Shown piece after piece: positions 1 through 34,684 of a stretch of 34,684 nucleotides of DNA; the stretch's first letter is position 1; every line of letters begins with the position of its first letter. The stretch covers positions 1-34,684 of the forward strand of contig JALEGH010000084.1 in NCBI GenBank assembly GCA_022763065.1, written 5' to 3'. The notes beneath the pieces were generated by a model, which ran no database searches, was not told where the DNA came from, and saw nothing but the letters and a program-made list of their open reading frames with translations. The stretch comes from Alphaproteobacteria bacterium. Lineage in GTDB: Bacteria > Pseudomonadota > Alphaproteobacteria > Micavibrionales > Micavibrionaceae. Both the position numbers and the translations under genes were made by a program.

Positions 1-274
1 CAGGCAGCTTATATGCCTTCCCAATATCCATATAGACATCTGCCAAATAGGTCTCAGAATCCAGCTCAATACGCGAAACCTGACCAACCTTTACGCCACT
101 AACCACAACCTTATCGCCAACAGACAAGCCGCCAATGCCCGAAAATCTGGCCTTGACCTCATATCCGTCGCTACCGGTTCCAATATTGGCCGAGGAATAT
201 CCAAACGCCAAAAATAAAAAGGCCACTGCCAACACAACGGCTCCCAAAACTGTTTCAACCACATTACGTTTCAT
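1..274 (-). CDS. mlaD: MlaD-family phospholipid-transport substrate-binding protein (partial, N-terminal part)
   Basis: This gene is cut by the left window edge; about 91 N-terminal residues are visible. The protein starts MKRNVVETVLGAVVLAVAF, a single N-terminal membrane anchor, followed by an MCE-type domain start with GYEVKARFSGIGGLSVGDKV and VSGVKVGQVSRIELD. This pattern is typical of MlaD, the periplasmic hexameric ring protein anchored to the inner-membrane MlaFEDB complex, which moves phospholipids between outer and inner membranes. It lies 26 bases downstream of the NDUFA12 gene on the same strand, a neighbourhood commonly seen in Alphaproteobacteria, and is probably co-transcribed with it. 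The assignment rests on the N-terminal third only, but the anchor plus MCE signature is clear. Confidence 0.88.
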   Translation of the reverse strand, partial: MKRNVVETVLGAVVLAVAFLFLAFGYSSANIGTGSDGYEVKARFSGIGGLSVGDKVVVSGVKVGQVSRIELDSETYLADVYMDIGKAYKLP

Positions 275-300
275 CGTTTTTCTGTCTCCTGATATTTAAT

Positions 301-696
301 TTACTCCGGCGGGCGCCACGCCTCATAATCTCCGGTGGCCTGATCACGCTTCCCCCCTTTTAAAAGGTGACCCGGCGGTAAATAAGCAACACTTGTTCCT
401 GTCATATTGGGTTGGTGCGGCTTTTGCCATTTCCGGCGGAATGATTTACCTGCATTTTCCGGCACCTCATCACTTTGATGATGCATCCAGCCATGCCATT
501 CAGGCGGAATTTTACTGGCCTCCGGCGCGCCGTTATAACTGACCCAACGGCGTTCGCGCTTATATCCGGGCCTCGGCTTGGCCGTATAATATTTGTTGCC
601 GTAGACATCTTCGCCCACAAATTTTGCACCGGAAAAAATCCTTGATGTCACCGTATAAACCGGAGAAAGAACGCCCAAAAAGCTGAAAAAACCCAT
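301..696 (-). CDS. NADH:ubiquinone oxidoreductase subunit NDUFA12 family protein
   Basis: The 131-residue protein belongs to the NDUFA12 (B17.2) family, an accessory subunit of respiratory complex I in mitochondria and Alphaproteobacteria, on the matrix or cytoplasmic arm. Visible hallmarks are GEDVYGNKYY near residue 30, RRWVSYNG, the PPEWHGWMHH block and a Pro-rich tail with YEAWRPPE. The frame stays open upstream to a TTG at 777, but the family N-terminus corresponds to MGFFSFLG, so the ATG at 694-696 is chosen; the upstream residues would be an unrelated extension. It is divergent from the RidA gene and followed by mlaD. The length matches the family (about 110-135 residues). Confidence 0.9.
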   Translation of the reverse strand: MGFFSFLGVLSPVYTVTSRIFSGAKFVGEDVYGNKYYTAKPRPGYKRERRWVSYNGAPEASKIPPEWHGWMHHQSDEVPENAGKSFRRKWQKPHQPNMTGTSVAYLPPGHLLKGGKRDQATGDYEAWRPPE

Positions 697-780
697 AATA
701 TCGCCAAATGTAATTAAAATTCTTTTCGTCCCATAAGAAATGACGTAAAAAGGGCAAGAAATCAAGAGGGAGATCAAAAA

Positions 781-1248
781 GTGAGCATGATTGAAGAGAG
801 ATTGAGTGAGTTGGGCCTCGAATTACCCGAATCAGCACCACCACTCTTTAACTACGTTCCTTTCGTTATTGCAGGCAATCTCGTCTTTGTCGCCGGACAG
901 GTGCCTATTGGGGGTGCCCGCGAGTATAAAGGCAAAGTCGGGGTTGAAATCGACATGGAAACCGCGCAAGAGGCCGCACGGCAATGCGCACTCAACATTC
1001 TCACGCAAATTCGCGATGCCGTAAATGGGGATTGGGACCGCGTCCAGAAATGCGTCAAGCTCGGCGGATTTGTCAATTGCGGGCCGGATTTTACCGATAT
1101 GTCTTTGGTGATTAATGGTGCTTCTGACCTCATGGTTGAAGTTTTGGGAGAGGAAAAAGGCAAACATGCAAGATTTGCTGTTGGCGCGCCTTGCCTGCCT
1201 GCCGATTTTAGCGTTGAAATTGACGCGGTGTTCGAAATTAAGCCCTAA
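781..1248 (+). CDS. RidA/YjgF-YER057c-UK114 family protein
   Basis: This 155-residue cytoplasmic protein is of the RidA superfamily, whose archetype hydrolyses reactive enamine/imine intermediates released by PLP enzymes. Family features are AGNLVFVAGQVP (residues 31-42), the basic residue R131 in KHARFAVGAPCLPADFSVEID, and the acidic E146. It is longer than canonical RidA (about 128 residues) and resembles the divergent subgroup with an extended N-terminus, often just annotated as RidA family, so substrate and even enzymatic activity are uncertain. The GTG at 781 is favoured over the ATG at 787 because a purine-rich AGAGGGAGA (765-773) is well spaced from it. Its stop overlaps the stop of the convergent receiver gene by four bases. 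Confidence 0.85.
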   Translation: MSMIEERLSELGLELPESAPPLFNYVPFVIAGNLVFVAGQVPIGGAREYKGKVGVEIDMETAQEAARQCALNILTQIRDAVNGDWDRVQKCVKLGGFVNCGPDFTDMSLVINGASDLMVEVLGEEKGKHARFAVGAPCLPADFSVEIDAVFEIKP

Positions 1249-1604
1249 CGACACATACGCTTGACGACCTGAACCAGCCTTTCGGGCTGTACCGGCTTCA
1301 TGATAATGCTCATAAATCCGTGACGTTGTGCTTGCAAAAGCAAATCACTCCCCTCATGCGCCGTCATCATCGTCATGGGAATTTTATACCCGGCCGTTGA
1401 AAGATGATCCGCCAGCATAAATCCATCCATAGCTTCCATATATTGGTCAATGAGTGCGCAGGATATATCTTGCTCTTTAATGATTTTGAGAGCCAGCTCC
1501 CCATTTTCCGCCGTCACGGTCTCATAGCCGGCCTCGTTTATAATCGCCGCCATCAAACGCCGGGTCGGTTCATTATCATCAACAATTAAAACATTTTTAG
1601 TCAT
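1245..1604 (-). CDS. Single-domain response regulator receiver (CheY-like)
   Basis: This is a stand-alone phosphoacceptor receiver domain of about 119 residues with no output domain. Counting from the ORF methionine at 1616, the acidic pair is D13/D14 (VLIVDDNEPTRR), the phosphorylation site D57 (CALIDQYMEAMDG), the switch Thr T85 (MMTAHEG) and the conserved Lys K107 (MKPVQP), so all catalytic residues are present. The ATG at 1604 (MTKNVLIVDD) is preferred over 1616 because it is next to the conserved core and has a GGA upstream. It probably relays phosphate from a histidine kinase or in chemotaxis-type signalling; no kinase is nearby. It is divergent from the pilin-like gene with only 26 bases between starts. 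Confidence 0.9.
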   Translation of the reverse strand: MTKNVLIVDDNEPTRRLMAAIINEAGYETVTAENGELALKIIKEQDISCALIDQYMEAMDGFMLADHLSTAGYKIPMTMMTAHEGSDLLLQAQRHGFMSIIMKPVQPERLVQVVKRMCR

Positions 1605-1630
1605 CGCAAATTCCATGATATTCTATAAAA

Positions 1631-2383
1631 ATGATAAAGAAAAATGAAAATCTTATTTCACGCGAGAAGGGTAGCGCCATTATCTGGATATTGATTGCCG
1701 TTGGTCTGTTCGCCGCCCTCGCCTTCGCCTTTCAAAGCTCCAACCGGACAAGCACAAGCATGCTCAGTGATGAAGAGGCCACAGCCTACGCCAACCAGAT
1801 TATTCAATATGGCAACGAAGTCAAAGCGGCAGTGAAGCGGCTCACCTTACGCGGATGCGATGAAACAGAGATTAGTTTTGAGAATAATATAGTAAGTGGC
1901 TATACAAATGCCAATGCACCTGCTTCTAAAAAATGCCATGTCTTTGATATAAAAGGAGGAGGATTAGACTACAAACAAATAAATGAAAAATGGCTTAATA
2001 GTAACCTATCAGGCTCACAATTATATAATGAATGGGTCAACAGTGGCGTTCCGGCACTCGCTTTTGTAGGAAAAGATAATTGTGGAGGTGGAAGCAGTAG
2101 CTGTTCAGATCTTTCCTTATTTCTACCTTACGTTTCCCAAACCATATGTACAAAAATAAACGACGTGTTAGAAGTAACAAATCCAGCAGGGGACCCGTAT
2201 GACGAAGGAACCGGTATATGCCTATCAAATTCTAATAAATTCAAAGGAACTTACAGCACAGGAACTTGTGGCATAGACGGGGACCCTGTCATTAATGGTA
2301 AAAAATCAGCCTGTATTAAAACGAGAATTGGGGCAGCATCTACTGAAGGATATCTGTTTTTTACCGCTTTAATTCCCCGCTAA
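1631..2383 (+). CDS. Pilin-like membrane protein of unknown function (paralogue 1)
   Basis: I do not recognise a named family. The 250-residue protein has a short basic leader (EKGS), one hydrophobic helix (about residues 15-35, GSAIIWILIAVGLFAALAFA) and a long extracytoplasmic region rich in Cys, Asn, Gly and Ser. This layout resembles class III (type IV) prepilins, but there is no Glu at +5. It is homologous to the protein at 6962-7648: shared points are YGNEVKAAV, the GGG block (109-111), FVGKDN, VSQTIC with C173, C197 and a terminal aromatic/aliphatic-Arg end. The second half (about 1870-2330) is visibly more AT-rich than its neighbours, suggesting fast evolution or different ancestry. 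No clear ribosome binding site precedes the ATG. It converges with clpA with one base between. Confidence 0.7.
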   Translation: MIKKNENLISREKGSAIIWILIAVGLFAALAFAFQSSNRTSTSMLSDEEATAYANQIIQYGNEVKAAVKRLTLRGCDETEISFENNIVSGYTNANAPASKKCHVFDIKGGGLDYKQINEKWLNSNLSGSQLYNEWVNSGVPALAFVGKDNCGGGSSSCSDLSLFLPYVSQTICTKINDVLEVTNPAGDPYDEGTGICLSNSNKFKGTYSTGTCGIDGDPVINGKKSACIKTRIGAASTEGYLFFTALIPR

Positions 2384-2384
2384 T

Positions 2385-4688
2385 CTACTCCACCACTTCC
2401 TTATCGCTATCTTCGTTTTTCTTTTCAGGTTTTTCCTGAGTGAAAGTGAATTTCAGCTCTTCATCGTCTAAATCGATTTTCACGACGCCGCCTTCGGTAA
2501 GCTCACCAAAAAGAACCTCTTCCGCCAGTGGCTTTTTAATTTGTTCCTGAATGACGCGCCCAAGCGGTCTTGCGCCCATCGCCGGATCATAACCCTCCTT
2601 GGCCAGATACTCACGCGCATCATCAGAAAGCTGGATCAACACATTTTTCTCCGTCAATTGTGCTTCCAACTGCGCCACAAATTTATCAACCACCTTCGTC
2701 ACTGTTTCTTGCGCCAGCGCCTTAAACGGTACAATGGCATCCAAACGATTTCTAAATTCCGGCGTGAACATCTTGGAAATCGCTTCGCTATCTTCATCAA
2801 CGCGCATTTCACGCTCAAATCCCATAGGTGGCTTCGCCAGTTCCGCCGCACCGGCATTCGTTGTCATGATCAAGATCACATTTCTAAAATCAATCGTCTT
2901 GCCGTTATTATCGGTGAGCTTCCCGTAATCCATCACCTGAAGGAGAATATTGTAAATATCAGGGTGTGCCTTTTCAATTTCATCAAGGAGCAAAACACAA
3001 TGCGGCGTTTGATCAATTTTATCGGTGAGCAAACCACCTTGTTCAAACCCAACATAACCGGGCGGTGAACCAATCAAACGCGATACTGCGTGACGTTCCA
3101 TATATTCAGACATATCAAAACGCGCCAGATCAATGCCCATAGTCTTGGAGAGCTGCCGCGCCACTTCTGTCTTCCCCACCCCTGTAGGACCAGAGAAGAG
3201 GTAACAGCCGATCGGCTTATCCGGATCACGAAGCCCTGCACGGGAAAGCTTAATCGCATCACACAGCACATCAATGGCTTCATCCTGATCAAACACCAGC
3301 GTTTTCAAATCCCACTCCAAATTCTTAAGCGCGCTCTTATCATCCTTGGTTAAGGTTTTCGCCGGAATGCGGGCAATCGCCGCCACCACTTCTTCAATGT
3401 CGGTGCGATCAATGACTTTCTTGCGTTTTTCTTCCGGTACCAGCATCTGCGCCGCACCAACCTCATCAATAATATCAATCGCCTTATCGGGAAGCTTTCG
3501 ATCCCCCATATATTTGGAAGATAAATTGACGGAAGCTTCAATTGCCTCATCGGTATATTCGACACCGTGATGATCTTGATAATAGGTGCGCAAACCTTTG
3601 AGGATTTGGATGGCTTCCTCTAATGTTGGTTCGACCACATCAATTTTTTGGAAGCGCCGCACAAGTGCGCGGTCTTTTTCAAAATGGTTGCGGTATTCCT
3701 TATAGGTCGTTGATCCAATGCAGCGCAATGAACCATCCGACAGGCTGGGCTTTAAGAGGTTGGAGGCATCCATCGCTCCACCACTTGTAGCACCCGCACC
3801 AATCACATTATGAATTTCATCAATAAACAAAACAGAGTCCGGCACATTTTCAAGCTCTTTCAAAACAGCTTTCAAGCGCTCCTCAAAATCGCCGCGATAA
3901 CGGGTTCCGGCCAACAAAGCCCCCATATCAAGTGAGAAAATCACCGTATCTTTTAAAACTTCCGGTACGTCACCATCATTAATCCGCTTGGCCAGCCCTT
4001 CGGCAATTGCGGTCTTGCCCACACCGGGGTCACCAACATAAAGCGGATTATTTTTAGAACGCCTGCAAAGAATTTGGATCGTACGGTTTACTTCCTTTTC
4101 CCGTCCAATCAGTTTATCAATCTTGCCTTCCTGCGCCTTGTAATTGAGGTTCTCGCAATAAGTGCTGAGGGCTTCTGAGCCCGTCTTCACGCCGCTTGTC
4201 TCTTGTTCCTGAGGGTCCGCGCCGCTTGGCGGTTTCGGATTGCTTTCGACACCCGGCACCTTGGCAATACCGTGAGAAATATAATTCACCGCATCAAAGC
4301 GGGTCATATCTTGTTCCTGCAAAAAATAAACCGCGTGACTTTCACGCTCTGAAAACAGCGCCACCAAGACATTGGCCCCCGTCACCTCTTCACGTCCCGA
4401 AGATTGCACATGAATGGCAGCGCGTTGTAACACACGTTGAAACGCCGTTGTCGGCTTGGCCTCATCCGGCTCATCAGATTTGAGATAGCCTAACTCACTC
4501 TCCACATATTGGCTCAATTGCTCACGAATATCTTCCAGCGCAATACCGCAAGATCTCAGCACCGCCATCGCATCCTGATCATAGGTCAGTGCCAATAATA
4601 AATGCTCCAGCGTCGCATATTCATGTTTACGCTTTGTCGCCTCGGCCAGTGCCTTATGCAGTGTCTGTTCTAAATTGCGTGAGAGCAT
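2385..4688 (-). CDS. clpA: ATP-dependent Clp protease ATP-binding subunit ClpA
   Basis: ClpA is the AAA+ unfoldase that feeds substrates, including N-end-rule and SsrA-tagged proteins, to the ClpP peptidase in the cytoplasm. The 767-residue protein has the usual length and order: N-terminal Clp_N double repeat (about 1-145), AAA module 1 with Walker A GDPGVGKT (219-226) and Walker B VLFIDE (286-291), AAA module 2 with Walker A GPTGVGKT (500-507) and Walker B VLLLDE (565-570), and the ClpB-type D2-small domain ending the protein. There is no ClpB-type middle coiled coil. An MGF tripeptide (622-624) sits where the IGL/IGF ClpP-docking loop is expected. It starts 28 bases after clpS, so the adaptor and unfoldase are very likely one operon. 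clpP is not in the window. Confidence 0.97.
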
Positions 4689-4716
4689 TTAAGATCCTTG
4701 TATTTAGGTTTAAGCT

Positions 4717-5115
4717 TTACTCTTTTTCCATCGTGCATTGAAGCGGTTGTTCGTTGGCACGGGCAAAATCCATGACTTGGGCGACCTTGGTTTCAGCGAC
4801 CTCATAGGTAAAAATCCCGCAAATCCCAACACCGCGCCTGTGAACATGCAGCATGATATCGGTTGCCTCCTGCCTAGTTTTACTGAAAAACCTTTCTAAA
4901 ATATGAATAACGAACTCCATCGGCGTATAATCATCATTCAGGAGCAAAACCTTATACATAGCCGGTTTTTTGGTTTTAGGACGGGGCTTGAGAAGAAGGC
5001 CCGTTTGCGGATCATTTTCCTGATTCTCTTGCCCGACGCCGCCCTGACCACCATCGTAACCGGGACCGGGAAGGTCTTGATCTTCATTGGCTCGAACAGG
5101 GGATAAAGACATCAT
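4717..5115 (-). CDS. clpS: ATP-dependent Clp protease adaptor ClpS
   Basis: ClpS binds N-degron substrates and delivers them to ClpA. The conserved core spans about residues 50-128: [16 protein letters not shown] with the pocket residues N60, D61 and D62, then [12 protein letters not shown] with the pocket His (H92), and the closing [15 protein letters not shown]. The roughly 50-residue N-terminal tail is Gly/Gln/Asp-rich and longer than the tail of E. coli ClpS, though long tails occur in Alphaproteobacteria. Two adjacent ATG codons (5115 and 5112) begin the frame and cannot be separated by sequence; no strong Shine-Dalgarno is visible. It heads a clpS-clpA operon on the minus strand, and transcription must start in the AT-rich spacer shared with the divergent carboxypeptidase gene. 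Confidence 0.96.
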
Positions 5116-5313
5116 GAATACGCTTAAGCACTTGTTTTTAAAGGATTAAATGCAAAAAACAGTAAGGAGCCCGATTTTCACATTCAAAACAATTATTTTG
5201 AAAGAACATTCTAACTCAAAACCCTTAAAAAGCAATAAAAAGAGGATTATAGCTCTCCTCGCGCTAGACAGAATTTTATTTTACCCGTAATATTGAGGGC
5301 GTGGGTTCGTTTT

Positions 5314-5335
5314 GGAGAAATAGATCTATTTCTCC
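5314..5335. promoter_or_regulatory. Perfect 22-bp palindrome between clpS and the carboxypeptidase gene
   Basis: The sequence reads GGAGAAATAG, AT, CTATTTCTCC with no loop, and is exactly its own reverse complement. It lies about 70 bases upstream of the carboxypeptidase start and about 200 bases from clpS. The lack of a loop and the absence of a T-run on either strand argue against an intrinsic terminator; a dimeric repressor or activator operator is more likely. The surrounding 5116-5403 spacer is AT-rich and holds no gene that I can see. Confidence 0.5.
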
Positions 5336-5369
5336 CGCTTTCATAAAGGGAATGTAAACTGATTTAATA

Positions 5370-5375
5370 TATAAT
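5370..5375 (+). promoter_or_regulatory. Candidate -10 box (TATAAT) for the carboxypeptidase gene
   Basis: A perfect TATAAT lies 28 bases before the ATG at 5404. No good -35 hexamer is found 16-18 bases upstream (the region reads AAGGGA/AGGGAA), so if this is used it may depend on an activator. The 22-bp palindrome at 5314-5335 ends just upstream of where the -35 element would be, which fits such control. AT-rich sequence makes chance occurrence possible. Confidence 0.3.
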
Positions 5376-5403
5376 TAAGATTCAGTTTGATAAAGTTTTG
5401 GTA

Positions 5404-6957
5404 ATGATACAAGGCATCGAAAACAGCAGATTATTCAATATAATCATGGCGTTGATTATTTTCACCGCCCTTTGTTTTGCCCCGTTCAGTACTGCACAAG
5501 CCAAAAAATCAAAAGGTAACCCCAAATACGCCTCCATCGTCATGGATGCTGATAGCGGTATGATCCTGTCGCAACGCTATGCCGATAAGGTACTCCACCC
5601 CGCCTCTCTCACCAAGATGATGACATTGCTTTTAGCATTCGAAGCATTAGACAGGGGTGCCATCCAACTCAATGACCGGGTACGGATTTCCAGCCGGGCC
5701 GCCAGCATGGTGCCCAGTAAAATCGGCCTGCCTGCAGGTTCCAGCATCAAAGTCAAAGACGCTATTTTGGCGCTTGTCACCAAATCGGCCAATGATATTG
5801 CCGTGGCTTTGGCCGAACATCTGGGCGGTTCGGAATATAAATTTGCCAATATGATGACCGCACGGGCCAGAACAATTGGCATGAGCAAAACCAGATTTAA
5901 GAATGCCTCCGGCCTTCATAACAAATATCAGGTCAGCACCGCGCGCGATATGGCCAAAATGGCACGCTATATACTTCAACGTTACCCGCATTACTACAAA
6001 TATTTCTCGACCAAAAGCTTTACTTATCGCGGCAAAACCTACCGCAACCATAACCGTCTGATGAGTAGCTATAAGGGAATGGACGGTTTTAAAACAGGAT
6101 ACATCAATGCCTCGGGCTTTAACCTTGTGGCCTCCGCCCGGCGTGATGGAAGACGCCTTATTGGGGTTGTTTTTGGCGGGCGCACGACCAAAACCAGAAA
6201 CGCCCACATGGCCAGCATTTTGGATGCAGGTTTCAAGAAGGTCAAAAATGTGCGCATCGCTAGCGTTATTACACCGCCCAAACCAGAAGCCAAACCAGTC
6301 TATGGTCTGGCCAGTATGGAACGTAAACCGGCCTTAACAGACTCTAAAGCCTTTACCTCATTGGCGGCGCTCAACACACCCACCAAGATTAAGACAGCAA
6401 AAAAAGTCTCTCCTGATTACACGGCCTTGACCAAAGCATTACAAGAAGGAGCCTTTGGAGAATTAATCGGAGAAGGAGATTTTGACCCCGCTGTTTCAAA
6501 GCGCTTTGAAACAGGGCTCATTGCCATTGCCGTGCATAAAGGTGAATACCGCCCCAACCCCGCACCAGCGACAGAAGTTCAAAAATCTTTGGAAAAAGTG
6601 AAACATGCCATGGTGTCTAAAATTGGAACAAACGCCGTTACACCTACAACAAAAAAGACATCAACACCCGCAGCATTGCCTCACCCTAAAGATGTCGTTG
6701 GGAAGTGGTCCGTCCAGATCGGTGCCTACACCAGCCGCACCAAAACCGATGAGGCCCTGCGTCAGGCCGCCCGTAAGCTTCCTAAAAACCACACAATTTC
6801 ACCGGTAAGCGTGCCCTTAAGGACAGCACAGGGTATGGTTTTCCGTGCACGCTTTGTCGGTTTCAGCGAAAAAGAAGCAAAGAAAGCCTGTTACGCTCTT
6901 CGCTCGTATGACTGTATGATCGTAGCACCTTTGGCCACAAAAATAAGCCAGCGATAA
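5404..6957 (+). CDS. D-alanyl-D-alanine carboxypeptidase (PBP5/6 family) with C-terminal SPOR domain
   Basis: This periplasmic penicillin-binding protein removes the terminal D-Ala from peptidoglycan pentapeptides. From the ATG at 5404 there is a signal peptide (cleavage near AQA, residues 31-33), then the peptidase S11 domain with SLTK (68-71, catalytic Ser and Lys), SAN (128-130) and KTG (230-232). A low-complexity Pro/Thr/Lys linker follows, and the last about 80 residues (from WSVQIGAYTSRTKTDEAL, residue about 437) form a SPOR domain that binds denuded septal glycan, targeting the enzyme to division sites. The family Leu-rich C-terminal amphipathic anchor of PBP5 is replaced by SPOR, an arrangement known in Alphaproteobacteria. 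The frame extends to a TTG at 5398, but ATG is chosen. The pilin-like gene follows after four bases. Confidence 0.94.
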   Translation: MIQGIENSRLFNIIMALIIFTALCFAPFSTAQAKKSKGNPKYASIVMDADSGMILSQRYADKVLHPASLTKMMTLLLAFEALDRGAIQLNDRVRISSRAASMVPSKIGLPAGSSIKVKDAILALVTKSANDIAVALAEHLGGSEYKFANMMTARARTIGMSKTRFKNASGLHNKYQVSTARDMAKMARYILQRYPHYYKYFSTKSFTYRGKTYRNHNRLMSSYKGMDGFKTGYINASGFNLVASARRDGRRLIGVVFGGRTTKTRNAHMASILDAGFKKVKNVRIASVITPPKPEAKPVYGLASMERKPALTDSKAFTSLAALNTPTKIKTAKKVSPDYTALTKALQEGAFGELIGEGDFDPAVSKRFETGLIAIAVHKGEYRPNPAPATEVQKSLEKVKHAMVSKIGTNAVTPTTKKTSTPAALPHPKDVVGKWSVQIGAYTSRTKTDEALRQAARKLPKNHTISPVSVPLRTAQGMVFRARFVGFSEKEAKKACYALRSYDCMIVAPLATKISQR

Positions 6958-6961
6958 GGTC

Positions 6962-7648
6962 ATGTACCACCAATCCGGTAACATTTTAATTTACATCATG
7001 GGGGCTATATTCCTTTTGGGAATTTTGGTTGTCATGATGAAGGGCTCCAGCACACCGGGATCTAACATTGATCAAGAACAGCTCATGATCCGCGTGGCGG
7101 AAGTGCAAGAATACGGGCAAGAATTGGAGCGCGCCGTAACCTATATCCTGCGCAACGGCTATAGTGAATCTGACATTCGTTTTGCGCACCCCAATGCGCC
7201 TAGCTCTTACGGCGTTATTACAGACGATCCCGAACGTCAGGTCTTTCACCGCTCCGGCGGTGGGGCCACCTACCGCGCTCCACCAAGTGGTATACAAACT
7301 ACCGCCACAGATTGGCTCTTCACCGGACGCAATAACGCAGCAGGTATTGGCGTTGATGCCGCCACAACAGGAGAGACGAGAGGAGCCGATCTCATCGCCT
7401 TTTTGCAAAATGTTTCACAAGATTTTTGTATTCTGATTAATGAAAAAAATGACATCAACAACCCTAGCGATGCGCCGCCACAAGATACAGACGATCTGTT
7501 CCTGAGCGATCTCTTTACCGGCAGCTACGCTTTTCAAGAATCTGTCGATGCGCCGGAGACAGAAGGCAAGCTTGAAGGTTGCTTAGAAGGGGCGGGAACG
7601 CCGCCAGCCGGGACATATCATTATTACCGTGTTTTATTGGCGCGTTAA
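6962..7648 (+). CDS. Pilin-like membrane protein of unknown function (paralogue 2)
   Basis: This is the second member of the family seen at 1631-2383; I recognise no named domain. The 228 residues comprise a short leader (MYHQSG), one hydrophobic helix (about 7-26, NILIYIMGAIFLLGILVVMM) and an extracytoplasmic part. Points shared with paralogue 1 are YGQELERAV (51-59), a GGG block (99-101), FTGRNN (120-125), VSQDFC (C156), a second Cys (C207) and a terminal aromatic/aliphatic stretch ending in Arg. There is no Glu at +5 of the helix, so it is not a standard pilin. It starts four bases after the carboxypeptidase stop and probably shares its transcript, hinting at a cell-envelope role. Its composition matches its neighbours, unlike paralogue 1. 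Confidence 0.7.
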   Translation: MYHQSGNILIYIMGAIFLLGILVVMMKGSSTPGSNIDQEQLMIRVAEVQEYGQELERAVTYILRNGYSESDIRFAHPNAPSSYGVITDDPERQVFHRSGGGATYRAPPSGIQTTATDWLFTGRNNAAGIGVDAATTGETRGADLIAFLQNVSQDFCILINEKNDINNPSDAPPQDTDDLFLSDLFTGSYAFQESVDAPETEGKLEGCLEGAGTPPAGTYHYYRVLLAR

Positions 7649-7658
7649 TAAAACGAAA

Positions 7659-8483
7659 TTAATAATCCATATATCTTGAGACGGAGCTGCGCGGCGACAG
7701 AGGCTCTTCGTTAATAACAACCGCCCGCGCGGGACCGTTATATTCAATTTGAGGGCCTGAATCTTGTGTTGATGGCATCCTATAAGATGTCTCAGGCTGT
7801 TCAATAATCCGTGGAGCCGATACAGGCTGCTTAGGTGCCACCACATGGTCAACAGGCTCAAACCCTTCGGCTTGCTCCACAATGTCTTGCCATCTCGGCA
7901 TAGAATGATAAGTGGCCGGTTTAACCTTCAGTAACTCCGCACCCTGAATATAATATGTCCCCGATTCTTGCGTCAGCATCCTTGCATTTTCACCGATAGA
8001 ATTAAACACACGCAGGGTCAACATCACATTGGCCTCCCCTTGAGACACATAACCACGCGGACGCTCAAATGTCTGCGCATCATAAGCAAACACATAAGCC
8101 CCCGTCGGTACATCGGCAAGCGCATATCCCAATGCCCGCATACTTTCGCGCAAATCATTATCAATATTGGCGTAAAAGCTCGTCATATTATCCGGTGCCA
8201 ACACATAAACCGGCTTGGGGGGCATTCCCGCACGATGTGAAATACGCGTCAGCAAATCATAAACAGCGTTCCTAAATTGCTCGGCTTGCGCCGCGTCCAT
8301 ATATTGGCGTTGTGCTAACGTAATTTTGGAAGAAGGCGGCGGTGCCGGAGATTTAAAAGTCTCTTGGTGATGTGTATAGCCCGAAGGCATAGCATTGGGA
8401 TGTGATACAGCCGCACAGCCACTCATCACAAGCGCAGAGGCGCTCAAAGATAAAATAGAGAAGAAAACTTTATGATTTGTCAT
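7659..8483 (-). CDS. Putative lipoprotein of unknown function
   Basis: The 274-residue protein begins with a basic n-region, a hydrophobic stretch and a lipobox ending MSGC (C23), so it should be lipidated and exported. After a Pro-rich linker comes a folded-looking part (about 55-200) with QFRNAVYDLLTRIS, YVLAPDNMTSFYANIDNDLRES and ALGYALADVPTGAY, then a Pro/Ser-rich, low-complexity tail. The middle part recalls outer-membrane lipoproteins that assist secretion or motility machines, but I cannot assign a family. It converges with paralogue 2 of the pilin-like proteins (10 bases apart) and lies downstream of hldE on the same strand, with a 98-base gap that holds nothing recognisable. Confidence 0.75.
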   Translation of the reverse strand: MTNHKVFFSILSLSASALVMSGCAAVSHPNAMPSGYTHHQETFKSPAPPPSSKITLAQRQYMDAAQAEQFRNAVYDLLTRISHRAGMPPKPVYVLAPDNMTSFYANIDNDLRESMRALGYALADVPTGAYVFAYDAQTFERPRGYVSQGEANVMLTLRVFNSIGENARMLTQESGTYYIQGAELLKVKPATYHSMPRWQDIVEQAEGFEPVDHVVAPKQPVSAPRIIEQPETSYRMPSTQDSGPQIEYNGPARAVVINEEPLSPRSSVSRYMDY

Positions 8484-8581
8484 GGAATGATGCCTTCGAA
8501 AGAGAAAACAAAGATGATACCAAAGGCCATAATATCAGCTAATGAGATGCAGGTACAGTACCATCATGAAAGCCGTGGTTC

Positions 8582-10069
8582 TTACGTGCCACTGTTGCTT
8601 TTTTGAATAATATTCGTTGTGCTATAGCCATCGTAAAGGGGCATAATTTCAACCTCTCCGCCATAGGACAAAACAACCTGCCCTTCGGGAAGCTGGTCAA
8701 TCGTGTAATCCCCCCCCTTCATAAGAATATCGGGTTGAAGATAACCCACAATGTCACACGGGGTATTATCTTCGCCCTCTTTTTGTGCACCAAAAAAAAC
8801 CACCAAATCAATCGAGCTAAGTGCAGCCATCACGGTCGCCCGGGCCATTTGATCATTCACAGGCCGCGTAGGGCCTTTCAAAATCCGAACCGATTGATCA
8901 TGATTAAGCGCCAGAACAAGACGATCACATTTAGCCCGCGCCTGCGCTAGATAATTCACATGACCGTAATGCACAATATCAAAACAGCCATTTGTAAAAC
9001 CAACCTTCAAGCCTCTCGCTTGCCAATTGTGGATTTGCTCTTTCGCCAAATCCCAATCTTCCATGACAGGCGCAATCATATCCGGATTAACATGATCGTT
9101 ATGAGTAGCCTGAAGTAACTCATCTGTGCTCACGCTTGCCGTTCCGGATTTTCCCACAACAAGACCGCCTGCAATATTAGCAAGCTGCGCTGCTTGCTCC
9201 AGGGAAGCGCCCGCCGCCAAACAAGCCGCCATCACCGCCATGACACTATCTCCCGCACCGGAAACATCATAGACTTCACGCGCCGTTATTTTGAAATGGA
9301 CAGGTTTCGCTTTTTTAGGAACAAGACTCAAACCATCTTCTGAACGAGTCACCAGAACATTTTCAATTTTGCTGACTTTCATCAAACTTTTAGCGGCTTT
9401 TTCAATCTCCTCATCTGTTTGAACAGGCAAGCCCTCTGTAATTTCTTCAAGCTCTTTACGATTGGGCGTCATCAACATAACACCCTGATAACAACTCAAA
9501 TCCTTACGTTTGGAATCGATCAAAACAGGCACTCTATGAGTTTTTGCCAATTTCATAAGCTCCTTAATCAACTGGTCGGCCAAAACACCTTTACAGTAGT
9601 CAGATAGAATCAGAGCATCCATCTTCTCAATACTCTCACGCACCTGCACCAAAATTTTATCTTCTATCTGAGATGAAATAGGAACCGTTTCTTCCCGGTC
9701 CACTCTCAAAAGCTGCTGCCCAGCTGATACATATCTGGTTTTTTGAATAGTTGGACGTTGCTCATCAATCAAACAACCTTGCGATTCGCTTCCCAGCGAT
9801 TCGACCATCTCCTTGACCTGCTGCCCTGCTACATCCTGCCCAATAACGGAGAAAATCCGTGTTTTCACCCCAAGAGCAGCCAAATTGGCCAAAACATTAC
9901 CCGCGCCTCCCAGCATTGGGCGCTCCCCGGTATATTTAAGCACCGGAACCGGCCCTTCCGGAGAAATACGCGAAACGTCTCCATACACAAAAGAATCCAA
10001 CATAATGTCCCCAACAACCATCACTGAAACATTTTGGAAGCTGTTTAGTAACCCATTGTAATTATTCAT
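8582..10069 (-). CDS. hldE: Bifunctional heptose-7-phosphate kinase / heptose-1-phosphate adenylyltransferase HldE
   Basis: HldE carries out two cytoplasmic steps in ADP-heptose synthesis for the LPS inner core: kinase action on D-glycero-D-manno-heptose 7-phosphate and adenylyl transfer onto the 1-phosphate. The N-terminal PfkB kinase domain (about 1-320) has GGAGNVLANLAALG (54-67) and the catalytic GAGD (271-274, Asp274). The C-terminal cytidylyltransferase-like domain starts near 350 with TNGCFDIVHYGH (359-370). The frame is open to 10132, but the ATG at 10069 is next to the conserved start, has AAAGAGAC upstream and gives 495 residues, near the usual length of about 480. It is divergent from the MshEN-BTLCP gene. 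The single-gene fusion is common in Proteobacteria. Confidence 0.96.
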   Translation of the reverse strand: MNNYNGLLNSFQNVSVMVVGDIMLDSFVYGDVSRISPEGPVPVLKYTGERPMLGGAGNVLANLAALGVKTRIFSVIGQDVAGQQVKEMVESLGSESQGCLIDEQRPTIQKTRYVSAGQQLLRVDREETVPISSQIEDKILVQVRESIEKMDALILSDYCKGVLADQLIKELMKLAKTHRVPVLIDSKRKDLSCYQGVMLMTPNRKELEEITEGLPVQTDEEIEKAAKSLMKVSKIENVLVTRSEDGLSLVPKKAKPVHFKITAREVYDVSGAGDSVMAVMAACLAAGASLEQAAQLANIAGGLVVGKSGTASVSTDELLQATHNDHVNPDMIAPVMEDWDLAKEQIHNWQARGLKVGFTNGCFDIVHYGHVNYLAQARAKCDRLVLALNHDQSVRILKGPTRPVNDQMARATVMAALSSIDLVVFFGAQKEGEDNTPCDIVGYLQPDILMKGGDYTIDQLPEGQVVLSYGGEVEIMPLYDGYSTTNIIQKSNSGT

Positions 10070-10245
10070 ATTTTTGTCTCTTTTTGGCCAAAAAATTAAA
10101 ATAACGCTCCCAATCATAACCGGTTTTAACAATTTCTTAACTAAAAACTTTTTCTTTTATGTCATTTGTTAGTATTTCAGTAACACTTTTGCGTAATAAT
10201 GGAACTCTAGGGATTTTAATAAAGTAAATCGGTACGGGGATTACT

Positions 10246-11208
10246 GTGTCATACGCGTTAGAAGAAAAAGAAGTGCAACATCAGGGGATTCTCTCCAGAT
10301 TAAAAGCACGTCTCAGAAAAAACCGACTCGGTGAACTTCTTGTTCAAGACGGTGCCCTAACTTCCGATCAACTTGATTATGCCTTGGCCCGCAGCAAAAA
10401 AAGCGGACAACAGCTTGGTCATGTTTTGGTGGCCGAAGACCTCGTTTCCCGCGGTACAATCCAGCGCACATTATTGGAACAATTCACACTACGTTGTGTG
10501 ATGACTGGTGTTGCCGTCTTTATTTCTTTGGCATCTATGGGATTTGCCAAACAGGCCAGAGCCGGACAAATTCAAGATGCCACAACGCGCATTTCTTTGG
10601 CTTATGATTCATTCGAGCAAGTGAGCTATCACCCGAAACTTTTCGGTTCGACTGAAAAACGTTCAGGCTCATTAAAAGCCTTCACAAAATGGACTGGTAT
10701 GTTTGAGCGCTTCAATGCATCGCTTAATTCGGGTCGTGATCAAGGCGCAATTGGAAAGTTCAAACAAGATTTGGCGGCGCTTAAAGGATTACCGCTTGAG
10801 AAAATGGTGTCGCGTGTGAATAGCATGATGAATGCCAAGCGCTATGTTTCCGATAAAGCAAATTATGGGCAAACCGACTACTGGGCCACACCGGTCGAAT
10901 TTTTCAAGCGCGGCGGCGATTGCGAAGATTTCGCCATTGCAAAATACACCGCCCTTAAAGCCTTGGGCGTTCCAGAAAGCCGCTTGAGAATCGCTATCGT
11001 GCAAGACATGCAAAAGAATATTCCGCACGCCATTCTTATTGTCTACACAGATAAAGGACCGATGGTTCTTGATAATCAGATTAAATCGGCCATACCTGCC
11101 AGCCGGGTTTCACATTACAAGCCGATCTTTTCAATCAATCAGCAGGCCTGGTGGCTCCACACCGCACCAAAGGGCAATCTGACGGTTGTAGCCTCTGCCG
11201 CGCAGTAA
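10246..11208 (+). CDS. Membrane-anchored BTLCP-family cysteine proteinase with N-terminal MshEN-like domain
   Basis: The 320-residue protein has three parts. Residues 27-79 form two 24-residue motifs separated by exactly five residues: RLGELLVQDG...LDYAL (27-50) and QLGHVLVAED...TLLEQ (56-79). This matches the tandem MshEN/GspE-N pattern that binds cyclic di-GMP in MshE, although Arg1 and Gly10 of motif II and Gln24 of motif I are replaced. A single hydrophobic segment (84-100) follows. Residues from 107 on form a bacterial transglutaminase-like cysteine proteinase (DUF920, LapG-like) with the triad C226 (GGDCEDFA), H261 (PHAILIV) and D276 (VLDN). The likely topology is sensor inside, protease in the periplasm. 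The GTG start is supported by ACGGGGA five bases upstream. A second BTLCP gene follows. Confidence 0.86.
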   Translation: MSYALEEKEVQHQGILSRLKARLRKNRLGELLVQDGALTSDQLDYALARSKKSGQQLGHVLVAEDLVSRGTIQRTLLEQFTLRCVMTGVAVFISLASMGFAKQARAGQIQDATTRISLAYDSFEQVSYHPKLFGSTEKRSGSLKAFTKWTGMFERFNASLNSGRDQGAIGKFKQDLAALKGLPLEKMVSRVNSMMNAKRYVSDKANYGQTDYWATPVEFFKRGGDCEDFAIAKYTALKALGVPESRLRIAIVQDMQKNIPHAILIVYTDKGPMVLDNQIKSAIPASRVSHYKPIFSINQQAWWLHTAPKGNLTVVASAAQ

Positions 11209-11251
11209 TTTTCTGCTTATAACGAGCTCACAAACACTTGACATATAGCTT

Positions 11252-11280
11252 TTGAACGTCTAAAGCTTGTTCTTTATAAT
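11252..11280 (+). promoter_or_regulatory. Sigma-70-type promoter for the second BTLCP gene
   Basis: TTGAAC (11252-11257), a 17-base spacer and a perfect TATAAT (11275-11280) form a strong candidate promoter. The transcript would start near 11287, leaving only about a 12-base leader before the ATG at 11299, and no good Shine-Dalgarno is seen. The gene may thus be expressed independently of the upstream protease gene. A TTGACA at 11238-11243 pairs only with a poor -10 (TAAAGC). Confidence 0.55.
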
Positions 11281-11298
11281 TTTTACGTAAAAATCAAG

Positions 11299-11967
11299 AT
11301 GCGTTTTGTATATGTGATACTGTGTTTAGGGTTGTTTCTCCCTGCCTTGCAAATGGCACCTCCCGCGCATGCGGATATTTTGGGTCATCCTTCGGTATCC
11401 AGCGGTGATTCGTTTGATCACCTGCCCCAATGGCAAGAAACCCTGCAACAATACCAAATTGAGCGCTACACACATCAAACACGTAAAAGCCAGAACTGGG
11501 CCGCCTTTATTGATTCCCTAAGAGATGATTCTCCCATCCGTCAGCTTTTAAAAGTGAATCTATGGTTCAATGGCTTCCCCTATAAACAGGATAACTGGGT
11601 TTATAGCGCGAACGATCATTGGGCCAGCCCGGCCGAATTTCTCGAAAATGGAGGCGATTGCGAAGATTTTTCAATTATTAAGTATCTCACTCTACGCCGC
11701 CTTGGCTTTCCGGCAAACAGCATGAAAATCGCCATTGTCTATGATATCTATAGTGGAACCGACCACGCCTTTCTTGTGGTTGAACATGGGGACGAGGAGT
11801 ATGTGCTCGATAATCGTGAGAATATGACCGTTGCCTCACATTACACGGAGCGCTACAAGCCTTACTACGCCTTTAATGAAGAGCAGATTTGGGCCTACGA
11901 AAAACCGGTTATTGCCAAGACAATCCGCAAAGATATGGAAGAAACCGTCCTGCCGGGAAACAGGTAA
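11299..11967 (+). CDS. Secreted BTLCP-family transglutaminase-like cysteine proteinase
   Basis: This 222-residue protein has a Sec signal peptide (hydrophobic 3-20, cleavage near AHA, residues 23-25) and a bacterial transglutaminase-like cysteine proteinase domain. The catalytic triad is C121 (GGDCEDFS), H156 (DHAFLVV) and D171 (VLDN). The acidic residues around the Cys (DCED) match those that bind calcium in LapG. Family members such as LapG cut large adhesins from the cell surface in the periplasm. It is about 30% similar by eye to the upstream gene in the core (both have W-A-[ST]-P-x-EF before GGDCEDF) but lacks the sensor domain and anchor. It converges with pyk, with two bases between stops. 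No adhesin substrate is visible in this window. Confidence 0.88.
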   Translation: MRFVYVILCLGLFLPALQMAPPAHADILGHPSVSSGDSFDHLPQWQETLQQYQIERYTHQTRKSQNWAAFIDSLRDDSPIRQLLKVNLWFNGFPYKQDNWVYSANDHWASPAEFLENGGDCEDFSIIKYLTLRRLGFPANSMKIAIVYDIYSGTDHAFLVVEHGDEEYVLDNRENMTVASHYTERYKPYYAFNEEQIWAYEKPVIAKTIRKDMEETVLPGNR

Positions 11968-11969
11968 AA

Positions 11970-13394
11970 CTATTCAACGTCGGCAATGCGCAAAACATTA
12001 GTTGTGCCTTTTACGCCAAAAGGAACACCGGCGGTCAGGACAATTTTATCTCCCACTTGCGCAAAACCTTTATCTTTTACAAAAGACACAGCCTTTTCGA
12101 CCGTTTCGGCGAAGCTGTTCACATCGGTAATATGATAGGTCCGCACCCCAAAAGACAAAACAAGGCGCCGCGCTGCTTGTAAGCTTTGAGTCAAACATAA
12201 AATAGGCACATCCGGACGCTGGCGCACCGTACGCAACACCGTAGAACCGGATGTCGTATAATTCACGATACAGGCCGCACGGATATCTTCGGCCACATAA
12301 GTTGCCGCAACAGTGATAGCATCAGAAGCATCTTCTTCCACCTCTGGATGGTCTGCATCAACAATGCGCCGGTAGGTCGAATCAATTTCCGTCTTTTCGC
12401 AAATCCGGTTCATAATCGAAACCGCTTCAACCGGATACTGTCCTACAGCCGTTTCCGCCGATAACATGACCGCATCCGCGCCATCATAAACGGCTGTGGC
12501 CACATCCGAGGCTTCCGCCCTTGTCGGACGGGCGTTAGAGACCATAGATTCAAGCATCTGGGTCGCCACAATAATGGGCTTACCCGCATGACGCACCTGA
12601 CGCACGATTCGTTTTTGTACCGCAGGTACATTTTCAGGGGGGATTTCTACACCTAAATCGCCGCGCGCCAGCATAATACCGTCACACAACTCTATAATGT
12701 CTCCTATATGCTCCAACGCAGAGGGCTTTTCAATTTTAGCCATCAGCGCTGCACGTCCACCAATCAATTTTTTCGTTTCGACCAAGTCTTCCGGCTTTTG
12801 CACAAAGCTCTGCGCGATCCAGTCCACCCCCATAGAGGCAGCCGCTTCCAAATCTGCTTTATCCTTATCCGTAAGCGCAGCAATAGGCAGCAGCACCCCC
12901 GGCACATTAAAGCCCTTATGGTCCGACAAAACGTCTCCCGCTTTGACTTGCGCGCTCAGATAGCCTTTTCCCTTTTCCTCAATCACCACGCGCACTTTGC
13001 CGTCATCCAGCAATATCTCGGAACCCACCTCCAAAACCTCCATTACTTCGGGATGGGGAAGTTGAACACGGGTTTCATCACCGAGAGCCTCCTCCAGATC
13101 AAAGCGAATCTGCTGGCCAGCCTTAAGAGCAATCTTTCCGTCTTTAAATTTGCCGATTCGAAGCTTCGGCCCTTGAAGGTCAGCCAATAGGGCAACAGGC
13201 TGCCCGAACTCTTTTTCAAGCGCCCGCGCCGTTTCGACATTCTTTTGGTGCGCCGCATGTGTTCCATGTGAAAAATTCAAACGGAATACATCAACACCAG
13301 ATTCGAAAAGCCGGCGCATCATATCCGGGTCCCCCGAAGCAGGGCCGAGCGTAGCCACAATTTTAGTTTGTCTGAAACGGCGAATCTTTGTCAT
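11970..13394 (-). CDS. pyk: Pyruvate kinase
   Basis: Pyruvate kinase transfers phosphate from phosphoenolpyruvate to ADP, the last step of glycolysis. The 474-residue protein has the normal length and full signature: TKIVATLGPAS (10-20), VFRLNFSHG (36-44, with R38, N40 and S42), the catalytic Lys and metal Glu in AKIEKPSA (K220, E222), the metal Asp in ARGDLGVE (D246) and the C-terminal regulatory domain. MTKIRRFRQTK is the expected start, although there is no obvious Shine-Dalgarno. The gene is monocistronic here: divergent from nrdA across a 513-base spacer and convergent with the second BTLCP gene. Confidence 0.97.
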   Translation of the reverse strand: MTKIRRFRQTKIVATLGPASGDPDMMRRLFESGVDVFRLNFSHGTHAAHQKNVETARALEKEFGQPVALLADLQGPKLRIGKFKDGKIALKAGQQIRFDLEEALGDETRVQLPHPEVMEVLEVGSEILLDDGKVRVVIEEKGKGYLSAQVKAGDVLSDHKGFNVPGVLLPIAALTDKDKADLEAAASMGVDWIAQSFVQKPEDLVETKKLIGGRAALMAKIEKPSALEHIGDIIELCDGIMLARGDLGVEIPPENVPAVQKRIVRQVRHAGKPIIVATQMLESMVSNARPTRAEASDVATAVYDGADAVMLSAETAVGQYPVEAVSIMNRICEKTEIDSTYRRIVDADHPEVEEDASDAITVAATYVAEDIRAACIVNYTTSGSTVLRTVRQRPDVPILCLTQSLQAARRLVLSFGVRTYHITDVNSFAETVEKAVSFVKDKGFAQVGDKIVLTAGVPFGVKGTTNVLRIADVE

Positions 13395-13612
13395 GTTTTA
13401 TGCTTTGTAATATTTATAGGTCCTGACCCTAAGAAAAAACGCTCAAAATGCTCTCAATCATGACCCAACCTTCTCCTTTTTGCAAAAGCTTTCAACTGTC
13501 GTTTGAGATGATTCGAGCAAAGAACAAATGATTCCCGTTCAAAACGAAAAAATCTGCTCACAAACACAAGATGTAGAGCTGACAAATGTCGAACACCGCA
13601 ACAATAATTTGG

Positions 13613-13631
13613 ATAATCTTTGAAAGATTAT
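13613..13631. repeat. 19-bp inverted repeat (9-bp arms, 1-base centre)
   Basis: ATAATCTTT, G, AAAGATTAT is a perfect inverted repeat, followed on the plus strand by a T-rich stretch (TTCTTTTTG). With a one-base centre and all-AT-rich arms it would be a poor terminator hairpin, so an operator is more likely. It is about 220 bases upstream of pyk and 280 bases upstream of nrdA, so its target is not obvious. Confidence 0.4.
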
Positions 13632-13773
13632 TTCTTTTTGAATTTTTTTTAAAATCGGGGATAAGAGTCAAAAAATTCTTAAGGCCTCTAAAACACTAAT
13701 TTTTTTGCTGCTCACTTGGTATTAAACACACAAAATACCCCCGTGAATAACCTATTTTTAATCTGGACAGACC

Positions 13774-13790
13774 CACGAGATATAGTATGT
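13774..13790. promoter_or_regulatory. NrdR-box-like sequence upstream of nrdA
   Basis: CACGAGATATAGTATGT resembles, on the reverse strand, the published NrdR consensus acaCwATATaTwGtgt with about 12 of 16 positions matching. NrdR represses ribonucleotide reductase genes and normally uses two boxes; I find no convincing second copy, so this is weak. Its position about 118 bases upstream of nrdA is suitable. Confidence 0.25.
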
Positions 13791-13843
13791 TGGTTATAGA
13801 TACACCGCTAGGGGTTGTGGTTTGAATATCATCGCATCACAGC

Positions 13844-13865
13844 TTTTCCACAGCAGTTTTACACA
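13844..13865 (+). promoter_or_regulatory. Two DnaA-box-like sites upstream of nrdA
   Basis: TTTTCCACA (13844-13852) and TTTTACACA (13857-13865) both fit the relaxed DnaA box TTWTNCACA, on the same strand and 13 bases apart. A one-mismatch inverted copy (TGTTGATAA) follows at about 13869. They end some 42 bases before the nrdA ATG, where DnaA bound to them could link dNTP supply to replication, as at E. coli nrdAB. Nothing else indicates a replication origin. Confidence 0.4.
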
Positions 13866-13907
13866 TAATGTTGATAATTTTACGTCTACCAAATGGGGGA
13901 ATAAGAC

Positions 13908-15731
13908 ATGTTTGACTATGCGCAAATTGAAGGAGGGAACCGGGTACAAATTGACCGTTCCCGTGATGAGTATCTGACTAAGTTTGGAATTGAAACACTA
14001 TATGATCGCTACCTTCTGCCTGAAGAAGCGCCTCAAGACCTTTTTGCGCGTGTCGCCATGTATTACGGAGATGATTCCAAACATGCGCAGCGTCTATATG
14101 ATTATATCTCGAAGCTCTGGTTTATGCCCTCCACGCCCATTCTTTCAAATGGCGGAACAAGTCGGGGACTTCCCATTTCATGCTTCTTGAACGAAACAAA
14201 CGATAGTCTGGATGATATTGTGGAGCTTTGGAATGAGAATGTCTGGCTCGCCTCTTTAGGCGGAGGTATTGGTTCTTACTGGGGCAATGTCCGCTCTATC
14301 GGTGAGAAAGTTGGACGCAACGGAAAAACCTCAGGAATTGTTCCTTTTATCCGTGTGATGGATTCCCTGACCTTGGCCATTTCCCAAGGATCTTTAAGAC
14401 GCGGCTCTGCGGCAATTTATCTTCCTATTTGGCATCCGGAAATTGAAGAATTTATCGAAATCCGCCGCCCGACCGGTGGAGACCCAAACCGTAAAGCGCT
14501 TAACCTACATCACGGTGTGCTCGTCACCAACTCTTTCATGCAAGCGGTTGAAAAGGACGAAGAATGGGCGCTGAAGTCTCCCAAGGACAAGAGCGTTATT
14601 TCCAAGGTTTCCGCACGAGAACTTTGGATCAGACTTCTCACCGCCCGTATTGAAACGGGTGAGCCATATATCGTTTATATTGATCACGTGAATGACCAGA
14701 TTCCTGATCACCATAAGATGGCTGGTCTCAATGTGAAAATGTCGAACTTATGTTCTGAGATTACTCTGCCAACTGGTCGTGACCATCTGGGCAATGACCG
14801 AACGGCAGTATGCTGTTTATGTTCGCTCAATCTGGAGAGATTTGATGAATGGCAGGATAACCCGCAATTTATAGAAGACATCATGCGGTTCCTTGATAAT
14901 GTTCTGTCGGACTTCATCGAAAAAGCCCCCGATTCCATGAAACGGGCAAAATATTCTGCAATGCGCGAACGTTCTGTTGGTCTTGGTGTTATGGGTTTCC
15001 ATTCTTTCTTGCAATCCAAAATGATTCCGATGGAAGGGGTGATGGCGAAAGTCTGGAACCGCCGAATCTTCCAGCACATCAAACGCCAAGCCGATGATGC
15101 TTCCCGTCAGCTCGCTGAAGAGCGCGGCGCATGTCCTGACGCGGCAGATTACGGCATCATGGAACGCTTTTCCAACAAGATGGCGATTGCCCCAACGGCT
15201 TCGATTTCGATTATTTGCGGCGGCGCGTCTCCCGGTATCGAACCCAACGCCGCCAATGCCTACACGCATAAAACGCTTTCAGGTTCCTTCCCTGTCAAGA
15301 ACAAGTTCCTGACCCAGTTGCTGGAGGAAAGGGGGCATAATACAGAAGATATCTGGTCATCCATTTTTACCAATGAGGGGTCTGTTCAACATTTGGACTT
15401 CTTAAGTGAAGAAGAAAAAGATGTGTTCAAGACCGCCTTCGAAATTGATCAACGTTGGATGATTGAACATGCCGGAGACCGGGCACCGTTTGTCTGTCAG
15501 GCACAAAGCTTGAATGTGTTCCTGCCCGCCAATGTGCATAAAAAGGAGCTGCACCAGATTCACATGGATGCATGGAAGAAGGGTGTGAAATCACTTTATT
15601 ATTGCCGTTCCAAATCCATTCAACGTGCTGAGAGTAACGCAAGCTGGATACGTTCCCGCGAATCGGAAGGGCGTGAGCCCGAACTCCCTGAACAGGAAAA
15701 CCAGTATGAAGAATGTCTTTCTTGCCAATAA
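13908..15731 (+). CDS. nrdA: Ribonucleoside-diphosphate reductase, large (alpha) subunit, class I
   Basis: This enzyme makes deoxynucleotides from ribonucleoside diphosphates. The 607-residue protein has the redox pair C92 (ISCFLNE) and C302 (AVCCLC), the radical Cys in SNLCSEI (N280, C282, E284), the Tyr pair of the radical path (SLYYCRS) and the C-terminal thioredoxin-accepting CLSC (C603, C606). Hence it is class I and needs a small NrdB partner; none is in the window. The protein begins directly with the catalytic domain and has no roughly 90-residue ATP-cone, so it lacks the usual dATP off-switch. Its length resembles the Rickettsia-type NrdA. Start: ATG after GGGGGAATAAGAC. It is probably monocistronic, since a terminator follows at 15765. 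Confidence 0.95.
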   Translation: MFDYAQIEGGNRVQIDRSRDEYLTKFGIETLYDRYLLPEEAPQDLFARVAMYYGDDSKHAQRLYDYISKLWFMPSTPILSNGGTSRGLPISCFLNETNDSLDDIVELWNENVWLASLGGGIGSYWGNVRSIGEKVGRNGKTSGIVPFIRVMDSLTLAISQGSLRRGSAAIYLPIWHPEIEEFIEIRRPTGGDPNRKALNLHHGVLVTNSFMQAVEKDEEWALKSPKDKSVISKVSARELWIRLLTARIETGEPYIVYIDHVNDQIPDHHKMAGLNVKMSNLCSEITLPTGRDHLGNDRTAVCCLCSLNLERFDEWQDNPQFIEDIMRFLDNVLSDFIEKAPDSMKRAKYSAMRERSVGLGVMGFHSFLQSKMIPMEGVMAKVWNRRIFQHIKRQADDASRQLAEERGACPDAADYGIMERFSNKMAIAPTASISIICGGASPGIEPNAANAYTHKTLSGSFPVKNKFLTQLLEERGHNTEDIWSSIFTNEGSVQHLDFLSEEEKDVFKTAFEIDQRWMIEHAGDRAPFVCQAQSLNVFLPANVHKKELHQIHMDAWKKGVKSLYYCRSKSIQRAESNASWIRSRESEGREPELPEQENQYEECLSCQ

Positions 15732-15764
15732 GTTTATTTAATATGAGTATCACTGAGTAATCTC

Positions 15765-15789
15765 AAAAGCCCCGTGAAGGGGCTTTTTT
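15765..15789. terminator. Bidirectional intrinsic terminator between nrdA and aacS
   Basis: AAAAGCCCC, loop GTGAA, GGGGCTTTT followed by extra T residues makes a strong GC-core hairpin with a T-run on the plus strand, and AAAA on the left arm provides a T-run for the minus strand. It lies 34 bases after the nrdA stop and 16 bases beyond the aacS stop, so it serves both convergent genes. It is the only clear intrinsic terminator I found in the window. Confidence 0.9.
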
Positions 15790-15804
15790 ATCAGGTCTTT
15801 GTGT

Positions 15805-17742
15805 TCAAGCACTTTGCAAAAGAATTTCAAGGTCCTGATATAAATCCAGCGCTTCAGGATTAGCAAGCGCCTCTTTATTCTTAATCGGGCGGCCATGTAT
15901 GACATCGCGTACTGCGAGTTCCGTGATTTTACCACTTTTGGTTCTGGGGATATCTGAAATCTGAACAATATGCGCCGGCACATGACGCGGCGTGGCCCCC
16001 TCGCGTATTTGCATTTTAATATTTTTTATCATTTCTTCATCTAAAGATTGCTCCTCTTTCATACGCACGAATAAAATAACCCGCACATCACCTTCCCAAT
16101 CTTGTCCGACGGCAATGCTTTCTAAAACTTGCGGAATCTTTTCAACCTGACGGTAAATTTCCGCCGTCCCAATACGCACTCCTCCCGGATTAAGCGTTGC
16201 ATCTGAACGCCCGTGAATAATATATCCCCCTTGAGTTGTCTTTTCGATCCAATCTCCATGCGACCAGACATTAGGATATTGATCAAAATAAGCCGCGTGA
16301 TATTTTTTCCCGTCTTCATCCCCCCAAAATCCAACCGGCATGGAAGGAAATGGCTTGGTACAGACCAACTCTCCTGATTGGGCAGTTTGGTCTTCGGTTT
16401 TCACCTCAACAGCCATTCCCAATCCGGCCCCTTGTATTTCACCACGATAAACCGGGGAAAGCGGGTTTCCTAAAACAAAGCAGGAGATAATATCTGTCCC
16501 GCCAGAAATGGAAGCCAAATGAACGTCTTTTTTGATTGAGTTATAAACGTAATCAAAACTCTCATGTACCAAAGGAGAACCGGTCGAAGTAATAATATCC
16601 AAGTCACTCAAGTCAAACTCATCCTTTGGATGAATGCCGGCTTTTTTGAGCGCATCAATATATTTCGCCGCCGTGCCAAACAATTTGCATTTATGTTTGC
16701 TCGTAAACTCCCACAAGAATTTTTCATCAGGATAAAACGGATTACCATCATACAAAAGAAGCGTTGCACCGCTTGCCAAACCGGTAATCAACCAATTCCA
16801 CATCATCCAGCCACAAGTAGTAAAGTAAAATACCGGATCACCCTCTTTCACATCGCAGTGAAGTTGATGCTCCTTCAGATGTTGTAACAAAGTTCCACCA
16901 TGCCCATGCACGATACATTTTGGCACCCCAGTCGTACCGGAAGAAAACATGATAAAAAGTGGATCATTAAAAGAAGTCGGTTCAAATTCTATGTCCTGCG
17001 GCTGAAAACCATTTAAAAAATCAGCACTTAAAACCGCCTTATTCACTCCCGAGATATCAGGTTGATCTTGAATAAAAGGTACAATCACTGTTTTTTGGAC
17101 AGAAGGAATTTGCTCAAGCGCGCCTTTTATTTTCTCCAAACAATCAATCTCTTTACCACCATAATGATAACCATCCACACTCACTAGGATTTTAGGCTCA
17201 ATCTGGCCAAAGCGATCAACCAACCCCTGAACACCAAAATCAGGCGAGGCCGAAGAAAACACAGCTCCTAAAGAAGTCGCCGCCAAACAAGCAATAATTG
17301 TCTCAGGCATGTTGGGCATATAGGCCGCCACCCGATCACCTTTTTTCACCCCTTGCGCCTTAAAGCCTTGCGCCCACAAGCTCACCTGATCATAGAGTTC
17401 GTTAAATGTGAAGGAGCACTCTTTACCGGTTTCATCACGAAAAATAATGGCTTTTTCATCACTGCGGCGGCGCAACAAATTTTGCGCATAATTCAATGAC
17501 CCATTTGGAAAAAATTGCCCTCCGGTCATTTTATCGGGGTCTTTCAGGACAATATCTCCCTTCTCTCCGATCACATCGCAAAAATCCCAGAGCTTATTCC
17601 AAAATTCCTCTACCTCATCAACCGACCATGCGTGAAACGCCTGATAATTATCATCAGGACGGTTCACGAATTTCATAAATTCTTTAAGCTGCGAGCGGTC
17701 TGCTCTTTCTTTTGATGAAGACCACAAAACCGGATTAGACAT
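15805..17742 (-). CDS. aacS: Acetoacetyl-CoA synthetase (acetoacetate-CoA ligase)
   Basis: The enzyme joins acetoacetate to CoA with ATP to give acetoacetyl-CoA. The 645-residue protein is an ANL-superfamily adenylate-forming ligase with the P-loop-like FSSGTTGVPKCIVHG, the block GGTLLQHLKEHQLH and TTCGWMMWNWLI that are typical of acetoacetyl-CoA synthetases rather than acetyl-CoA synthetase, and the C-terminal catalytic Lys motif PRTKSGKITE. Start: ATG at 17742, with AGGGAG eight bases upstream. It is divergent from hmgA, and fumarylacetoacetase in the same island releases acetoacetate, so it very likely activates the end product of tyrosine breakdown for entry into central metabolism. Ketone-body or PHB use is another possible role. 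Confidence 0.93.
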   Translation of the reverse strand: MSNPVLWSSSKERADRSQLKEFMKFVNRPDDNYQAFHAWSVDEVEEFWNKLWDFCDVIGEKGDIVLKDPDKMTGGQFFPNGSLNYAQNLLRRRSDEKAIIFRDETGKECSFTFNELYDQVSLWAQGFKAQGVKKGDRVAAYMPNMPETIIACLAATSLGAVFSSASPDFGVQGLVDRFGQIEPKILVSVDGYHYGGKEIDCLEKIKGALEQIPSVQKTVIVPFIQDQPDISGVNKAVLSADFLNGFQPQDIEFEPTSFNDPLFIMFSSGTTGVPKCIVHGHGGTLLQHLKEHQLHCDVKEGDPVFYFTTCGWMMWNWLITGLASGATLLLYDGNPFYPDEKFLWEFTSKHKCKLFGTAAKYIDALKKAGIHPKDEFDLSDLDIITSTGSPLVHESFDYVYNSIKKDVHLASISGGTDIISCFVLGNPLSPVYRGEIQGAGLGMAVEVKTEDQTAQSGELVCTKPFPSMPVGFWGDEDGKKYHAAYFDQYPNVWSHGDWIEKTTQGGYIIHGRSDATLNPGGVRIGTAEIYRQVEKIPQVLESIAVGQDWEGDVRVILFVRMKEEQSLDEEMIKNIKMQIREGATPRHVPAHIVQISDIPRTKSGKITELAVRDVIHGRPIKNKEALANPEALDLYQDLEILLQSA

Positions 17743-17785
17743 AGATTTTCTCCCTATTCTATTGATTCATTCAACCTACTAAAAA

Positions 17786-17799
17786 ACTATAGTCAAATA
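17786..17799 (-). promoter_or_regulatory. TATTTGACTATAGT element shared with the hpd/leucine dehydrogenase promoter
   Basis: Read on the minus strand, TATTTGACTATAGT matches TATTTGACTTTTGT of the 41-bp repeats at 23047-23128 at 12 of 14 positions. It contains a -35-like TTGACT facing aacS, though the -10 at the expected distance is poor (TTGAAT/TGAATG). The 17743-17956 spacer otherwise holds no gene. The shared sequence may be a common operator or simply a -35 element. Confidence 0.3.
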
Positions 17800-17956
17800 A
17801 ATTTGTTTTTGCACGGGGGAACAAGCGACGACGAATAGTGAGCCTATTTTAGGAGCGCCGTGACGATGTGCAGAGATAAATTTAGAAGGCTATATATTTT
17901 TGTGAAGTTCTGACCTATAATCCACCCAAAATATTGAAATAAAAGGAGAGGTTTTG

Positions 17957-19267
17957 ATGTCCATAGATACAAATTACATGAGTGGATTTGGCAACGAATT
18001 TGCAAGCGAAGCTTTAGAAGGCGCCCTTCCCCAAGGACAAAATTCCCCGCAAAAACCAGCCTACGGCCTATATGCAGAGCAGGTAACCGGTTCAGCCTTC
18101 ACCGCGCCACGCAGCACCAATAAACGCTCCTGGCTTTACCGTATCCGCCCTTCGGTGGTGCATCCGCCTTTTGAGCCAGCCAAGAAAACGTCTGTACGCA
18201 GTACACCATTTAACGAAGTACCACCAACGCCCAATCAGCTTCGCTGGGACCCTGTAAAAATTCCTTCTAAACCAACTGATTTTATCGATGGGCTTTTGAC
18301 CATCGCCGGAAACGGCGACAGCTATAGTTGGAGCGGTCTGGGCATTCATCTTTATGCTGCGAACAAGAGCATGAATGACACAAAGCGCTATTTTTACAAC
18401 GCTGATGGAGAGCTCCTCATTGTCCCGCAACAAGGCGCATTGAAAGTGCGTACCGAGATGGGCATCATTGATGCCGTGCCTAAAGAAATTATCGTCATCC
18501 CACGTGGGATCAAATTTGCTATTGATCTACCAGATGGACAAGCTCGCGGCTATATTTGTGAAAATTACGGACAGCCTTTCGTTATCCCTGACCTTGGTCC
18601 TATTGGTGCCAACGGCTTGGCGAATCCTCGCGACTTCCTTACCCCTGTTGCCGCTTATGAAGATGAAGACAAAGGATGTGAGCTCGTCGCAAAATTTGCC
18701 GGAAAACTTTGGCGTACAGCACTTAATCACTCCCCTTTAAACGTGGTGGCATGGCATGGAAATTATGCGCCCTATAAATATAACCTAGAGCATTTTAATA
18801 CAATCAATACGGTCAGCTTTGACCACCCGGACCCATCAATCTTTACGGTTTTGACCTCTCCCAGCTCCCCCGCAGGTACAGCCAATATTGACTTTGTTAT
18901 TTTCCCGCCACGCTGGATGGTCGCCAAAGATACCTTCCGCCCACCCTATTTCCACCGCAACCTCATGAGTGAATTTATGGGCATGATTGACGGCGTTTAT
19001 GACGGAAAAGAAAGCGGCGGGTTTTCACCTGGCGGGTGTTCCCTCCATAATTGCATGTCAGGACACGGCCCCGATGCCGGGACCTTCGATAAAGCCAGCA
19101 ATATGGAGCTCAAACCACATTATATGGATGGCGGGATCGCCTTTATGTTTGAAAGCCGCTATATCATGTGCCCGACAAAGGCCGCGATGGAGAGCAAGCA
19201 CCTCCAAAAAGGCTACGGCGAAGCCACATGGGGTGACCTCCCAAAACTATTTGACGGCAAAAAGTAG
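17957..19267 (+). CDS. hmgA: Homogentisate 1,2-dioxygenase
   Basis: HmgA opens the ring of homogentisate with oxygen to give maleylacetoacetate, a key step in tyrosine degradation. The 436-residue protein has the iron ligands H333 and E339 in [11 protein letters not shown] and H370 in SGHGPD, and H290 (SFDHPDPS) at the place of the catalytic His292 of the human enzyme. The conserved [10 protein letters not shown] start is present. The ATG at 17957 is preferred to the TTG at 17954 since AAGGAGAGG (17943-17951) is ideally spaced. It is divergent from aacS and converges with phhA, with one base between stops. A TATAAT at 17916-17921 lies upstream but without a good -35. Confidence 0.97.
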
Positions 19268-19268
19268 G

Positions 19269-20168
19269 CTATACCGCTTCTGCGGCTTTTTGTCTTTCCG
19301 TAGCGTATTGTTGCGTGCCCTTGGTGAGGACATCATCATTCGGCGCTATTTCTGCAAGCCCGTAGAGGGTATCATCCTCTTTTAAAACTTTATAAAGAGG
19401 CGCAAAATCCGCATAAGTCTCTTTAAAAAGCTGTTCAAAAGACTCAATCACAAAATAAGTCTGCTGATAATCATCGACGCGATATTGGGTCTGCATAATG
19501 CGCTTCAAGTCAAATCCGATACGGTTAGGTGAATCATCCTCCAAACTAAATACCGTTTCCCCCGGAGAAGAAAGAATACCAGAACCATAAATACGCATAC
19601 CTTCAGGCGTTTGCATCAAGCCAAACTCCACCGTAAACCAGTAAAGCCGTGATAGGTTTTTAATGGTTCCAAACTCATGCGCACGCAATCCCCCCTTACC
19701 AAAATTTTCCAAATAATCACCGAAAATCGGGTTACTCAAAAGAGGGACATGGCCAAAAAGGTCATGAAAGACATCCGGTTCTTGAATGTAATCAAGTTGC
19801 TCTCGTGTGCGTATAAAATACCCGGCTGGAAACTTACGCTCTGATAAAAGCTTAAAAAACGGCAAGTCAGGAATAAGCCCTTCTACAGCGACAACTTCCC
19901 ATCCTGTTTTTTCTTTCAAAATTTTATTGACTTCTTCGAAGTCGGGAATTTTCTCTTTATCAATCTGGAGAGCTTCAATCCCATCAAAAAATTCTTGGCA
20001 GGCGCGACCGGGCATCAATTCCATCTGACGTTCATAGAGCGTCTTCCACACATCATGCTCCTCATCCGTGTAATTTTTCCACCCCTGATCAACAATATAT
20101 TTTTGCCAATCATCAGGATTACCATGACCTGTAGGATTTCCTAAATCTTGTACTTTTTGCGCTTTCAT
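19269..20168 (-). CDS. phhA: Phenylalanine 4-monooxygenase (phenylalanine hydroxylase)
   Basis: PhhA hydroxylates phenylalanine to tyrosine using oxygen, iron and a tetrahydropterin. The 299-residue protein matches the bacterial, single-domain length. The iron ligands are H135 and H140 in FHDLFGHVPLL and E181 in WFTVEFGL, at almost the same numbers as in the Chromobacterium violaceum enzyme. It is last in the run hpd-fah-maiA-phhA on the minus strand, 30 bases after maiA, with an AGGGAGAAAAGCA ribosome binding site in the spacer. No pterin-recycling gene (phhB) is seen in the window. Confidence 0.97.
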   Translation of the reverse strand: MKAQKVQDLGNPTGHGNPDDWQKYIVDQGWKNYTDEEHDVWKTLYERQMELMPGRACQEFFDGIEALQIDKEKIPDFEEVNKILKEKTGWEVVAVEGLIPDLPFFKLLSERKFPAGYFIRTREQLDYIQEPDVFHDLFGHVPLLSNPIFGDYLENFGKGGLRAHEFGTIKNLSRLYWFTVEFGLMQTPEGMRIYGSGILSSPGETVFSLEDDSPNRIGFDLKRIMQTQYRVDDYQQTYFVIESFEQLFKETYADFAPLYKVLKEDDTLYGLAEIAPNDDVLTKGTQQYATERQKAAEAV

Positions 20169-20198
20169 TGCTTTTCTCCCTGTTTTTAATTTTATATT

Positions 20199-20897
20199 TT
20201 AAGCAACTAGTTTTAAAATTGGTGAGTTTACTCCATGAATTTGTTCAATATCTTTGGGGGCAGATTTTTGTGCTTCTGGTGCCGCTTTTTGAAAGGCGTC
20301 GAGCTCTACACAGTTGCGCTCAATTTCTAAAATTTTCGGATAAGCACCCAAATCTACATTAAAACGCCGCGCATTATAAATCTGCGGAATAAGGCATAAA
20401 TCCGCCAAAGATGGCTGATCCCCGAGCGTGAATTTTCCGGCTCTACCGTGTTTCTTTAGCATCTCCTCATAAGAACTTAAACCCTTGGTAATCCAGTGTG
20501 CATACCACTCCTGCATTTGAGATTCATCAGCACCCAGCTTCTTACCGACATAGTCCTTCCACACACATAAATTGTTGAGAGGGTGGGTATCACACGCAAT
20601 AATTTGCGCCATTTGCCGGATATAGGCTTTATCCTCCGCGCTGCCTTCTACCAGTTTCGGCGCACCGTATTTATCATCCAGATACTCAATAATCGCCATT
20701 GATTGCGACAAAGAAACATCACCATCAACAAGTGTCGGAACCAGCCCTTGCGGATTTTGAGCCGTATATTCTTCCGCACGCTGTTCTCCGGTTACCAGAT
20801 CAACGCTATGAATTTGAAATTCCAAATTTTTTAAATAAAGCGCAACACGCACCCGGTAAGAGGCCGAAGATCTAAAATAATCATAAAGTTGTATCAT
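20199..20897 (-). CDS. maiA: Maleylacetoacetate isomerase (zeta-class GST)
   Basis: MaiA isomerises maleylacetoacetate to fumarylacetoacetate with glutathione. The 232-residue protein has a thioredoxin-like N-terminal GST domain with YFRSSASYRVRVAL (active-site Ser10/Ser11), NPQGLVPTLVDGD and QSMAIIEYLDD for glutathione binding, and an all-helical C-terminal domain with PSLADLCLIPQ. The eukaryotic SSC motif reads SSA here, as is common in bacteria. Its ATG overlaps the TGA of the fumarylacetoacetase gene (ATGA), indicating translational coupling. The C-terminus is about 15 residues longer than in many relatives. Confidence 0.94.
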   Translation of the reverse strand: MIQLYDYFRSSASYRVRVALYLKNLEFQIHSVDLVTGEQRAEEYTAQNPQGLVPTLVDGDVSLSQSMAIIEYLDDKYGAPKLVEGSAEDKAYIRQMAQIIACDTHPLNNLCVWKDYVGKKLGADESQMQEWYAHWITKGLSSYEEMLKKHGRAGKFTLGDQPSLADLCLIPQIYNARRFNVDLGAYPKILEIERNCVELDAFQKAAPEAQKSAPKDIEQIHGVNSPILKLVA

Positions 20898-21898
20898 GCC
20901 ATTTTCCTTTCCGGCACTTGAGAAACAGATTTATAAGGCACGATTTCTTGTTCAATCGCACCAAAAATAGAATTCCCCTCCTGATCCATCATTTCAATAC
21001 GAATTTTATCGCCATATTTCATGAAAGGTGTTTGAAACTCACCACTATCAATTTTTTCAATCATCCGGATTTCAGCAAAACAACTAATACCCGCTTTGCG
21101 GTCATGGTTTGAAATTGTGCCAGAGCCAATGATCGTGCCCGCACCCAAAGGTCTGGTGCGCGCCGCATGCGCAATCAATTGACCAAAATGAAACTGCATA
21201 TCCACACCGGCATTGGGCTGGCCGATTGTTTTGCCGTTATAAATGCTCCTTAGCGGCAAATGGAGCTTTCCATCTCTCCACGCCTCACCCAGTTCATCCG
21301 GCGTGACCGCCACAGGCGAAAAACTACTAGGTGGCTTGCTTTGATAAAATCCAAACCCCTTCCCAAGCTCGTTAGGAATGAGATTACGCAAGGACACATC
21401 GTTCATAATCATGATCAACTGAACATGACTAAGCGCCTCATCCGGTGTAATCCCCATCGGCACATCATCGGTGATCACAGCCACCTCCGCTTCAAAGTCA
21501 ATTCCAAATTCTTCACTCGGGACCGGCACATCATCTGTCGGCCCCAAAATCGTATCGCTGACCGCCTGATACATTAAGGGATCATGAAGGAATTCCGGTG
21601 GCATTTCAGCCCCACGCGCTTTACGCACCAGCTCCACATGGTTCAAGTAAGCGCTTCCATCCGCAATATGATAGGCACGCGGCAAAGGTGATGCGCATTT
21701 TTTCGGGTCAAACGGCTTGCCGTTTTTTTGCGCTTCCAACTCTTGATATTGTGTCTCTAATTTACCTTTGGCCTCAGACCAATGATCAAGTGCTTGCTGC
21801 ATCGTCTGGTAATCAGCAGCCTCCACATATTGCGACAAGTCCGAGCTTACAATAACAAGACGCCCATCGCGCTCTTTTTTGAGTGATGCCAATTTCAT
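20894..21898 (-). CDS. fahA: Fumarylacetoacetase (fumarylacetoacetate hydrolase)
   Basis: The enzyme splits fumarylacetoacetate into fumarate and acetoacetate. The 334-residue protein is of the short bacterial FAH type, with an N-terminal domain and a C-terminal FAH domain; metal ligands fit E136 and E138 in DFEAEVAVI and D167 in IMNDVSLRN. The frame is open to 22096, overlapping hpd, but the ATG at 21898 (MKLASLKKERDGR) is the family start and is preceded by AAAGGAG. It lies 13 bases after hpd and overlaps maiA by four bases, so the three are one operon. The general FAH superfamily has other substrates, but the context makes fumarylacetoacetate nearly certain. Confidence 0.94.
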   Translation of the reverse strand: MKLASLKKERDGRLVIVSSDLSQYVEAADYQTMQQALDHWSEAKGKLETQYQELEAQKNGKPFDPKKCASPLPRAYHIADGSAYLNHVELVRKARGAEMPPEFLHDPLMYQAVSDTILGPTDDVPVPSEEFGIDFEAEVAVITDDVPMGITPDEALSHVQLIMIMNDVSLRNLIPNELGKGFGFYQSKPPSSFSPVAVTPDELGEAWRDGKLHLPLRSIYNGKTIGQPNAGVDMQFHFGQLIAHAARTRPLGAGTIIGSGTISNHDRKAGISCFAEIRMIEKIDSGEFQTPFMKYGDKIRIEMMDQEGNSIFGAIEQEIVPYKSVSQVPERKMA

Positions 21899-21911
21899 TT
21901 TTTCTTCTCCT

Positions 21912-22976
21912 TTACGAAGCTTCCTTCTGATCATCATCAAGAACGCCGCGACGCACCTGATCCAGTTCAATTGATTCAAATAAAGCCTGAAAGTTTCCTT
22001 CTCCAAAGCCTTCATTACCCTTACGTTGAATAATTTCAAAGAACACAGGCCCCATCGCATCCTGGGTAAAGATTTGCAAAAGCAACCCTTGTTCATCTGT
22101 TGGCGCGCCGTCGATCAAAATACGGAGCTCTTTCAGCTTTTCCAAATCTTCTCCATGACCCGGCACGCGGGCCTCAACCCCCTCATAATACGTATCAGGC
22201 GTATCCTGAAGCACGACTTTATTCGCTCTCAAGCCCTCAACAGTTGCATAAATATCATCTGTCCCAAGTGCGATATGTTGAATGCCTTCTCCGTTGTAAC
22301 GCTTTAGGAATTCTTCAATTTGAGATTTATCATCAGAGCTTTCATTGAGCGGAATACGAATTTTTCCGCACGGGCTGGTCATAGCCCGGCTTTTCAAGCC
22401 CGTCAACTTGCCTTCGATATCGAAATAACGGATTTCCTTGAAGTTAAAAATATCTTCGTAAAATTTTGCCCATTTATCCATGTTGCCACGAAAGACATTA
22501 TGGGTGAGATGGTCGATATAAGTCATACCCAAACCGGCCGGATATTTCTCATCGCCCGTAAATTCAAAATCCTGCTCATAAAAAAGTGGATCATCCACCA
22601 GATAAAGAAGCGTTCCGCCAATGCCTTCAATGGCCGGAATATGTTCGTTCATGGAGCGGCCTTGCGTGCCTGCCGCAGTTGCACCGCGCTTCAAGCCTTC
22701 CGCATAGGCATAGGCTGCGTCTTCGACAACAAAAGCCATCGCACTGGCGCCTGTACCGTGCTCCTTGGAAAATTCCGCGCCTTGGCCGTCTTTTTCAGCG
22801 TTCAGCAGAAAGTTCACACGCCCCTGACGGTATAGGGTCACATCACGCTCTTTATGTTTCGCAATAGGCGCAAAGCCCATATCGGTAAAAGTCTTATGAA
22901 GGAGGTCCACATCTCCTGCATACTCTACAAATTCGAACCCGTTTGTTTTTAATGGATTTTCGTGTAAATCGGCCAT
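21912..22976 (-). CDS. hpd: 4-hydroxyphenylpyruvate dioxygenase
   Basis: Hpd converts 4-hydroxyphenylpyruvate and oxygen to homogentisate and carbon dioxide. The 354-residue protein has the two vicinal-oxygen-chelate repeats of the family and the iron ligands H156 (YIDHLTHNV), H234 (GIQHIALGTDD) and E314 (VFFEIIQRKG), close in spacing to the Pseudomonas enzyme. Start: three in-frame candidates exist (23015, 22982 and 22976); an excellent AGGAGGT lies seven bases before 22976 and directly abuts 22982, so 22976 (MADLHENP) is chosen. It leads the hpd-fahA-maiA-phhA operon and is divergent from the leucine dehydrogenase-type gene. Confidence 0.97.
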   Translation of the reverse strand: MADLHENPLKTNGFEFVEYAGDVDLLHKTFTDMGFAPIAKHKERDVTLYRQGRVNFLLNAEKDGQGAEFSKEHGTGASAMAFVVEDAAYAYAEGLKRGATAAGTQGRSMNEHIPAIEGIGGTLLYLVDDPLFYEQDFEFTGDEKYPAGLGMTYIDHLTHNVFRGNMDKWAKFYEDIFNFKEIRYFDIEGKLTGLKSRAMTSPCGKIRIPLNESSDDKSQIEEFLKRYNGEGIQHIALGTDDIYATVEGLRANKVVLQDTPDTYYEGVEARVPGHGEDLEKLKELRILIDGAPTDEQGLLLQIFTQDAMGPVFFEIIQRKGNEGFGEGNFQALFESIELDQVRRGVLDDDQKEAS

Positions 22977-23046
22977 CGTCATACCTCCTGTTTTATGTTT
23001 ATTATTGATTGCCACTAATTTAAAACCTTCAAATCATAAATGCAAT

Positions 23047-23128
23047 ATATCTGTTTGTATTTGACTTTTGTAAAAAATGACCCCTAAATATCTGTTTGTA
23101 TTTGACTTTTGTAAAAAATGACCCCTAA
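23047..23128. repeat. Perfect 41-bp tandem duplication in the hpd/leucine dehydrogenase promoter region
   Basis: The units 23047-23087 and 23088-23128 are identical over all 41 bases; similarity ends sharply on both sides. Each begins ATATCTGTTTGTATTTGACT and ends TGACCCCTAA. Each copy carries a TTGACT hexamer with a -10-like box 18 bases later at its right border, so the duplication may have doubled a promoter or an operator. Identity without drift suggests a recent event or selection. Confidence 0.95.
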
Positions 23129-23131
23129 GAT
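23102..23131 (+). promoter_or_regulatory. Candidate promoter of the leucine dehydrogenase-type gene
   Basis: TTGACT (23102-23107), an 18-base spacer and TAAGAT (23126-23131) lie in and just past the second 41-bp unit. The first unit offers an equivalent pair, TTGACT (23061-23066) and TAAATA (23085-23090). The transcript from the nearer one would begin about 25 bases before the ATG at 23163. Hexamer matches are moderate, so this is tentative. Confidence 0.4.
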
Positions 23132-23162
23132 TAAATCAAAAAACAAATGGGGAGAGGCATAA

Positions 23163-24272
23163 ATGGCACTTCAATTTTCATATCCAGATGTCAGTTGGCA
23201 TCCCGATTTCGATAATCATGAGATCGTTTTACAAGCGCAAGACCCGGATATTGGCTTCAAGTCTTTCATTGCTGTACATGACACCACATTTGGTCCCGCC
23301 AGAGGAGGTTGCCGCTATTGGTCACACTATCAGGATGACAATGAAGCCCTGAAAGATGTTCTACGCCTCTCACAGGGCATGACTTATAAAAACACAATGG
23401 CAAACCTTCCCTATGGCGGCGGGAAAGCCGTGATCATGGGTCCTAAAGGCACACAGAACCCCTCCCCTGAAATCATGAGAGCTTTGGGCCATGCATTGAA
23501 TGAGCTAGATGGTATTTACCAAACAGGTGAAGATGTCGGCACCCGCACAAGTGATTTTAAAATTGCCGGAGAAGTTACCGAACATGTTCGCACCCGATCC
23601 GTTGAACGTGCCGGAGCTATTGACCTTCCGGGTGGTCCTCCACTTTATACCGCGCACGGCGTTTATGCCGGGATAAAGGCCGCAACCTTGCATAAACACG
23701 GCTCCGAAGACCTTAAAGATGTTCGTATCGCCGTCAAAGGGCTCGGCAATGTTGCCTGGACACTTTGTGAGCTTCTTGTTCAAGATGGTGCTGATTTGAC
23801 CGTCACAGACATCGACCAAGACAAGTTAAACCGCGCAAAAGAGGTCTGGAATGTTAACACCTCCACACCGGATAACATCATTTTTGAGGATGTTGATATT
23901 TATTCTCCTTGTGCTTTAGGGGGAGATATAAACGATCAAACAATTGACAAAATAAAAGCAGGTATTATTGCAGGCGCTGCAAATAATCAGCTAACAGATG
24001 TTAAAAAGCACGGGCAAGCGCTACATGATGCGGGCATCGCGCATGCACCAGATTATGTTATTAATGCAGGTGGTGTGATTAATGTCGTTTTGGTTGGTAA
24101 AAGCCATGAATATGTGATGACGCGTACCCAAAATATTGGAAACACGCTGATTAATATTTTCAACCGGTCCAAAATTGAAAATAAAAACACAACAGAAATT
24201 GCCAATATGATGGTTAAAGAGCGCTTGGAAGAGGCAATGGACGAAGAAGGAACGGCGCAGAAATGCGCCTGA
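23163..24272 (+). CDS. Leucine dehydrogenase-type Glu/Leu/Phe/Val dehydrogenase
   Basis: This 369-residue enzyme of the amino acid dehydrogenase family reversibly deaminates a branched-chain or aromatic amino acid to its 2-oxo acid with NAD. The substrate-binding Lys K76 (GMTYKNTMANLPYGGGK) and catalytic Lys K88 are present; a Rossmann fold follows with VKGLGNVA and the acidic residues VTDID that suit NAD rather than NADP. Length and motifs favour leucine dehydrogenase, yet phenylalanine dehydrogenases look alike, so given its place beside the Phe/Tyr pathway an aromatic substrate is possible. Start: ATG after GGGGAGAGG. It is divergent from hpd and converges with tdh, 13 bases apart. Confidence 0.9.
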   Translation: MALQFSYPDVSWHPDFDNHEIVLQAQDPDIGFKSFIAVHDTTFGPARGGCRYWSHYQDDNEALKDVLRLSQGMTYKNTMANLPYGGGKAVIMGPKGTQNPSPEIMRALGHALNELDGIYQTGEDVGTRTSDFKIAGEVTEHVRTRSVERAGAIDLPGGPPLYTAHGVYAGIKAATLHKHGSEDLKDVRIAVKGLGNVAWTLCELLVQDGADLTVTDIDQDKLNRAKEVWNVNTSTPDNIIFEDVDIYSPCALGGDINDQTIDKIKAGIIAGAANNQLTDVKKHGQALHDAGIAHAPDYVINAGGVINVVLVGKSHEYVMTRTQNIGNTLINIFNRSKIENKNTTEIANMMVKERLEEAMDEEGTAQKCA

Positions 24273-24285
24273 CCTGACACTCTGA

Positions 24286-25329
24286 CTAATCCCAATCGAG
24301 GATCACCTTACCGCATTCCCCTGATAACATGGCATCAAAGCCTTTTTGATACTCATCAATGGGAAAGTGGTGAGTGATCACAGGTGATATATCCAGACCA
24401 CTTTGCAACATCGTGGCCATCTTGTACCAAGTTTCAAACATCTGGCGACCATAAATCCCCTTGATTGTCAGCCCTTTGAAAATCACTTCATTCCAGTCAA
24501 TATTCATAGAACCACCGGGCGGAATACCGAGAAGAGCTATTTTCGCGCCATTATTCACCGTTGATATCATTTGCTGAAAAGCGCTTTCGACCCCTGACAT
24601 TTCAAGCCCCACATCAAAGCCCTCGACCATTTTCAAATCATTCATCACATTTTGAAGATTTTCCTGAGAGACATCAACGCTGCGTGTTGCTCCCATTTCC
24701 TCAGCCAGCTTCAAACGATAAGGGTTAACATCCGTAATCACTACATGGCGCGCACCAATATGTTTACAAATAGCTACCGCCATCAAACCAATCGGCCCCG
24801 CGCCTGTAATCAACACATCTTCGCCAACCATATCGAAAGAAAGTGCCGTATGAACGGCATTACCAAACGGATCAAAGATTGAGGCCAGATCATCCGAAAT
24901 ATCATCAGGGATAGGAAATATATTACTTGAAGGAATAGAAACATACTCGGCAAAGCTTCCTTGCCTGTGCACTCCCACCCCTTGTTCATTGCGACATAAA
25001 TGACGCTGCCCAGCACGGCAATTTCTACAGTGACCACACACAATATGCCCCTCACCCGATACGCGCTGTCCTATTTCGAGATGCTCAATATCAGCTCCCA
25101 GCTTCTCAATCACCCCGACATATTCGTGACCAACAATCATCGGATGGGGAATTGTTTTTTGCGCCCAGTCATCCCATTTATAAATATGGACGTCCGTTCC
25201 GCAAATCGCGCTCTTCACCACACGCACCAAAACATCGCGCGGACCGATATCAGGAATAGGCTGATCCTCAACCATCCAAATCCCCGGCTCGGGCTTAAGT
25301 TTTGACAGACCCCTCATTGAGTTTCTCAT
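24286..25329 (-). CDS. tdh: L-threonine 3-dehydrogenase
   Basis: Tdh oxidises L-threonine with NAD to 2-amino-3-ketobutyrate. The 347-residue protein is a zinc-dependent medium-chain dehydrogenase: catalytic zinc residues C43 (ICGTDVHIY), H68 and E69 (VGHEYVG), structural zinc cysteines C98, C101, C104 and C112, and the nucleotide fold with [25 protein letters not shown] is specific to threonine dehydrogenases within the family. It begins 10 bases after kbl on the same strand, and the Kbl product pair gives glycine and acetyl-CoA, so they form a kbl-tdh operon as in E. coli. A second in-frame ATG (MRGLSKL) lies four codons in. Confidence 0.95.
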
Positions 25330-25339
25330 GGCGTGTTAC

Positions 25340-26554
25340 CTATGCGGCTTTTTCCTTCAAAACGCCGAGCGCACGCCCTACCTCGATAAAAGCTTCAATC
25401 GCTTTGTCCAGATGCTCCTTCTCATGCGCACATGACATTTGCGTTCTGATCCGCGCTTTACCTTCCGGCACCACAGGGAAAGAAAAGCCAACCACATAAA
25501 TTCCACGCTTCAGCATTTCATCGGCAAATTTAGAAGCCAGCGCGGCGTCATAAATCATCACCGGAATAATCGGATGCTCTCCCGGCAACAAGTCAAAACC
25601 AGCAGCCGTCATTTTTTCGCGGAAATATTCGCTATTTTGCTTGAGCTTTCTGCGCATCTCCGCACCCTTTTTACCCTCAACCATATCCAATACAGCCAAA
25701 GACGTAGACACAATCGCAGGCAAAAGAGTATTGGAAAAAAGATAAGGTCTTGAGCGCTGACGCAAATATTCAATCAATGGCTTTTTGCCGGACGTGTAGC
25801 CTCCGGACCCGCCGCCTAAAGCTTTACCCAGCGTTCCTGTGACAATATCAATCCTATCCTGCACCCCGAAATGCTCCGGCGTGCCTGCCCCATTTTCACC
25901 GATAAAGCCGGTTGCATGGCAATCATCCACCATGACAATCGCGCCATATTTATCCGCCAAATCACAAATAGCCGGTAAGTTCGCTAAATACCCGTCCATT
26001 GAAAAAACGCCGTCCGTTGCAATAAGCTTAAAGCGCGCACCTTTTTCGCTCGCCTCCTTCAAACAGCGCTCCAGATCATCCATATCATTATTGTTGTAAC
26101 GATAGCGCGCCGCCTTCGACAAACGAATACCGTCAATGATGCTCGCATGGTTGAGCGCATCGCTGATGATTGCATCTTCCTTACCCATCACCGTTTCAAA
26201 TAACCCACCATTGGCATCAAAGGCCGACGAATAAAGAATTGTATCTTCAGTGCCTAAGAACTTTGACAGGCGTTGTTCCAAGTTTTTATGAATACCCAGC
26301 GTTCCGCAAATAAAACGCACAGAAGCCATGCCAAACCCATATTCGTCCAGCGCCTTTTTTGCTGTTTCAATAAGTTCCGGATGATCCGCCAAACCCAAAT
26401 AGTTATTGGCGCAAAAATTAAGGACATGCTCATCATTGTTAATTTCAATATCCGCACTTTGCGGCGAGGTAATCAAGCGCTCTCCCTTATAAAGCCCTGC
26501 CTGTTTAATATTTTCGATTTCTTTTTCTAAATGTGAATAGATAGATTGTGTCAT
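25340..26554 (-). CDS. kbl: Glycine C-acetyltransferase (2-amino-3-ketobutyrate CoA ligase)
   Basis: Kbl cleaves 2-amino-3-ketobutyrate with CoA into glycine and acetyl-CoA. The 404-residue PLP enzyme of the alpha-oxoamine synthase family has [37 protein letters not shown] and the PLP Lys K244 in [12 protein letters not shown], the same number as in E. coli. The frame is open to 26581, but the ATG at 26554 ([10 protein letters not shown]) is preceded by a perfect AGGAGGT four bases away. It is first of the kbl-tdh pair; typA lies upstream on the same strand, 78 bases away, so a longer transcript is possible. Confidence 0.96.
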
Positions 26555-26632
26555 AGTGACCTCCTGTAAATAGATCACCATGAGAAATCATTACGCCAAG
26601 ACGATCAAGTAAATTTTTAAAATGTCCGCCGC

Positions 26633-28462
26633 TTAAGCGCTTTGACGGCTGGCTTTTTTGCGTTCATGCGGACAAAGATATTTTTTACGTAAACGCAAAG
26701 ACTCAGGTGTGACTTCCAAAAGTTCATCTTCGTTAATATAGGCCATCATATCTTCTAACGACATTTTTCGTGGAGGTGTCAGCGTTACCGCGTCATCAGT
26801 TCCCGAAGCCCTTACATTGGTTAGCTTTTTACCTTTCAAAACATTGACCTCAAGATCATTATCCCGGCTATTCTCCCCCACAATCATTCCCTGATAAACA
26901 GGGGTTTGATGCCCGATAAACATGCTCCCGCGATCCTGCAGGTTGAAAATCGCATAGGCCACAGCCGTTCCCGTTTCATTGGAGATAAGCGCCCCGTTGC
27001 GGCGTTGCGGCACATCCCCCTTATAAGGCGCGTAAGAGTGGAACAACCGGTTCATCACACCAGTCCCGCGTGTTTGTGTCAAAAACCGGCTTTGATAACC
27101 AATAAGCCCTCGTGATGGCGCCAAAAACGTAATACGCGTTTTACCGGCGCCACTGGAACGCATATCGCTCATCTCTGCTTTACGCTTATTCATCGAATCT
27201 ACAACAGTTGATGAATATTCTTCATCCACATCAATGATCACTTCTTCAATCGGCTCCAACTTCTGGCCGTTTTCTTCCTTAAATAAAACTTTAGGGCGCG
27301 ATACGGTCAATTCAAACCCTTCGCGGCGCATGGTTTCGATCAAAACACCAAGTTGAAGCTCCCCACGTCCTCCGATCTCAAACGAATCCTTATCCGTACT
27401 TTCGGCATAAGTGATCGCCACATTCGTTTCTGCTTCGGCCAATAGACGCTCCCGAATCATGGTCGAAGTTACTTTGCTCCCCTCTTTTCCAGCAAAAGGA
27501 GAGTCATTTACACTGATTGTCACCGACATGGTCGGCGGGTCAATCGGCGTTGACTGTAATGGCTCCTCAACCGATGGATCACAAATTGTATCGGCAACAG
27601 ATGCTTCTTTTAATCCGGCGATACAAATAATATCACCGGCATGAACTTCATCCACCGGTACACGCTCGGTTCCATCAAACATCAGTAATTTGGTCAAACG
27701 ACCGCTTTCCACCGACTTCCCATCCAGATTAAGCGCCTTCACCGCATCATTGACCTTGGCCGATCCATGTAAAACACGCCCCGTTAAACAACGCCCCAAA
27801 AACGGATCGGAATCCAGCAAGGTCGCCAACATCGCAAAAGGCTTGCCTTCCTCTACACTTGGCGCGGGCACGTGCTCCAAGACCAAATCCAAAAGCGGAT
27901 GCAAATTCTCGCGCCCATCTTCCAAATTCTGAACACACCACCCATCACGGCCGGAAGCATAGAGTACCGGAAAATCGAGCTGATCATCATTGGCATCCAG
28001 TGACACAAAAAGGTCAAAGACCTCATCTACCACTTCATCAGGACGACCATCGGGGCGGTCAACCTTATTGACAATGACAATCGGACGAAGTCCTTGCGCG
28101 AGCGCCTTACCCAACACAAATTTCGTTTGCGGCATCGGTCCTTCCGCCGCATCGGTAAGCAAGATCACACCATCAGCCATATGCAGTACACGCTCCACCT
28201 CACCGCCAAAATCCGCATGACCCGGAGTATCAATAATATTAATCCGTGTTTCCTCACCGTCTTTGGCCCATTGAATGGAAGTTGGCTTGGCTAAAATCGT
28301 AATGCCGCGCTCCTTTTCTAGATCACCAGAATCCATCACCCGCTCATCCACGGCCTGATTGTCCCGAAACATGCCACTTTGCTTCATAATAGAGTCGATT
28401 AAGGTCGTTTTACCGTGATCTACGTGCGCAATAATCGCAATATTTCTAAGATTTTGGGTCAT
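26633..28462 (-). CDS. typA: Translational GTPase TypA/BipA
   Basis: TypA is a ribosome-binding GTPase related to EF-G and LepA, involved in ribosome assembly and stress or cold responses. The 609-residue protein has the GTPase motifs AHVDHGKT (12-19), DTPGH (78-82) and NKVD (132-135), domain II, an EF-G-like domain III with RGELQLGVLIETMRREG, and the TypA C-terminal domain with GVMNRLFHSYAPYKG and KGKKLTNVRASGTDD. The ATG at 28462 (MTQNLRNIAI) is preferred to 28492, with AGGT upstream. The C-terminal end (after RKKYLCPHERKK) is of normal length. It is divergent from the ABC permease gene across 204 AT-rich bases that contain no visible gene. Confidence 0.97.
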   Translation of the reverse strand: MTQNLRNIAIIAHVDHGKTTLIDSIMKQSGMFRDNQAVDERVMDSGDLEKERGITILAKPTSIQWAKDGEETRINIIDTPGHADFGGEVERVLHMADGVILLTDAAEGPMPQTKFVLGKALAQGLRPIVIVNKVDRPDGRPDEVVDEVFDLFVSLDANDDQLDFPVLYASGRDGWCVQNLEDGRENLHPLLDLVLEHVPAPSVEEGKPFAMLATLLDSDPFLGRCLTGRVLHGSAKVNDAVKALNLDGKSVESGRLTKLLMFDGTERVPVDEVHAGDIICIAGLKEASVADTICDPSVEEPLQSTPIDPPTMSVTISVNDSPFAGKEGSKVTSTMIRERLLAEAETNVAITYAESTDKDSFEIGGRGELQLGVLIETMRREGFELTVSRPKVLFKEENGQKLEPIEEVIIDVDEEYSSTVVDSMNKRKAEMSDMRSSGAGKTRITFLAPSRGLIGYQSRFLTQTRGTGVMNRLFHSYAPYKGDVPQRRNGALISNETGTAVAYAIFNLQDRGSMFIGHQTPVYQGMIVGENSRDNDLEVNVLKGKKLTNVRASGTDDAVTLTPPRKMSLEDMMAYINEDELLEVTPESLRLRKKYLCPHERKKASRQSA

Positions 28463-28666
28463 GATTTTTACCTGTTTACAAGATTGTAACATTAAAGAGC
28501 GTCTTACCTAGGTTCTTTCGTGTAAAATAGCAAGATAATCCTTAAGAATTATAAAAAATTTATTTTCCACTTGCCAACCCTATGTAAATTTTTCTACAGT
28601 CCTTAATTAACTAAAAATTATAAAAAATAAAAAAAGCCTTACCGGCTAAAACAGGGGAGTAGCGAT

Positions 28667-29992
28667 ATGTTATTTGGCAGCGCCAGACGAGGATTCCGTC
28701 ATTTTTTGCGTGACCGTCACGGGTTACCTGATCTTCGAACCGAAGCCTTGCTCGAAAAACACCGCAAAGAAATGGGAGACCCCCGTAACACTACCGCTCT
28801 ACAAAGCAATAAAGGGTTTTTCAAATCGTTCTGGCAACTTTCAAAACCTTACTGGTTCTCGGTAGATTGGCAAAATAAGGAAGAAATAAAACATAAAGCA
28901 CTTTCCTGGGCTTTCCTGGCCGCCTCTTTGGGGCTAACATTTTACTCCGTACGGGAAGTTGCTGTTGGCTTCAATGACTGGAATGGTGAAATTGGCAATT
29001 TTATTCAACAATCTTATAATGTTGTTGCAAAAGGTGAACAAGCAACAACAGAGGCCTGGAACAAATTCGGCCATTTTATGCAGGACCTTGGTATTCTCAC
29101 AACCAAAATGCTTGTTGCTGGAGCCACTAACTATAAGGTTGCACAACTTGCCGTGCTCCGCTGGCGAAAATGGATGACGGCAAGCTATGAAAATCGTTTG
29201 CTAAAATACAAAAACTTCTACCATATGCAGTATGGTAAATATTCAATAGATAACTTTGACCAGCGTATTCAAGAAGATCCTGCCAAATTCGCAGATGCTG
29301 CTGTTGAAATTGTCACCGATTCTTTTGATGCAGCCCTATCTTTCGCGACATTTTCTGCCATTTTGTATGGATTATCAAACGAATTTAATTTGGCTACGGT
29401 AGGCGGACCTGAAATTATCATTCCTAAATTTATGTTTACGCTTGTCATGGCATATGCCGCACTCGGCACTGTACTAACACACTATGCCGGTAAATCGCTA
29501 GAAAAATGGGCACAAAAACAGCAAGCTTACGAAGCCATGTACCGTTCTGATCTTATCAATATCCGGGAAAAAGCAGAACAAGTTGCCCTTAATAATTCTG
29601 AAAACACCCAAAAGGGAATTCTTACCAAATCATTCAACGACCTTTATCAAAACTTCCACAGGATCATTAACGTGAAAACCGGTCTTCTCGTTATGCGTGT
29701 TGTATACCATAGACTCGCCGGTGCCGTTCCATTGGTTGTCACATTCCCTGATGTTGTGGCCGGTAAAATGCAAATAGGTGATATTTTTAAAACGATTGGT
29801 GCCTTCAGTGAAGTTAAAAACGCCATGAGCTGGTACGTCAATAACGCCCCCCTCATCAAGCAAACAAAAGCCAGTATGAATCGTTTGATTGAACTAGAAG
29901 ACGTACTCACACAGCTCGAAAAAGAACATGGAGAAAGAACACAACGCTCGGCATCTAATTCTCCTAGAACTGCCCACCAGCCCGCTCTATAG
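28667..29992 (+). CDS. SbmA/BacA- or ABCD-type ABC transporter membrane subunit
   Basis: The 441-residue protein is a polytopic inner-membrane subunit resembling the membrane domain of the YddA/ABCD and SbmA_BacA families. Clues are KPYWFS before the first span (about 78-98), FNDWNGEIGNFIQQ (102-115) and the typical NFDQRIQED (196-204), then further hydrophobic spans near 140-155, 215-235, 253-272 and 345-365. It ends with a helical segment and a polar tail and has no nucleotide-binding domain; that domain is encoded by the next gene, nine bases downstream. Relatives move peptides, vitamins or acyl compounds; the substrate here is unknown. Start: ATG after AGGGGAG. Confidence 0.82.
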   Translation: MLFGSARRGFRHFLRDRHGLPDLRTEALLEKHRKEMGDPRNTTALQSNKGFFKSFWQLSKPYWFSVDWQNKEEIKHKALSWAFLAASLGLTFYSVREVAVGFNDWNGEIGNFIQQSYNVVAKGEQATTEAWNKFGHFMQDLGILTTKMLVAGATNYKVAQLAVLRWRKWMTASYENRLLKYKNFYHMQYGKYSIDNFDQRIQEDPAKFADAAVEIVTDSFDAALSFATFSAILYGLSNEFNLATVGGPEIIIPKFMFTLVMAYAALGTVLTHYAGKSLEKWAQKQQAYEAMYRSDLINIREKAEQVALNNSENTQKGILTKSFNDLYQNFHRIINVKTGLLVMRVVYHRLAGAVPLVVTFPDVVAGKMQIGDIFKTIGAFSEVKNAMSWYVNNAPLIKQTKASMNRLIELEDVLTQLEKEHGERTQRSASNSPRTAHQPAL

Positions 29993-30001
29993 GACAAAAA
30001 C

Positions 30002-31090
30002 ATGCCACAGGAAAAATCAAATATTTCAGATAGCGTCATTCTCCACAAAGACAAAAGCGGGCGGATTCATATCACGCTGGAAAATGTCACGCTTAGACAA
30101 CCACAAGACGGCACAACATTGGTCGACAGCTTCAATATTGCCCTTCAGAAAGGAGATCATTTTATTTTGACCGGCCCTTCGGGATCCGGAAAATCACAGC
30201 TCATCCGTGCCATACGCGGCCTCATAGACCAAGGCTCGGGCTCCATCACTATCCCTGAAGAGGTTAGTATATTATGCCTTTCACAAAAGGTAGACCTCCC
30301 GCGCACATCGCTTAAAGACATTCTTTCAGACGGAAAAGAATTTAGCGAAGAGGAAATAGACCAAGCATTGCAAGACGTCAAACATGACAAGCTGAGACAA
30401 CATCTTCCTATAAACCAGACAAGGTCAGATCATATTTGTGCTTTGGCCGAAAAATATATCGCTAGAGCTATCCAACATTGGGAAAATAAAATTTTGGTTT
30501 GCGGACAAAATGATACCAACTTACTGGCAACGGAAATAAAATCCTACATACAAAACAACCTCCAAAACTTTTTTCCTGAAACCTTGGCTGTACATTTCAC
30601 AGAGAAAACAAAAAAAGAAATCAGCACACGTATTGAAAGCGCCTTTAAAAATGAAATCGTAAATCAAAGAAAATTGGCATATGGAACAACTTCAAACAGT
30701 TCACGATTTTCAACGGCACCGCAAAAACTAGCTACACAAATTTCAAAATATATTCTTCAAGGCGTTGCGATGGACTTGGAAGACGCACAAATAGACGGCA
30801 GCACCCTGTCCCGTCAATTATCGGGTGGAGAGCAACAACGGCTCATGTTTGCCAAAATTCTCCTGCAAAAACCCGATATCCTTATTATGGATGAAAGTAC
30901 CTCTGCTCTGGATAGAACTTCGGGTAAGGCACTTTATGAGCAGATCATAAAGGCCCTCCCCGATACAATAATCTGGAGCGTTGCCCATGATACAAATCTG
31001 ATCGAATGCCACAATATCCACGGAGACCTTGACGGAGACAGCAAAAAAATATCCGTACAAAAACTACCTGGACTTACATTATTTTCATAA
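30002..31090 (+). CDS. ABC transporter ATP-binding protein with a large insertion
   Basis: This 362-residue ATPase pairs with the membrane subunit just upstream. Motifs in order: Walker A GPSGSGKS (58-65), Q-loop Q95, signature LSGGE (273-277), Walker B ILIMDE (293-298), D-loop SALD (301-304) and switch His H329 (SVAHD). The set is complete, so it should hydrolyse ATP. In YddA-like proteins the signature follows the Q-loop by about 60 residues; here about 178 residues lie between. The extra part (about 135-262) is polar and predicted helical, inserted in the helical subdomain, with no motif I recognise. The region from 30460 to 30760 is also AT-rich. It might regulate or link the ATPase to another protein. 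Confidence 0.88.
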   Translation: MPQEKSNISDSVILHKDKSGRIHITLENVTLRQPQDGTTLVDSFNIALQKGDHFILTGPSGSGKSQLIRAIRGLIDQGSGSITIPEEVSILCLSQKVDLPRTSLKDILSDGKEFSEEEIDQALQDVKHDKLRQHLPINQTRSDHICALAEKYIARAIQHWENKILVCGQNDTNLLATEIKSYIQNNLQNFFPETLAVHFTEKTKKEISTRIESAFKNEIVNQRKLAYGTTSNSSRFSTAPQKLATQISKYILQGVAMDLEDAQIDGSTLSRQLSGGEQQRLMFAKILLQKPDILIMDESTSALDRTSGKALYEQIIKALPDTIIWSVAHDTNLIECHNIHGDLDGDSKKISVQKLPGLTLFS

Positions 31091-31196
31091 CACAGAAACA
31101 ATCTTGCGTTTTTAAATTTCCGTTTGACGTAAGATAATTATTTTTCTAGCGTTGGTGAACTCATTATTATAACAAAATAACTCAGGGAGAAATGCT

Positions 31197-32303
31197 ATGT
31201 CAGCAAATCCTGCACAAGCAGATGTTCAACCATTGGACAGAGAAGCACTGGAGTTGGCCAGAAGAACTATTCCAGTAGCCGCTGAAAAACTCATGTCAGC
31301 CTGCGATAAGGTAGAAGAGCAGATGTGGGGACAACGCAAAAATATCGAACTCTCTCTCGCCTCTATCTTGGCCGGCGGAAGTTTTCTTCTGGAAGGAAAA
31401 CCTGGAACAGGAAAAACAGATACTGTGAAATATTTGGTTCAGGCCATCGGTTTAGAAACAAAAAGAATTCAAGGCGCTCCTGACCTTATGCCTTCAGATA
31501 TTATTGGAACAGAGGTTCTTAATCCTGATTTTGATCCTGAGAAAAAAATAAGTGAAGAAAACCCGAAGTTTATATTTGTTCCGGGTCCTATATTTACCCA
31601 AGTTCTTTTTGTTGATGAAATTAACAGGATGTCCCCAAAAACACAAGCTGCCCTGCTTCAGGCCATGCAGGAAAATAAGGTCACTGTAGGAGGAAAAGAT
31701 TATCTATTGCCGCGCCCCTTTTTGGTAGTGGCCACACAAAACCCGCAAGAACAAGAAGGAACGTACCCTCTGCCGGAGGCGCAAAAGGACCGTTTTTTGA
31801 TAAAGCAAAATATTGGTTCTGTTGATACAGAGACCTCACGCAGGATTACCAAGGAGAAATCTGCCGGAAGCGTTACGAAGTTCAAGGAATTATTTGAAAA
31901 ATCTGCTGCTGGCGAAAACCTTACAGAACGTAAGAGCGCCCCTGGAATCGTTTTAGAGTCGGTTTTACAAAAGAATGATATGATTGTTTTTAACGCATTG
32001 ATGGCCGCGTTACCTCTTAATGATGAAGTTTCTAATGCCATCGTGGAACTGGTTGAGAGCACCAGGCCCGAATTTAACTCGGATATAAAAGAAGCATTCA
32101 AAGAAGGATCTGACGGTGCACGGGCGATGCTGGCTATTGCAAAACTTGTCAGAGCAAGGGCACTCCTAAACGGAAGAGAAGCACCGGACATTACTGACGT
32201 AAAGGCTGTAGCCGAATATGTGTTGATTGATCGGGTCAAACCTCATCTGAGCAAGATAGAGGATAAAGAAAAAACTTTAAAAACACTCATCAACAAAATA
32301 TAG
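31197..32303 (+). CDS. MoxR-family AAA+ ATPase
   Basis: MoxR ATPases act as chaperones in maturation of metalloenzymes or envelope complexes, often with DUF58 and von Willebrand-type partners. The 368-residue protein has Walker A GKPGTGKT (67-74), the family box QGAPDLMPSDIIGTE (92-106), Walker B VLFVDE (136-141), sensor 1 N182 (ATQNP) and the arginine finger R199 (LPEAQKDRF), then a lid domain. The ATG at 31197 is supported by AGGGAG. The usual DUF58 gene does not follow; a small secreted-protein gene comes next, and a DUF4159 gene of the typical MoxR cluster lies nearby on the other strand. Length is slightly greater than the usual 310-340 residues. Confidence 0.92.
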   Translation: MSANPAQADVQPLDREALELARRTIPVAAEKLMSACDKVEEQMWGQRKNIELSLASILAGGSFLLEGKPGTGKTDTVKYLVQAIGLETKRIQGAPDLMPSDIIGTEVLNPDFDPEKKISEENPKFIFVPGPIFTQVLFVDEINRMSPKTQAALLQAMQENKVTVGGKDYLLPRPFLVVATQNPQEQEGTYPLPEAQKDRFLIKQNIGSVDTETSRRITKEKSAGSVTKFKELFEKSAAGENLTERKSAPGIVLESVLQKNDMIVFNALMAALPLNDEVSNAIVELVESTRPEFNSDIKEAFKEGSDGARAMLAIAKLVRARALLNGREAPDITDVKAVAEYVLIDRVKPHLSKIEDKEKTLKTLINKI

Positions 32304-32351
32304 TTTTTACGGCGTATCGCTTAAAAATAAAAAAATACAGGGAAATAAAAT

Positions 32352-32987
32352 ATGTCTTATACAAACACTCTTAAGAAAGCAGCCATTGCGGCCGCAGCTG
32401 GATTTGTCGCATTAAGCACAGTTTTTCAAGCTCAAACACATGCATATGATACAGGCTACACACCCGATGATGCGTATGTTCAAATGGCAGGATGGGCGCC
32501 AAAACCCGGAACTGAGCGCTATGAGCTTTTGAAGCCTCATGAAGAGTTTATCAAACGCATGACAAGAAATGATGTGGAGTATGCGTCCTGTTGTAACCTT
32601 GAAGATGCTCAACCTGATCTTGAAGAAATAATCAATACACCCGAAGAAAATCCCAATTATAATCCCAATTACCCCCAAGATAGATATCCTTACATTGTAA
32701 TTGTCACACATGATTTAAACGGAAAGGAGCTACCTTCACCACAAAAGGTACATATTCCAGCAGACAAAGTGTTAACCGTGGACAGGGCACAAGAGATATT
32801 GGATTCTATTATTAATCTAGACCCAACCAAGGACCCGGAAATCAACCCGGATAGCAAGTTCTTGGCACCAAGCTTCAACGTTCTATGGGCCTATGACAAT
32901 AGTAGTAGATATGGGACAGAGCAAACGCAAGAGCCATGGAAAATAACAAATCTATTCTGTTACTATCCTGATCCTCGGAACAACTAA
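32352..32987 (+). CDS. Small secreted protein of unknown function with a Cys-Cys motif
   Basis: I do not recognise a named family. The 211-residue protein has a clear Sec signal peptide (basic KK, Ala-rich helix, cleavage near HA, residue 31). The mature part is acidic and Pro/Asn-rich, with the adjacent pair C80-C81 (EYASCCNLED), a turn-rich stretch, HIPADKVL (about 135-142) and a third Cys near the end (LFCYYPDP). The order SCC..., IP..KVL..., FC.P recalls small exported proteins often found in Alphaproteobacteria, but this is only an impression. It begins 48 bases after the MoxR gene and may be co-transcribed with it. Converges with the gene at 32993. Confidence 0.72.
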   Translation: MSYTNTLKKAAIAAAAGFVALSTVFQAQTHAYDTGYTPDDAYVQMAGWAPKPGTERYELLKPHEEFIKRMTRNDVEYASCCNLEDAQPDLEEIINTPEENPNYNPNYPQDRYPYIVIVTHDLNGKELPSPQKVHIPADKVLTVDRAQEILDSIINLDPTKDPEINPDSKFLAPSFNVLWAYDNSSRYGTEQTQEPWKITNLFCYYPDPRNN

Positions 32988-32992
32988 ATTCA

Positions 32993-33967
32993 TTAATGCT
33001 TATATTGCAAAGCAGAAGGGCAGAGTTTCTGCTCTTCTGTTTTAACCTTCTGACCATTAAAAGTCTCTATAGCACTTTTTAGTCTACCACTTTGCCTGTC
33101 ACGCCTGATATCACAAAGGCGCTCATCGGAATGGCTGTGGTCCTTGTGCTGCATCCACGTCTCGCGAAAAAAAACGCCTGTCTTCGGATCGCGGTGCAGC
33201 GCGTGTAATCCGTCAGAACGGTGAAGAACTCTCGCCCCTTTGTAATTAGCAGGGCGACGCGCCCATTCCTGAAAAATAGGTGTATATGACGTCATATCAA
33301 CAATGGCCTTATTGGGACCATCATCTGTACGATTTATCCCGCCATCTATACCCCAATCCAGATAAATTTTTCCTTCCTTAAGGCGGTAAGTAATATTTGC
33401 CGGCAAATTTTCTCCTCGGTGTACTTTTCCGTCTTTATTCGATGATAGAATAAGCTTGTTTTTAGTTAACTTGATATAAGCCTCTTTTTCGTCACGATCC
33501 GCTTTTCCATGTTGGGCATAACGTATTACAAGCTCACCTGTTTTATAATTATAATCAATCCAGGCCGGCGCGCTGTCTCTATGTACCTTCTTATCATCAT
33601 CCAGCCATCTAGCCCAAATGAGCCCTCTCTTTTCATCATGCTTTAAAATATCAGGCTTTTGCTTTTTTAGTTCTGCTAAAATTTCTTCTCCGGATAAATC
33701 AGAGAAGAAAAGAGGATATTCTGATTTTAAACGCTCCATCTGCTGTTCAAGAGACGGCGGGGTATATTTTTTATAAGATATCTTGGCTTTTTCCTTCCCG
33801 CCACGACATATGGATTCGTTTAAAGCCGCCTCGAATTGAGCCAAACTCATCCCCTCAAGTTCAACATTCTTATCCGGTTCAGCATGCTGATAAAGGCCAG
33901 AAACCGCCACCGCGCCTAAAGTAACCGCAGCACAAGCCCCAAAAATGATTTTCAGGCGTCGTGTCAT
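32993..33967 (-). CDS. Membrane-anchored or exported protein with degenerate HR-type (MORN-like) repeats
   Basis: The 324-residue protein starts with a basic MTRRLK and a hydrophobic stretch (7-25), likely an anchor or uncleaved signal. The middle holds about four repeats of 26-29 residues, each centred on a G/D-K-x-H-R-like core followed by an acidic/Pro-Ala turn and an aromatic strand: KVHRDSAPAWIDY (127-139), KADRDEKEAYIKL (155-167), KVHRGENLPANITY (181-194) and GINRTDDGPNKAIV (210-223). Such HRxxGPA repeats resemble those of some phage and virus proteins and MORN-like repeats. Function is unknown. Its ATG overlaps the TGA of the DUF4159 gene (33964-33967), so the two are translationally coupled. 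Confidence 0.68.
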   Translation of the reverse strand: MTRRLKIIFGACAAVTLGAVAVSGLYQHAEPDKNVELEGMSLAQFEAALNESICRGGKEKAKISYKKYTPPSLEQQMERLKSEYPLFFSDLSGEEILAELKKQKPDILKHDEKRGLIWARWLDDDKKVHRDSAPAWIDYNYKTGELVIRYAQHGKADRDEKEAYIKLTKNKLILSSNKDGKVHRGENLPANITYRLKEGKIYLDWGIDGGINRTDDGPNKAIVDMTSYTPIFQEWARRPANYKGARVLHRSDGLHALHRDPKTGVFFRETWMQHKDHSHSDERLCDIRRDRQSGRLKSAIETFNGQKVKTEEQKLCPSALQYKH

Positions 33968-34684
33968 TTTGGACCATCCTTTTTGATGTTTTTCAAGGTA
34001 TTCTGAATTTGAAACTGATCATGCTTATATTCTCCAGTAAAAGCATATAGAACAATATTTATCCCTGCGCGTAGAGCCTCCTCATGTTGGTCCGTCCCCC
34101 GACCTAAAGTCACACCGGACCAGGCTTGCGCCCAGTTACTATTGCCAATAATAACCGAGCTTGGTCTTCTGCGCTTACCCACGCTGTGACTTTGCACCAG
34201 AGGAGTCTCAATCGAATAACTCCCCGATAAATTTTTTAAGTGGTAAAAGCTATTCAAGGCTGTATGATCCTGAGGCATCGTCGTCAAGCCTCCTAAGTTT
34301 ACATCTCCGAGCAGTTGATCCAATACCGGAATATCATCCAATGTTGTCCCGATATCCAGAATATCGAAGATAATAAAGCCGCCATTTTCCAAATGATTCT
34401 GAACTTTTTTCTGCGCACGCTCGCTTAATGGCTGATCCGTATTGCTGACAGGCCAGAGAATGAAATGTGATAACGAAATATCATCACACTCAATGTCCAA
34501 CTCCTCAACCTCCTTCAAATCTTGCTTTGTTTTTTCCAAAGATGTTCTTTTAATAAGCCTCTTGGAAAGCTCCAATAAACCCTGTTTTGATGCGTGGTTT
34601 ACACGCTCAGAGGAAGAGCGGATATAGCTTAAATATACCCCATCAATTTGTTTTAAAGTCTGGTCCTGTGTCTGGGCAATGCAG
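33964..34684 (-). CDS. DUF4159-domain membrane-complex protein (partial, C-terminal part)
   Basis: The frame stays open to the right window edge, so the TTG at 34575 is not the true start; the visible part is about 239 residues. It fits the C-terminal DUF4159 domain of large alphaproteobacterial proteins that carry a BatA-like N-terminal membrane part: VYLSYIRS, KQGLLELSKRLIKRTSLE, ISLSHFILWPV, GGFIIFDILDIG, DHTALNSFYHL, SSVIIGNSNWAQAW and NIVLYAFTGEYKHDQ. Such proteins are usually encoded beside MoxR and DUF58 genes and are thought to form an envelope-linked complex. Here the MoxR gene is on the opposite strand within 2 kb; a DUF58 gene may lie just past the edge. Confidence 0.8.
   Translation of the reverse strand, partial: CIAQTQDQTLKQIDGVYLSYIRSSSERVNHASKQGLLELSKRLIKRTSLEKTKQDLKEVEELDIECDDISLSHFILWPVSNTDQPLSERAQKKVQNHLENGGFIIFDILDIGTTLDDIPVLDQLLGDVNLGGLTTMPQDHTALNSFYHLKNLSGSYSIETPLVQSHSVGKRRRPSSVIIGNSNWAQAWSGVTLGRGTDQHEEALRAGINIVLYAFTGEYKHDQFQIQNTLKNIKKDGPK

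What the first reader, a model, noticed from the sequence alone, without database searches (positions are those of the whole stretch)
10246..11208. A single-pass protease with a cytoplasmic c-di-GMP-type (MshEN) domain fused to a LapG-like periplasmic domain
Seen: residues 27-79 form two 24-residue motifs with RLGELL/QLGHVL heads, spaced by five residues as in the MshE c-di-GMP receptor; then one hydrophobic span (84-100); then a BTLCP domain with an intact C226-H261-D276 triad. Known: in the Lap system a LapG (BTLCP) protease is held inactive by a separate c-di-GMP receptor, LapD. Inference: this protein could combine receptor and protease in one chain and be gated across the membrane by c-di-GMP. 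Weak points: motif I lacks its final Gln, and motif II lacks its first Arg and its Gly, so binding may be lost or one-sided.
Basis: partly seen in the sequence, partly recalled or inferred. Interest (0 to 1): 0.82.

Follow-up and report, generated by a model that had tools for sequence, protein, structure and literature searches.

The report
c-di-GMP-type domain fused to adhesin-cutting protease
Relatives of the predatory bacterium Micavibrio carry a gene in which a domain resembling a known sensor of the signal molecule c-di-GMP is joined to a protease of the kind that cuts sticky surface proteins loose, which suggests a one-gene way of letting go that now needs laboratory tests.

Summary
Window:10246-11208 encodes 320 aa: residues 27-79 match NCBIfam's MshE-type c-di-GMP motif (51.5 bits, cut-off 38); residues 186-291 are Peptidase_C93/BTLCP with an intact C226-H261-D276 triad. 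Both parts lie in one frame in 51 of 58 related genomes (Micavibrionaceae and sister families). Ligand-contact positions are much better conserved than the rest of the motif. LapD's domain was found in 0 of 58 relatives, against 57 of 200 in a phylum sample.

A probable substrate is giant type-I-secreted adhesins with a positioned [T/P]AAG LapG-type site, seen in 30 of 30 examined.

The 'single-pass, one-chain gate' needs revision. The hydrophobic span aligns with the signal peptides of MshEN-less relatives and is followed by a conserved A-x-A (A106 52 of 52, A104 46 of 52). The protease may therefore be cut free of the sensor. c-di-GMP binding by this member is doubtful (Ser50, Gln56).

Best reading: a cis-encoded, LapD-independent c-di-GMP input to a LapG-like adhesin protease. 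Nothing was tested at the bench.

The parts
10246..11208 (+). CDS of the 320-aa MshEN-BTLCP fusion protein
   Evidence: one frame in 51 of 58 related genomes
10324..10395 (+). MshEN motif I, residues 27-50 (near canonical; last residue Ser50 instead of Gln)
   Evidence: NF053729 27-79; Gln50 in 37 of 52 rows, Ser in 12
10411..10482 (+). MshEN motif II, residues 56-79 (Gln56 for Arg, Asp65 for Gly; Gly58 and Gln79 kept)
   Evidence: NF053729 27-79; Gly58 and Gln79 in 52 of 52 rows
10495..10545 (+). hydrophobic core, residues 84-100: signal-peptide core or single membrane span
   Evidence: aligned with signal peptides of MshEN-less BTLCPs
10555..10563 (+). A104-x-A106, putative signal peptidase I site (cleavage would follow residue 106)
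   Evidence: A106 in 52 of 52, residue 104 A 46, S 3, V 2, T 1. An A-x-A-like triplet somewhere in this Ala-rich stretch is common by chance (shuffle mean 40 of 52), so the fixed columns are the evidence; cleavage itself not tested
10801..11118 (+). Peptidase_C93 / BTLCP domain, residues 186-291, triad codons 10921-10923 (C226), 11026-11028 (H261), 11071-11073 (D276)
   Evidence: PF06035 78.8 bits, cut-off 27; triad invariant in 52 rows
11299..11967 (+). second, MshEN-less BTLCP (222 aa) with its own signal-peptide-like start
   Evidence: PF06035 57.3 bits; alignment; second C93 match in 7 of the 10 own-genus genomes. Relation to the fusion's function unknown
8582..10132 (-). hldE-like heptose kinase/adenylyltransferase gene, divergent neighbour (context only)
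   Evidence: TIGR02198 over cut-off; an ORF of this cluster in 66 of 81 loci

Best explanation
The gene encodes an exported, LapG-like cysteine protease whose precursor carries its own cytoplasmic c-di-GMP-type sensor (the MshEN N-subdomain) in front of the export signal. Its likely job is to cut giant type-I-secreted adhesins at a [T/P]AAG site behind their N-terminal region and so free them from the outer membrane. c-di-GMP on the MshEN part is proposed to set, in cis and without a LapD-type receptor, how much active protease reaches the adhesin. Shown by sequence: the fusion, the intact triad, the conservation of ligand-contact positions, no LapD domain found, LssB-type transporters and adhesins with the site. 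Inferred: c-di-GMP binding, the protease-adhesin pairing, the direction (by analogy high c-di-GMP means less cutting), and whether control acts on a tethered protease or on export and signal-peptidase maturation (I lean to the latter).
For: MshEN and C93 matches over cut-off; 51 of 58 relatives with both in one frame, 51 of 51 matching both models; twelve contact positions 3.73 bits against 2.00 for the rest of residues 27-79, 0 of 20,000 random sets as high, Gly58 and Gln79 invariant; LapD domain 0 of 58 against 57 of 200 in the phylum sample; GGDEF in 58 of 58; LssB transporters over cut-off in 55 of 58; adhesin N-terminus matched in 46 of 58 including the own genome; [TP]AAG in 30 of 30 examined, and 20 of 21 anchored ones at 29-34 residues before the anchor, shuffle mean 1.8 and maximum 7 of 21; consensus [T/A/P]AAG for LapG and DvhG (PMC13090378, passages).
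Against: Motif II lacks its Arg in 48 of 52 rows, and this member also lacks Gln50. The conserved A-x-A argues against a lasting tether. The gene is not linked to the adhesin or secretion genes in the own genome (C53 against C30 and C59). Co-occurrence is imperfect: 12 of 58 genomes gave no adhesin match, 9 of them with the fusion, and G024 and G025 (84% complete) have the adhesin but no fusion was found. The protein is far below the LapG equivalog cut-off (109.7 against 320 bits). A second BTLCP is present in the own genome, and other receptors such as PilZ exist (own genome one).
Confidence: 0.5

Rival explanations
1. One reading: an uncleaved single-pass membrane protein in which c-di-GMP binding to the cytoplasmic domain is transmitted through the helix and switches the tethered periplasmic protease.
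For: One chain in 51 of 58 relatives. DvhG of D. vulgaris is a BTLCP with a membrane anchor (PMC13090378, passages).
Against: Short, weak hydrophobic core; conserved A-x-A; alignment with signal peptides of MshEN-less BTLCPs. Pairwise identity of the span is only 0.24 on average, low for a signal-transmitting helix.
Confidence: 0.2
2. The MshEN part is a degenerate or docking domain that no longer binds c-di-GMP and only places the precursor at a membrane partner; the protease is controlled otherwise.
For: Arg missing from motif II in 48 of 52 rows, Gln50 missing in this member. XpsE lost binding through such changes (PMC5013675, passages); PilF GSPII-A does not bind (PMC12002112, passages). 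PilF's N-terminal half binds PilM (same paper).
Against: Gly58 and Gln79 invariant, Gly29, Leu43, Leu47 and Leu76 almost so, and contact positions far better conserved than others. Hydrophobic positions could be kept for the fold alone; an invariant Gln79 is harder to explain so.
Confidence: 0.2
3. The protease acts on envelope or polysaccharide targets other than the adhesins, as HvyA does on the Caulobacter capsule.
For: HvyA, an alphaproteobacterial BTLCP, restricts capsulation and needs its triad (PMC4241560, passages). The fusion sits beside an hldE-like gene (an ORF of that cluster in 66 of 81 loci), not beside secretion genes. Nine genomes have the fusion without an adhesin match.
Against: The positioned [T/P]AAG of the adhesins. 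G036 (98% complete) lacks the fusion, an LssB match over cut-off and the adhesin N-terminus together, a single case.
Confidence: 0.2

Closest known systems
LapD/LapG/LapA system of Pseudomonas fluorescens
   Same: BTLCP with C-H-D triad, T1SS adhesin with a [T/A/P]AAG site, c-di-GMP as proposed input
   Different: There the receptor LapD is a separate membrane protein (HAMP-GGDEF-EAL with a LapD/MoxY periplasmic domain); here an MshEN-type motif is encoded on the protease itself and no LapD domain was found in 58 relatives
DvhD/DvhG of Desulfovibrio vulgaris (PMC13090378, passages)
   Same: BTLCP acting on large T1SS adhesins under c-di-GMP control without LapD; DvhG has an N-terminal membrane segment
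   Different: The receptor DvhD is a separate HD-GYP protein with a dCache domain; DvhG has no c-di-GMP domain described in the passages seen
HvyA of Caulobacter crescentus (PMC4241560, passages)
   Same: Alphaproteobacterial BTLCP with a signal sequence and an essential triad
   Different: No MshEN domain; restricts capsulation; controlled through its abundance in the cell cycle
NfrB of Escherichia coli (PMC8669469, passages)
   Same: MshEN domain regulating an enzyme on the same chain at the inner membrane
   Different: Glycosyltransferase output, cytoplasmic C-terminal MshEN, no periplasmic protease

Membership tests
Peptidase_C93 / BTLCP | Family HMM over cut-off and Cys-His-Asp triad | tested here: met
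   PF06035 78.8 bits, cut-off 27; C226, H261, D276 in 52 of 52 rows
Peptidase_C93 / BTLCP | Calcium-binding acidic residues next to the catalytic Cys (positions recalled from LapG) | tested here: met
   Asp225 52 of 52, Glu227 49 of 52; the assignment of these residues to Ca2+ is recalled, calcium itself not tested
LapG equivalog (NF045674) | Score over curated cut-off 320 bits | tested here: not met
   109.7 bits: LapG-like, not LapG
LapD/LapG system | LapD receptor in the genome | tested here: not met
   PF16448 0 of 58 relatives; 57 of 200 over cut-off in the phylum control, several beside a C93 gene
LapD/LapG system | Adhesin with N-terminal [T/A/P]AAG site and T1SS with LssB-type transporter | tested here: met
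   [TP]AAG in 30 of 30 examined; LssB over cut-off in 55 of 58. Retention_LapA model itself: 41 of 58 match, 0 over cut-off
LapD/LapG system | Cleavage of the adhesin by the protease | not testable with these tools
   bench test needed
MshEN c-di-GMP-binding domain | Two 24-residue motifs with a 5-residue spacer, family HMM over cut-off | tested here: met
   NF053729 51.5 bits, cut-off 38, model positions 1-53
MshEN c-di-GMP-binding domain | Consensus residues needed for binding (first Arg and last Gln of each motif, Gly at third place) | tested here: inconclusive
   Arg27, Gly29, Gly58, Gln79 present; Gln50 and motif II Arg absent in this member; PMC12002112 passages
MshEN c-di-GMP-binding domain | Pfam MshEN model PF05157 | tested here: not met
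   no match at E<=1; C-terminal subdomain apparently absent
MshEN c-di-GMP-binding domain | Fold and c-di-GMP binding | not testable with these tools
   structure prediction failed and was then switched off; binding is a bench test
Signal peptidase I substrate | Positive charge, short hydrophobic core, small residues at -3 and -1 (rule recalled) | tested here: met
   R/K83 52 of 52; weak core; A/S/V/T104 and A106 in 52 of 52; columns shared with MshEN-less BTLCPs
Signal peptidase I substrate | Cleavage after residue 106 | not testable with these tools
   N-terminal sequencing needed; SignalP not on hand

The most novel reading that the evidence does not exclude
A ligand-gated signal peptide: a c-di-GMP receptor domain placed as the cytoplasmic n-region of a cleavable signal sequence, so that c-di-GMP controls export or signal-peptidase maturation of a periplasmic adhesin protease, and thereby when Micavibrio-type epibiotic predators and their relatives let go of surfaces or prey.
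Probability: 0.22. Interest if true: 0.9.

Novelty: new variant of a known kind. Interest (0 to 1): 0.72.

Why it matters
The c-di-GMP-controlled BTLCP adhesin proteases that I saw described use separate receptors: LapD, or DvhD (PMC13090378, passages). Here a receptor-like domain is built into the protease gene and conserved across a bacterial group in which no LapD domain was found; if it senses c-di-GMP, this is a further solution to the same problem. If the signal-peptide reading is right, it would be a new principle: a second messenger acting on the export signal of a protein. It also offers a handle on attachment in Micavibrio-type predators. In M. aeruginosavorus ARL-13 the largest 'hemolysin-related' T1SS protein, GMV0107 (2892 aa, upstream of TolC, HlyB and HlyD), has an expression index of 16.9 in the attachment phase against 0.3 in the attack phase (PMC3189940, passages). 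From length and gene order it is probably the counterpart of the adhesin found here (2871-aa frame of G031 near an LssB gene), but that was not checked by sequence.

Tried and rejected
No fold search was made; domain claims rest on sequence.

A viral-contig scan found 3 pattern matches but no relative. The second T1SS adhesin family (FecR-like/FG-GAP; 27 frames aligned, three of them second copies of the same gene from overlapping loci) was examined as a substrate and rejected: no conserved di-alanine site. The retention_LapA model matched 41 of 58 genomes, none over cut-off, so no claim is built on it. An internal start that would separate sensor and protease was considered and rejected: the frame is open through both parts in 51 genomes, and Met86 is present in 10 of 52 rows. 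A diguanylate cyclase gene beside the fusion was seen in G049 and G037, with one gene between in G042; I did not survey this in every genome. That the fusion is the only c-di-GMP receptor of the genome is rejected: one PilZ match over cut-off in the own genome, 35 of 58 overall.

Fusion elsewhere: in a class sample of 385 genomes near full-length matches came from 4, all of the own family; in a phylum sample of 398 only from the own genome. Match lists were cut after the best rows, so divergent independent fusions are not excluded.

Print: MshEN with LapG, 4 papers, listing only, none opened; 'MshEN domain' with c-di-GMP, 52 papers, 30 listed, of which 3 were read in passages (PMC5013675, PMC8669469, PMC12002112); Micavibrio with c-di-GMP, 12 papers, listing; LapG, LapD and BTLCP, 9 papers, of which 3 were read in passages; MshEN with transglutaminase, 1 unrelated paper; 'cysteine protease', 'MshEN domain' and 'periplasmic', 0 papers. 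In what I saw the fusion is not mentioned. Supplements (including the domain tables of PMC5013675) were not seen, and most subscription papers are not in the library.

Full report
OBSERVATION. The frame 10246-11208 (+) encodes 320 aa. Residues 27-79 match the MshE-related c-di-GMP motif NF053729 end to end (51.5 bits, curated cut-off 38). Residues 186-291 match Peptidase_C93/BTLCP (78.8 bits, cut-off 27), and LapG-type chains are the best solved relatives. The own genome (1.88 Mb in 97 contigs, 99.6% complete) has one match to the motif and two to C93, all in this window. Pfam's MshEN model does not match the protein. In an ATPase of L055 the stretch resembling the window's motif is at 53-107 and PF05157 matches at 114-198, so the window protein seems to have the ligand-binding N-subdomain alone.

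WHOSE GENE. The window's assembly carries no name. The 80 best named relatives are MAGs titled Micavibrio or, mostly, Alphaproteobacteria without a genus (L061-L140). L064, titled DT-Micavibrionaceae-1, lies on a contig of 129,385 bases, the length of contig C50 of the same-genus genome G001.

CONSERVATION. Of 58 genomes (own, genus, family, order), 57 match the protein. In 51 the motif and the protease lie in one frame, and these 51 all match both NF053729 and NF045674. The other seven: G010 has a frameshift inside the motif; in G057 the match is divided between two contigs; G024, G025 and G039 (62-84% complete) and G036 (98% complete) show no fusion; G041 (73% complete) has an MshEN-less ortholog. 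In a class sample near full-length matches came from 4 of 385 genomes, all of the own family; in a phylum sample from the own genome only, of 398. Most other listed matches begin at about model position 120 or later, a few at 81-118.

IS THE SENSOR PART UNDER SELECTION? Contact positions were taken from PMC5013675 (passages). In 52 aligned rows (51 plus the frameshifted one) the twelve contact positions average 3.73 bits against 2.00 for the other positions of 27-79, and 0 of 20,000 random sets were as high. Rows are related, so this is not a count of independent events. Gly58 and Gln79 occur in 52 of 52; Leu43 and Leu76 in 51; Gly29 and Leu47 in each of the 51 rows with a residue there. Residue 27 is R in 41 and K in 10. 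The last residue of motif I is Gln in 37, Ser in 12 (the own genus and two further genomes), His in 2, Ala in 1. The first residue of motif II is Pro 20, Gln 15, Asn 5, Arg 4, others 8. Against binding: in PilF GSPII-A, constructs regained measurable binding only when the last residue of both motifs and the first of motif II were consensus, with the third residue of motif II needed for high affinity (PMC12002112, passages). This protein departs at two of those three. I put c-di-GMP binding at about 0.7 for the group and 0.5 for this member (judgement).

MEMBRANE SPAN OR SIGNAL PEPTIDE? After Arg/Lys83 (52 of 52) comes a weak hydrophobic core: the 19-residue Kyte-Doolittle maximum averages 1.55 and is below 1.6 in 27 of 52. 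Residue 104 is A 46, S 3, V 2, T 1, and residue 106 is Ala in 52 of 52, in a stretch with mean pairwise identity of 0.28. These fit the -3/-1 preferences of signal peptidase I (recalled). The hydrophobic cores and A-x-A-like ends of MshEN-less BTLCPs fall on about the same columns in an alignment, most clearly in L052, L138-L140 and the window's second BTLCP; L058 and L064 fit less well. An A-x-A-like triplet somewhere in this Ala-rich stretch is common by chance (shuffle mean 40 of 52, maximum 49), so the fixed columns and the alignment are the evidence. The simplest history is that MshEN was added in front of a secreted BTLCP that kept its signal peptide. Release of the mature protease is then at least as likely as a lasting tether.

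SUBSTRATE. LssB-family T1SS transporters are over cut-off in 55 of 58 genomes; 14 of 14 control genomes match below cut-off and 0 over it. In the own genome one LssB gene lies between a TolC-type and an HlyD-type gene, behind the C-terminal part of an adhesin with T1SS-143 repeats and a type-I target domain (L145). The N-terminal 304 residues of the corresponding G005 adhesin (2689-aa frame) match 46 of 58 genomes, the own one on contig C30. The 30 loci kept, one per genome, were examined: 30 of 30 carry [TP]AAG in the N-terminal part. For 21 a downstream anchor was found by pattern; 9 were dropped before the position test. All 21 have [TPA]AAG in the 75 residues before the anchor (shuffles: mean 1.8, maximum 7 of 21), in 20 the last site is 29-34 residues before it, and 1 further site lies in 9,821 residues behind. 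The published LapG consensus is [T/A/P]AAG, cut between the alanines (PMC13090378, passages; LapA is cut before Ala109, PMC3032545, passages). Against: 12 of 58 genomes gave no adhesin match, and 9 of these have the fusion; G024 and G025 have the adhesin, but no fusion was found in these 84%-complete genomes. G036 lacks the fusion, the adhesin match, the retention match and an LssB over cut-off together, one case. The protease-adhesin pairing is inferred.

RECEPTOR. LapD's periplasmic domain (PF16448) was found in 0 of 58 relatives. The built-in controls were silent there, so a phylum sample was run: 57 of 200 genomes over cut-off, several with the LapD match about 150-250 bases from a C93 match. 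GGDEF proteins occur in 58 of 58, seven in the own genome; of four own GGDEF frames looked at, three carry GG[DE]EF. A receptor of another type, such as DvhD, is not excluded.

MECHANISM. Best reading: at low c-di-GMP active protease reaches the adhesin and releases it; at high c-di-GMP it is restrained through the MshEN part of the same chain or precursor. The direction is by analogy with LapD/LapG and DvhD/DvhG. Whether restraint acts on a tethered enzyme or on export and maturation is open; I lean to the latter. Confidence is 0.5 for the whole and about 0.65 for the protease-adhesin pairing (judgements).

CONTEXT. An ORF of the hldE cluster occurs in 66 of 81 loci, usually divergent from the fusion: a stable position without an evident functional tie. 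The adhesin and T1SS genes are on other contigs of the own genome.

VERDICT. Observation confirmed; interpretation partly supported; a new variant of a known kind (c-di-GMP-controlled BTLCP adhesin proteolysis) with a possibly new way of control.

Noticed in passing
window:11299-11967 (+): A second, MshEN-less BTLCP with its own signal-peptide-like start lies directly behind the fusion; a second C93 match occurs in 7 of the 10 own-genus genomes. Whether it shares the substrate is unknown.
   Followed up: partly
L060 (G044:C9:1-7800), 862-6928 (-): Six transglutaminase-like/BTLCP frames in tandem on one strand; PF06035 over cut-off in two, below it in three, Transglut_core only in one.
   Followed up: partly
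L148, L150 and L151-L177: A second T1SS adhesin family with a FecR-like N-terminal domain and FG-GAP repeats, in several genomes near an LssB gene, without a conserved di-alanine site.
   Followed up: partly
L178-L207, adhesin N-termini: In many of these adhesins the EPAAG unit with its preceding Ala/Leu-rich stretch is doubled, giving two candidate cut sites 14-35 residues apart.
   Followed up: no
window:7659-8483 (-): 274-aa frame without a Pfam or NCBIfam match, next to the hldE-like gene; frames of its cluster occur in 43 of 81 loci.
   Followed up: no
L053, L055, L057: A frame with an MshEN-type stretch starts about 1.7 kb from the fusion, divergently; in L055 it is a T2SSE-type ATPase with MshEN, a possible source of the fused domain.
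   Followed up: partly
L122:4434-5465 (-); G037:C5:35126-35605; G042:C38:16741-17220: A GGDEF gene lies convergent beside the fusion in G049 and G037 and one gene away in G042.
   Followed up: partly
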